The notes under the pieces are model-generated. The model ran no database searches, was not told the origin of the DNA, and saw nothing but the letters and a program-made list of their open reading frames with translations. A stretch of 48,195 nucleotides of DNA from Elusimicrobiota bacterium (lineage in GTDB: Bacteria; Elusimicrobiota; Elusimicrobia; Elusimicrobiales; UBA9959): positions 1 to 48,195 of the forward strand of contig JACRER010000033.1 of assembly GCA_016234365.1 (NCBI GenBank). The letters are read 5' to 3'. A program made the translations under genes and the position numbers. How positions within the stretch are numbered: the stretch's first letter is position 1; every line of letters starts with the position of its first letter. Shown here one piece after another: positions 1 to 48,195 of the stretch.

Positions 1-1
1 C

Positions 2-1012
2 GCGCTGGGCGAGGCGGCCAGGCTGGAAAGCGAGCTGGCCGTGAGCAAAGCGGTTTCCGACATGGCCGCGCAGGTGGCGCACGACATACGCTCGCCGCTG
101 GCGGCGCTGGGGGCGGCGGCGAAGGGACTTTCCGCCGACGCAGAGCAGCGCAAGCTTATAGAGGGGGCCGTGGGGCGCATGCAGGGCATAGCCGACGACC
201 TGCTGGCCCGGTACAGAGCGCCGGGCGTGTCCGCTAAGGTGGCGCCGGCTGTTACCGCGCTGGCCGGGCTGATAGAGCAGGTGGTGGCGGAGAAGCGCCT
301 GCAGCACCGGGACAGGGCCGGCGTGACTATAGGGTTTAATAGCGATGCCAACGACGTGAAAGCCCTGGTTGAACCCAAAGAACTTCAACGCATCATTTCA
401 AACCTGGTGAACAATTCCGTGGAGGCTTTTGTGGATGGCGGCGCGGTGGCGCTGTCGCTGGCCGCGGCCGGCGGCAGGGTTAAGCTCGCGATCAGCGACG
501 ACGGTAAAGGCATTCCGCCTGAAGTTCTTTCAAAGCTTGGGCAAAAAGGCGGAACGCACGGCAAAGCCGGCGGCACGGGCCTGGGGCTTTACCACGCCCG
601 GACCTATGCTGAAAGCCTGGGCGGCAGTTTTAATATAAAGTCCGAACTCGGCAAGGGAACCACCGTTACAGTTGAACTGCCGGCGGCGGGCGCCGTTACC
701 GGCCCGGTGTTCCTGCTGGATGACGATTTGCTGGTGCACATGAACTGGCGTACCGCCGCAAAGAAAGCCGGTGCCGAGCTGAAAGCCTGTAAAACCGCGG
801 CAGAACTGCACGCGGCGCTGGCCGGCCAGCCCAAAGAGGCGGCCATTTATATAGATTCCGAACTGGGGGGCGGCGTAAAAGGCGAAGCTGTGGCTAAAGA
901 GCTGCATGATAAAGGATTTCTTAATATAACCATGGCTACCGGCCATGCCGCGGACAATTTTGCCGGCCTCAACTGGCTTAAGGTGACCGGCAAAGAGCCG
1001 CCCTGGCTCTAA
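2..1012 (+). CDS. Hybrid histidine kinase with C-terminal receiver (5' end outside window)
   Basis: The frame is open to the left edge, so the N-terminal sensor part is missing; a GTG at 41 is only the first internal start-like codon. Numbered from that GTG, the H-box AHDIRSPLAAL places the phospho-acceptor His at residue 14. The N-box NLVNNSVEAF lies near 121-130, the G1 box DDGKGIP near 153-159 and the G2 box GLGLYHA near 180-186. From about residue 222 there is a receiver-like domain with an acidic pocket (LLDDD) and a candidate phospho-Asp at 272 in IYIDSELGG, followed by a Thr-containing MATGH. It is therefore an autokinase with an attached receiver, either relaying or self-regulating. 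It lies directly upstream of the sigma-54 island, whose activator has a receiver and whose 59-aa protein shares the HDIRS core, so it is a plausible input kinase. That partnership is inferred. A terminator follows. Confidence 0.9.
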   Translation, partial: ALGEAARLESELAVSKAVSDMAAQVAHDIRSPLAALGAAAKGLSADAEQRKLIEGAVGRMQGIADDLLARYRAPGVSAKVAPAVTALAGLIEQVVAEKRLQHRDRAGVTIGFNSDANDVKALVEPKELQRIISNLVNNSVEAFVDGGAVALSLAAAGGRVKLAISDDGKGIPPEVLSKLGQKGGTHGKAGGTGLGLYHARTYAESLGGSFNIKSELGKGTTVTVELPAAGAVTGPVFLLDDDLLVHMNWRTAAKKAGAELKACKTAAELHAALAGQPKEAAIYIDSELGGGVKGEAVAKELHDKGFLNITMATGHAADNFAGLNWLKVTGKEPPWL

Positions 1013-1035
1013 AAACCAATTAAGTCACGCCAAAA

Positions 1036-1060
1036 GGCGGGCCGCAAGCCCGTCTTTTTC
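1036..1060 (+). terminator. Rho-independent terminator after the hybrid kinase
   Basis: Stem CGGGC (1038-1042) pairs with GCCCG (1048-1052) and is extended by a G-T wobble and a G-C pair. A run of five T follows at 1055-1059. It lies 24 nt after the kinase stop codon. Confidence 0.7.
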
Positions 1061-1090
1061 ATTTGAAACTACTATTCTCAATTGAAAATA
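1054..1090. promoter_or_regulatory. Candidate upstream activating sites for the sigma-54 promoter at 1172
   Basis: Positions 1073-1090 form an 18-bp palindrome with a single mismatched pair (TATTCTC, AATT centre, GAAAATA). A weaker copy matching about 13 of 18 positions is adjacent at 1054-1071 and overlaps the terminator T-run. The ATTCTC-N2-TTGAAAATA core recurs at 3374-3390, upstream of the second sigma-54 promoter. The strong site ends 84 bp before the -24 GG, a usual distance for enhancer sites of NtrC-type activators. Binding by the 2002-3351 activator is inferred. Confidence 0.5.
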
Positions 1091-1171
1091 TAATTGCGCC
1101 CTCAAAAGGCTTCTCCCATGAGAAGGAGGGTCTTTGATAGGGGAAAAGTTATGCTTTTGGCCTGGTTGTTG

Positions 1172-1188
1172 TTGGCATAAAAATTGCT
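1172..1188 (+). promoter_or_regulatory. Sigma-54 (-24/-12) promoter
   Basis: TTGGCATAAAAATTGCT has GG at 1174-1175 and GC at 1186-1187, separated by exactly 10 nt as the sigma-54 consensus requires. The predicted start is near 1198. It drives the 1267-1824 gene. The sequence from 1172 to 1210 matches 3443-3481 at 30 of 39 positions, so the similarity runs past the promoter into the first transcribed bases. Confidence 0.85.
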
Positions 1189-1266
1189 CTGTAGTGGATG
1201 TGAGCGGGCTGTTAATTGGTGAGTGAGGGAAAAACGGCCCGCTCCCGGATCTAAAGGAGCAATAAA

Positions 1267-1824
1267 ATGACGAAGATGATGAAAGCGGTGGCGGTAGCGG
1301 CGGTGGTGCTGGCGGCGGCAATGCCGGCCCGGGCCGAAGTGTCCATAGAGATGGGCGTGGAGGGTTATCTGGCCTCCGCCTCCAACAGGGGCGCCCTGAC
1401 CCGCGCCGCGCAGCTGGAAAAACTTTCCAACGCCGCCGACGCCCTTGAGGCCGCCTCGGACGAGGGCGGCGCCCGAGGCGAGACACTGCTGGCCGGGCTG
1501 TACGCCGGTTCCGTGGCGGCGGAAAAGCCGGCGGTCTATTTTGAGCAGGCCGTGCCGGCTCCCAAGCACGAGCATCGCAGCCGCGTTAAAGCGGCCGTGG
1601 AAGAACTGGGCGACGCCGCCGGTGAGGCTGCGCCCGCCGCCGAAGCCGGTGCGGCCGCGGCGGATGAACCGTCGGTGCCCGCCGCGGAACTGACCACGGA
1701 TTCCGCCGCCGACGCCGTCGCGGCCGCCGAAGAAGGCGACGCCAAGCCGTCCCTGGGTTCGGACCTGCTGGCCATGCTGGGCACGGTGCTCGTGATGGCC
1801 CTGCTGTTGCTGGTTATTCTTTAA
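1267..1824 (+). CDS. Ala-rich exported protein with C-terminal membrane anchor, sigma-54 target
   Basis: I do not recognise the family. The 185-aa product starts with a classic Sec signal peptide (MTKMMKAV, hydrophobic Ala/Val core, cleavage likely after MPARA). The mature part is low-complexity, rich in Ala and Glu, and probably extended or helical. The last 20 or so residues are a strongly hydrophobic helix (LLAMLGTVLVMALLLLVIL) ending exactly at the stop codon, so the protein is probably held in the inner membrane by its C-terminus with the body in the periplasm. AAAGGAG lies 6 nt before the ATG. A sigma-54 promoter and its upstream sites precede it, which places it in the regulon of the neighbouring activator. 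Its role is unknown; envelope stress sensing or a structural role are only guesses. Confidence 0.75.
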   Translation: MTKMMKAVAVAAVVLAAAMPARAEVSIEMGVEGYLASASNRGALTRAAQLEKLSNAADALEAASDEGGARGETLLAGLYAGSVAAEKPAVYFEQAVPAPKHEHRSRVKAAVEELGDAAGEAAPAAEAGAAAADEPSVPAAELTTDSAADAVAAAEEGDAKPSLGSDLLAMLGTVLVMALLLLVIL

Positions 1825-1825
1825 G

Positions 1826-2005
1826 TCAGGCGGCCTTGGCCAGGGCGGCCAGGGCATTGGAGATCTCTTGCGCCGCGGCGGTCATGAGCGCCAGCATCTC
1901 TTTCTTCTCGCCGGAGGAGCAGTCCTTGTAAAGTTCCGCCGCGCTCTTGAGGCTGGCGCATTTGGAGCGGATGTCGTGAAGTAGTTTGGAAGAATCCTGC
2001 GTCAT
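1826..2005 (-). CDS. 59-aa histidine-containing helical-hairpin protein (stand-alone DHp/HPt-like)
   Basis: This small gene starts with an ATG that overlaps the stop of the sigma-54 activator (ATGA, 2002-2005), so it is translationally coupled to it. The product is predicted to form two helices joined by a short CSSGE turn. Helix 1 contains LLHDIRSKCASLKSA, which resembles the H-box of the kinase at 2-1012 (VAHDIRSPLAALGAA), with His10 as the candidate phosphorylated residue. Helix 2 is Ala/Leu-rich. No ATP-binding domain is present, so it cannot be an autokinase. It could be a minimal phosphotransfer or dimerisation module that passes phosphate to the activator's receiver or holds it off. 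The start, stop and H-box resemblance are seen; the function is inferred. Confidence 0.7.
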   Translation of the reverse strand: MTQDSSKLLHDIRSKCASLKSAAELYKDCSSGEKKEMLALMTAAAQEISNALAALAKAA

Positions 2006-3351
2006 TTAATGGTCCCCCGTCCGTTTTCCTGCCTGCGCAGCGAAGCGTAAAGCAGCCGCGTGGAAATTTTCAGTTCGGTCATGGTCCTGGTGCGCACGCC
2101 GCCGGTTTCGGCGAGGCTGCGGGCTATTACCTGGTCCGCCACTTTGTCCAGGGCGGCTTCCAGCCCGCGGGCTAGCGCGTCGGAGTAGACGTCGTCCAGG
2201 CCGCCGCCGCCGGCCGCGCGCCGGGCAGGCTGGCCCTTGAGGTGCTTTGCCACCGTCTCCAGGCCCACGCGGCCTTCCGCGCCGCTGGAAAGCAGGTCTA
2301 TGAATTTTTTAAGCTCGCGCACGTTGCCCGGCCAGGCGTAGTCCAGCATGCGTTCGCGCGCCTCGGCCGTGAACGACAGGCGCCGCCCGCCTTTCATAAA
2401 ATGCTGCGCCAGCAGCGTTATGTCTCCGGGCCGCTCGGCCAGCGGCGGCAGGTTCACCGTGCAGCCGTGCACGCGCTGGAACAGGTCGAAGCGCATTTTG
2501 CCGCGGGCTATCAGGTCCTGCGGGTCTTCCAGCGTGGCGCTGATGATGCGGAATTCGGAGCGCTCTGGCTTTTCCGAACCGAGCGGGTAAAAGGAGCGCT
2601 CCTCTATGGCCTTCAGCAGTTTCATCTGCATGTTGAGGCTCATGGTTCCTATCTCGTCGAGGAACAGCGTGCCCTTGTGCGCCTCCAGCAGGCGGCCCGT
2701 GCGGCCGTCGGCGGCGCCCGTAAAGGCGCCCTTGCGGTAGCCAAACAGTTCCGCCTCCAGCAGGTCTTGCGTGTAGGCGGAGCAGTTAATGGCTACGAAC
2801 GCGCCTTCCCGGCCGGAGCGCTCGTGCAGCACCTTGGCCAGCGAGGTCTTGCCGGTGCCCGACGGGCCGAGCAGGAGGATGGGCAGTTCCGTGGGCGCGT
2901 ATTTGAGCGCTTCGGTTATCATGGCGCGCGTGGGGGCGTCGCCGGTAACAAAGGCCGAGCCGAACACGTCGGCCGCGTCGGCGGCCCGGCGGCCGCGGAC
3001 GAACTTGGCTATGATCTCGGCTACGTTGGATTCCTCGTTGCCCTTGGCGTAAAAGTCGCGCGCGCCCAGTTCGTAGGCGCGGTCTATGATCTCCTCGGAA
3101 TCGGAGCTGGATACCACCACCGCGTAGACGCCTTTGGCGGCCGCGGCGGCTATGGCCTTCAGGCCGGAATAGTCGTCGCCCGGGCCCAGCATCAGGTCGA
3201 AGAAGCCTATGTCGTAGCGGCCCGTCTCAAGTTTCTTGAGCGCGGTCTTCAGGTTGGCGGCCAGGTCCACGTTGTGCTCCGCCAGGCGCGAGGCCATCAC
3301 CTTCTGGGCCAGCTTGTCGTCTTCCAGTACGAAAATATTAAGTTGATCCAT
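2002..3351 (-). CDS. Sigma-54-dependent response regulator (receiver, AAA+, Fis-type HTH)
   Basis: This 449-aa NtrC-class activator uses ATP hydrolysis to open sigma-54 promoters. An N-terminal receiver (about 4-118) has the acidic pair ED/D near 10-12, phospho-Asp52 in FFDLMLGP, and Lys103. The AAA+ domain has Walker A GPSGTGKT (162-169), the sigma-54-contacting GAFTGA loop (208-213) and Walker B TLFLDE (228-233). PLAERPGDI and WPGNVREL follow, as in the family. The C-terminus (about 405-445) is a diverged Fis-type helix-turn-helix (LAETGGVRTRTMTELKIS). It is divergent from the micropeptide/RpoN-like transcript and overlaps the 59-aa gene by 4 nt. With two sigma-54 promoters close by, it is probably their dedicated activator. 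Confidence 0.93.
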   Translation of the reverse strand: MDQLNIFVLEDDKLAQKVMASRLAEHNVDLAANLKTALKKLETGRYDIGFFDLMLGPGDDYSGLKAIAAAAAKGVYAVVVSSSDSEEIIDRAYELGARDFYAKGNEESNVAEIIAKFVRGRRAADAADVFGSAFVTGDAPTRAMITEALKYAPTELPILLLGPSGTGKTSLAKVLHERSGREGAFVAINCSAYTQDLLEAELFGYRKGAFTGAADGRTGRLLEAHKGTLFLDEIGTMSLNMQMKLLKAIEERSFYPLGSEKPERSEFRIISATLEDPQDLIARGKMRFDLFQRVHGCTVNLPPLAERPGDITLLAQHFMKGGRRLSFTAEARERMLDYAWPGNVRELKKFIDLLSSGAEGRVGLETVAKHLKGQPARRAAGGGGLDDVYSDALARGLEAALDKVADQVIARSLAETGGVRTRTMTELKISTRLLYASLRRQENGRGTIK

Positions 3352-3354
3352 ATG

Positions 3355-3390
3355 TTTTCTCGCGAAAATAAAAATTCTCTTTTGAAAATA
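3355..3390. promoter_or_regulatory. Candidate upstream activating sites for the sigma-54 promoter at 3443
   Basis: Positions 3373-3390 contain ATTCTC-N2-TTGAAAATA, matching 15 of 17 positions of the motif upstream of the first sigma-54 promoter (1074-1090). A second site with similar half-sites but a shorter 2-nt centre lies at 3355-3370 (TTTTCTC GC GAAAATA). They sit 55 bp or more upstream of the -24 GG at 3445 and also inside the leader of the divergent activator gene, so one protein bound here could activate one way and repress the other. This role is inferred. Confidence 0.5.
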
Positions 3391-3404
3391 ATTTAACTCA
3401 CGAT

Positions 3405-3410
3405 ATTATA
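3405..3410 (-). promoter_or_regulatory. Candidate -10 element for the activator gene
   Basis: A perfect TATAAT lies on the minus strand 54 nt before the activator ATG. No good -35 hexamer is found at 16-18 nt spacing, so activity may be weak or may depend on another factor. Confidence 0.35.
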
Positions 3411-3442
3411 CAGAAAAAGCAGGCCCCCAGCGGCTGAGGCGG

Positions 3443-3460
3443 CTGGCACAAAAATTGCTC
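3443..3460 (+). promoter_or_regulatory. Sigma-54 (-24/-12) promoter for the micropeptide and RpoN-like gene
   Basis: CTGGCACAAAAATTGCTC is a near-perfect sigma-54 promoter with GG at 3445-3446 and GC at 3457-3458, 10 nt apart. The predicted start is near 3469. The first ORF downstream is the 33-aa micropeptide (3504), then the RpoN-like gene (3623), so the sigma-54-like gene is itself under sigma-54 control. Confidence 0.88.
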
Positions 3461-3503
3461 TCTAGTTGGCGTAAGCGGTATAATATTCTCGGGCGGAGGG
3501 TGC

Positions 3504-3605
3504 ATGAAACTTTTCAGCGAACGGTTCTCCTGGTTCTACTCTTACTTCGGGTGGGGTTTTTCTTGCGGCGGTTTTGGCGGTTATCCGGGCGGTTATAACG
3601 CGTAG
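3504..3605 (+). CDS. 33-aa Gly/aromatic-rich micropeptide
   Basis: This is the first ORF after the sigma-54 promoter, with GGAGG at 3495-3499 correctly spaced before the ATG. The peptide begins MKLFSERFSWFYSYFGWGF and ends in a Gly/Tyr repeat-like tail (GGFGGYPGGY) with a single Cys. It has a basic start and no clear signal cleavage site. It stops 17 nt before the RpoN-like gene. It could be a leader peptide controlling translation of the downstream gene, or a small membrane or surface-active peptide. No family is recognised. The evidence is the ribosome binding site, the position in the transcript and the unusual composition. Confidence 0.6.
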   Translation: MKLFSERFSWFYSYFGWGFSCGGFGGYPGGYNA

Positions 3606-3622
3606 ATCATAAAGGCGGGCGG

Positions 3623-4681
3623 ATGAAATTCAAGCTTCAGGCCTCTTCTAAATTAAAAACTTCGGCCGCGCTGCGCGGCGCGCTCAAGCTGGCCCGGCTG
3701 GCGGAGATGCCGGAGGAAGAATTCGAAAAACTCCTGAAGGAAATGGAGAGCAACCGGTTCTTCGAACTGCTCAAGGCCACGGGCGCGGTGAACCTGGCGG
3801 AATTTCCCTCCGCGCGCTACGCGGCCCGCCGCTACGCCGGCTACGGGCTCAAACTTTCCGCCGGCGGCCTGCCGGAACTGGCCGATGGCTCCGGCGACCT
3901 GGTGGCGCTGATGCAGCGCGTGGGGGTTGAAAAATTCGAGGCCTGCTTTTTGAAGGACGCCGCCATGAGCGACGTGGAGCGCGCCGAGGAATGCGACATC
4001 ACCGTGGCCGACTCGGCCCGGCTGCGCGAATTCGTGGACAGGGCCTTCATCCAGGCCGAGTTCGAGGGCGCCCCCGAAGCCCCCGCCGCGGCCGTCTACA
4101 GCGCTGTGGCCGGCATAGAGATAGAAAACGGCGCGCCGGTGCTGGCCTTCTTCAACCGCGGGATCTGGAAGGGCCGCTACAAAGTGGACCAGGAAAAACT
4201 GTCCGCCGCCACGCAAGGCCTGCCCGAAGCCGAGCGGCAGGGCGTGGAAAAACTGCTAAAACGCCTGGAGTTCGCCGACAAGCGCAAAACCACCCTGTAC
4301 CGCGCGCTGGAGGTCCTTATGAACGTGCAGGCCGACTACCTGCGCACCGGCGAGCCGGGCCGCCGCCGGCCGCTCTCGCAGAAGACGCTGGCTAAAAGCC
4401 TGGAAGTGCATACCAGCGTGCTCAACCGGCTGGTCTCCAATAAGTCCGTGCAGCTGCCGTGGGGCACCGAGGCCCCTATGGACGCGCTGCTGCCCAGCTC
4501 CAAAGCGGTTAACCTGGAGCGGCTCTATGCCCTGGCGGCGGAGAACCCCGCGCTCAGCGACGAGGCCCTGCGCCGCGCGCTCAAAGCCGGCTACGGCGTG
4601 GAACTGTCGCGCCGGTCCGTGGCCCAGTACCGCAAAGACCTGTCCCTGGCCGCCTCCGGGCGCCGGGGGGAAACGCGTTGA
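3623..4681 (+). CDS. Divergent, short sigma-54 (RpoN-like) factor
   Basis: At 352 aa this is well below the usual 430-500 aa of RpoN. Residues 1-50 resemble sigma-54 region I (LQASSKLKTS, then a Leu-rich helix and MESNRFFELL, like the LEENPLLE end of region I). The acidic region II seems absent. Residues 215-281 match the core-proximal helix and HTH (VHTSVLNRLVSNKSVQLPWG, like [20 protein letters not shown]). Residues 306-340 match the C-terminal domain, including an RpoN-box-like SRRSVAQYRK (329-338; the family has ARRTVAKYRE). The FELKYFF segment that normally follows the HTH is replaced by an unrelated stretch. It is probably a sigma-54 paralogue with altered promoter or core interaction, though it may be the only sigma-54 of the genome. 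It is transcribed from a sigma-54 promoter behind a micropeptide. Confidence 0.88.
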   Translation: MKFKLQASSKLKTSAALRGALKLARLAEMPEEEFEKLLKEMESNRFFELLKATGAVNLAEFPSARYAARRYAGYGLKLSAGGLPELADGSGDLVALMQRVGVEKFEACFLKDAAMSDVERAEECDITVADSARLREFVDRAFIQAEFEGAPEAPAAAVYSAVAGIEIENGAPVLAFFNRGIWKGRYKVDQEKLSAATQGLPEAERQGVEKLLKRLEFADKRKTTLYRALEVLMNVQADYLRTGEPGRRRPLSQKTLAKSLEVHTSVLNRLVSNKSVQLPWGTEAPMDALLPSSKAVNLERLYALAAENPALSDEALRRALKAGYGVELSRRSVAQYRKDLSLAASGRRGETR

Positions 4682-4706
4682 AAGCGGGTTTTTTAATTGG
4701 TAGAAT
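4678..4706 (+). promoter_or_regulatory. Sigma-70 promoter for the CAU tRNA
   Basis: TTGAAA at 4678-4683, a 17-nt spacer and TAGAAT at 4701-4706. The -35 overlaps the stop codon of the RpoN-like gene. The expected start is about 23 nt before the mature tRNA. Confidence 0.75.
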
Positions 4707-4735
4707 GACTATTCAGGCATCTCCGAAAGATTTAC

Positions 4736-4809
4736 GGGCCCATAGCTCAGTTGGTTAGAGCAAGCGACTCATAATCGCTGGGTCGTAGGTTCAAGTCCTA
4801 CTGGGCCCA
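4736..4809 (+). tRNA. tRNA with CAU anticodon (elongator Met or Ile2)
   Basis: A 74-nt cloverleaf. The acceptor GGGCCCA pairs with TGGGCCC, with discriminator A at 4809. The D arm is AGCTCAGTTGGTTAGAGC. The anticodon stem AGCGA/TCGCT closes the loop CTCATAA. The T arm is GTAGG TTCAAGT CCTAC. No CCA is encoded. The CAU anticodon is used by Met tRNAs and by Ile2, which is modified to lysidine; sequence alone does not separate them here. It is not an initiator type because the first acceptor pair is G-C. Confidence 0.93.
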
Positions 4810-4950
4810 GTTTTTATCCCAAATCACGCTCCGCGTGATTTCCCGCGCAGCGGGTCGAGGACCAGCGCTATGCGTGCCAGTCCGAGAGGGAGTATGCCGC
4901 GCGCAGCGGACGCGCAGTGCGCGTCGGAAGTTCCCCTGGAACTTCCCGGC
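4810..4950. other. Hairpin-rich intergenic stretch
   Basis: No gene is seen. The stretch packs several perfect stem-loops: AAATCACGC/GCGTGATTT with a 3-nt loop (4821-4841), CCCGC/GCGGG (4842-4854), a GACGCGC/GCGCGTC stem near 4909-4925, and GGAAGTTCC/GGAACTTCC with a 3-nt loop (4926-4946). It could be the 3' part of the tRNA transcript, a small RNA, or remains of palindromic repeats. Confidence 0.5.
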
Positions 4951-4960
4951 TAAAACGAAA

Positions 4961-4996
4961 AAGGCCGTCCGGTCTCCCGGACGGCCTTCTTCTTTT
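4961..4996 (-). terminator. Bidirectional terminator
   Basis: A 12-bp stem, AAGGCCGTCCGG (4961-4972) with CCGGACGGCCTT (4977-4988), has a 4-nt loop. It has T-rich flanks on both strands, so it can end both the tRNA transcript and the gene at 5007-6041. Confidence 0.85.
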
Positions 4997-5006
4997 GCCG
5001 CGGAGC

Positions 5007-6041
5007 TTATTTTTTTACCGCCGCGTCCTCTGTAAAGCCGTACTCGGCCTTCAGCGGGCCGCCTTCCTCGTAGACGCGCAGCGCCTTAAGCGCGCTTTTT
5101 TCAAAGACCAGTTCCTTCTGCAGTTTGCCATCGGCGGAGTAGACCTTGACCGCGCCGTCGGGCACTTTACCTTCCTGGCTGATGATATTGTAATTCTTAT
5201 CCAGCGTAAGTTTGCCCACGTATTTGCCGTTAAGCTGGAAGGAGAAGCGTTCGCCGCGCGCCAGGTTCAGCGTTTTAGCCGTCACCATGGACTCCGGCTC
5301 CTTGGCCGGCGCCGCAGCGGGCTGCGCTTTGGGCGGCTCGGCGGGTTTGTCGTCGGAATAATAAGTTTCCGACTTGGGCAGGCCTTCGGGTCCGAACTCG
5401 CGCTTCCAGCCGTTGAGTTTGTCACCGCGGTAGGAGGCCTCCATAAGGAGCTTGCCGTCCTCTGCGGAATATTTAAAGGCGCCGTCTTTGAGGCCGCCCA
5501 GGTAGTAAGCCTCCACCTGTACGCCGCCGGACGGGTAATAGGCCCGGAGCGTGCCGGAGGCTTTGCCGCCCAGCATGGTCTTTACGGTCTTAAGTTTGCC
5601 GTCGGGATAAACTTCCGTGTAAGTGCCGTCCTTTATGGCGCCGTCGAGCGCTACCGCGGCCCCGGCCGCGTCGAAGGTTTCGGTGGCTATAGCCACGCCG
5701 TTCTCGGAATAGACCAGGTTGCGCGTGGAGGTGCTGGGCGCCACCGTGGTAAAAGTGAATTTTGCGGGCGCAGGTTCTACCGGGGCCGGCTGCGCGGTGG
5801 AGACCGCCACGGTTGCCGCGGTGGAAACCGGAGCTTCGGGCGCCTTAGGCGCGGCGTCGGGTTTCTGCTCGGAGATGTCGGCCTTGTTGATGTTGAGGGC
5901 GCCGTACTTGGTCTTCACCATCACCATATTGTCCATCTCTCCGGTAACCTCGCCCTCCAGCCGGGCGCCGTCCTTAAGGATGAAAGTGTCGGCGCCGGCG
6001 TTGGCGGCCAGGCCCAGCAACAACGTAAGCAGAAATTTCAT
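5007..6041 (-). CDS. Exported MORN-repeat-like protein
   Basis: The 344-aa product has a Sec signal peptide (MKFLLTLLLGLAANAGA) and then a small beta-rich N-terminal segment (FILKDGARLEGEVTGE). A Pro/Ala-rich linker (about 60-100) leads to several copies of a MORN-variant repeat with the pattern Y-x-G-x-L-x-G-x-x-x-x-Y/F-x-x-G (YPDGKLKT, YPSGGVQVEAYYLGGLKDGA, YRGDKLNGWKREFGPEGL). A second Ala/Pro linker precedes a C-terminal domain. Such repeats occur in YwqK-type proteins and are often exported; the molecular role is unknown. A ribosome binding site (GGAGGG) precedes the ATG. It is transcribed alone, divergent from the PAS kinase. Confidence 0.75.
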   Translation of the reverse strand: MKFLLTLLLGLAANAGADTFILKDGARLEGEVTGEMDNMVMVKTKYGALNINKADISEQKPDAAPKAPEAPVSTAATVAVSTAQPAPVEPAPAKFTFTTVAPSTSTRNLVYSENGVAIATETFDAAGAAVALDGAIKDGTYTEVYPDGKLKTVKTMLGGKASGTLRAYYPSGGVQVEAYYLGGLKDGAFKYSAEDGKLLMEASYRGDKLNGWKREFGPEGLPKSETYYSDDKPAEPPKAQPAAAPAKEPESMVTAKTLNLARGERFSFQLNGKYVGKLTLDKNYNIISQEGKVPDGAVKVYSADGKLQKELVFEKSALKALRVYEEGGPLKAEYGFTEDAAVKK

Positions 6042-6081
6042 AAATTCCCTCCGCTGATATTATGTCAATTTTATTCCCGTA

Positions 6082-6110
6082 TTGACAGCCGCCGCCCCAT
6101 GCACTAGACT
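6082..6110 (+). promoter_or_regulatory. Sigma-70 promoter for the PAS hybrid kinase
   Basis: TTGACA at 6082-6087, a 17-nt spacer and TAGACT at 6105-6110. The expected start is near 6117, leaving a leader of about 17 nt without an obvious Shine-Dalgarno sequence before the ATG at 6134. Confidence 0.75.
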
Positions 6111-6133
6111 ATTGCGGTCGTTACGCCTGCATT

Positions 6134-7816
6134 ATGAAAAAAACCATTTCAATTCTTGCCGCCGCGGCGGTTTCTTCAGGGTTGGCGTACTTTTTGTTCC
6201 CCGCCGCGGGCCCTGCGGGCTGCGCCGCTTCCGCGCTGGCCGGCGCCGCGCTGACGGCGCTCGCGTTGTGCGCCGCCGGGGGCTGCGGGCCCGCGCATGA
6301 CGCCGAGCGCGAACTTGCGGTGCTGGCGCTCTCCAACACTTCCGACCTGGTGGCCGTGGTGGATACCGAGGGGCGCCGGCTGTACAACAGCCCGTCCTAC
6401 GCCATCCTCAGCGACCCCGCCAGCCTGAAGGGGACCAACTCTTTCGCCGAGATACATCCGGAGGACCGCGAACGCGTGAGGGAGATCTTTCGCCGTACAG
6501 TGGAAACCGGGGCCGGAGAGCGCGCGGAATACAGGTTCATGCTGCCGGACGGTTCCGTGCGGTTCATAGAGTCCATGGGCAACGTCATCAAGGACGGTTC
6601 CGGCAAAGCGCACCGCGTGGTAATAGTCTCGCGCGACGTGACCGACCGCAAGAAACTGGAGAACCAGTTGCGGCAGTCGCAGAAAATGGAGGCTTTGGGC
6701 CTGCTGGCCGGCGGCGTGGCCCACGATTTCAATAACATCATCACCTCGTTGTCCGCTTATGCCGATTTTATCGCGCGCGCGCCGGGCGCGGCCGGGCAGA
6801 TAGCCGAGGACGCCGGGGAAATAAAGAAGGTCTGCGAGCGGGCGGCGGGGCTTTCCCGGCAGCTGCTCGCCTTCAGCCGCAAGCAGGTCATGTCGCCGCG
6901 CGTGCTGGACCTCAACACCATAGCCTCCGGCGTGCAGAAAATGCTGTCGCGCCTCATCGGGGAGAACATCCAACTCTCCATCCGGCCGCACGCCGCCCCG
7001 GTGCCGGCGCTGGTGGACCCCGGGCAGATAGAGCAGGTGCTGCTTAACCTGGCCGTTAACGCCCGCGACGCCATGCCCTCCGGCGGCAAACTCGAAATAA
7101 AAATTTTCCCGTGCGAGTATACGGACTACCTGCTGGGCTCGGACCTGATGCCCGGCAAATACGCGGTTATTTCCGTGTCGGACACCGGTACCGGTATGAC
7201 GGCGGCCGTGAAGGCCCGCATCTTCGAACCTTTCTTCACCACCAAGAGCCCCGGGGCCGGCACGGGCCTGGGCCTGTCCACGGCCTACGGCATAATCAGG
7301 CAGAGCGGCGGCTATCTCTCCGTGGAAAGCGAGCCGGGTAAGGGCAGCGTTTTTTCAGCCTACCTGCCGTTATCCGATAAGGACCCCGAGAAGCTTGGGA
7401 GCACCGGCAAAATTACCGCCCTGCGCGGCGGCACGGAAACGGTGCTGGTGGTAGAGGACGACCCGGTGTTGCGCTCGGTAACGCGCCGCACGCTGCAGGA
7501 GGTGGGCTACCGGGTGCTGGAGGCCGCCACGGACAGCGAAGCGCTGCTGCTGGCCGAAGGCCGGGAGAAAGGCAAGATAGACCTGATCCTGGCCGACATT
7601 GTGCTGCCCGGGATGAACGGGTTCGACTTGGCCGAGCGCGTGGCCGCGGCCAACCCGGGTATAGCCAGGGTCTACATGTCCGGTTATACCGACCCTTCCA
7701 TTATAAAGATTGAATTTATCAAACCGGAAAGCCCGCTGATACAGAAACCGTACACAACCGACGCCCTGATGCTGGGGCTGCGCGCCGCCCTGGACGCCCG
7801 CAAGAACCGAAAATAG
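6134..7816 (+). CDS. Membrane PAS hybrid histidine kinase with receiver
   Basis: The 560-aa protein has two N-terminal hydrophobic segments (about 5-22 and 29-50) that anchor it in the membrane. A PAS domain follows (about 62-172), ending in the usual SRDVTDRKKLE. The HisKA H-box is GGVAHDFNNIITS with His197. The HATPase region carries NLAVNARDAM, DTGTGM and GTGLGLST. A C-terminal receiver (about 432-550) has VEDD, phospho-Asp488 in LADIVLP, and Lys in QKPY. The architecture fits a hybrid kinase that either phosphorylates its own receiver or passes phosphate to an unlinked output. No cognate regulator is adjacent. The PAS ligand is unknown. Confidence 0.93.
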   Translation: MKKTISILAAAAVSSGLAYFLFPAAGPAGCAASALAGAALTALALCAAGGCGPAHDAERELAVLALSNTSDLVAVVDTEGRRLYNSPSYAILSDPASLKGTNSFAEIHPEDRERVREIFRRTVETGAGERAEYRFMLPDGSVRFIESMGNVIKDGSGKAHRVVIVSRDVTDRKKLENQLRQSQKMEALGLLAGGVAHDFNNIITSLSAYADFIARAPGAAGQIAEDAGEIKKVCERAAGLSRQLLAFSRKQVMSPRVLDLNTIASGVQKMLSRLIGENIQLSIRPHAAPVPALVDPGQIEQVLLNLAVNARDAMPSGGKLEIKIFPCEYTDYLLGSDLMPGKYAVISVSDTGTGMTAAVKARIFEPFFTTKSPGAGTGLGLSTAYGIIRQSGGYLSVESEPGKGSVFSAYLPLSDKDPEKLGSTGKITALRGGTETVLVVEDDPVLRSVTRRTLQEVGYRVLEAATDSEALLLAEGREKGKIDLILADIVLPGMNGFDLAERVAAANPGIARVYMSGYTDPSIIKIEFIKPESPLIQKPYTTDALMLGLRAALDARKNRK

Positions 7817-7861
7817 CCCCGTTTTGCCTTTCCGCGGACCACCGCCGCGGCCCAGGGGCCC

Positions 7862-7890
7862 TTGACAGAATGATACTTAATGGGTATCAT
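7862..7890 (+). promoter_or_regulatory. Sigma-70 promoter overlapped by a palindromic operator
   Basis: TTGACA (7862-7867), a 17-nt spacer and TATCAT (7885-7890). A palindrome ATGATAC-N7-GTATCAT spans 7870-7890 and covers the spacer and the -10. The next gene is an Rrf2 regulator, a family that usually represses its own operon from such sites, so this is probably its operator. The expected start, near 7897, leaves almost no leader before the ATG at 7901. Confidence 0.75.
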
Positions 7891-7900
7891 TATAACAGAT

Positions 7901-8296
7901 ATGACCTTACTTAATAGAGACGTGGATTATGCCGTCCGGGCCCTGGTTTATATGGTGAAAGCCAATAAGCCTACGGTTTCGGTTACCGGCATGCACGGGG
8001 CGGTGGGGGTAACCCGGCCGTTCCTGCGCAAGATACTGCAGAAACTGCGCAAGGCGGGCGTACTGCAGGCGGTAAAAGGCAAAGGGGGCGGCTTTGCGCT
8101 GGCCCGCCGGCCGGAAACCATAACGCTACGGCAGCTCACCGATACCCTGCAGGGGCCGCTGAAGCTCAACGACTGTTTCTTCCGTAAAAAACTCTGCCAC
8201 GCCCACGCTTCCTGCCCGCTGCGCCACCGCGTGGCCGCGCTGGAGAAGCGGCTGACGGCCGATATCGAGGCCATAACCCTGAGGGACCTGCTATGA
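7901..8296 (+). CDS. Rrf2-family transcriptional regulator with a Cys triad
   Basis: At 131 aa the length is normal for Rrf2. The winged-HTH N-terminus is MTLLNRDVDYAVRALVYMVK, and GKGGGFALARRPETITL is the conserved wing. Three cysteines (92, 99 and 105, in NDCFFRKKLCHAHASCPL) match the Fe-S-ligand region of IscR/NsrR-type members, so the protein probably senses iron-sulfur status, oxygen or NO. An upstream in-frame ATG at 7880 lies inside the promoter, so 7901 is preferred; that start has no Shine-Dalgarno sequence and the mRNA may be nearly leaderless. Its stop overlaps the start of the ferredoxin-like gene (ATGA), implying joint regulation. Confidence 0.9.
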   Translation: MTLLNRDVDYAVRALVYMVKANKPTVSVTGMHGAVGVTRPFLRKILQKLRKAGVLQAVKGKGGGFALARRPETITLRQLTDTLQGPLKLNDCFFRKKLCHAHASCPLRHRVAALEKRLTADIEAITLRDLL

Positions 8297-8607
8297 AGAC
8301 CAAACGCCAGATCATAAGGATAGACGAGGCCAAGTGCGACGGCTGCGGCAACTGCGTGACCGGCTGCCACGAGGGCGCGCTGCAGGTGATAGACGGCAAA
8401 GCCCGGCTGATAAGCGACCTGCTCTGCGACGGGCTGGGCGCGTGTATAGGCGAATGCCCGCAGGGCGCCATAAAGATAGAAGAGCGCCTGGCCGAGCCTT
8501 ACGACGAGCGCAAGGTGATGGACGGCATGGTGAAACACGGCCCCAACACCATAAAGGCGCACCTGAAACATTTGATGGACCACGGGCAGAAGGCGTTCGT
8601 AAAATAG
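8293..8607 (+). CDS. Ferredoxin-like 4Fe-4S protein, N-terminal part of an amber-split gene
   Basis: The 104-aa product has Cys15, 18, 21 and 25 (CDGCGNCVTGCHEG) as a 4Fe-4S site and a second Cys set (45, 51, 55 in CDGLGACIGECPQGA). In related proteins as I recall them, this domain continues into the sequence now found at 8659-9153 as one polypeptide of about 280 aa. Here a TAG at 8605-8607 ends it. The reading frame after the TAG is open (ALDYLKEKNIPNPLEAEM) and joins the next ORF in frame. The change is consistent with one C-to-T mutation of a CAG codon. The product may be a stand-alone ferredoxin, a pseudogene fragment, or part of a readthrough protein. It is co-transcribed with the Rrf2 gene. 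Confidence 0.8.
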   Translation: MKTKRQIIRIDEAKCDGCGNCVTGCHEGALQVIDGKARLISDLLCDGLGACIGECPQGAIKIEERLAEPYDERKVMDGMVKHGPNTIKAHLKHLMDHGQKAFVK

Positions 8608-8658
8608 GCGCTGGACTACCTGAAGGAAAAGAATATTCCCAACCCCCTGGAGGCGGAG

Positions 8659-9153
8659 ATGAAAAAAGAACACAAACACGGCGGACACGAACCCTGCGGC
8701 TGCCCCGGCGGCCGGACCATGGACCTGCGCGGCGGCGCGGAGGAGGACTGCGGCGATTCCCCGGCGGCCAGATCGCAGCTGCGGCAGTGGCCGGTACAGC
8801 TGCACCTGGCCTCGCCCATGGCGCCTTACTTCCAGAAGGCGGACGTGGTGGTGGCGGCGGACTGCACCGCCTTCGCCTACGGCAATTTCCACAACGACTT
8901 CATAAAAGGCAAGGCCATAGTCATAGCCTGCCCCAAGCTGGACGACGGGCAGGAGCTTTACGTGGAGAAGCTGCAGGGCCTTATAGAGGACGCCAAGGTG
9001 AACACGCTGACCGTGGTCACCATGGAAGTGCCCTGCTGCGGCGGGCTGCTGGCCATGGTAAAACAGGCGGCCGCGGCGGCCAAGCGCAAGGTGCCGGTCA
9101 AGCACGTGGTCATAGGCATCCAGGGCGGCATAAAAAGCGAAGAGTGGGCCTGA
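8659..9153 (+). CDS. C-terminal part of the amber-split ferredoxin-fused protein
   Basis: This 164-aa ORF is in the same frame as 8293-8607, with 17 sense codons between the TAG and this ATG. It has its own ribosome binding site (GGAGG at 8648-8652), so separate translation is possible. It starts with a His/Cys-rich segment (HKHGGHEPCGCPGG), followed by SQLRQWPVQLHL, AADCTAFAYGNFHNDF, IACPKLDD and MEVPCCGGL. These are conserved blocks of uncharacterised proteins that carry an N-terminal 4Fe-4S domain. The conserved Cys residues suggest metal or cofactor binding; the reaction is unknown. If the two halves still work together, they would associate after translation. Confidence 0.7.
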   Translation: MKKEHKHGGHEPCGCPGGRTMDLRGGAEEDCGDSPAARSQLRQWPVQLHLASPMAPYFQKADVVVAADCTAFAYGNFHNDFIKGKAIVIACPKLDDGQELYVEKLQGLIEDAKVNTLTVVTMEVPCCGGLLAMVKQAAAAAKRKVPVKHVVIGIQGGIKSEEWA

Positions 9154-9156
9154 AAA

Positions 9157-9200
9157 GAGGGGGGCGGCGGCTTGAAACTAGCCCCGCCCCTTTTCTTTTT
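9157..9200 (+). terminator. Terminator after the ferredoxin-like operon
   Basis: A G-rich arm (GGGGGGCGGC, about 9159-9168) faces GCCCCGCCCC (9181-9190) and is followed by TTTTCTTTTT. The pairing is imperfect but GC-rich. Confidence 0.6.
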
Positions 9201-9218
9201 GATAAGATATTTTCATAC

Positions 9219-9290
9219 GGCGCGGTGGCCAAGTGGTAAGGCGGCAGTCTGCAAAACTGCTATTCGCGGGTTCGATTCCCGCCCGCGCCT
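9219..9290 (+). tRNA. tRNA-Cys (GCA)
   Basis: A 72-nt cloverleaf. The acceptor GGCGCGG pairs with CCGCGCC, with discriminator T at 9290 as usual for tRNA-Cys. The anticodon loop CTGCAAA in the stem GCAGT/ACTGC gives anticodon GCA. The T arm is GCGGG TTCGATT CCCGC. No CCA is encoded. A TTTGATTTTTTT run follows and may end the transcript. Confidence 0.95.
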
Positions 9291-9313
9291 TTGATTTTTT
9301 TCCAGGGCCCACT

Positions 9314-10474
9314 ATGAACCTCAGCAGATTAGCGTTGTCCTTAGGCCAGTCGGCCACCCTCAAACTCAACGAGTTAGCTAACAACCTCAAAGCCGAAGGC
9401 AAGCCGGTGATCCACCTGGGCGGCGGCGAGCCCGAAGAGAAGATACCCGGCGGCGCTTTCTCCGAAAGCAAGAAGCTGCTGGACGGCGGTTTTGTGCGCT
9501 ACACTCCCACCTCCGGCACCGCGCCGCTCAAAAAAGAGATCGCCGCCTACACCGAGGCGCATTACGGCGTTAAGCCCGGCCCGAAGAACATAGTGGTGGC
9601 TTCCGGCGCCAAGCAGGCCATCTACAATTTCCTGGTCTCCGTGGTGGACCCTGGCGATGAAGTTATCTTCCCCGCCCCCTACTGGGTCAGTTATCCCGAG
9701 ATGGTGCGCCTGGCCTACGGCACGCCGGTGGTGGTGCGCCCCCGCCCGGGCGAGCTGCTGTGTTCGGCCGAGGATATAGAGTGCCACCTTACCAGCCGCA
9801 CCAAGGCCATCCTGCTCAACAGCCCCAATAACCCGTCCGGCCAGGTTTATCCCGAAAGTTTCATCCGGGAGATGGTGGAGATCTGCGAGGGCCGCAACAT
9901 CTACCTGCTGATGGACGACATTTACAACCGGCTGGTCTTCGACGGGCTTAAGGCGCCGTCGGCGTTCACTTTTTCAAAGAAGCCGCTGCACGACTCCAAC
10001 ATCGTTTCCATCAACGGCGTTTCCAAGACTTTCTCCATGACCGGCTACCGCATAGGCTGGAGCGTGGCCAACGAGGCCGTTACGCAGGCCATGGTGAAGG
10101 TGCAGGCGCAGGTGTCGTCCTGCCCGTCCGCGCTCAGCCAGGCGGCCGCCGCCGGCGCCCTGCGCGAAGGCGACGCCTTTGTGGAGGGCCTGAAAAAAAG
10201 CCTGGAAAAGAAGCGCGACGTGATGGTGGCCGAGCTGGCCAAACTAAAGAAAGTGAAACTTCATAAACCGCAGGGAACGTTCTACAGTTTCCCCGATTTC
10301 AGCGCTTACGACAAGGATTCGACCAAACTTTCCAACCTGCTGCTGGACAAGGCGATGGTGGTAACGGTGCCGGGCGTGGAGTTCGGCCTGGAAGGCCACC
10401 TGCGCCTGAGCTACTGCGGCTCGGAAAAGGATATTGTCGAAGGCGTGTCCCGCATCCGCAAAACCCTGGACTGA
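9314..10474 (+). CDS. Class I/II PLP aminotransferase (aspartate aminotransferase type)
   Basis: The 386-aa enzyme transfers amino groups between aspartate or a similar amino acid and 2-oxoglutarate. It has the fold type I signatures SPNNPSGQVY (substrate and PLP contact), MDDIYNRLVFDG (PLP-pyridine Asp) and SKTFSMTGYRIGW, with the Schiff-base Lys at 238. The start at 9314 is chosen because an upstream in-frame ATG at 9233 lies inside the tRNA-Cys gene. The N-terminus (LALSLGQSATLKLNELANNL) matches bacterial AspAT subgroup I-gamma. The next gene, PEP carboxykinase, uses oxaloacetate, the keto partner of aspartate, so the pair may link amino acid and C4-acid metabolism. Confidence 0.9.
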   Translation: MNLSRLALSLGQSATLKLNELANNLKAEGKPVIHLGGGEPEEKIPGGAFSESKKLLDGGFVRYTPTSGTAPLKKEIAAYTEAHYGVKPGPKNIVVASGAKQAIYNFLVSVVDPGDEVIFPAPYWVSYPEMVRLAYGTPVVVRPRPGELLCSAEDIECHLTSRTKAILLNSPNNPSGQVYPESFIREMVEICEGRNIYLLMDDIYNRLVFDGLKAPSAFTFSKKPLHDSNIVSINGVSKTFSMTGYRIGWSVANEAVTQAMVKVQAQVSSCPSALSQAAAAGALREGDAFVEGLKKSLEKKRDVMVAELAKLKKVKLHKPQGTFYSFPDFSAYDKDSTKLSNLLLDKAMVVTVPGVEFGLEGHLRLSYCGSEKDIVEGVSRIRKTLD

Positions 10475-10495
10475 CGCCCGCATACGGAGGACAGC

Positions 10496-12121
<1,626 letters not shown>

Positions 12122-12180
12122 CCGGAACACAGCCTTGGCCGCCAGATGCGCATAGCGCCTGATGCGGCACCGGCATAGCC

Positions 12181-12210
12181 TTGACACTCTAAAGGGAAAA
12201 TAGGTTATAT
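12181..12210 (+). promoter_or_regulatory. Sigma-70 promoter for the SWIB gene
   Basis: TTGACA at 12181-12186, an 18-nt spacer and TTATAT at 12205-12210. The SWIB gene starts 42 nt further on. Confidence 0.6.
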
Positions 12211-12251
12211 GTATCTGTAATTTAGAAGTGAATACCATAGGAGGAAGTACA

Positions 12252-12512
12252 ATGCCCGCTGCAAAAGCAAACTCGAAGTTCATGGCCCCCATCACCCCTA
12301 ACGAGACCCTGGCCGCGGTTATCGGCGCCAAGCCGGTTCCCCGCACCGAGATCGTGAAGAAACTGTGGGTCTACATAAAGAAGAACAACCTGCAGGACAA
12401 AAAGAACAAGCGCAACATCAACGCTGACGAAAAGCTGCTGAAGCTGTTCGCCGGCAAGAAGCAGGTCACGATGTTCGACCTGGCCAAGATCATCGGCAAG
12501 AACGCGAAATAA
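12252..12512 (+). CDS. SWIB/MDM2-domain protein
   Basis: This 86-aa protein is made almost entirely of a SWIB domain: PNETLAAVIGAKPVPRTEIV, KLWVYIKKNNLQD, then INADEKLLKLF and MFDLAKIIGKN. In eukaryotes the domain is part of chromatin remodellers. Stand-alone bacterial copies occur in Chlamydiae and other lineages, where they are thought to act on DNA topology or chromatin, though the function is unsettled. The start is set by AGGAGGAAGTACA directly before the ATG at 12252; an upstream ATG at 12228 has no such site. It has its own promoter and terminator, so it is monocistronic and probably well expressed. Confidence 0.92.
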   Translation: MPAAKANSKFMAPITPNETLAAVIGAKPVPRTEIVKKLWVYIKKNNLQDKKNKRNINADEKLLKLFAGKKQVTMFDLAKIIGKNAK

Positions 12513-12529
12513 GCCGGTTATTCTTACTT

Positions 12530-12564
12530 AACGCCGTCCGCTTAAACCCGGGCGGCGTTTTTAT
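12530..12564 (+). terminator. Terminator after the SWIB gene
   Basis: ACGCCGTCCG (12531-12540) pairs with CGGGCGGCGT, with one G-T wobble and a short loop, and TTTTATTT follows. Confidence 0.8.
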
Positions 12565-12568
12565 TTGA

Positions 12569-12651
12569 GGGGACGCTCTTAACTATATGACTATTTGTTC
12601 GTGAATCCATGTCGGGATAGGCTAAATAGTCATATAGTTAAGAGCGTCCCC
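12569..12651. repeat. Perfect 28-bp inverted-repeat element (REPIN or MITE-like)
   Basis: The left arm (12569-12596, starting GGGGACGCTCTTAAC) and right arm (12624-12651, ending GTTAAGAGCGTCCCC) are perfectly complementary over 28 bp. They flank a 27-nt centre. The AT content of the arms is higher than that of the surroundings. The GGGGACG...TTAAC ends resemble, from memory, palindromes mobilised by REP-associated tyrosine transposases (RAYTs), but no transposase is in the window. As RNA it would form one long hairpin. Confidence 0.8.
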
Positions 12652-12690
12652 CTTCCCTAAAGGCCCAGGTGGAGCTGGGCCCTAGGGGTA

Positions 12691-12719
12691 TTGACATTCG
12701 TCAACTCACACCCCATAAT
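12691..12719 (+). promoter_or_regulatory. Sigma-70 promoter for the serine protease gene
   Basis: TTGACA at 12691-12696, a 17-nt spacer and CATAAT at 12714-12719. The expected start near 12726 gives a short leader of about 11 nt. Confidence 0.8.
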
Positions 12720-12736
12720 ATAGACAGGTAGACATT

Positions 12737-13900
12737 ATGAAACGCGCGCTGACCATCCTTACCTTAATGAGCCTGCTCCTGGGGAGCGGCTCCTTGTTGC
12801 GCGCAGGCGGGCCCCGCGGGTCCGACCTGGTGGATGTTTCTTATTATGGAGAGAACGACCTGGTAGACCTGTACCAGGCCGGTATCCTGCGCAAATTCGC
12901 GGCTTCCAGCGTGGCCCTGTTCTCCGACCGCGTGGTGATCAAAGACGAGGCCACCGGCGCCTACAACCTTAAGACCATTTCCCTCAAGGATAAGATGAAC
13001 CTGCAGCCCGGCCAGCCTTTTGGCGACCAGACCGTGGGCGCCTTCTGCTCTGGCGCGCTGGTGGGGCCGGACCTGGTGCTGACCGCCGGTCATTGCTTCG
13101 CGCCGGACGAGCGCGGCGGGCCGTGCGAGCGCGTGAAGCTGGTGTTCGGCTACGCCCTCAACCGCGCGGGCGAAACGCCCTCCTCTTTCCCGGCCGCCGA
13201 CGTTTATTCCTGCAAGCAGATCGTGGCGCAGAAGGTGCAGGATGACGGGCACAATTTCACCTGCCGCAACGGCAGCTGCACGGACGAGGCCATAACCGGC
13301 GACGGCGCGGATTACGCGCTGGTGCGGCTGGACCGCAAGGTTAAGGGCCGCTACCCGCTGGCCATCAGCCGGACCAATATCGCCGGGGGGGCCGAGGTGG
13401 GCGTGATAGGCTACCCCACCGGCCTGCCGGTGAAGGTGCAGGAAAAGGGCGCCTCCGTAAGGGAGCTTAAGAACGGCTACTTCACCACCAACCTGGACAC
13501 GTTCCGCGGCAACTCGGGCAGCCCGGTCTTCAATATGAAGACCCTCAAGATAGAGGGAGTGGTCTCGCGCGGCGGTACCGACTACGTATACGATTCCACG
13601 CCGACCGCGGTGAACGACCCTCGCCGGCCCTACAACTACTCTCCCGGCAGGGCCAACTACTACCCGCAGGACGGCGGCCGCGGCGAGGACGCCACTTTCA
13701 TAACGGAGATCCAGGCGCTCATCCCCGTGACCGAGGCCGAGCGGTCCATAGATTCCATGCTCAAGGTCCGCAGTACCGGCAAACAGGCGCCTAAAGTGGT
13801 GCCGGCCATTTATATTCCCGGCGCCGAGGGGCCTTCGGTGCAGCCGGCCATTTACACGGTCCCGGACGTGCAGCCGGTGCCGGCGACCATAAGCATCTGA
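12737..13900 (+). CDS. Exported trypsin-like serine protease
   Basis: The 387-aa product has a Sec signal peptide (MKRALTILTLMSLLLGSG...LLRA). The chymotrypsin-fold triad is visible as His119 in LTAGHCFAP, Asp192 in GADYALVRL and Ser260 in RGNSGSPVF. The His block follows VGPDLVLTAGHC, as in V8/trypsin-like bacterial proteases. Four or more Cys residues in the protease domain may form disulfides. The last 60 residues are a Pro/Val-rich tail (VVPAIYIPGAEGPSVQPAIY) containing two PAIY repeats, a possible surface or interaction segment. It is expected to act in the periplasm or outside the cell. It stands alone between its own promoter and terminator. Confidence 0.92.
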   Translation: MKRALTILTLMSLLLGSGSLLRAGGPRGSDLVDVSYYGENDLVDLYQAGILRKFAASSVALFSDRVVIKDEATGAYNLKTISLKDKMNLQPGQPFGDQTVGAFCSGALVGPDLVLTAGHCFAPDERGGPCERVKLVFGYALNRAGETPSSFPAADVYSCKQIVAQKVQDDGHNFTCRNGSCTDEAITGDGADYALVRLDRKVKGRYPLAISRTNIAGGAEVGVIGYPTGLPVKVQEKGASVRELKNGYFTTNLDTFRGNSGSPVFNMKTLKIEGVVSRGGTDYVYDSTPTAVNDPRRPYNYSPGRANYYPQDGGRGEDATFITEIQALIPVTEAERSIDSMLKVRSTGKQAPKVVPAIYIPGAEGPSVQPAIYTVPDVQPVPATISI

Positions 13901-13927
13901 CGCCGCGGCAATAAGCGGCCAGTGAGT

Positions 13928-13963
13928 GAGGGGCGCTCCACACGGGGCGCCCCCACTTTTTTA
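13928..13963 (+). terminator. Terminator after the serine protease gene
   Basis: GGGGCGC and GCGCCCC arms are separated by a short loop and followed by CACTTTTTT. Confidence 0.7.
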
Positions 13964-14929
13964 TCAGGGGAGGTCTTTGGCCGGCCGGGAGATGAACCAA
14001 ACGTAGTCGGCCAGCTGTAGGGGGTGCTTCAGGAAATCGTCCAGGTCTGCGGCGTCCCTGGTGCAGACGGAGATCTGCACCGCGGCTGGGAGCCGCGATC
14101 TTACCGCGGCCGGGATGCCGGCATTGTAAAGAAAGCGGCCGTTGCCGGCCAGCGCCAGGAAGGCGGACTCCGGGTATTTTTTCAGGAATTCGGTTATGCG
14201 CGCGCCCGCGGCTTCGTTGCCGGCCGAGACGGAATACAGATAGTCGTCCCATTTTATGCGCCCGTCCGCCCCGCCAGCCTTATATGCGCCCCGCAAGTAG
14301 TCCAGGTAGGCCTTGTCGGATATCACCGGGATCCTGGCCGGCAACATGGCTTTTTCCGCGCTTTCCAGCTCTGCCGCGTTCCCGCGAGCCAGCTTAGCCG
14401 TCAGGGCGCGCGGCAGCCCCAGGGCCGCGCCTTTAAGGCGGTTCTCTCGCATGAAATCCAGGAGCGGGCGGTAAAGGGAGAAGTCGTGTCCCCACGACCT
14501 GTTCCAGTCCGTGCCGGAGAGGAACGCTTCTTCGGTGAGCGTGCCGGCCAGGTAGGCGTCCAGCGCCGGCTGTCCGGATCGGGGCAGCATTTCCAGCCCG
14601 ACTACGACCCGGCCCTTGCGCATCCGGGACATCATTTTAAGTATCTCCAGCTGGGCCAGATGGTCCTTAAGCTGCCCGGAAGATTCTCCGGCGTAGACGA
14701 TCCGCGCCGCGGAGACGGCCTGTTCAAAAGCTTCCTGCCGGAGTTTGGTGCCGACCCGTGGATTGACTATCAGAAAGCCGGGGCCTTCGTACATGGAGAA
14801 GGACGATCTTTCCGCCGAGGCGCCGGCCGGAACGAAGGTTGCGGCCAGGAAGAGGAAAAGGACCCGCCGGAGGCCCGCCGCCGGAGCGCAGGGCCTGGAG
14901 GAACCGGGGAAATGTCGGGGCGCCGCCAC
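13964..14929 (-). CDS. ChaN-like (DUF399) exported protein
   Basis: The 321-aa product has a basic N-terminus and a hydrophobic stretch (VLFLFLAATFVPAGASA), a Sec signal without a lipobox Cys. The body matches the ChaN-like family. Visible blocks are IVYAGESSGQLKDHLAQLEI near the start (the family has a GE-x-H-x-x-x-H-L-x-Q-L pattern), VVVGLEMLPRSGQPALDAYL, GTLTEEAF and WGHDFSLYRPLLDF. The Campylobacter homologue binds haem; here one of the expected His residues is replaced by Ser (ESSGQ), so haem binding is uncertain. The start is a GTG only 4 nt after the stop of the GGDEF gene, preceded by AAGGA. The two are probably co-transcribed. Confidence 0.75.
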   Translation of the reverse strand: MAAPRHFPGSSRPCAPAAGLRRVLFLFLAATFVPAGASAERSSFSMYEGPGFLIVNPRVGTKLRQEAFEQAVSAARIVYAGESSGQLKDHLAQLEILKMMSRMRKGRVVVGLEMLPRSGQPALDAYLAGTLTEEAFLSGTDWNRSWGHDFSLYRPLLDFMRENRLKGAALGLPRALTAKLARGNAAELESAEKAMLPARIPVISDKAYLDYLRGAYKAGGADGRIKWDDYLYSVSAGNEAAGARITEFLKKYPESAFLALAGNGRFLYNAGIPAAVRSRLPAAVQISVCTRDAADLDDFLKHPLQLADYVWFISRPAKDLP

Positions 14930-14933
14930 GTGG

Positions 14934-16652
14934 CTAGTCCTTGCGGCGGTCCACTATGTAATGGCTCTTCTCGGCGGCTTTGGCGCCCTTTTTGAGTTCG
15001 GTGCCGATGTTGCTGACCTGCGCGAAGGAGTGCAGGGTGCGGGTCTTGTTCTGCACGATGCCGATGGAGATGGACAGGAACGGAAATTTCTTGATGTTGC
15101 CCTGGCGGTCGGTGGAGATTATGTGGCCGCGGTCACGGTCCGATTTGCTGTAGAAAGAAGGGGCTATCTCGTCGAAGGCGGCCGCGATGCGGCGGGCCAG
15201 GTCTTCGGAGCGCTCGTAATCGGTCACCACTATGAAGTCGTCGCCGCCGATGTGGCCGATAAAATCTTCCGAGTTCTCGTTCTGGATGGTCAGCTTGACC
15301 AGCAGGTTCGCCGTGGCCTTGAGCACGCGGTCGCCGGCCTCGAAGCCGTAGGTGTCGTTGTAGGCCTTGAAATTGTTGAGGTCCAGGTACAGCACGGCGA
15401 ATTCCTTGCCGCGCTGGATCTCGCGCTCCACGCGCGCCTGGATGGACGGGTTGCCGGGCAGTTTGGAGAGAGGGTTGGTGTCGAGCACCTGCTTGTTGCG
15501 CTTGAGGATCATCCGGATGCGGGCCACCAGCTCGTCGGCGTCCACCGGCTTGATGAGGTAGTCGTCTATGCCCATGCCAAGGCCCTTTAGCTTGGCGTTC
15601 TTCTCGCCGTAGGCAGTGACGATGATGATGGGGATATGCGCGAACAGCGGGTTGTTCTTAAGGTCCTGCGCTACTTCCAGCCCGTTCTTGCGCGGCATGT
15701 TGTAGTCCAGCACTATGATGTCGGGGTTGGTCTCGAAAACGGCCTTCATGGCTTCGGCCCCGTCGTTGGCCGTGAACACCTCGAAGCCGGAATCCTGCAC
15801 CATTTCCTTCATGAGCATCAGCAGGTCGGTCTGGTCGTCGGCCATCAGCACGCGCGGCAGTGCCGGTTTCTGCGCGTCCGGCGCCGGGGCGGCCGAGGGA
15901 GCGGCGCCGCCGGTCTGTTCCGCTATCAGTTTCAGCAGCAGGTCGCCCGGGATGTCGCGGGCTATCATCTCCGGCAGGCCGGTTACTATGCCGCGCTCCT
16001 GGAAATTCTCGAAGCGCAGGCCGCTCACCACGATGATGGGTACCGCGGCGGTGTCGCCGGAGTCCTGCAGTTCCTCCATAATGGCGAAGCCGTCCTTGCG
16101 GGGCATCATGATGTCCAGCAGCAGCGCGTCGGGCTTCTCGGCGCGGACCGTTTCCACCACCTTAAGCGGATCGTTCACCACCAGGGCCCTGTAGTTGTTG
16201 GCTTCCAGGAACATCTTCATCAGGTCGGAAAATTCGGTGTCGTCGTCGGCTACCAGTACGCAGGGCTGGTTTTTCTCCGGGGGCAGCGTGCGCTGCAGGG
16301 CCGCCTTGAGCGCCTCGAAATCCACGGGCTTGGTTATGTAGGCGCTCACCCGGGGTACCGGCCCGCTCACGATGTCGGCCTTGCGCGTCTGCGAGAAAAT
16401 TATGACCTTCTGCGTTTCCGTGAACGGGTTCTTCTTGAGTTCGGCCAGGAAATCGAGCGGGTTGAAGGACTGGATAAGGATGTTGAGGATCACCAGGTCC
16501 GGCTTCCAGTTCTGCACGGCGGTAACGGCTTGCTGGTAATTGGTTACGGTCTGCGCGTGGTAGCCGTTCTCTTCAAGGAAAGCCAGCAGCGCGCGCGCCT
16601 CGGGCGTATCGGAATCGACGATGAGGATCTTTTTTGCGCCCGTCTCGGCCAT
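14934..16652 (-). CDS. Triple-receiver diguanylate cyclase (REC-REC-REC-GGDEF)
   Basis: This 572-aa protein has no membrane segment. REC1 (about 8-122) has Asn57 where the phospho-Asp should be (DLVILNILI), so it probably cannot be phosphorylated. REC2 (about 131-245) has Asp180 but lacks the conserved Lys-Pro. REC3 (about 267-385) is complete, with Asp316 and Lys368. The GGDEF domain (about 396-565) has the substrate loop LDLNNFKAYNDTYGFEAGD and an active GGDDF signature at 469-473. The product should be c-di-GMP, controlled by phosphorylation of REC3 and perhaps REC2. A TAGAAT lies 6 nt before the ATG and no Shine-Dalgarno is seen, so the mRNA may be leaderless. It is divergent from the ATP synthase operon. 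Confidence 0.92.
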   Translation of the reverse strand: MAETGAKKILIVDSDTPEARALLAFLEENGYHAQTVTNYQQAVTAVQNWKPDLVILNILIQSFNPLDFLAELKKNPFTETQKVIIFSQTRKADIVSGPVPRVSAYITKPVDFEALKAALQRTLPPEKNQPCVLVADDDTEFSDLMKMFLEANNYRALVVNDPLKVVETVRAEKPDALLLDIMMPRKDGFAIMEELQDSGDTAAVPIIVVSGLRFENFQERGIVTGLPEMIARDIPGDLLLKLIAEQTGGAAPSAAPAPDAQKPALPRVLMADDQTDLLMLMKEMVQDSGFEVFTANDGAEAMKAVFETNPDIIVLDYNMPRKNGLEVAQDLKNNPLFAHIPIIIVTAYGEKNAKLKGLGMGIDDYLIKPVDADELVARIRMILKRNKQVLDTNPLSKLPGNPSIQARVEREIQRGKEFAVLYLDLNNFKAYNDTYGFEAGDRVLKATANLLVKLTIQNENSEDFIGHIGGDDFIVVTDYERSEDLARRIAAAFDEIAPSFYSKSDRDRGHIISTDRQGNIKKFPFLSISIGIVQNKTRTLHSFAQVSNIGTELKKGAKAAEKSHYIVDRRKD

Positions 16653-16658
16653 GCTTGA

Positions 16659-16699
16659 ATTCTAACATTTTTCTCCCCGGCGGCGAATAATTGTAGAAT
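16659..16699. promoter_or_regulatory. Divergent -10 elements for the GGDEF gene and the atp operon
   Basis: TAGAAT on the minus strand (16664-16659) ends 6 nt before the ATG of the GGDEF gene. TAGAAT on the plus strand (16694-16699) ends 6 nt before the GTG of the first atp-operon gene. The -35 regions are weak (TTCGCC and TTCTCC at 17-nt spacing). Both would give nearly leaderless transcripts. Confidence 0.5.
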
Positions 16700-16705
16700 C
16701 AGGAA

Positions 16706-16921
16706 GTGCCGGAGAAAGAAAATTACTGGAATTACGCCCAGATAGGGCTGGAGCTGGCGGCCGCGGTGCTGCTGGGTTTTTGGGCCGGCTATAGGCTGGA
16801 TAAAAAACTGGGCACCGCGCCCTGGCTGATGCTGGCTGGCGCCGCCGGCGGCATGGCCGCTGGGTTTTACCTGGTGGTCAGGGAACTTTTTCGCAAGGAC
16901 GGCGGGGGAGGGGAGAAATGA
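16706..16921 (+). CDS. AtpZ/AtpI-like small membrane protein
   Basis: The 71-aa product has two transmembrane helices (about 13-29 and 37-60) separated by a short basic loop (GYRLDKKLGTAP), the pattern of AtpZ-type proteins that precede F-ATPase operons. These are thought to help assemble the c-ring or to carry Mg2+/Ca2+. The start is GTG. Its stop overlaps the next start (ATGA, 16918-16921). It is the first gene of the ATP synthase operon. Confidence 0.75.
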   Translation: MPEKENYWNYAQIGLELAAAVLLGFWAGYRLDKKLGTAPWLMLAGAAGGMAAGFYLVVRELFRKDGGGGEK

Positions 16922-17208
16922 TCGCTTCTGCGTGGGTGGCGGTCCTCCTTGGGGCGGCGGCGGGAGCTTGCGTGGGAGCCGCCTCGCGCTTCGCCCTTAA
17001 ACGCGTGCTCGGATCCTGCGACCAGGTCTTTTTTTCCGTTTTCGGCGCCGGCATGCTGGTGCGCCTGGCGCTCGTGGCCGGGGCGGTTTGTCTGCTCCGT
17101 CATGAAAAATATATAATTATCATCCTGTTCGCTGTGGCGATGATAGTCGTGCAGACGCTTTTTGAGGCTTTTCCGCTGAAAAAAAATGGGCCTGAAAGAA
17201 ATCCTTGA
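16918..17208 (+). CDS. Small membrane protein of the atp operon (AtpI-like)
   Basis: The 96-aa product has about three hydrophobic helices (5-22, 36-58, 66-85). The position between the AtpZ-like gene and atpB, and the size, fit the poorly conserved AtpI/AtpR class of assembly factors. It overlaps atpB by 23 nt. The family call rests mainly on context. Confidence 0.6.
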   Translation: MIASAWVAVLLGAAAGACVGAASRFALKRVLGSCDQVFFSVFGAGMLVRLALVAGAVCLLRHEKYIIIILFAVAMIVVQTLFEAFPLKKNGPERNP

Positions 17209-17947
17209 GCATCACATAACCGACAAGATCTGGGCCTGGGCCGCGCTCGGCCCCCTGCGTCTGCCTTTTTCCAAGCACCTGCTGATGATGGGGCTGGCGG
17301 CGCTTATCCTGCTGGTGGTTTTCCCTCTTGTGATCCGCAGCCGCTCTTCCGTACTGGCGCCCTTCCGCGCCATGATAGAGATCATCGTCCTGTTCATCCG
17401 CGACGAGGTGCTGGTCCCCAACCTTGGCCACAAGGCCGGGGCTTACCTGGGCTATTTCGCCACGCTGTTCTTCTTCATCCTTTTTCTTAACCTTCTGGGT
17501 CTGGTGCCGTACGGCGCCACGGCCACCGGCAACCTGGCGGTGACCGGCGGCCTGGCGTTCACCACGTTCATGCTGATAAATTTCGCCGGCATCAAGGAGC
17601 AGGGGCCGCTGAAATACTTCGCGCACATCGTGCCCAAGGGCGTGCCGGGGTGGCTGTACCCGCTGCTGTTCCCCATCGAACTTATCGGCCTGGTCACCAA
17701 AGCCTTCGCCCTGGCCATCCGGCTCTTCGCCAACATGATAGCCGGCCATATAGTCATCCTGGCCTTCATCAGCTTCATCTTTATTTTCGGCTCGCTCAGC
17801 GCGGCGGTGGGTTTTGCCGTGGCGCCGGTTTCCGTGGGGCTGGTGCTGTTCACGCTGCTCTTGGAGCTGTTCGTGGCGTTCCTGCAGGCCTACGTGTTCA
17901 CGTTCCTTACGGCCATCTTCACAGGCGCGGCCATGCACCCGCATTGA
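17186..17947 (+). CDS. atpB: ATP synthase subunit a
   Basis: This 253-aa integral membrane protein forms the proton half-channels against the c-ring. Hydrophobic helices are spread over the length. The essential Arg is residue 179 in LALAIRLFANMIAGH, the strongest family signature, and FFFILFLNLLGLVPYG is the conserved helix before it. The start overlaps the preceding gene. Confidence 0.95.
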   Translation: MGLKEILEHHITDKIWAWAALGPLRLPFSKHLLMMGLAALILLVVFPLVIRSRSSVLAPFRAMIEIIVLFIRDEVLVPNLGHKAGAYLGYFATLFFFILFLNLLGLVPYGATATGNLAVTGGLAFTTFMLINFAGIKEQGPLKYFAHIVPKGVPGWLYPLLFPIELIGLVTKAFALAIRLFANMIAGHIVILAFISFIFIFGSLSAAVGFAVAPVSVGLVLFTLLLELFVAFLQAYVFTFLTAIFTGAAMHPH

Positions 17948-17995
17948 GGGCGGACAGATTTTGCGACGGTTTTAATATTACACGGAGGTAGTACA

Positions 17996-18292
17996 ATGAA
18001 CGACCTTACATTCCTCGGACTCGGCTACATAGGCGCCGGCCTCGGCGCCGGGCTGACGCTGATAGGCGCTGGCCTGGGCATCGGCAAGCTCGCCTACGGC
18101 GCGCTCGAAGGCACCGCCCGCCAGCCGGAAGCCGGCGGCGCGCTGCGCACGACCATGATCATCGCCGCGGCCCTTATCGAAGGCCTCGCGTTCTTCGCGC
18201 TGGTCATCTGCCTGCTGGCCGTGATGAACTTCGCCATGCCCAAGGGTGAGACCGCCGTCTCGGCCCCCGCCGGGCAGGTCGCCGGTCACTAG
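17996..18292 (+). CDS. atpE: ATP synthase subunit c
   Basis: This 98-aa two-helix hairpin makes up the rotor ring. Helix 1 is Gly-rich (GAGLGAGLTLIGAGLGIGK). The polar loop ARQPEA is present, and helix 2 carries the ion-binding Glu62 in AALIEGLAFFAL. At the place of the Na+-ligand Gln of sodium-type c subunits there is Ile, and the residue after Glu62 is Gly rather than Ser/Thr, so the ring should be proton-specific. The ribosome binding site ACGGAGGTAGTACA is strong, fitting the high copy number needed. Confidence 0.95.
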   Translation: MNDLTFLGLGYIGAGLGAGLTLIGAGLGIGKLAYGALEGTARQPEAGGALRTTMIIAAALIEGLAFFALVICLLAVMNFAMPKGETAVSAPAGQVAGH

Positions 18293-18312
18293 AGAGACTG
18301 AAACTCGGTAAC

Positions 18313-18336
18313 GGGCGCGCGGTAGTCCCGCGGCCC
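18313..18336 (+). other. Stem-loop between atpE and atpF
   Basis: GGGC-G-CGCGG pairs with CCGCG-GCCC around a 5-nt loop, with one bulged G. No T-run follows, so it is not a terminator. It may protect the 3' end of atpE-containing mRNA and raise c-subunit output; this is inferred. Confidence 0.5.
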
Positions 18337-18350
18337 GAACTGGAGCCATT

Positions 18351-18872
18351 ATGGAAGCATTGATAAGGCCCGAATTCGGCCTGATGTTCTGGACGATAGC
18401 CTGCTTCGCCCTGCTGGTGGTCGTGCTGTCCAAGACCGCGTGGAAGCCGCTGCTGCACGCCGTGGAAGAGCGCGAGCGCGCCATAAAACACGACCGGCAG
18501 ACCGCAGAATCGGCGCGCGCCGGGGCCGAAAAGCTGAAGGCCGAGCTCGAGGCGAAGATGACGGAGCTGAAGGCGGAGATCCACCGCCGGATGGACGAGG
18601 CCCGGCAGGCCGCGGAAAAAGAGAAGGACCTGCTTATAAGCGAGGCGCGTAAAAGTGCCGCCGTTATAGTGGAGGCCGCCACCCGGGAGATAACCGCCCA
18701 GAAGGCCGAGGCTTCCGCGGAACTCAAGAACAAGGTCGCCGAACTTTCCATCCTGGCCGCCGAGCGCATCCTCCTTAAGCAGATAGACCACAGGGCCAAC
18801 ACCGACCTGGCCGCCAAGTACCTGGCCGAGCTGGAAAAAGAACGGCCGGACCTGAAACTGGGAGCCAACTGA
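18351..18872 (+). CDS. atpF: ATP synthase subunit b
   Basis: The 173-aa product has one N-terminal membrane helix (FGLMFWTIACFALLVVVLS, about 8-27), then a long charged coiled coil rich in Ala, Glu and Lys, which forms the peripheral stalk holding F1 to subunit a. One b gene is present and no b' copy. Its stop overlaps the start of atpH. Confidence 0.93.
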   Translation: MEALIRPEFGLMFWTIACFALLVVVLSKTAWKPLLHAVEERERAIKHDRQTAESARAGAEKLKAELEAKMTELKAEIHRRMDEARQAAEKEKDLLISEARKSAAVIVEAATREITAQKAEASAELKNKVAELSILAAERILLKQIDHRANTDLAAKYLAELEKERPDLKLGAN

Positions 18873-19426
18873 TGGATGCCGGCGCGAAAATAGTCGCCAA
18901 GCGTTACGCCCGGGCCTATATGGGCCTGGACGGCAAGGTCTTTGGCGCCGCGCTGGAACGGGCGTCCCATGAAAAATTGGACGGGCTGCGCCGCGTCTTT
19001 GAAGAGGCCAGGCCGCACCTGAAGACCCTGACGCACCCGGTGCTTAACAGCGCCGTAAAGATAGAGGTGCTGGAGAAGGTCCTTGGCGGCAAGCACGCCG
19101 GTTCCGCCGCGGACTTCGCCGCGCTGCTGGTGCGCCGCGCTCGGTTCGGCCTGTTAGAAGAGATCATGCAGGAGTGCCTGCGCCTGCACGACGAGTTCTG
19201 CGGCCTGCTGCGGGCCGAGGTGTTCAGCCGCTTCCCGCTCTCCGAGGGCGAAGTGAAGCGGATAGAGACGCTGCTGGCGGCCGTTTCCGGCAAGAAAGTG
19301 ACGGCGCGCAACGTTACCACCGAAAGGGTGATAGGCGGTTTTGAAGTGAAGATAGGCGACGCGGTAATAGACGCCACGGTGCGTGGCAGGCTGGAGGCCA
19401 TGAAAGCTGGCCTGGCGGGCCGGTAA
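18872..19426 (+). CDS. atpH: ATP synthase subunit delta
   Basis: This 184-aa protein starts KIVAKRYARAYMG, the typical opening (A-x-R-Y-A-x-A). It ends with IGGFEVKIGDAVIDATVRGRLEAM, split here around the conserved G-G-F-x-x-K-I-G-D block. It links the top of F1 to the b stalk. The order b-delta-alpha is standard. Confidence 0.92.
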   Translation: MDAGAKIVAKRYARAYMGLDGKVFGAALERASHEKLDGLRRVFEEARPHLKTLTHPVLNSAVKIEVLEKVLGGKHAGSAADFAALLVRRARFGLLEEIMQECLRLHDEFCGLLRAEVFSRFPLSEGEVKRIETLLAAVSGKKVTARNVTTERVIGGFEVKIGDAVIDATVRGRLEAMKAGLAGR

Positions 19427-19461
19427 CCGGCGGACGGAATTTAAGCTGAATACGGAGCGAT

Positions 19462-20973
19462 ATGATACGACCTGAAGAGATCACCGAGATAATCAAAGGC
19501 AGGATAGAGAAATTCGTGCCCGAAGCGCAGCTGTCCGAGACCGGCCAGGTGCTGCAGGTGGGCGACGGAATTTCCCGCATCTACGGCCTCAGCGGCGCCC
19601 TGGTGGGCGAGCTCGTGGAATTCGAAGGCGGCGTGTCCGGCATGGTGCTCAATATCGAGCGCGAGAACGTGGGCGCCGTGGTAATGGGCTCCGACGCCCT
19701 GATAAAAGAAGGCGACCGTGTTAAGCGCACCGGCCGCGTACTGGAAGTCCCCGTTGGCCCCGAGCTGGTGGGCCGCGTGGTGGACGCCCTGGGCAACCCG
19801 CTGGACGGCAAAGGCCCGCTGAACGCCAAGAAAAAGCGCCCGGTGGAAGTTATAGCCCCCGGCGTGGTGGAGCGCCAGCCCGTCAAGGAACCCCTGCAGA
19901 CCGGCCTTAAGGCCATAGACGCCATGATCCCCATAGGCCGCGGCCAGCGCGAGCTCATTATCGGCGACCGCCAGACCGGCAAGACCGCCGTGGCCCTGGA
20001 CGCCATCATCAACCAGAAGAACGAACCCGCCGCCACGCGCCCCATCTGCATCTACGTGGCCATCGGTCAGAAAGAATCCACCGTGGCCCGCGTCGCCAAA
20101 ACGCTCGAGGACAACGGCGCGATGGAGTATTCCATAATAGTCTCGGCCTCCGCCTCGTCGCCGGCCTCCATGCTTTACCTGGCGCCTTACACCGGCTGCG
20201 CCATCGGCGAAGAATTCATGTGGCAGGGGCGTCACGCCCTGGTGATCTACGACGACCTGTCCAAGCACGCGCAGAGCTACCGCCAGATGTCGCTCTTGCT
20301 GCGGCGCCCGCCCGGCCGCGAAGCCTATCCCGGCGACGTGTTCTACCTCCACTCGCGCCTGCTGGAACGCGCCTGCAAAATGTGCGACAAGAACGGCGCC
20401 GGTTCCCTTACCGCCCTGCCCATCATCGAGACGCAGGCCAGCGACGTGACGGCCTACATCCCGACTAACGTCATTTCCATTACCGACGGCCAGATCTACC
20501 TGGAGAGCAACCTGTTCCACTCGGGCATAAAGCCCGCCGTGAACGTGGGCATCTCGGTGAGCCGCGTGGGCGGCTCGGCCCAGGTGAAGGCCATGCGGCA
20601 GGTGGCCGGTAAGCTGCGGCTGGACCTGGCGCAGTACAACGAGCTGGCCGCTTTCGCGCAGTTCGGCTCCGACCTGGACAAATCCAGCACCGAGCTGCTC
20701 AACCGCGGCCAGCGCATGGTGGAACTGCTCAAACAGGACCAGTACAGCCCCATGCCGGCCTGTGAGCAGGTGGCGGTGCTGTTCGCCGGCACGCGCGGCT
20801 ACCTGGACGACGTGGAACTTTCCAAGGTGAAGACTTTCGAGACCGGCCTGGTGAAGTTCCTGCGCGATTCCTACGCCAACCTGCTGGCCGCCATTACGGA
20901 GAAGAAGCAGCTGGACGCGGACCTGGAACAGCGCCTCGCCGACGCGGTGGCCGACTTTAAGAAGAAGTTCTGA
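19462..20973 (+). CDS. atpA: ATP synthase subunit alpha
   Basis: The 503-aa product has P-loop GDRQTGKT at 168-175, upstream [12 protein letters not shown], and [20 protein letters not shown], the classic alpha signature. It forms the non-catalytic nucleotide sites of the F1 hexamer. The length is normal. It is followed after 7 nt not by atpG but by an epimerase gene. Confidence 0.97.
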
Positions 20974-20980
20974 GGACCAG

Positions 20981-21904
20981 ATGAAAAAATACCTCGTTAC
21001 CGGCGGCGCCGGCTTTGTGGGTTCCAACCTGGCCTTCGCTCTGGAGACGGAGCGCAAGGCCGCGGTGACCGTGCTGGATAATTTCTCCTCCGGCAATTAC
21101 AAGAACCTGCTCGGCTTCAAAGGCGACGTGGTGACCGACGACATCCAGTCCCGCGACTGGTTCGGCAAAGCGGGCCGCGTGGACGCCGTGCTGCACCAGG
21201 CCGCGATAGTGGATACCACCGAAACGAACCAGCGCAGGATGATGGAAGTGAACGTGGACGCCTTCCGCAACGTGCTGGCCTACGCGCTGGAATACGGCGT
21301 GAAGCGCGTGGTGTACGCTTCCTCGGCGGCGGTCTACGGCAACTCCAAGTGCCCCATGCACGAGGGACAGGAGACCACTCCCGAGAACGTTTACGGTTTT
21401 TCCAAAGCCATCATGGACAACGTCGCCGCCGAGTTCGCGGCCGCGCACCCGGATATGACGGTGGTGGGCCTGCGCTATTTCAACGTCTACGGCCCGCGCG
21501 AATACTACAAGGGCAAGATGGCCAGCATGGTGTTCCAGCTCTACAACCAGCTGAAGGCCGGCAAGCGACCGCGCATCTTCAAGTTCGGGGAGCAGGAGCG
21601 GGATTTTGTGTACGTGAAGGATATCGTGCGCGGCAACCTTAACGCGCTCGACGCGGAAAAATCCTGCGTGTGCAACCTGGCCACCGGCAAGCCCGGCAAT
21701 TTCAACGAGGTGGTGGAGGCGCTGAACAAGGGCCTCGGCACCAGCCTGGCGCCCGACTATTTCGACAATCCCTACGGCTTCTACCAGAACAAGACGCAGG
21801 CGGATATGCGCAACGCCAAGGCGCTGCTCAACTACCGCCCGGAATGGAGTCTGGCCGACGGCATAGCGGACTACGTGAAGATACTGGAGAAAACCCGGAT
21901 CTAA
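20981..21904 (+). CDS. hldD: ADP-L-glycero-D-manno-heptose 6-epimerase-like SDR enzyme
   Basis: The 307-aa extended SDR has the NAD(P) loop TGGAGFVGSNLA near residue 6. The catalytic set is Ser/Thr in YASSAAVYG and Tyr-x-x-x-Lys in YGFSK. RYFNVYGPREYYKGKMAS and RDFVYVKDIV are the blocks that separate HldD from other sugar epimerases. HldD epimerises ADP-D,D-heptose to the L,D form used in the lipopolysaccharide inner core. It is inserted between atpA and atpG on the same strand with gaps of 7 and 6 nt, so it is part of the ATP synthase transcript. UDP-glucose 4-epimerase is the less likely alternative. Confidence 0.85.
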   Translation: MKKYLVTGGAGFVGSNLAFALETERKAAVTVLDNFSSGNYKNLLGFKGDVVTDDIQSRDWFGKAGRVDAVLHQAAIVDTTETNQRRMMEVNVDAFRNVLAYALEYGVKRVVYASSAAVYGNSKCPMHEGQETTPENVYGFSKAIMDNVAAEFAAAHPDMTVVGLRYFNVYGPREYYKGKMASMVFQLYNQLKAGKRPRIFKFGEQERDFVYVKDIVRGNLNALDAEKSCVCNLATGKPGNFNEVVEALNKGLGTSLAPDYFDNPYGFYQNKTQADMRNAKALLNYRPEWSLADGIADYVKILEKTRI

Positions 21905-21910
21905 GGCAAT

Positions 21911-24242
<2,332 letters not shown>

Positions 24243-24248
24243 GAAGCC

Positions 24249-24674
24249 ATGGAAAACCGCCAGCTGCTGCTTACAGTGGTAACGCCCGAGAAGACCGTCC
24301 TGGCCGACAAGCCGGTGGACTTCGCCGTGGTGCCGGCCGTCGGCGGTGAGCTGGGCGTGCTGCCCGGGCACGCGCCCGAGGTGGTGCAGCTCAAAGAAGG
24401 GATGCTCCGCTATTCCTCCGGCAAGGAGAAAGAGGTGTTCTCCGTGCTGAGCGGTTTTGCCGAGATCTGCGCCGACCGCGTGCTGGTGCTGGCGGAGGCC
24501 GCGGAGCTTGCGAAAGAGATAGACGAGGAGCGGGCGCGCCAGGCCTTGCGCAAGGCCAAGGACGCTATTGCCGTGAAGGGCGAGCAGGTTGATATAGACG
24601 AGGCCCAGGCCGCGCTTAAGCGCGCCGCCGTGCGCCTTAAGATAGCCGAGTTTAAACAGAGGCACAGGCCGTAA
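24249..24674 (+). CDS. atpC: ATP synthase subunit epsilon
   Basis: The 141-aa product has an N-terminal beta-sandwich with VVTPEKTVLADKPVDF and VPAVGGELGVLPGHAPEVV, then a C-terminal Ala/Glu/Arg-rich helical hairpin that can inhibit ATP hydrolysis. It closes the ATP synthase set, 6 nt after atpD. Confidence 0.93.
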   Translation: MENRQLLLTVVTPEKTVLADKPVDFAVVPAVGGELGVLPGHAPEVVQLKEGMLRYSSGKEKEVFSVLSGFAEICADRVLVLAEAAELAKEIDEERARQALRKAKDAIAVKGEQVDIDEAQAALKRAAVRLKIAEFKQRHRP

Positions 24675-24703
24675 CGGGCCGCGGCCCGCGGCCGGGGGGA
24701 ACT

Positions 24704-25828
24704 ATGGATAACGCACAGCCGCGGGAAAGTTCCCGCCTGCTCTCTTTGGACGTGTTCCGGGGCATCACGATAGCCCTGATGATAATAGTGAACACGCCCG
24801 GCAACCGCGAGGCTTATTCGCAGCTGGACCACGCCGAGTGGAACGGCTGTACCATGACCGACCTGGTCTTCCCTTTCTTCCTCTTTATCGTCGGGGTTTC
24901 CGTGGTCTTTTCGCTTTCCAAGCGGCTGGCAGAAAACCGGACCGCCGGCCTGGCCGGGCAGATCTTCAAGCGGGCGCTGGTCATCTACGCGCTGGGCATG
25001 GTGCTCAACGCCATCCCCAACTACCATCCCTCCACTATCCGCGTCCTCGGCGTGCTGCAGCGCATAGCCATCTGCTACTGCTTCTCCTCGCTGCTGTTCC
25101 TTAAGACCAGCCTGAAGACGCAGATAGGCATAACCGCCGCGGCGCTGCTGGGCTACTGGCTGGCCATGACCTATATCCCGGTGCCTGGTTTTGGCGCCGG
25201 CGTGCTGACCAAGGACGGCAGCCTTGCTTCCTGGCTGGACCGCGCGCTGCTGGGTGCGCACACTTACAGGTCCGGAGTGTACGACCCGGAGGGCCTGCTG
25301 GGCACTATCCCGGCGTTGGCCACTTCCATGCTGGGAGTTTTTGCCGGGCTGTGGCTGAGATCCGCGCGGGCGCAGGGCGATAAGGTTAAAGGGCTCATCG
25401 CCGCCGGCGCCGTTGCCGCCGGGGCCGGCTGGCTTTGGGGCCTGGTTTTCCCCATCAATAAAGCGTTGTGGACCAGCTCCTATGTGCTGTTTACCGGCGG
25501 GCTGGCCATGTGGCTCCTGGCTTTGTGCTACTGGCTCATAGAGATGAGGGAGATAAAGGCCTGGGGCCGCCCTTTCGAGATCTTCGGCATCAACGCCATC
25601 GCGGCGTATATGCTGCCCATCTTCCTGCTCAAGTTCCTGGTCCTCTACAAACTGCCGGTGGCCGGCGCCGCCGAGCCGGAGCAGCTGCGCGTGATCCTGT
25701 GCGACCAGGTTTTCGGGACCTGGCTTTCCCCGCTCAACGCGTCGGCGGCGTTCGCCTTTTCCTACATGCTGCTCTGGCTGGGCGCATTCTGGCTGCTGTA
25801 CCGCAAAAAGATCTTCATAAAGATCTAA
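24704..25828 (+). CDS. Membrane acyltransferase-like protein (HGSNAT/DUF5009 type)
   Basis: The 374-aa product has about ten hydrophobic helices. It begins with SLDVFRGITIALMIIVNTPG, and TMTDLVFPFFLFIVGVSVVF follows; these are hallmark blocks of the heparan-alpha-glucosaminide acetyltransferase-related family. In the human enzyme a loop His carries the acetyl group; bacterial members are thought to acetylate sugars or cell-wall pieces, but few are tested. It lies 29 nt after atpC on the same strand and may be read through from the atp operon. A terminator follows. Confidence 0.85.
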   Translation: MDNAQPRESSRLLSLDVFRGITIALMIIVNTPGNREAYSQLDHAEWNGCTMTDLVFPFFLFIVGVSVVFSLSKRLAENRTAGLAGQIFKRALVIYALGMVLNAIPNYHPSTIRVLGVLQRIAICYCFSSLLFLKTSLKTQIGITAAALLGYWLAMTYIPVPGFGAGVLTKDGSLASWLDRALLGAHTYRSGVYDPEGLLGTIPALATSMLGVFAGLWLRSARAQGDKVKGLIAAGAVAAGAGWLWGLVFPINKALWTSSYVLFTGGLAMWLLALCYWLIEMREIKAWGRPFEIFGINAIAAYMLPIFLLKFLVLYKLPVAGAAEPEQLRVILCDQVFGTWLSPLNASAAFAFSYMLLWLGAFWLLYRKKIFIKI

Positions 25829-25860
25829 GGCTCCCGTAGTACGCGCTAAAGCGGCTGGAG

Positions 25861-25893
25861 GCCGCCGGAAAAACCGGCGGCTTCTTTATTTTA
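25861..25893 (+). terminator. Terminator between convergent genes
   Basis: GCCGCCGG (25861-25868) and CCGGCGGC (25874-25881) are separated by AAAAA and followed by TTCTTTATTTT. It ends the acyltransferase transcript. Confidence 0.85.
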
Positions 25894-26590
25894 CGGCGGA
25901 GTGGACGGCTACGGCGCCGGGGAAGAGGGTGAAGTGGGAGGCGCGGGAGAAGCCGGCTTCAAGGAGCAGCGCGTCGAGATCGGCGGCGGAGTACCAGGTG
26001 AGGATGGTGTTTTTGAGGAAACCGTACTGGGCGCTGCTTTTTGGGGATATCAGGTTGAGGAGCCCGATCGTGCCGCGCACGTAAAGGCCCATGCCGGACC
26101 TCAGGACGGGGTTTTGCGGCCGGGTGGTCTCCAGGTTAAGGAAGAGGCCTCCGGGCTTTAGCACGCGGCGGAACTCGCGCAGCGCCGCCAGCAGTTTTTG
26201 CCGGTCGAGGTTTAGGTTGCGCGTGGCGAAAGAGATGGTGACCAGGTCGAAGTGCGCGTCGGGGAAGGGCAGTTCTTTGGCTTCCGCCTGCGCGAAGACC
26301 GCGCCGGGCAGGCGCGCGCGCGCTTTTGAAAGCATGGCCTGGCTGAGGTCCGCCCCGGTGAGGGCGAGGCCGGGGCCGAAAACGTTTTTAAGCGCCAGCG
26401 TGAAGTCGCCGGTGCCGCAGCAGACGTCGAGCGCGGAAGCGGCGCCCGGCGCCGAGGCGAGGGCTTCTTTGGCGGCCCGGCGCCGCCAGTAGCGGTCCAG
26501 GCCCAGGGTGAGCAGGGAGTTTACGAACCCGTAAAAAAGATAAATGCCGTCATAAAACCCGGCTATCGCCAGCTCTGTTTTAGACGGCAT
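25886..26590 (-). CDS. Demethylmenaquinone/ubiquinone C-methyltransferase family
   Basis: This 234-aa SAM-dependent methyltransferase has motif I LDVCCGTGDFTLAL and GADLSQAMLSKA. ELPFPDAHFDLVTISFATRN and RRVLKPGGLFLNLE are the blocks of the UbiE/MenG family, which methylates the quinone ring in the last steps of menaquinone or ubiquinone synthesis. In most members motif II reads SFGLRN; here it is SFATRN. No other quinone genes are in the window. It follows a 57-aa gene by 25 nt on the same strand and is likely in the same transcript. Confidence 0.85.
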   Translation of the reverse strand: MPSKTELAIAGFYDGIYLFYGFVNSLLTLGLDRYWRRRAAKEALASAPGAASALDVCCGTGDFTLALKNVFGPGLALTGADLSQAMLSKARARLPGAVFAQAEAKELPFPDAHFDLVTISFATRNLNLDRQKLLAALREFRRVLKPGGLFLNLETTRPQNPVLRSGMGLYVRGTIGLLNLISPKSSAQYGFLKNTILTWYSAADLDALLLEAGFSRASHFTLFPGAVAVHSAVK

Positions 26591-26615
26591 TTATCCGCAG
26601 GAGAAAAACTAAAAA

Positions 26616-26789
26616 CTACTTTTTCTCTTCTTTGTTGTCGTTCTCGGCCACGAACTTCTTGATCTCTTCGAAGCCCTCGATGATGAGGCGGGCTTTGGAG
26701 AGGCCGAAGGAGAACGGGTATTTATCGTTCTCGTTCCTCTTGAGTATGAGGACGGGCTGGCCTTTATATTCGGTTCTTTCTACGATCAT
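26616..26789 (-). CDS. 57-aa conserved-looking small protein
   Basis: I cannot name the family with confidence. The product begins MIVERTEYKGQPVLILKRNE, then DKYPFSFGLSKARLIIEGF and a Lys/Glu-rich helical tail. The beta-strand/helix pattern recalls short PC4-like or similar nucleic-acid-binding proteins, but this is weak. It has a strong ribosome binding site (GGAGGAATAACT) and a clear promoter (26827-26855), which makes it a real gene. It is upstream of the methyltransferase gene. Confidence 0.75.
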   Translation of the reverse strand: MIVERTEYKGQPVLILKRNENDKYPFSFGLSKARLIIEGFEEIKKFVAENDNKEEKK

Positions 26790-26826
26790 AGTTATTCCTC
26801 CGCTGCAACAGCGTGTTTAAGCCCAA

Positions 26827-26855
26827 ATTCTATCACAAATAATTAAATATTTCAA
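26827..26855 (-). promoter_or_regulatory. Sigma-70 promoter for the 57-aa gene and methyltransferase
   Basis: On the minus strand, TTGAAA (26855-26850), a 17-nt spacer and TAGAAT (26832-26827). It lies in a marked AT-rich island (26820-26885). Confidence 0.8.
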
Positions 26856-26937
26856 TAATAATAATTTTATTACTTATTTTAATCGCGCGGGGCGGGGCCG
26901 GTTGCGGGCCCCGGGAAATATATTGTAAATTCGGGTG

Positions 26938-27429
26938 ATGGAGAAAAAAGAGCTTCTGAGGACGCTGCTGGTAAAGGCAATTAAGACCCTGGTGGTCTTA
27001 TTCACCCTGTTCGCCATGGGCTGGTTCGTGGAACAGCTGCCGTTCGCGCGGGCGCTGCCGTTCTTCAGCCAGAAGCTGCCGGTAAGCGCGCTGCTCAATT
27101 CCGTGGTGGGGCTGCTGGCCGTGGCGGCGTTCGTGAAGTTCGGTTCCGAGGCCGGGCCTTCGGTGGCGGGGCTGCTGGATTTTGTGCCGAAGGCGGGGGA
27201 GATCTTCGGCAACCTGGTGAAGATAGCGGCGCTGCTGTTCTCCTACTACGCGTTCCAGGCGCCAATTTTCCCGTTCATCGATAATTTCGAATGGATCTAC
27301 CAGTCGTTCTTCCTGGCGTTCACGCTGTTCTTCCTGGTGCGGGCCGGGCTGCTGGTGTACGGCGCCAGCGAAGAGCTCAGCCGCTACCTCCTCTCCATCA
27401 TCAATCCGCCGTCGAAACCGCAGAACTAA
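26938..27429 (+). CDS. Four-helix integral membrane protein, unknown
   Basis: No family is recognised. The 163-aa product has four hydrophobic helices at about 8-30, 48-67, 85-103 and 115-138, with short charged ends and a polar tail (NPPSKPQN). The start at 26938 is one codon after an in-frame GTG. No clear ribosome binding site is seen; TGTAAAT lies about 9 nt upstream and may be a -10 element. It is divergent from the 57-aa gene across an AT-rich gap. Confidence 0.7.
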   Translation: MEKKELLRTLLVKAIKTLVVLFTLFAMGWFVEQLPFARALPFFSQKLPVSALLNSVVGLLAVAAFVKFGSEAGPSVAGLLDFVPKAGEIFGNLVKIAALLFSYYAFQAPIFPFIDNFEWIYQSFFLAFTLFFLVRAGLLVYGASEELSRYLLSIINPPSKPQN

Positions 27430-27438
27430 ATAGAAACG

Positions 27439-27612
27439 CCGCCCGGCCGAATAACTGGAGCGGGTGGCGAGGGTTTGGCCGAGGCGGGCGCTCGCGCAGG
27501 GCGAGGCTTACGCAAGCGCCGAGCCCGAGCGGCAGCGCGGCCACGGTGTGGCCGATAGCGTGCCCGACGAGGTAAACCCTCGACAGGACCCGCGCACTTG
27601 CAGGCCGGGCGG
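27439..27612. ncRNA. Candidate structured RNA between convergent genes
   Basis: Nested complementary blocks are seen: CCGCCCGGCC (27439-27448) with GGCCGGGCGG (27603-27612), CGGGT (27461-27465) with ACCCG (27588-27592), and CGAGGGTTT (27468-27476) with AAACCCTCG (27574-27582). Inside lie further stems, such as CGGCCAC/GTGGCCG with a GGT loop and GCTT/AAGC with an ACGC loop. No good ORF explains the stretch. The strand is unknown because both are self-complementary. It does not carry the conserved blocks of RNase P, tmRNA or SRP RNA that I know. Confidence 0.5.
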
Positions 27613-27624
27613 AATAGGTGCGTG

Positions 27625-28578
27625 TTAGAGCGGGACGGCGGAGGAGCGCAGGGAGGCGGAGTAGTAGGCGTTCTTCATGAGCCTGACGCAGTAGCGGGCG
27701 TTGCGCAGCGACGAGCCCGCCGGCAGTTCCTTCTTTATTTCTCTCACGAAATCGGAAAGTTCGGCGGCCACCAGCTCCGGGCGCAGGCTTGCGCCGGCCA
27801 GGCCGTCGCGCATTTTAAGCGTTTCCGGGGGCAGGCCTTTTACGTCGAGCCGCAGCACGTCGCCGTCCAGTTCCAGGCGGCCTTTGGGCCCGGCCGCGCA
27901 GACGCGGATGTGCGGGCTATGCGCGCCGCCGGCCAGGCTGGCCGAGCCGTCCGCTTCGGGGAAATGCACCAGGAAGGAGGCGCGAGAGTCGGCCGGGGGG
28001 GCGCCCTTTTGCGGTTCAGGGGAGAGCCGCGCGGTAAGGCCCGCGGGCGCGCGGCGCACGGCCGCGAGCAAGATGGCGAAAGCCTGCCACCCGTCGGCGG
28101 CGGTCACCCCGCCCGCGGGCGGGGTGCCTTCGCGCAGTATCCGGGCCTCGGCCAGGAACAGGTCCCCCAGCAGCCCGCCGGTAAAAGTTTTTTCCAGGGC
28201 GGTCCAGGCGGAGGTGCGCTCCCACGGCTGCAAAACTCCAAAGGCGAGATCCCTTGCCGCGGCTTCCGCGAGCAGCTTTTCGAATTCGGTAGCGGAGGAG
28301 CAGAACGGCGGTTCGCAGATGACGTGCAGCCGGTTCTCTATGGCGTGCAGAGCCGTCTTGAACCGCGCCGCCGCCGGACCGGTCACCAGGGCCAGTTCCA
28401 GTTTTTCCTCTTTTGAGAATAACGCCCCCGCGTCGGGGTAGGTCTTTGCTCCGGGGGGGGAGCCGGCGCCCGCCCCCGGCCCCCCGCAGGCGCAGGCAAG
28501 GTCCAGCCCGGCCGCCTTAAAGGCGGCGGGGAAAAGCGCCGGAGCTTCCGGCCCGAAACCAAGCAGGGCAGCGCGCAT
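27625..28578 (-). CDS. Gfo/Idh/MocA-family oxidoreductase-like protein
   Basis: The 317-aa product has an N-terminal Rossmann-like start (MRAALLGFGPEAPALFPAAF), a diverged GxGxxG in which the last Gly is lost. ALVTGPAAARFKTALHAIEN leads into HVICEPPFCSSATEFEKLL, matching the family block with CEKP, but the catalytic Lys is replaced by Pro (CEPP). The C-terminal part is beta-rich. With both the nucleotide loop and the EKP Lys altered, it may no longer be a redox enzyme. An upstream extension of the frame is rejected because it crosses the pil promoter region. Confidence 0.75.
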   Translation of the reverse strand: MRAALLGFGPEAPALFPAAFKAAGLDLACACGGPGAGAGSPPGAKTYPDAGALFSKEEKLELALVTGPAAARFKTALHAIENRLHVICEPPFCSSATEFEKLLAEAAARDLAFGVLQPWERTSAWTALEKTFTGGLLGDLFLAEARILREGTPPAGGVTAADGWQAFAILLAAVRRAPAGLTARLSPEPQKGAPPADSRASFLVHFPEADGSASLAGGAHSPHIRVCAAGPKGRLELDGDVLRLDVKGLPPETLKMRDGLAGASLRPELVAAELSDFVREIKKELPAGSSLRNARYCVRLMKNAYYSASLRSSAVPL

Positions 28579-28643
28579 GCCGATATTTAACCAAATATCC
28601 GGCCCTGGGAAAACCGGCCCGATTATGATATTTGCGGAATTCG

Positions 28644-28675
28644 TTGACTTGTAACAATTATTTAATATAATTGTT
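28644..28675 (+). promoter_or_regulatory. pil operon promoter with a palindromic operator
   Basis: TTGACT (28644-28649), a 16-nt spacer and a perfect TATAAT (28666-28671). A palindrome AACAATTAT-N5-ATAATTGTT (28653-28675) covers the spacer and the -10, so a repressor bound there would block the promoter. A second TATAAT follows at 28677-28682 without a good -35. Confidence 0.7.
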
Positions 28676-28738
28676 CTATAATGGAGTTGTGCGTTAGGCT
28701 GTTGGATCGGGGTCGGTACGGAGGGCTTTAAAAACCGG

Positions 28739-29848
28739 ATGCTTTCAAACCTGGCGAAAATGATGTTCCCGCCCAAAGATGTCATCGGCATCGACATCGG
28801 GAACTATGCCGTGAAGATAATCTGCTTCACGGAAGAGAAGAAGACGCTTAAGCTCAAGGACTGGGGCTACATTCCCCTGTCGATAAAGGCCGACACTCCG
28901 CCCGAAGAGAAAAAGGCCATAATCTCCCAGGAGATAAAGACCTACCTGAAGAAGAAGAGCATCCAGGCCCGCTATGCCGCCGCCTCCATTTCCGGCAACG
29001 CCGTTATAGTGCGCTACGTAAAACTCCCCAAACTTTCCAAAAAAGAACTTGCCCTCACCATAAACGTCGAGGCCGAGCCGTTCATTCCGTTCGACATCAA
29101 GGACGTCAATCTTACCTACGCCATCCTCAACGACACCTCCGCCGACGGCGAGCCCAAGATGGACACCGTGCTGGTGGCCGCCAAGCGCGAGGCCGTGCAG
29201 GATAAGATAGACATCATCACCGACGCCGGCCTCGAGCCCCTCATCATCGACGTGGACTCGTTCGCGCTGGAGACCCTTTATAACCAGCTGATGCCTAAAG
29301 GCGACAATAGTTCCGTGCTGCTGCTTAACATAGGGCAGAAGGTCACCAACCTGTCCATAGTTTCCCAGGGCGTCACCCGCGTCGTGCGCGATATCTTCAT
29401 CGCGGGAGCCACTTTCGACAAAGCCATCGGGAAAGCGCTCAAGTCCGACCCCGCCGCCGCCGACGCCGCTAAAAAGAACCGCGGCGTGCTCGTTTCTGAC
29501 GAGGATAAGGCCGCCGCCATCGAGGCCTTCGACAAGGAAGGAATAGCCGTGTCCAAGGCGGCTTCCGGCGTGCTGAAAGACCTTTATACCGAGGTCTCGC
29601 GCTCCATAGACTTCTACCTGTCGCAGGGCGTGGACCATTCCATTTCCCGGATCATACTCTCCGGCGGCATGTCCAACCTGGGGAATATTTCCAGGTTCCT
29701 GGCCGCCGAGTTCAAGGTGCCGGTAGAGGTGGCCAACCCCCTGGCCTTCCTGGAAGAAGCGCCTAAAAATATGCCCAAGGACGTGCTGCCGGCGCTGGCT
29801 GTTGCCACCGGGCTGGCGCTGCGCAAGCTTAAGGATTGGGAAGAATGA
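28739..29848 (+). CDS. pilM: Type IV pilus inner-membrane platform protein PilM
   Basis: This 369-aa actin-like protein binds ATP and the N-terminus of PilN on the cytoplasmic side. IGIDIGNYAVKII is the phosphate-1 motif, VLLLNIGQKVTNLSIV the second, and IILSGGMSNLGNI the adenosine motif. KLPKLSKKELALTINVEAE is typical of PilM. The first ATG is used; ATGs at residues 8 and 9 are alternatives. Its stop overlaps pilN (ATGA). Confidence 0.95.
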   Translation: MLSNLAKMMFPPKDVIGIDIGNYAVKIICFTEEKKTLKLKDWGYIPLSIKADTPPEEKKAIISQEIKTYLKKKSIQARYAAASISGNAVIVRYVKLPKLSKKELALTINVEAEPFIPFDIKDVNLTYAILNDTSADGEPKMDTVLVAAKREAVQDKIDIITDAGLEPLIIDVDSFALETLYNQLMPKGDNSSVLLLNIGQKVTNLSIVSQGVTRVVRDIFIAGATFDKAIGKALKSDPAAADAAKKNRGVLVSDEDKAAAIEAFDKEGIAVSKAASGVLKDLYTEVSRSIDFYLSQGVDHSISRIILSGGMSNLGNISRFLAAEFKVPVEVANPLAFLEEAPKNMPKDVLPALAVATGLALRKLKDWEE

Positions 29849-30393
29849 TCAAGATAAACCTCATTCCCCCCGAATACATAGAACGGATAAACCGCAAGGC
29901 CGTTATCGCCAAGGCCGTGCTGGCCGCCGTGGTGGTGGTGGCGAGCGTGGCGCTGGTCTCGGCGTGGCACTTCACCCGCTCCGCCACGCTGGAATCCACC
30001 CTGGTCAAGCGCCAGGCCGAGCTGAAGGTGCTGCAGAAGGACGTGGACCAGGTAAAGGACATCGAGGCCCAGATCGCCGAGGTGCAGCGCTACCTGGACT
30101 CCATCAACAGCATCAACAAGGGCCGCTTTATCTACACGCACCTCCTGCAGGACATCACCAGCGACCTGCCGGCCACCATCTGGTTCACAGGCATGAACAC
30201 CACGCTCAGCGGCGGCAGCGTAAAGGTGGATCTGTCGGTCAATTCAAATTCCGCCTACGACCTGGCCTACTGGATCAACTCGCTGGAGACGGCCGGGTAT
30301 TACTCCGAGGTCGGGGTCGGCGGCATCGCCGTGACGGAGACCGAGAATGGCAAGCGTTTCACGGCCCCCATAACCATGCGCTACACCAGGTGA
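29845..30393 (+). CDS. pilN: Type IV pilus assembly protein PilN
   Basis: The 182-aa product begins MIKINLIPPEYIER, carrying the INLIP motif that docks into PilM. One membrane helix (about 20-41) and a periplasmic coiled coil follow, then a ferredoxin-like domain with ITSDLPATIWFTGMN. The start is chosen for the ATGA overlap with pilM. Confidence 0.93.
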   Translation: MIKINLIPPEYIERINRKAVIAKAVLAAVVVVASVALVSAWHFTRSATLESTLVKRQAELKVLQKDVDQVKDIEAQIAEVQRYLDSINSINKGRFIYTHLLQDITSDLPATIWFTGMNTTLSGGSVKVDLSVNSNSAYDLAYWINSLETAGYYSEVGVGGIAVTETENGKRFTAPITMRYTR

Positions 30394-30396
30394 ACC

Positions 30397-30948
30397 ATGG
30401 ATAAAATACAACTTACGAAAGAGCAGATGGGCCAGCTGGCAGCCGGACTGTTGTTCGGCGGCCTTTTCATCTACGCCTACCTGTTCTACTTCTGGCTGCC
30501 TACCGCAAAGAAGATAGAGGATAACACCAAGAAGGTCGCCTCCATAGAATCCGATATCAACAAGGCCAAAATGCAGAAGGCCAAGTACAAGGACCTGGAG
30601 GCCAAGCTTGCCAGCCTGCGCGAGGAGAAGGAAGCGGCGCAGAAGAAGCTCCCCCGCGAGCGCAAGCTGCCCGACCTGCTGCGCACCATAACCACGCTCA
30701 GCAAAAAATACAAGGTGGACGTCCAGGCCATCACCCCTTCCGGCTCGGCGCCGGTGGAATACTTTACCCGCGTATCGTATATACTCAGCGTCTCCGGCAA
30801 CTACAACGATATCGGCCGGTTCCTTACCGCGCTGGGCATGGAAGAGCGCATAATGACTTCCGAGAACCTTGTCATAAGCTACTCCGGGTCGGAGGCGTTC
30901 TCTTCCCGCGCCCAGTTCACCCTGGTGGCGTACCAGTACAACGGCTGA
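30397..30948 (+). CDS. pilO: Type IV pilus assembly protein PilO
   Basis: The 183-aa product has a membrane helix at about 13-30, then a coiled coil rich in Lys and Glu, then a globular domain with PDLLRTITTLSKKYKVDV, YFTRVSYILSVSGNYNDIG and RFLTALG, typical of PilO. It pairs with PilN in the periplasmic alignment complex. Confidence 0.93.
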   Translation: MDKIQLTKEQMGQLAAGLLFGGLFIYAYLFYFWLPTAKKIEDNTKKVASIESDINKAKMQKAKYKDLEAKLASLREEKEAAQKKLPRERKLPDLLRTITTLSKKYKVDVQAITPSGSAPVEYFTRVSYILSVSGNYNDIGRFLTALGMEERIMTSENLVISYSGSEAFSSRAQFTLVAYQYNG

Positions 30949-30955
30949 GCATAAT

Positions 30956-31417
30956 ATGAACCTGATCTTAACGGCCCTGTTGCTTTCCTTCGCGGCCCCC
31001 GCGCCGGCCCAGGTCTTTGTTTCTACCCCGGCGGCCACGGTGGACCAGCTTTATAAGCCGGTGAACTTGCGGGACCCGCTCCTGCCGGCCACGGTCTTCG
31101 GGGACCAGAAAGCCCCGTCCTCCGCCCCGAAACAGGAGCAGGCGGCCGGTCCGGCCGCGGCCGCTCCCGCGGTGGCGAAAGGCTCTTTTACGGTCTACGG
31201 CCTTGTTCTTACCGGCGTACTGGAAGACGCTTCCGGCCGCCAGGCCCTCCTCAGGGACCAGGCCACCGGCCTGCTCTATATGCTGAAGGCCGGCCGCCTG
31301 CTGGATTCCAAAAAAAAGGCCGTGCCGGGCGTCTCCGGAGTTGTAAAAGGCAAACAGGTCATCCTCATGACCGAGGACAAAAAGGTCCACCAGCTTAACC
31401 TGCGCGAGAAGGAATGA
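30956..31417 (+). CDS. pilP: Type IV pilus assembly protein PilP-like
   Basis: The 153-aa product has a short signal-like N-terminus (ILTALLLSFAAPAPAQ) but no lipobox Cys, although many PilP are lipoproteins. VNLRDPLLPATVF recalls the RDPF motif, and the C-terminal domain (YGLVLTGVLEDASGRQALL) forms the beta-sandwich that binds PilQ. The call rests on weak similarity plus its place between pilO and pilQ. Confidence 0.8.
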   Translation: MNLILTALLLSFAAPAPAQVFVSTPAATVDQLYKPVNLRDPLLPATVFGDQKAPSSAPKQEQAAGPAAAAPAVAKGSFTVYGLVLTGVLEDASGRQALLRDQATGLLYMLKAGRLLDSKKKAVPGVSGVVKGKQVILMTEDKKVHQLNLREKE

Positions 31418-31428
31418 CGAGGTAAATA

Positions 31429-33306
31429 ATGAAAAAACTTATCACTCTGGCCGTCGCGGCTATTTTCTGCGCACAGAACGTCCTCGTGGCTTACGCCTTA
31501 GAGGCCGCCACGGTGAAATCGGTGCGCGTCTCCGCCGACAGCGTCTACGTGGCTACGGACCGCCCGGTAGAATACAAGGCTTTTACGATGGACAATCCGC
31601 CCAAGCTGGTCCTCGAGCTCCTGGACTCGCGCATGAAGACGCTGCAGGAGATCCCCGTGAACGGCGGCGCGCTGCGCCGCGTGCGCACCGGCCAGTTCAA
31701 GTCCAGCCCGGCCAGCGTTTCCCGCGTAGTGATGGAACTTTCCCAGAAGACCGCCTACGAAATAACCCGCAAGGGCAACGAGCTGATAGTCATGCTGGGC
31801 GCCCGCCCCGCGGCCGTTAAGGCCCCCATGGTCAAGGATACCCCGGCGGAACCGGCGCAGCCGGCGGCGGTGCCCGTGATAGCTCCGGAGCCTAAGACGC
31901 CCGAAGCGCCCATAATGATGACCCTGGAGGCGGCCCCGGCGAAAGCCGCGGACATGACCCCTCCCGTCGTTTCCAAAAAAAGTTCTTTTACGGCTTCCGC
32001 CAAGAACATCGTGGACAACCTTCCCCGCGAGCCGATAACGCTGGATTACAACGAAGCCGACATCCGCGAAGTGCTGGATATGATGGGGGCCAAGGCCGGC
32101 ATCAACATGATCTACGGCGAAGACGTGGCCGGCACGCTCACCATCAGCCTCAGCAAGGTGCCGTTCGACGAAGCTTTTAAGACCATCCTCAATGTGAAAG
32201 GTCTTGCCGCGCAGCAGGCCGGCGACAACATCCTGCGCATCGCGGCCCCCGCGACTTTCATGGCCGAACAGAAAAAAGCCATGCTGCAGACGCGCGTTTT
32301 CTTTCTTAACTACGCCAGGGCCGTGGACGTGAAGATACAGGTGGACGCGGTGGCTACCGCGGAAAGCCGCAAGGCCAACTGCAACGCCGACGACGGCAAC
32401 AACGCTCTGATAGTCACCGATACCCCGATAGGCCTGGACGCCACGGCGCGTCTTATCCGCAGCCTGGACCGCGTGCCCAAGCAGGTGCTCATAGAGGCCA
32501 AACTGGTGGAAGTGTCGCTGGATAATTCGCTGGACTACGGTATAAGCTGGTCCGCCTACGGAGAGCAGAAGGGCAATTATTTCGGCATGGGCGACGCCAG
32601 CAACAAGGTGACGATGGGCGGCAGCAGGCCCGGTCTCCAAACGCCCAATTCCAGCGCTTCCGGAAATAATCCTACGACCATCAGCCCTCCGCTTGGGGCC
32701 GCAGCCGGCGGCACCGGCGTTAACCTGCCAGCCAACGTGGTTTACGGCGCTTTTCGCCTGGGCAAAGTGGCTTCCAGTTACATGTTCGACGCCGTGATTA
32801 CCGCCGCTGCCAAAAAAGGCAAGGCCAAGGTGCTCAGTGATCCCAAGGTGGCCACTCTTAATAACAAAGAGGCCAACATAAATATCACCACGCAGATCCC
32901 GTACACCACCACGGAGGTTTCCGCAAGCAACCCCCCGGTGTCCACCACCAAGGTGACCTACCTGACCACGGGCATCGTGCTGAAGGTGACCCCCACCATA
33001 AATTCCGACGGGCGCATCTCCATGAAGATCAACCCGTCCATCAGCCAGCCTTCGCCTACCATAGTGCCGGTGGCCGGCGGCGCGCCCGGCATAGACACCC
33101 GGTCGGCGGACACCAGCGTGATAGTCCGCAACGGCGAGACCATAGTCATCGGCGGCCTGATCTCGGACACGCAGTCCGAGGCCATCTTCAAGGTGCCGAT
33201 ACTGGGCGATATCCCGATACTAGGCTATCTCTTCAAGAAGAAGTCGATGACCCGCACCAGGATGGAACTGCTCATCTTCGTGACCCCGAGGATCCTGGAA
33301 GACTAA
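31429..33306 (+). CDS. pilQ: Type IV pilus secretin PilQ
   Basis: The 625-aa product has a signal peptide (to about 24), an AMIN domain (about 27-120: VKSVRVSADSVYVATDRPV) and a Pro/Ala linker (about 130-190). The secretin N0/STN domain starts at about 197 (ITLDYNEADIREVLDMMGAK), followed by an N1 domain (VLIEAKLVEVS). The secretin pore region carries VLSDPKVATLNN, TTQIPY, and GETIVIGGLISD near the end, closing with TRMELLIFVTPRIL. A Gly/Ser/Asn-rich insert lies at about 405-430. It forms the outer-membrane channel for the pilus and closes the pilMNOPQ operon. Confidence 0.96.
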   Translation: MKKLITLAVAAIFCAQNVLVAYALEAATVKSVRVSADSVYVATDRPVEYKAFTMDNPPKLVLELLDSRMKTLQEIPVNGGALRRVRTGQFKSSPASVSRVVMELSQKTAYEITRKGNELIVMLGARPAAVKAPMVKDTPAEPAQPAAVPVIAPEPKTPEAPIMMTLEAAPAKAADMTPPVVSKKSSFTASAKNIVDNLPREPITLDYNEADIREVLDMMGAKAGINMIYGEDVAGTLTISLSKVPFDEAFKTILNVKGLAAQQAGDNILRIAAPATFMAEQKKAMLQTRVFFLNYARAVDVKIQVDAVATAESRKANCNADDGNNALIVTDTPIGLDATARLIRSLDRVPKQVLIEAKLVEVSLDNSLDYGISWSAYGEQKGNYFGMGDASNKVTMGGSRPGLQTPNSSASGNNPTTISPPLGAAAGGTGVNLPANVVYGAFRLGKVASSYMFDAVITAAAKKGKAKVLSDPKVATLNNKEANINITTQIPYTTTEVSASNPPVSTTKVTYLTTGIVLKVTPTINSDGRISMKINPSISQPSPTIVPVAGGAPGIDTRSADTSVIVRNGETIVIGGLISDTQSEAIFKVPILGDIPILGYLFKKKSMTRTRMELLIFVTPRILED

Positions 33307-33326
33307 CTGGCGTTGGCGCCGTACCG

Positions 33327-33362
33327 CAGGGACCTGGGTTAACCCCCGGTCCCTGTTTTTTT
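33327..33362 (+). terminator. Terminator after pilQ
   Basis: CAGGGACC (33327-33334) and GGTCCCTG (33348-33355) enclose a loop that itself pairs GGGTT with AACCC. A run of seven T follows. Confidence 0.9.
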
Positions 33363-33367
33363 AAAAC

Positions 33368-34810
33368 ATGACAGGTTATATTTTTTCCGCGGTCCTCCTG
33401 CTGGCGCCGCCGCTCCAGGCCGTTTTCGACCTGCCGCTGCAGCTGGCTTTCCAGCAGGCCGTGCTGCTTGGCTGCCTGGCCTGGGCCTTACTGCGCCTGC
33501 GCGGCGGCGAGGCCTGCGCCGCCCTTGCCGGACGGGACCGTTATCCGCTTTGGGCCGCCGCCGGCCTGTCCCTGGCCGCGCTCGTGGCCAGCCCGCTGCG
33601 GGGGTATCTCTGGGCCGAGTGGGGAAATTACGCCGCCGGCCTGCTGATCCTGGTGTTCTCTGCCGTGCTGTCGGAAAAAGAGAGGGCGTTTGCCGTGCGT
33701 GCCGCCGCCGCCGGCGCCTGGCTGGTGTTCGCGGCGGCCGTCCTGCAGGCCTTTGTCTTCAAAAACTTCGTCACTTTCCCGCCGCTGACCAACCTCAACG
33801 CGCTGGCTCTTTACGCGGTGATGATGGTGCCGCTGGCGCTGGAGCGCCGCGCGTGGGCGCTGGCCGGCGCCATGGTGATCCTGGTGGTCTGGACGCAGTC
33901 GCTGGGGGCGGCGCTGGCGGGCCTGGCGGCCGCCGGTGCTTACGCTGCCTCGCGGCTGAAGGGCCGGGACCTGCGCGACAACGCCTGGCTCCTTGGGGTG
34001 CTGGGGGCGCTGGGAGTGCTTGTTATCTGGCTGCTGCAGGCCGACTCGGTGGCGGGGCGCCTGGCCTGGTGGCACAGCGCCTGGAAAATGTTCCTGGCCC
34101 GGCCCCTGGGCGGGTTCGGCTATTCGGCGTACACCTGGGTGCAGGCCGGCTTCCAGAGCGCGGGGGTTTTCCGCGAACACTCTATCTATGCGCACAATTA
34201 CTACCTGGAGTTCCTGGCCGAGAACGGGCTGCCGGCTGCGGCGGCCTGGTTCTGGGTGCTTTTCTCCGCGGCAAAAAAAACCCGCGGGCTGGCTAAATTT
34301 TCGGTGATCGCCGCGCTGGCGCACTCGTTCGTGGATTTCGGGCTGTCCGTCCCGGCTAATTTCTGGCTGTTCTGTTTCCTGCTCGGTTCCGGCCTGGAAG
34401 CTCCGTCGGCGCAGGAAAACCGGCCCTGGCCGGTGAAGCCGGTCCTGCTACTTGCGGTGCTGCTGGAAACCGCGCTGTTGTCCCTGTGCTGGCGCGGGCT
34501 GTCTTTCGAGCGGGCCAAAGCGCGCGCCCTGGAAGCCGCGGCCGCCGGGGACCCGGTTCTCGCCGAGGCTGAATTGCGGCCGCAGCTGGCCGGGGGAGCG
34601 TTCCGGCTGCCGGCGCTGGAATTTTTGGGGCGGATAAACCTGACGGCCCGCGATGCCGGGGCCGGATCGGCTTTCTATTTCGAGGCGGCGCTGCTGGAAA
34701 ACCGCTACAGCGCTTTTTCCTGGCGAGCTCTTGAAAGGATCTACGCCGCTTCCGGCAATACCGGCCTCTCGGAGGCGCTGCAGCGGCGCCGCGCGGAGGT
34801 CTTTAAATGA
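33368..34810 (+). CDS. O-antigen-ligase-like membrane protein
   Basis: The 480-aa product has about ten membrane helices and one large loop. The loop block FGYSAYTWVQAGF...HNYYLEFLAENGLPAA, in which a His-Asn-x-x-Leu-E-x-x-A-E-x-G pattern stands out, is the signature of the Wzy_C (WaaL/Wzy/PglL) family. These enzymes transfer or polymerise glycans on lipid carriers, or glycosylate pilins. The C-terminal 100 residues are helical and TPR-like. It follows the pil operon after a terminator, so a pilin glycosyltransferase role is conceivable but not shown. Its stop overlaps the next start. Confidence 0.85.
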   Translation: MTGYIFSAVLLLAPPLQAVFDLPLQLAFQQAVLLGCLAWALLRLRGGEACAALAGRDRYPLWAAAGLSLAALVASPLRGYLWAEWGNYAAGLLILVFSAVLSEKERAFAVRAAAAGAWLVFAAAVLQAFVFKNFVTFPPLTNLNALALYAVMMVPLALERRAWALAGAMVILVVWTQSLGAALAGLAAAGAYAASRLKGRDLRDNAWLLGVLGALGVLVIWLLQADSVAGRLAWWHSAWKMFLARPLGGFGYSAYTWVQAGFQSAGVFREHSIYAHNYYLEFLAENGLPAAAAWFWVLFSAAKKTRGLAKFSVIAALAHSFVDFGLSVPANFWLFCFLLGSGLEAPSAQENRPWPVKPVLLLAVLLETALLSLCWRGLSFERAKARALEAAAAGDPVLAEAELRPQLAGGAFRLPALEFLGRINLTARDAGAGSAFYFEAALLENRYSAFSWRALERIYAASGNTGLSEALQRRRAEVFK

Positions 34811-36441
34811 CCGCAGGCAGGCCCGGCGCGCACGTGCCTTACTTGCTCGGCTTTTTCCTGGCGGCCGCCGTGGCGGCCGGCGGGCTGCGCGGCGACGCCG
34901 GCTGGCTGGTTTTCGGGACCGGGTTCCTGGCCTGGTTCGCCGCTTCCGGGCGGCGGCTGTCCGCGGAAGGCCTTACGGCCCCGGTCCTGTTCTTCGCCTG
35001 GATGGGAGCGGCGGCGGTATTTTCTCCGGACCCTCTAGCTTCGGCCCCGGTCTTTGGCCGGTACGCGCTGCTGGGGCTGGCGTTCTTCGCCGCCTCCTCC
35101 TCCGGAGAGGAAAGCCGCAGCGGGTGGCTGGCGGCGGTCTATGTGCTGGGCGCCGCCGCGGCCGCTGGGCTGCTGGGCCAGCGGCTGGCCGGGCAGCCGC
35201 TGACCGGTTTTATCGGCGGCAATCCTAATTATTCAGCGGCGTTCTGCGCGGCGGCCTTCCCCGCGGCGCTGCTGTCGGCGGCCGCCGGCTCGCACGGCCG
35301 CGAGACAGCGCAGAAGGCGCTCCTCGCGCTGCTGCTGGCGGCCGGGGTGCTGGCTTCCGGTTCGCGCGGCGCGCTGCTGGCCGCGTTCGTGAGCGCGGCC
35401 TCGGGTCTTGCCGCGGCGCGGCGCTGGCGCCTGCTGGCGGCTTTCGCCGTGCTGGCCGTGGGCGCCGCCGCCCTCCTTCCCAGGGAAGGGTGGGAAGGGC
35501 TGTTCAAATTTTCCGACCCTCGCGCGTTCGAGCGGCCCCGCCTGTGGCTGGCCGCCGCCAGGGCCGCCGAGGCCAGCCCCCTCCTGGGCTGGGGGCCCGG
35601 CCTTTTTGTGCGCGCCTTCGAACTTTTTAAATTTCCTTTCTTCGACGGGATCTCTTATTTCGGCCACGGGACGCTGCACGCCCACGGGGAATTGTTTAAC
35701 CTGGCCGCCGAAGCGGGCTTTCCCGCCGCCGTGTTCTTTGCGGCAACGGCCGGCACGGTGCTGCTGCGCCGCGGCACCGGTAACCTGCCGGTAAAACTCT
35801 GCGCCCTCTCGGTCCTGCTGCAGGGGTCGGCCGATATGATATTTTATTCCGGCGCGGTCGGCCTGCTGTATTGGGGCTCGCTGGGATTTGCCTGGCGCGC
35901 CCGGGCCCTGCCCGAAGAGCGGCCGGCCCGCTTGCCGCGCCTGCTCGCGGCGGCGGTTACGCTGGCCCTGCTGGCGCTGCCTTTCGCGGCCGGGTTCGCT
36001 TCGGGCGGCCTGGGGTTTCTGAGGGTTTCCTATCTGGAAGCGCGTTCCGGCGGCGGCCCTTTTCTTGCGCGGGCGCTGCTGGCTTTTTCGGAAGCCGCGG
36101 AGCCGTTCAACCCTTTCCCCGCCGAGGCCGAAGGCCGGCTGCGGATGGCGGCCAAAGACCTTGCCGGCGCCGAACTGGCCTTCTCCAGGGCGCTGCGCCT
36201 GGAACCCGGATTCGCCGCCGCCGGTTTTGGCCTGGCGTCCGTCTACGCCGCCTCGGGAAACAGGAAAGACGCCTGCCAACTGCTGGCCGGCCTCGAAAAA
36301 AAGTATCCTGAAGGACCGGAGTCGGAATATCAGAAGAGGCTTTTAAGTTACGACGAGGCTGCGGCGAAAGAACTGAAAAAAGAAATATGCGGGAACAGGA
36401 AAACTGGCGGCGCTACTGCGCCTGGCCGGAAAACGCGCTGA
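34807..36441 (+). CDS. Second O-antigen-ligase-like protein with C-terminal TPR
   Basis: The 544-aa product has many membrane helices and a Wzy_C-type loop (GWGPGLFVRAFELFKF...HAHGELFNLAAEAGFP). A C-terminal TPR pair (ELAFSRALRLEPGFAAAGFG, then ASVYAASG) is followed by a basic tail that overlaps the next gene by 55 nt. The first ligase-like protein is adjacent and they share family and layout, but the visible sequence is divergent, so recent duplication is unlikely. Confidence 0.85.
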   Translation: MTAGRPGAHVPYLLGFFLAAAVAAGGLRGDAGWLVFGTGFLAWFAASGRRLSAEGLTAPVLFFAWMGAAAVFSPDPLASAPVFGRYALLGLAFFAASSSGEESRSGWLAAVYVLGAAAAAGLLGQRLAGQPLTGFIGGNPNYSAAFCAAAFPAALLSAAAGSHGRETAQKALLALLLAAGVLASGSRGALLAAFVSAASGLAAARRWRLLAAFAVLAVGAAALLPREGWEGLFKFSDPRAFERPRLWLAAARAAEASPLLGWGPGLFVRAFELFKFPFFDGISYFGHGTLHAHGELFNLAAEAGFPAAVFFAATAGTVLLRRGTGNLPVKLCALSVLLQGSADMIFYSGAVGLLYWGSLGFAWRARALPEERPARLPRLLAAAVTLALLALPFAAGFASGGLGFLRVSYLEARSGGGPFLARALLAFSEAAEPFNPFPAEAEGRLRMAAKDLAGAELAFSRALRLEPGFAAAGFGLASVYAASGNRKDACQLLAGLEKKYPEGPESEYQKRLLSYDEAAAKELKKEICGNRKTGGATAPGRKTR

Positions 36442-37538
36442 GCGGCAACGATGCCGCGCTGCTGAAAGACGGGGAAGAAGCTTTCTCCGCCATGCAGGCC
36501 GCCATAGGCGGCGCCCGGGATCTTATCCTGCTGGAGTTCTACGCCTTCGCCGACGATTCCATAGGCCGGGCCTTCGGCGACCTGCTCAAAGAGAAGGCGC
36601 GCGAGGGCGTGGCGGTTTACCTTATCTACGATTCCGTAGGCTCCATCCTTACCGACCGGGATTTTTTCCTGGAGCTGGCCGCCGCGGGGGTTAAGGTGGC
36701 GGAATTCCGCCCCGTGATCTTCTGGAAACCTTATTGGAACTGGATAAAGCGCGACCACCGCAAGACGGTCTGCGTGGACGGCCGCGCCTTCGTGGGCGGA
36801 TTCAACATAACCGAATACGACGCCCCGCGGTCCATCGGCGGCCGCGGCTGGAAGGACGCGGCGGTGGAAGTGCGCGGCCCGGCCGTGGCCGAGATAGAGA
36901 AGATCTTCCGGGAGGCCTGGGAGGCCTCTACGCCGGTAACCGGGGAGAAAGTTCCCGGCCCGGCCCCGGCGGCGCGCCCGGAGAGCGGCGATAAGCCCGT
37001 TTCGGTGCTTTCGGCCAACGGCATCCGCAGCGTGCGTTCCATCCGCCGCAACTACCGCTACGCCATAGACCGCGCGCGCGAGTATATCTACATCACCAAC
37101 GCCTACTTCCTGCCGGACCGGCTGGTTTACCGCCGGCTGGCGCAGGCCGCCCGCCGCGGCGTGGACGTGCGCGTAATAGCGCCCGGCGACACCGACCACC
37201 CGTACGTGCGCTGGGCTTCCTGGGCCAGGTACGCGCATCTCATCCGCAATGGCGTGCGCATCTACGAATGGCAGGGGCCGATACTGCATTCCAAGACGGC
37301 CGTTATCGACGGTATCTGGTCCTCCGTCGGCAGCCACAACCTCGACCACCGCAGCCTGCATTACAACCTGGAGCTGGACGTTAACGTGTATGACCCGGCC
37401 TTCGGCGCAGCGCTGACGCGCGCCTTCCGCGAGGACCTTAAAGGGTCCAGGCTGGTGACACTGGCCGAGGTGCGCGGCCGGCCGTGGACGGCCAAGCTCG
37501 CTTCCAAACTTCTTTACCTGTTCCGCTCATGGCTCTAA
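36387..37538 (+). CDS. Phospholipase-D-fold protein, cardiolipin synthase type
   Basis: The 383-aa product has two HKD motifs: H124-x-K126-x4-D131 in HRKTVCVDGRAFVGGFNI, and H301-x-K303-x4-D308 in LHSKTAVIDGIWSSVGSHN. LILLEFYAFADDSIG and NLDHRSLHYNLELDVN are typical of cardiolipin synthases, which join two phosphatidylglycerols. No N-terminal membrane helices are present, as in ClsB-like members. The start lies inside the preceding gene; RBS-like GGAG is not evident, so translation may be coupled. Confidence 0.88.
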   Translation: MREQENWRRYCAWPENALSGNDAALLKDGEEAFSAMQAAIGGARDLILLEFYAFADDSIGRAFGDLLKEKAREGVAVYLIYDSVGSILTDRDFFLELAAAGVKVAEFRPVIFWKPYWNWIKRDHRKTVCVDGRAFVGGFNITEYDAPRSIGGRGWKDAAVEVRGPAVAEIEKIFREAWEASTPVTGEKVPGPAPAARPESGDKPVSVLSANGIRSVRSIRRNYRYAIDRAREYIYITNAYFLPDRLVYRRLAQAARRGVDVRVIAPGDTDHPYVRWASWARYAHLIRNGVRIYEWQGPILHSKTAVIDGIWSSVGSHNLDHRSLHYNLELDVNVYDPAFGAALTRAFREDLKGSRLVTLAEVRGRPWTAKLASKLLYLFRSWL

Positions 37539-38932
37539 AATACCTCGTCTGCCTGCTCTTGGCCTTTCCGGCGGCCCTGCCCGCGCAGGACGGGGCCCCC
37601 GCGCCGGAGAACGCACGGGCTTCCGAGGTTTCTTCCGTGCGGGACAAACTGATGACGAGTCTTTTTTTCCGCGGCGAACTGGCGGACATGGTAATTTCCG
37701 CTGGGATGGCGGGTAAATTCGTGGACCTGGCCGGCCTGGAGACCAACGCGGAGACGCGTGGCGCGCTGCTGGCCTGGATAAAAAAGAACCCGGCCGAGGC
37801 CGCCGAGGTATACCTGCACCTGCGCGGCGGCGGCACGGCTCCGGGCCGGGCGGAGATCTACAAGACCACCTGGGAGCTGAATTCCAATTTTGTCTCGCTC
37901 ATAAAGAGCCTCAACGCGGCCGCCGGCAATAAGGCCGCGCCGGGTGAGGAGCTGGAGCTGGCGGCCCGTCGGCTGTACGAAGGCCCTCAGGCCGAGGCCG
38001 GGGCCGCCCCGGTAACCTCCGGCGGCGGCCGCGGCGGGACCGATTTTTTTTCCGGCGCCTACGCCGACATGAAACTCAATAAGGCCGGGCTCGGCCGGGA
38101 GGTGGCCTCGGCCGGGGCCTGGCTGGACGCCCTGCGGGGTCCTTCGGGAAAGGGCCCGGAGGGGCTTGAGAAAGAATTTTCCGCGGCGCTGGCCAGGTAC
38201 GCCGCTTTCGTGACGGCCGCCTCTTCGGTAAAGGGGCGCTCGGTAGTTACGGAGGAGGAATCCAAGGGGCTGGAGGCGGGCCGTGCCGCGCTGCGGTTCA
38301 GCCTTGCCGCCGTGGCGCTGCGCTCGCGCGCCCAGGACCTGGACGGGATAGCCGCCGCGCTGGCTGGCGCCGGCGCCGGCGGTGAGCCGGGCCTGGCGGA
38401 GCTGAACTCCGATCTCGCCTCGCTGCGCAACGGCCTGCGCTCGCGCGCCGCCGGGATAGAGGAAGGGGGCGTGCCGTTCGGCGGCCTTGGCGCGCTGGCC
38501 CGCGCCTCGGAGAAAGAATTCTCGTCGCTCTATTTGCGGTATTCCGCCTATAACGGCCTGCTGGCGCTGAAGCGGCTGCGGCCGCGCGGGTTCTCCTGCC
38601 TGTATGACTACGTTATGTTCCGCTACCTGGCGGCGTTTTTCCCCGGCTCCCCGTACCCGGCGGCCGCGGCGGAACTTTTGGGTTCAACCGCGGCGCTGGA
38701 CCGCGCGCTGGGCGCCGTAGGGCGCGGCGATATGGCCGCCGGCCTGGAGCTGGCCGGAGAAAACATAGAGGCGTTGGCGCAGGCGGGGCGCACGGCCGCC
38801 GCCGCTTCCGCGTTCAACCGCGGAGCGCAGTTCTTCCAGTGGGGGATGTTCTTCAGGCCCGTGGAGTACGACGCGGGCTCGCGCCGCGTTTTTTTCGCTC
38901 TTCCTGAAATTGCGGCCGGCCGGCCGCGGTAG
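37529..38932 (+). CDS. Exported helical protein of unknown function
   Basis: No family is recognised. The 467-aa product has a Sec signal peptide (ALKYLVCLLLAFPAALPAQ), then an Ala/Leu-rich, mostly helical body with one Gly-rich linker at about 168-180 (TSGGGRGGTDFFSG). The start at 37529 overlaps the preceding stop by 10 nt and gives the signal peptide; an earlier ATG in frame would bury it. It ends the five-gene envelope cluster and may act with the glycan or lipid enzymes there. Confidence 0.7.
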   Translation: MALKYLVCLLLAFPAALPAQDGAPAPENARASEVSSVRDKLMTSLFFRGELADMVISAGMAGKFVDLAGLETNAETRGALLAWIKKNPAEAAEVYLHLRGGGTAPGRAEIYKTTWELNSNFVSLIKSLNAAAGNKAAPGEELELAARRLYEGPQAEAGAAPVTSGGGRGGTDFFSGAYADMKLNKAGLGREVASAGAWLDALRGPSGKGPEGLEKEFSAALARYAAFVTAASSVKGRSVVTEEESKGLEAGRAALRFSLAAVALRSRAQDLDGIAAALAGAGAGGEPGLAELNSDLASLRNGLRSRAAGIEEGGVPFGGLGALARASEKEFSSLYLRYSAYNGLLALKRLRPRGFSCLYDYVMFRYLAAFFPGSPYPAAAAELLGSTAALDRALGAVGRGDMAAGLELAGENIEALAQAGRTAAAASAFNRGAQFFQWGMFFRPVEYDAGSRRVFFALPEIAAGRPR

Positions 38933-38935
38933 GAA

Positions 38936-39355
38936 CTAGGGGACCTGCTTCAGCAGGTCCAGGATCTCAAGGTCGCTCTTGTAAGCCAGGTATTTTTCCG
39001 CGTCCGCCAGCGGGCACCAGCGCACGTCCAGGACCTCGTCGGGAGTGCGCGGCACACCGTCGCCGCCCACCCGCCGCATCAAAAACCAGCGCACGTCCTT
39101 GCGCACCTGCGCGCCGTTCCGCTCGAAATAGTATTCGGCCGTGTAAAGCGGGGAGGCTATCTCGCAGTCCCACCCCGTTTCCTCCGTCACTTCCCGGCCC
39201 GCGGCCGCCTCGGGAGTCTCGCCGGGCTCGATATGGCCCTTGGGAAAGGTCCACACCTCTTCGCCCTTGAGGTTGCGCATCCGGATCAGCAGCAAATTAC
39301 CGTCTTCCAGTATGACGCCGCCGGCCGAATGTTCCCTCTTAAATTCTTCGGTCAT
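38936..39355 (-). CDS. NUDIX hydrolase
   Basis: The 139-aa product has a perfect Nudix box at 40-62: G40, five residues, E46, seven residues, REVTEETGW. The overall pattern (SAGGVILEDGNLLLIRMRN, TFPKGHIEPGET) is close to the diadenosine-tetraphosphatase and NTP-pyrophosphatase type; the substrate is unknown. It follows uvrD by 6 nt on the same strand. Its 3' end contains a perfect 8-bp hairpin (38942-38957), and it converges with the preceding gene with only 3 nt between stops. Confidence 0.92.
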   Translation of the reverse strand: MTEEFKREHSAGGVILEDGNLLLIRMRNLKGEEVWTFPKGHIEPGETPEAAAGREVTEETGWDCEIASPLYTAEYYFERNGAQVRKDVRWFLMRRVGGDGVPRTPDEVLDVRWCPLADAEKYLAYKSDLEILDLLKQVP

Positions 39356-39361
39356 GGTTTC

Positions 39362-41554
39362 CTAGATGGGCTGCAGCGGCGCGTATTTCAGCATGAACGT
39401 CTGCCGCACGCCGGAGTCGAAAACGACCGTGACCTTGGCCAGCTCGCCGGAGCCGATCATGTCCACTACGCGGCCGGGGCCGTGGATGGGGTGCATCACC
39501 TTGCGGCCTTTGCCCACGCGCGGCATGGAGGCTGGCGGCGTATAGGAGGCTATCACCTGCACGTCCTCCTCGCCGTGGCGCGGCGCGGTTTCCTTGGCCA
39601 CCTTGCTTTCAAAGATGAAGCGGGACGCCAGGTTGGGATAGGTGGTGCCGTACACGCGGCGCGTATTGGCCCAGGTGAGGAAAAGTTTCTCGCGGGCGCG
39701 CGTCATGCCCACGTAAGCCAGGCGCCGCTCCTCCTCCAGGTCTTCCTCGGAGGAATTGGCGGCGTTGATGGGGAAAAGGTTCTCTTCCAGGCCGGTCAGG
39801 AACACCGCCGGGAATTCCAGGCCCTTGGCCAGGTGCACGGTCATCAGCGTGACGGCGTGCGTGTCGGTGTTCATGGCGTCCAGCTGGCTGGCCAGCATTA
39901 CGTCTTCCAGGTATTTATGCAGGGTGGGCGCCTGGCCGTCCTTGGCGCTGCGCTCCTCGAATTCTTTCACGGCGTTGACGAGTTCCTGCAGGTTGCCCAG
40001 CCGGGCCAGCGATTCCTGCGGGTCCTTCTCGGCCTCGTCCTCCACCATTTTCCAGTAGCCGGAGTTGGTAAGCACTTTTTCCAGCATCCCCGAGGGCGTG
40101 GCGCTGAACAGGTCCGACTTCACGCCCTCCAGCAGGTCCAGGAATTCCTTGATGCCGCGGCGGGCGGTGGAGGTGATGTCCGGTATCTGCTCGGCCGAAA
40201 GCAGGGCGTCGTAGAGGGGCATCTCTTTCTGGCGGGAGAAGCTCATCACGCGGTCCTGGGCTGTTTTGCCTATGCCGCGCGCCGGCACGTTGAGCACGCG
40301 CAGCAGGCTCACGGTGTCGCCGGGGTTGATGAGGAGCTTCAGGTAGGCCAGCGTGTCCTTGATCTCCTTGCGCTCGTAGAAGCGCATGGAGCCTATCAGG
40401 CGGTAGGGGATGCGCCGGGTGCGGCAGGCCTCTTCGAAAGAGCGGCTCTGCGCGTTGGTGCGGTAGAAGACGGCGATATCGTTGTAGCCCAGCCCGCCGC
40501 GGCCGGTCAGGTCGCGGATGGCCTCCGCCACGCCGCGCGCCTCGTCCGTCTCGTTATGGTGTTCCATAACTTCAGGCGGGTCGCCGTGCTCCGCCTTGGT
40601 CCAGAGGTTCTTGGGACGGCGGTTGCGGTTGTGCTTGATGACCTCGTTGGCGGCGTGCAGGATGCGCGCGGTGGAGCGGTAATTCTGTTCCAGCACCACG
40701 GTATTGGCGTCGGGGAAATCCTTTTCGAACTCCATGATGTTGCGGATGTCGGCGCCGCGCCAGCCGTAAACGCTCTGGTCGGGGTCTCCCACCACGGTTA
40801 GGTTGCGGTGCTTGGCGGAAAGGGTTTTAACCAGCACGTACTGGGCGTGGTTGGTGTCCTGGTACTCGTCCACCAGGATGTACTGGAAGTTCTCCTGGAA
40901 ATACTCGCGGATCTCGTCTTTTTCCTTGAGCAGTTCCACGGTCTTCACTATCAGGTCGCCGAAGTCCAGCGCGCCGGCTTCGGTGAGCTTTTTCTTGTAG
41001 CGGTGGTATATCTGCGCGGCCTTCAGGCGGGAGGGGTCGTTCACCGCCTGGGCGTTGATAAGGTAGCTCTGCGCGTCCAGCAAGTCGTCCTTGGCGCGGG
41101 AAATGATGCTGAGATACATGGAGGCTTTGTTCTTTTCCGCCTCGAAGCCGAGCTCCTCCATGGCCAGGTTGATCAGTTTCTTCTGGTCGTCGTCGTCGTA
41201 GATCACGAATTCCGGCTTTACGCCTATAAGGCGCCCGTGAGCGCGCAGGATGCGCGCGCCCAGCGCGTGGAAGGTGTGGATCCACATGCCGCCGGAATAT
41301 GGCACCAGTTTGCCCACGCGGTGCTGCATCTCCTGCGAGGCCTTGTTGGTGAAGGTGATGGCGAGGATGCGCGTGGGGGAAACGCCGGAGGCTATGAGCA
41401 GCGCTATCTTGGAGGTGAGCGTCTTGGTCTTGCCGGTGCCGGCGCCGGCCAGTATCAGCAGCGGGCTCGCGAAATACTGCACGGCCTCCTCCTGCTTGGG
41501 GTTGAGGCCGAGCTTGGGCAGCAGCGTGGGGTTAAGGTTCAGGTCGAGGCTCAC
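39362..41554 (-). CDS. UvrD/PcrA-type DNA helicase
   Basis: This 730-aa SF1A helicase has Walker A AGAGTGKT (36-43) and motif II VDEYQDTNHAQY. Motif III VVGDPDQSVYGWRGAD, motif IV LEQNYRST and motif VI YVGMTRARE are all present. The C-terminal VMHPIHGPGRVVDMIG is the Tudor-like tail of PcrA. It unwinds DNA in excision repair and removes stalled complexes. The start is GTG with no Shine-Dalgarno; TATAAA ends 9 nt before it, so the mRNA may be almost leaderless. Confidence 0.95.
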   Translation of the reverse strand: MSLDLNLNPTLLPKLGLNPKQEEAVQYFASPLLILAGAGTGKTKTLTSKIALLIASGVSPTRILAITFTNKASQEMQHRVGKLVPYSGGMWIHTFHALGARILRAHGRLIGVKPEFVIYDDDDQKKLINLAMEELGFEAEKNKASMYLSIISRAKDDLLDAQSYLINAQAVNDPSRLKAAQIYHRYKKKLTEAGALDFGDLIVKTVELLKEKDEIREYFQENFQYILVDEYQDTNHAQYVLVKTLSAKHRNLTVVGDPDQSVYGWRGADIRNIMEFEKDFPDANTVVLEQNYRSTARILHAANEVIKHNRNRRPKNLWTKAEHGDPPEVMEHHNETDEARGVAEAIRDLTGRGGLGYNDIAVFYRTNAQSRSFEEACRTRRIPYRLIGSMRFYERKEIKDTLAYLKLLINPGDTVSLLRVLNVPARGIGKTAQDRVMSFSRQKEMPLYDALLSAEQIPDITSTARRGIKEFLDLLEGVKSDLFSATPSGMLEKVLTNSGYWKMVEDEAEKDPQESLARLGNLQELVNAVKEFEERSAKDGQAPTLHKYLEDVMLASQLDAMNTDTHAVTLMTVHLAKGLEFPAVFLTGLEENLFPINAANSSEEDLEEERRLAYVGMTRAREKLFLTWANTRRVYGTTYPNLASRFIFESKVAKETAPRHGEEDVQVIASYTPPASMPRVGKGRKVMHPIHGPGRVVDMIGSGELAKVTVVFDSGVRQTFMLKYAPLQPI

Positions 41555-41640
41555 AAAGAAGATTTTATAATTTTGGGAGCGGCTTGTGGGCCGGGCTACG
41601 GCCGCCGCTTTTTTGTATCATAGGCGGTAGGGCGTCCTTT

Positions 41641-42882
41641 ATGACCAAAGAAAGACTGAATGAATTCTTCGCGGCCGAGGAGGTGTCCGGCGAACGCAAG
41701 ATCAACCGCGTGCGACTGGCCTTCCTGGGGGTATTCCTCGTCAACGAGTTCCTCAACTACTACGCGTTCGGCGTGGTGGAGTACCGCCTGCATGCGCGCG
41801 CCGTGTGGCTCACGCTGGCCTGGCTGGCCTACGCCGTGGCCGCCTGGTACGCGGTCAACCGCCGCGGCCTCTACGCGAGGCCGCTCAAATACGTTTCCGC
41901 CTCGGCCGACGCTTTTTTCCTTACGCTGGTCATAGTGCTGGTGGAGGGGAACAACGGCCCGCTGGTTCCCCTGTATTACATCCTTATCGTAGGCTGCGCG
42001 CTGCGCTACAGCAACCGCGCCATCCTGGCCGCGGCGGGTTTTTCCGCGCTGGGCTACGCCGCCGTGTGGCGGACCTCCTACGCCAACCCGCAACTTACGC
42101 CCATCCCGGCCTACGCCGCCGTGATCCACATGCTCATCATGGCCATGATGGGGGTTTTTGCCGCTTATGCGGTGCGCAAAATGCGCGGCTTGGTGCTTAA
42201 ATTCGCGGAGAACTTCCTGCGCCGGCAGCTGGCCGAGGGGGCGCTGTCGCGCTACGTTTCCCACCAGGTGGCCAGCAAGATCCTGGCCTCGCCCGACGGC
42301 GGCGCGGCCATGGGCGAAGGCCGGCGCACGCACGCGGCCGTGCTGATCTCCGATATCCGCGGCTTCACGCCCCTGTCCGAGGCTATGGACCCTGGCGAAC
42401 TGGTAAAACTGCTCAACGCCTACTTCGGCCGCATGGTGGACGTGGTCTTCCGCCACGAGGGCACGTTGGACAAGTTCGTGGGGGACGCGCTGATAGTGGT
42501 GTTCAACGACCCGCTGGAGCAGCCGGACGCCGAGCGGCGCGCCGTGGCCTGCGCCGCCGAGATGCGGCAAGAAGTGGAGGCTTTCAACAAGGACCAGGCC
42601 GCGGCCGGTGCGCGGACGCTGGGCGTGGGGATAGGCGTGCATTGCGGCCCGGTGGTGGCAGGCAACGTGGGCTCGCAGTCGCGCATGGACTACACGGTGA
42701 TGGGCGACACGGTCAATTTCGCCTCGCGCCTGCAGGGCAAGGCCCCGGCCGGCGCGGTGTATGTTTCGGCCGCAATAAAAGGCCGGACCGGGGCGGACTA
42801 CGTTTACGCCAGCGTGGGGAAAATGGAATTCAAGGGCTACAAGGAACCGGCCGAAGTGTTCGAGCTCGCACCCGCGGTGTAG
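41641..42882 (+). CDS. Membrane class III adenylate/guanylate cyclase
   Basis: The 413-aa product has an N-terminal domain with about five to six membrane helices (20-195), then a linker (RRQLAEGALSRYVSHQVASK) and a class III cyclase domain. Metal-binding Asp238 lies in LISDIRGFTPLSE and Asp282 in KFVGDALIVVFND. MDYTVMGDTVNFASRLQ holds the transition-state and base-recognition region. The product is probably cAMP. The start at 41641 excludes a shorter-supported upstream ATG at 41584. The membrane part recalls sensory domains of unknown ligand. Confidence 0.9.
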   Translation: MTKERLNEFFAAEEVSGERKINRVRLAFLGVFLVNEFLNYYAFGVVEYRLHARAVWLTLAWLAYAVAAWYAVNRRGLYARPLKYVSASADAFFLTLVIVLVEGNNGPLVPLYYILIVGCALRYSNRAILAAAGFSALGYAAVWRTSYANPQLTPIPAYAAVIHMLIMAMMGVFAAYAVRKMRGLVLKFAENFLRRQLAEGALSRYVSHQVASKILASPDGGAAMGEGRRTHAAVLISDIRGFTPLSEAMDPGELVKLLNAYFGRMVDVVFRHEGTLDKFVGDALIVVFNDPLEQPDAERRAVACAAEMRQEVEAFNKDQAAAGARTLGVGIGVHCGPVVAGNVGSQSRMDYTVMGDTVNFASRLQGKAPAGAVYVSAAIKGRTGADYVYASVGKMEFKGYKEPAEVFELAPAV

Positions 42883-42900
42883 CGCCGTGGCCGACAAAAG

Positions 42901-42932
42901 AAAAACCCGCCAAGCGGCGGGTTTTCTTTTTT
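42901..42932. terminator. Bidirectional terminator between cyclase and ychF
   Basis: AAAACCCGCC (42901-42910) and GGCGGGTTTT (42915-42924) enclose a 4-nt loop, with CTTTTTTT after it on the plus strand and T-rich sequence on the minus strand. Confidence 0.9.
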
Positions 42933-42945
42933 TGAGGCCGGAAGG

Positions 42946-44019
42946 TCAGACGTTGAACTTGAAGAAGCAGATGTCCCCGTCCTTCATCACGTATTCCTTG
43001 CCCTCGGAGCGGATCAGGCCCTTCTCGCGCAGGAGCTTTTCCTCTTTGTACTTCATGATGTCGTCGAAGGAATAGACCTCCGCGCGGATAAAGCCTTTCT
43101 CGAAGTCGGTATGGATGCGGCCCGCGGCCTGCGGGGCCTTTAAGCCGCGCTTGAGGTTCCAGGCGCGCACTTCATCTTCGGAGCCCGCGGTGAAAAAGCT
43201 GATCTGGTCCAGCAGTTTGTAGCCTGCTATGGCCATCTTCTCGAGGCCCGTGTAATCCTCTCCCAGGTCTTTCAGGAACACGGCCTTCTCCTCGTCGGGC
43301 AGCTCTATGATCTCGGACTCTATCTTGGCCGAGATCTCCACCAGGATGGCGCCGCGGGCTTTTATCATTTCGCGCAGCTTGGCCAGGACTTCCTGGTCGG
43401 GCTGCTCAGAAGTGTTGGCCACGAAGAAGACCGGCTTCACGGTGAGCAGGTTGAAGTCGCGCACTTCTTCCAGGGTGTAGCCGGCCTCGCGGGCGGGTTT
43501 GCCTTCGGCCAGCAGTTTCTTTATAACCTCCAGCCGGACCTTCTTTTCCTCGGCATCCTTGGTGCGGGCCTTAAGGTCGCGCTGGTTCTTTTCTATGGCT
43601 TTGTCCACGGTTTCCATGTCGGCCAGCATCAGCTCGGTCTCGATGACCTCGATGTCGCGGATGGGGTCCACTTCGCCCAGCACGTGCACCACGTCGGGGT
43701 CCTTGAACACGCGCACCACCTGCACTATGGCGTCCACCTCGCGGATGTTGGCCAGGAACTTGTTGCCCAGGCCCTCGCCCTTGGAGGCGCCTTTCATGAG
43801 GCCGGCGATGTCCACGAACTTGATGTAGGAGGCCACTTTCTTGGGCGGCTTGAAAAGGTCGAACAGCGCGTCCAGGCGCTTGTCCGGCACCGGCACCACG
43901 CCCACGTTGGGGTCGATGGTGGTGAAGGGGTAGTTGGAAGAGGCCGCCCCGGCGCGCGTAAGCGCGTTGAACAGGGTGGATTTGCCCACGTTGGGGAGAC
44001 CTACTATGCCGATGTCCAT
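42946..44019 (-). CDS. ychF: Obg-like ATPase/GTPase YchF
   Basis: The 357-aa product has G1 GLPNVGKS (7-14), then [19 protein letters not shown] (G3 region), and VANTSEQPD. The TGS-like C-terminus has [18 protein letters not shown] and [19 protein letters not shown]. The start at 44019 gives the family-typical [10 protein letters not shown]; a long upstream extension in the frame is not conserved-looking. A TATAAT on the minus strand (44064-44059) lies 39 nt upstream. It binds ribosomes and ATP and is widely conserved. Confidence 0.96.
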
Positions 44020-44124
44020 GAAGTTGTCCTTTGAGCCTGCGGCGAAAAACGAGACTAAATTATACAATTTTAGCGCCCGGCCCGCCCTTACGGGGCCCGC
44101 GGCAAAAAAGGTAAAATAGCCCTT

Positions 44125-46767
44125 ATGGAAAAGAACGCCACACCCGCAAAATCCCCCGAAAAAGGCGCCCTGCCGGCCGGCTACCTGCCCGCCTCCGTGG
44201 AGCCCGCCTGGTGCGAAAAGTGGGAGAGCGGCAAGGTGTACCATTACGACCCGGCCCGCCCGCGCAAAGACACCTACGTGGTGGACACGCCGCCCCCGAC
44301 GGTTTCCGGATCGCTGCATATCGGCCATGTTTTCAGCTACACCCAGACGGATATCCTGGTGCGCTTCCAGCGCATGCTCGGCAAGAATATTTTTTACCCC
44401 ATAGGCTGGGACGACAACGGCCTGCCCACGGAGCGCCGCGTGCAGAACCTATTCGGGGTGCGCTGCGACCCCGCCCTGCCTTACGCCCCGGCGTTCAAGC
44501 CGCAGCCGGTGGAAGGCAAGAAGGACCTGAAGGATTACCAGCATATCTCCCGGCGCAATTTCCTGGAGCTGTGCGAACTGCAGACCGCCGAGGACGAGAA
44601 GCGCTACGAGGCGCTGTGGCGCCGCCTGGGCCTGTCCATAGACTGGCGCCAGACCTACTCCACCGTGGGCGCGCGCTGCCTGAAGACCTCCCAGCTTTCC
44701 TTCCTGGACCTTTTTAACAAGGGCCACGTTTACAGCGCCGAGACTCCCACCCTGTGGGACACCACTTTCCGCACCGCCGTGGCCCAGGCCGAAACCGAGG
44801 ACCGCGAGGCTGCCGGCTTCTTCCATGACATAAAGTTCGCGGTTGAGGGCGGCGGGGAGTTCGTTATCTCCACCACCCGCCCGGAACTGCTCGCGGCCTG
44901 CATAGCCGTGGTGGCCCATCCCGACGACGAGCGCTATAAGCCGCTGTTCGGGCGTACCGCGCTTACCCCGCTGTTCAAGGTGCGCGTGCCCATAATGCCT
45001 TCCGAGCACGCCAATCCGGAAAAGGGCACCGGCATCATGATGATCTGTACCTTCGGCGATATCGCCGACGTGGAATTCTGGCGCAAGCACAAGCTGCCCA
45101 TGCGCCAGCTCATCCACAAGGACGGCCGGCTCAATGCGCTCACTTACGTGCAGGAATTCCTGGACAGCGCCGACCTGGAGACCGCGAAGAACAACTATTC
45201 GCAGCTCGCCGGGCTCTACGCCAAGCAGGCCCGCACCAAGACGGTGGAGCTGCTCAAGGCCGCCGGCGTGCTGGTTGGCGACCCCAAGCCCACCAAGCAG
45301 GCCGTTAAGTACTACGAGAAAGGCGACCAGCCGCTGGAATTCGTGCCGGCCCGCCAGTGGTACATAAAGATCCTCAACAACAAACCCGCCCTGCTCGAAC
45401 AGGGTAAAAAAGTTAAGTGGCACCCCGAGTACATGTTCAAGCGCTACGAACAGTGGGTGGAAGGCCTCAACCAGGACTGGTGCATAAGCCGCCAGCGCTA
45501 TTTCGGCGTACCGTTTCCAGTGTGGTACCCGGTGGACGCCGCCGGCAACGTGGAATACGACAACCCCATAGTGGCCGCGGCGGACCGCCTGCCCGTGGAC
45601 CCGCAGACCGATTGCCCGCCCGGCTATAGCGAAGCGCAGCGCAACAAGCCCGGCGGTTTCGCCGGCGACGCCGACGTAATGGACACCTGGGCCACATCCT
45701 CGCTGACGCCGATGATCAACAGCCATTGGGCCGACAGCGACAAGGCCCGCCACGCGGCGCTCTACCCGGCGGACCTGCGCCCGCAGGCGCACGAGATCAT
45801 CCGCACCTGGGCCTTCTACACCATCACCAAGAGCTGGATGCACGAGAATTCCGTGCCGTGGCACAACGCCGCCATCAGCGGCTGGGTGGTAAGCCCCGAC
45901 AAGGGCAAGATGAGCAAGTCCAAGGGCAACACCATCACGCCCGAGGGCCTGCTGGCCACCTATTCCGCCGACGCCCTGCGCTACTGGGCCGGCAAAGCCA
46001 AGCTGGGTCAGGATACCATGTACGACGAGAGCGTGTTCAAGGTGGGCATGCGCCTGGCCACCAAGCTGTTCAACGCCAGCAAGTTCACCATGATGCAGAT
46101 GAACGGCCCCGCCATGGCCGGCGCGCCCGCGCTTACGCCGGCCGCTATTACCGAGCCGCTGGACCGCGCCTGGGTGCAACACCTTAAGGGCATAACGGAT
46201 TCGGCCCGCGCGGACTTCGAGAATTACGACTACGCCGCCGTGCTGCTGTACGTGGAGACCGCGTTCTGGGATTTCTGCGACAATTACCTGGAGCTGGTAA
46301 AGAACCGCGCCTATTCCGGCACTCCGGAAGCGGCCCGTTCAGCCTGCGCCACCCTGGAGTGGACGCTCTCCGTCTTCCTGCGGCTGTTCGCGCCGTTCCT
46401 GCCGTTCATAACCGAGGAAGTGTGGGGCTGGTCCTACGCGGCCGCCCGCAACCAGCCTTCGGTGCATAAGGCGCCGTGGCCCGCCGCCGCCGAGATGGCC
46501 GCCGTCTCCGGGGACGCCAAGGTTATGGATATCGCCCGCAAGGTGCTGGAGGCCGTGCGCACCAAGAAGGCCGCCGAGAAGCGCAGCGTGAAATGGCCGG
46601 TGGCCAAACTTACCGTGGAGTGCGGCTCCAAGCGCGCCGCCGCCCTTAAACTGGCGCTGGAAGACGTGCTGCTGGCGGGCTGCGTGGATAAAGCCGGCTT
46701 CGCCCTGAAAGGGGCCGGTTCCGACGACGCCGACCCGGCGGTGACCGTGGAGCTGGGCGCCGCTTAA
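44125..46767 (+). CDS. valS: Valyl-tRNA synthetase
   Basis: The 880-aa product has the class I motifs HIGH at 65-68 (SGSLHIGHVF) and KMSKS at 595-599 (DKGKMSKSKGN). The editing domain (about 200-400) is present. The block YPIGWDDNGLPTERRVQN is the archaeal/Rickettsia-like ValRS form rather than the usual bacterial GTDHAGI form, and the C-terminal coiled coil of common bacterial ValRS seems absent. TAAAAT lies 7 nt before the ATG and there is no Shine-Dalgarno, so the mRNA may be leaderless. Confidence 0.95.
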   Translation: MEKNATPAKSPEKGALPAGYLPASVEPAWCEKWESGKVYHYDPARPRKDTYVVDTPPPTVSGSLHIGHVFSYTQTDILVRFQRMLGKNIFYPIGWDDNGLPTERRVQNLFGVRCDPALPYAPAFKPQPVEGKKDLKDYQHISRRNFLELCELQTAEDEKRYEALWRRLGLSIDWRQTYSTVGARCLKTSQLSFLDLFNKGHVYSAETPTLWDTTFRTAVAQAETEDREAAGFFHDIKFAVEGGGEFVISTTRPELLAACIAVVAHPDDERYKPLFGRTALTPLFKVRVPIMPSEHANPEKGTGIMMICTFGDIADVEFWRKHKLPMRQLIHKDGRLNALTYVQEFLDSADLETAKNNYSQLAGLYAKQARTKTVELLKAAGVLVGDPKPTKQAVKYYEKGDQPLEFVPARQWYIKILNNKPALLEQGKKVKWHPEYMFKRYEQWVEGLNQDWCISRQRYFGVPFPVWYPVDAAGNVEYDNPIVAAADRLPVDPQTDCPPGYSEAQRNKPGGFAGDADVMDTWATSSLTPMINSHWADSDKARHAALYPADLRPQAHEIIRTWAFYTITKSWMHENSVPWHNAAISGWVVSPDKGKMSKSKGNTITPEGLLATYSADALRYWAGKAKLGQDTMYDESVFKVGMRLATKLFNASKFTMMQMNGPAMAGAPALTPAAITEPLDRAWVQHLKGITDSARADFENYDYAAVLLYVETAFWDFCDNYLELVKNRAYSGTPEAARSACATLEWTLSVFLRLFAPFLPFITEEVWGWSYAAARNQPSVHKAPWPAAAEMAAVSGDAKVMDIARKVLEAVRTKKAAEKRSVKWPVAKLTVECGSKRAAALKLALEDVLLAGCVDKAGFALKGAGSDDADPAVTVELGAA

Positions 46768-46787
46768 GCAAAACACACGGACAAAAG

Positions 46788-46819
46788 AGCCGGTTCCAGG
46801 CGGAGCCGGCTTCTTTTTG
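46788..46819 (+). terminator. Terminator after valS
   Basis: AGCCGG (46788-46793) and CCGGCT (46806-46811) are separated by 12 nt and followed by TCTTTTT. Confidence 0.75.
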
Positions 46820-46945
46820 CCACGCACGCGGCGCGCCCACGCGGGAAAGGACCTATACCGGAATGGGTCTTTTGACGCTTTCCAGATCCGGTTTCGGACT
46901 GTACAATATTAAGGAATCAAACGTGACCTACAACCCGGAGACATC

Positions 46946-47914
46946 ATGAAGAGAATATTAGCCTGCCTGGTTCTGCTCCTCTCGCTTTTTTCCACGGCCA
47001 AAGCCCAGTTGAACGTCTACTACGTGGACGTGGGCCAGGGTGACGCGTCCTACATAGAACTGCCCAACGGCCACAACGTCCTCATCGACGGCGGCCCTTC
47101 CGCCGAGCCGATCTATAAATTCCTCAAATCCAAGGGCGTTACCACCATAGACCACGTGGTGCTCACCCATCCCCACAGCGACCATTACCGCGGGCTCAAG
47201 AAAGTGTTCGCGGCCTTCAACGTGAAGAATTATTACGACTCACGCGCCGAGAACGTGGAGGCCGCCGGGGATAATAACCTGCGCGAACTCGCGGCCGCCG
47301 AGCCCGGCTGTGCCACCCATTACCCCGAGGCGGGGGATAATTTGAACTGGGATTCCCGGGTAACGGTAAAGGTGCTTAATACCTGCTCCGAACCCGTGCA
47401 GCTTAAGTATAACGATGACGTGAACAACTGCTCCATAGTGCTGCGGTTCTACTATAACGGCACCGGCATGCTGTTCACCGGCGACGCGGAATCGGCCATA
47501 GAGAACGCCATGATGCGCATCTTCAAGTCAGGCCTGCAGTCTTACGCGCTCAAGGTGGGGCATCACGGCTCGCGCTATTCTTCCACCGACAAGTTTTTGG
47601 AGCGGGTACAGCCCAAGGTGGCCATCATTTCGGTGGGCGTGGATAACGTTTACGGCCACCCGCATAAAGAGGCCCTGGACAGGCTTACGGCCGCCGGCGC
47701 CAAGATCTTCTTCACGCTCAACCAGACGCAGACCATCTTTCTGCCCGCGCCTAAAAAAGGCGTAGAGCCCCAGGTCATAGGCCCCCTGCCTTACGATCCG
47801 GAACACCCCGTGCAGCCGGAGCTGGAAGCTTTGATCTATACCCCGGCCGTGATGGCGCCCGACATGGTTAATTCCCCCGCGCTGGAACAGCTTAAGCAGA
47901 CCGCCGGCAACTAG
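46946..47914 (+). CDS. Exported ComEC-like metallo-beta-lactamase-fold hydrolase
   Basis: The 322-aa product has a signal peptide (MKRILACLVLLLSLFSTAKA). YYVDVGQGDASYIELPNG and VLIDGGP match the C-terminal domain of ComEC. The metal site HxHxDH is at 75-80 (THPHSDHYRG), with LFTGDAE and LKVGHHGSRYSS supplying further ligands. Members with this layout are thought to cut DNA or phosphodiesters outside the cytoplasm. GGAG precedes the ATG. It stands alone; the nearby pil operon suggests, but does not show, a link to DNA uptake. Confidence 0.85.
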   Translation: MKRILACLVLLLSLFSTAKAQLNVYYVDVGQGDASYIELPNGHNVLIDGGPSAEPIYKFLKSKGVTTIDHVVLTHPHSDHYRGLKKVFAAFNVKNYYDSRAENVEAAGDNNLRELAAAEPGCATHYPEAGDNLNWDSRVTVKVLNTCSEPVQLKYNDDVNNCSIVLRFYYNGTGMLFTGDAESAIENAMMRIFKSGLQSYALKVGHHGSRYSSTDKFLERVQPKVAIISVGVDNVYGHPHKEALDRLTAAGAKIFFTLNQTQTIFLPAPKKGVEPQVIGPLPYDPEHPVQPELEALIYTPAVMAPDMVNSPALEQLKQTAGN

Positions 47915-47943
47915 GCCGGCCGCACCGCGGCCCGCCCGGAACG

Positions 47944-47979
47944 CAAAACGCGCCAATCTTGGCGCGTTTTGTCTTTTTC
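47944..47979 (+). terminator. Terminator after the ComEC-like gene
   Basis: CAAAACGCGCCA (47944-47955) and TGGCGCGTTTTG (47960-47971) form a 12-bp stem with a 4-nt loop, followed by TCTTTTT. Confidence 0.9.
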
Positions 47980-47999
47980 AGGGCCTTCTTGATCGGGCC

Positions 48000-48195
48000 T
48001 GTAAAAGGTGGGTGAGCAACCCGAGACATAGGTAACAGAATATACCGGACACAGAGGTTACACTTTTGGCGTAGGGCCAGGAGGTTGCCTATGCCATGGA
48101 AGGAATATTCTGTTATGGATGAAAGAATGAAATTCGTGGTCAGACTGCTGGATGGCGAGGGAATGAGCGAGCTTTGCCGCGAGTACGGGATATCC
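48000..48195 (+). mobile_element. Left part of an IS481-like insertion sequence (cut by window end)
   Basis: The stretch before the transposase holds two near-direct repeats, GACATAGGTAACA (from about 48025) and GACACAGAGGTTACA (from about 48047), as at the ends of IS481 elements. The exact left boundary and target duplication cannot be fixed because the right end is outside the window. Confidence 0.7.
48091..48195 (+). CDS. IS481-family transposase, N-terminal fragment
   Basis: The frame is open to the window edge. The first residues MPWKEYSVMDERMKF and then LCREYGIS form the N-terminal helix-turn-helix typical of IS481/IS3-like transposases. GGAGG lies about 8 nt before the ATG. The DDE catalytic part is outside the window, so activity cannot be judged. 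Confidence 0.85.
   Translation, partial: MPWKEYSVMDERMKFVVRLLDGEGMSELCREYGIS

Follow-up and report, generated by a model that had tools for sequence, protein, structure and literature searches.

A stand-alone DHp-like hairpin encoded behind a sigma-54 activator in Elusimicrobiota: a candidate minimal histidine phosphotransferase

What could a protein of 59 residues that resembles nothing more than the dimerisation hairpin (DHp) of a histidine kinase be doing directly behind the gene for a sigma-54 activator? The question arises from a 48,195-nucleotide stretch of DNA, here called the window, from an Elusimicrobiota bacterium, a member of an almost uncultured phylum. The small protein (HP), the activator (ACT), and a hybrid kinase at the start of the same contig (KIN) are laid out as follows.

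1826..2005, minus strand: HP, 59-aa DHp-like helical hairpin protein with invariant His10 (codon 1978-1976)
2002..3351, minus strand: ACT, response regulator with receiver, sigma-54 AAA+ domain (GAFTGA), and C-terminal HTH (Pfam)
2..1012, plus strand: KIN, 5'-truncated hybrid histidine kinase with DHp (HDIRSP), HATPase_c, and terminal receiver, at the contig start (G000:C12)
701..1009, plus strand: terminal receiver domain of KIN, with Asp in YIDSELG and Lys in GKEPPW

An earlier note on this DNA had described an open reading frame at 1826-2005, which is indeed present, and to which we add that it lies on the minus strand; its product is MTQDSSKLLHDIRSKCASLKSAAELYKDCSSGEKKEMLALMTAAAQEISNALAALAKAA (59 aa). 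The note's remark that the frame begins inside the activator's stop agrees with the coordinates: the HP start ATG (2005-2003) shares bases with the ACT stop TGA (2004-2002) in an ATGA junction (ATTAAATGAC), and most close relatives share this overlap, in which HP starts at -4 relative to the end of the ACT stop; in the others the start falls between roughly -50 and +9. Its motif HDIRS-K-x-A-x-L reads HDIRSKCASL in HP, the counterpart in the kinase at 2-1012 (plus strand) being HDIRSPLAAL, and the absence of an ATPase domain was likewise borne out, none being found in the 59-aa frame by sequence or by Pfam. HP is single copy in the source genome. Across 59 genomes from the taxonomic family of the source, HP matches occur at 62-83% identity in about 30, together with a second group of paralogues at 32-53%, and a profile search recovered small-ORF homologues throughout one class of Elusimicrobiota; with one relative as query, the named relatives were Elusimicrobia/Elusimicrobiota MAGs. 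The family carries no existing annotation. Differences among 23 relatives fall 73/32/298 on codon positions 1/2/3, indicating purifying selection at the protein level. A chance open reading frame is ruled out by the family matches, the class-wide profile homologues, and this codon-position pattern: HP is a real gene, conserved widely in Elusimicrobiota. One genome (G176) holds nine HP matches, and at locus L089 (5547-5990) a tandem pair of HP genes lies behind one activator.

A single-sequence AlphaFold2 model of HP consists of two helices, 3-26 and 31-58 (pLDDT 90.5), and hhalign aligned the HP profile with the DHp of the partner kinases, histidine on histidine (probability 86.6, E 4.5e-6). 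In a Foldseek search of the PDB the HK853 DHp ranked first without reaching significance (E 1.2), a hairpin alone scoring poorly, and sequence searches of the PDB with HP and HP profiles gave no significant match. Against HisKA (PF00512), HP scored 13.4 bits, under the Pfam gathering cut-off of 26.9; weak HisKA matches were seen in 7 of 22 family members (best E 0.004), and NCBIfam returned weak CreC and ChpT matches. HP shares with HisKA a conserved histidine in the first of the hairpin's two helices and lacks an HATPase domain within the same protein, so that a functional HisKA kinase was rejected. Membership of the Hpt family was also rejected, Pfam Hpt (PF01627) matching none of the 22 members. 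The earlier reading of HP as a DHp-like hairpin is thus upheld by the modelled hairpin, the profile match to the kinase DHp, and the invariant histidine, and on this modelling HP is a hairpin akin to the kinase DHp.

Loss of His10 among homologues had been named beforehand as a finding that would refute the idea, and the outcome was the opposite. His10 is the sole invariant column in an alignment of 22 HP family homologues, and it is kept in 65/65 ACT-linked or ACT-fused copies, two of these rows being one gene seen in the overlapping loci L063 and L128. Among all 86 HP profile matches the histidine is absent from eight. These comprise fragments or disrupted copies (the second fragment of L103, and the copies at L127 and L113), one truncated copy entered twice in which His is replaced by Arg (L063/L128), and three diverged orphans with no activator nearby (L119, L122, and L123).

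ACT matches Pfam Response_reg (4e-10) and Sigma54_activat (1e-53), and conserves the acidic pocket, phospho-acceptor Asp, S/T, and Lys of its receiver as well as the GAFTGA loop. The C-terminal 103 aa of KIN gave a weak Pfam receiver match; its AlphaFold2 model (pLDDT 93.4) matched PDB receivers by Foldseek (E 7e-5, prob 1.0), and Asp, Thr, and Lys are conserved, so on the modelled structure this domain is a receiver. Positions 1-230 of the window and of locus L154, both contig starts, hold nearly identical kinase sequence, and the assembly therefore probably broke within a repeated hybrid-kinase gene.

Genomic linkage ties HP closely to ACT. HP lies directly behind ACT in 63 of the 86 profile matches and is fused to it in two more (a 439-aa frame in L105 and a 458-aa frame in L117), where HP occupies the place of the HTH; a further eight matches are at contig edges, and two loci classed as 'other' in this tally (L101 and L124) are preceded by an activator that is cut or split. 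The gene immediately ahead of HP at L090 encodes a hybrid kinase with two terminal receivers, and this is the single such case with an intact HP; L103 is arranged similarly, but its HP contains a stop. In the second paralogue group the ACT-HP pair is usually convergent with such a hybrid kinase. Within the family, HP occurs in 34 of 59 genomes and ACT in all 34 of those (Fisher p 1e-15), and the kinase receiver is present in 30/34 HP-positive versus 6/25 HP-negative genomes (p 6e-7), p-values that overstate independence because the genomes are related; in one further genome (G017) ACT is cut by the contig end. Furthermore, Pfam Hpt found no protein in 11 genomes with both HP and the kinase (G034, G006, G010, G011, G015, G018, G019, G020, G022, G056, and G058), several of which are 98-100% complete. 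The source genome has two ordinary Hpt proteins elsewhere than the HP locus, and the absence of Hpt is thus not general.

We consider it probable that HP acts as a minimal histidine phosphotransferase consisting of the DHp alone, with phosphoryl groups passing from the hybrid-kinase Asp to HP His10 and on to the activator Asp. Two HP copies would form a four-helix bundle. The hybrid kinase would autophosphorylate its DHp histidine and hand the phosphoryl group on to the Asp in the receiver at its own C-terminal end, from which His10 of HP would accept it and deliver it to the Asp of the ACT receiver; phosphorylated ACT may then turn on sigma-54 promoters, among them those of the associated S54 gene and of neighbouring exported proteins. 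Known phosphate chemistry runs from His to Asp and on to His, with no direct His-to-His step; a transfer straight from the kinase DHp to HP is therefore not expected, and the kinase terminal receiver is the obvious candidate for donor, as the ACT receiver is for acceptor. HP could also serve as a funnel from several sensors to one activator, because one or two HP/activator pairs per genome (1-2 activators) would serve 1-6 hybrid kinases (1-6 kinase-receiver matches). Of the three functions that the earlier note had offered, it is this phosphate shuttle that genome context favours, through the intact kinase terminal receivers, the Hpt-free genomes, the linkage and fusion of HP to ACT, and the kinase linkage at L090; locking of the receiver and heterodimerisation with the kinase drew no positive support. 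Against a phosphotransferase stand four HP-positive genomes in which no KIN receiver was detected (G045, G054, G005, and G007), the Hpt proteins of some genomes, the source included, which could serve the kinases, and the fact that Spo0B and ChpT retain a second, degenerate ATPase-like domain whereas HP is a bare 59-aa hairpin.

The relay phosphotransferases known are described as belonging to one of two kinds, Hpt proteins and pseudo-kinases (PMC9981736), and those pseudo-kinases that have been studied retain a degenerate second domain (PMC3433190). Hpt (PF01627) has the same relay role as that proposed for HP, but forms a monomeric bundle of helices with about 84 positions in its model, whereas HP is a DHp-related two-helix hairpin. 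The DHp of KIN-type HisKA kinases resembles HP in its HDIRS H-box, its hairpin, and the histidine-on-histidine profile match; HP differs in having mostly Lys, Arg, or Gln at the Pro position of the kinase H-box and in being free of the catalytic domain. Comparable to HP in its proposed function is Spo0B, a DHp-derived histidine carrier of proposed histidine-kinase descent that acts between receivers, ahead of an output regulator, and in which dimerisation is needed to make the four-helix transfer site (PMC12826061). Spo0B, however, has a C-terminal second domain and is served by a free Spo0F receiver, whereas HP is a hairpin alone, with a putative intermediate receiver fused to the kinase and a sigma-54 activator as its presumed output; the SPOB_a/SPOB_ab Pfam models matched none of the 22 HP members. 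The CckA-ChpT-CtrA pathway has the layout proposed here, from hybrid kinase through a DHp-type phosphotransferase to a regulator (PMC9981736), and the ChpT model gave weak matches in nine HP members (best E 0.001). ChpT nevertheless carries a degenerate Bergerat (ATPase-like) domain, which binds no ATP (PMC3433190), and HP has none. With a DHp hairpin bearing an invariant histidine, and with an upstream receiver (KIN terminal) and a downstream receiver regulator (ACT) that co-occur, HP by analogy fits the pseudo-kinase phosphotransferase class minus the second domain; lacking the C-terminal degenerate ATPase-like domain, it would work like Spo0B or ChpT and not be either.

Alternatively, HP may be a free DHp phosphatase that strips phosphate from the ACT receiver and so resets the switch. 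The isolated DHp domain of EnvZ acts as a phosphatase, HP is DHp-like and co-translated 1:1 with ACT, and most copies of the main group read HD at His/+1. HisKA phosphatase chemistry requires an acidic residue at +1, however, and at this position, which kinases fill with an acidic residue, HP proteins carry D, T, N, K, A, S, R, or E; the second paralogue group has T, N, K, A, S, or R there, while the histidine stays fixed. A variable +1 beside a fixed histidine is what would be expected if HP needs neither autokinase nor phosphatase chemistry. A phosphatase would also leave unexplained the absence of Hpt from genomes with these hybrid kinases, and we regard it as unlikely.

A non-catalytic inhibitor or scaffold, binding the ACT receiver or forming a mixed dimer with the kinase DHp, is quite unlikely. 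Sda is a model for such a partner, HP is a small helical hairpin, and in the fusions it sits where the HTH of ACT would be; the three orphans, with YG, YC, and CS in place of His (L119, L122, and L123), retain the subsequent NSKC..LRAAS surface. Yet the presence of the histidine in every ACT-linked copy is hard to square with a pure binder. The orphans themselves are possibly decoys or inhibitors. Very unlikely is a structural ACT subunit that controls oligomerisation and has no phosphate role, for although linkage to ACT is strict and two fusions exist, the intact HP of L090 lies directly behind a hybrid kinase and the histidine is invariant.

Returning to the phosphotransferase, we lean, with some caution, towards a broader proposal: that HP represents a new class, an autonomous DHp hairpin of ~60 residues without a second domain. 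On this view HP takes the place of Hpt in Elusimicrobiota, gathers the signals of several hybrid kinases into one NtrC-like activator wired to a short sigma-54 of its own, and in two fusions has supplanted the DNA-binding domain of that activator. Searches of an open-access library turned up no description of stand-alone DHp proteins. If the proposal is true, a dimerisation hairpin by itself suffices for relay phosphotransfer, HP is the smallest natural relay part for structural work, and an unannotated class of small genes exists in two-component circuits. HP would in addition predict a full sigma-54 pathway of sensor, relay, activator, sigma factor, promoters, and exported targets, and the window holds candidates for its output.

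1173..1188, plus strand: -24/-12 sigma-54 promoter TGGCATAAAAATTGCT, before an exported protein; one of six matches in the genome
1267..1824, plus strand: exported protein of 185 aa with a C-terminal hydrophobic segment; no Pfam match
3444..3459, plus strand: -24/-12 sigma-54 promoter TGGCACAAAAATTGCT, between ACT and S54 and directed to S54 (genome motif scan)
3504..3605, plus strand: small ORF MKLFSERFSWFYSYFGWGFSCGGFGGYPGGYNA, 33 aa, Gly/Tyr-rich, between S54 and the sigma-54 promoter, which it follows immediately
3623..4681, plus strand: S54, short RpoN-like sigma-54 of 352 aa (Pfam Sigma54_DBD, 3.9e-17)

The motif TGGCAYNNNNNTTGCW has 6 matches in the 2.7-Mb genome versus 1 in the control, and every one reads TGGCAYAAAAATTGCT. 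Two are in the window (upstream of the exported protein at 1267 and in the ACT-S54 gap), three are on contig G000:C35 (L154; 1182-1197, 2801-2816, and 3781-3796), each before an exported protein and the first behind a second hybrid kinase, and the sixth lies at a contig end (G000:C3, 61-76). The six near-identical promoters have the look of a very small sigma-54 regulon devoted to exported proteins, of which the 185-aa protein is a probable member. The short sigma-54 gene directly follows HP in many class-level loci and is divergent from ACT in the source genus. A promoter site is present in the ACT-S54 gap at 14 of 22 loci examined, from which positive autoregulation of S54 appears likely. 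Pfam sees only Sigma54_DBD in the S54 of the window, the N-terminal and core-binding parts being too diverged for a match. The source genome has two short RpoN-like genes, S54 and a second one (L130 / L156, G000:C86:17575), with open frames of about 360-370 aa. Downstream of most of the six promoters are genes for proteins with a signal peptide, about 185-238 aa long; two of these proteins end in (I/V)SEWANS.
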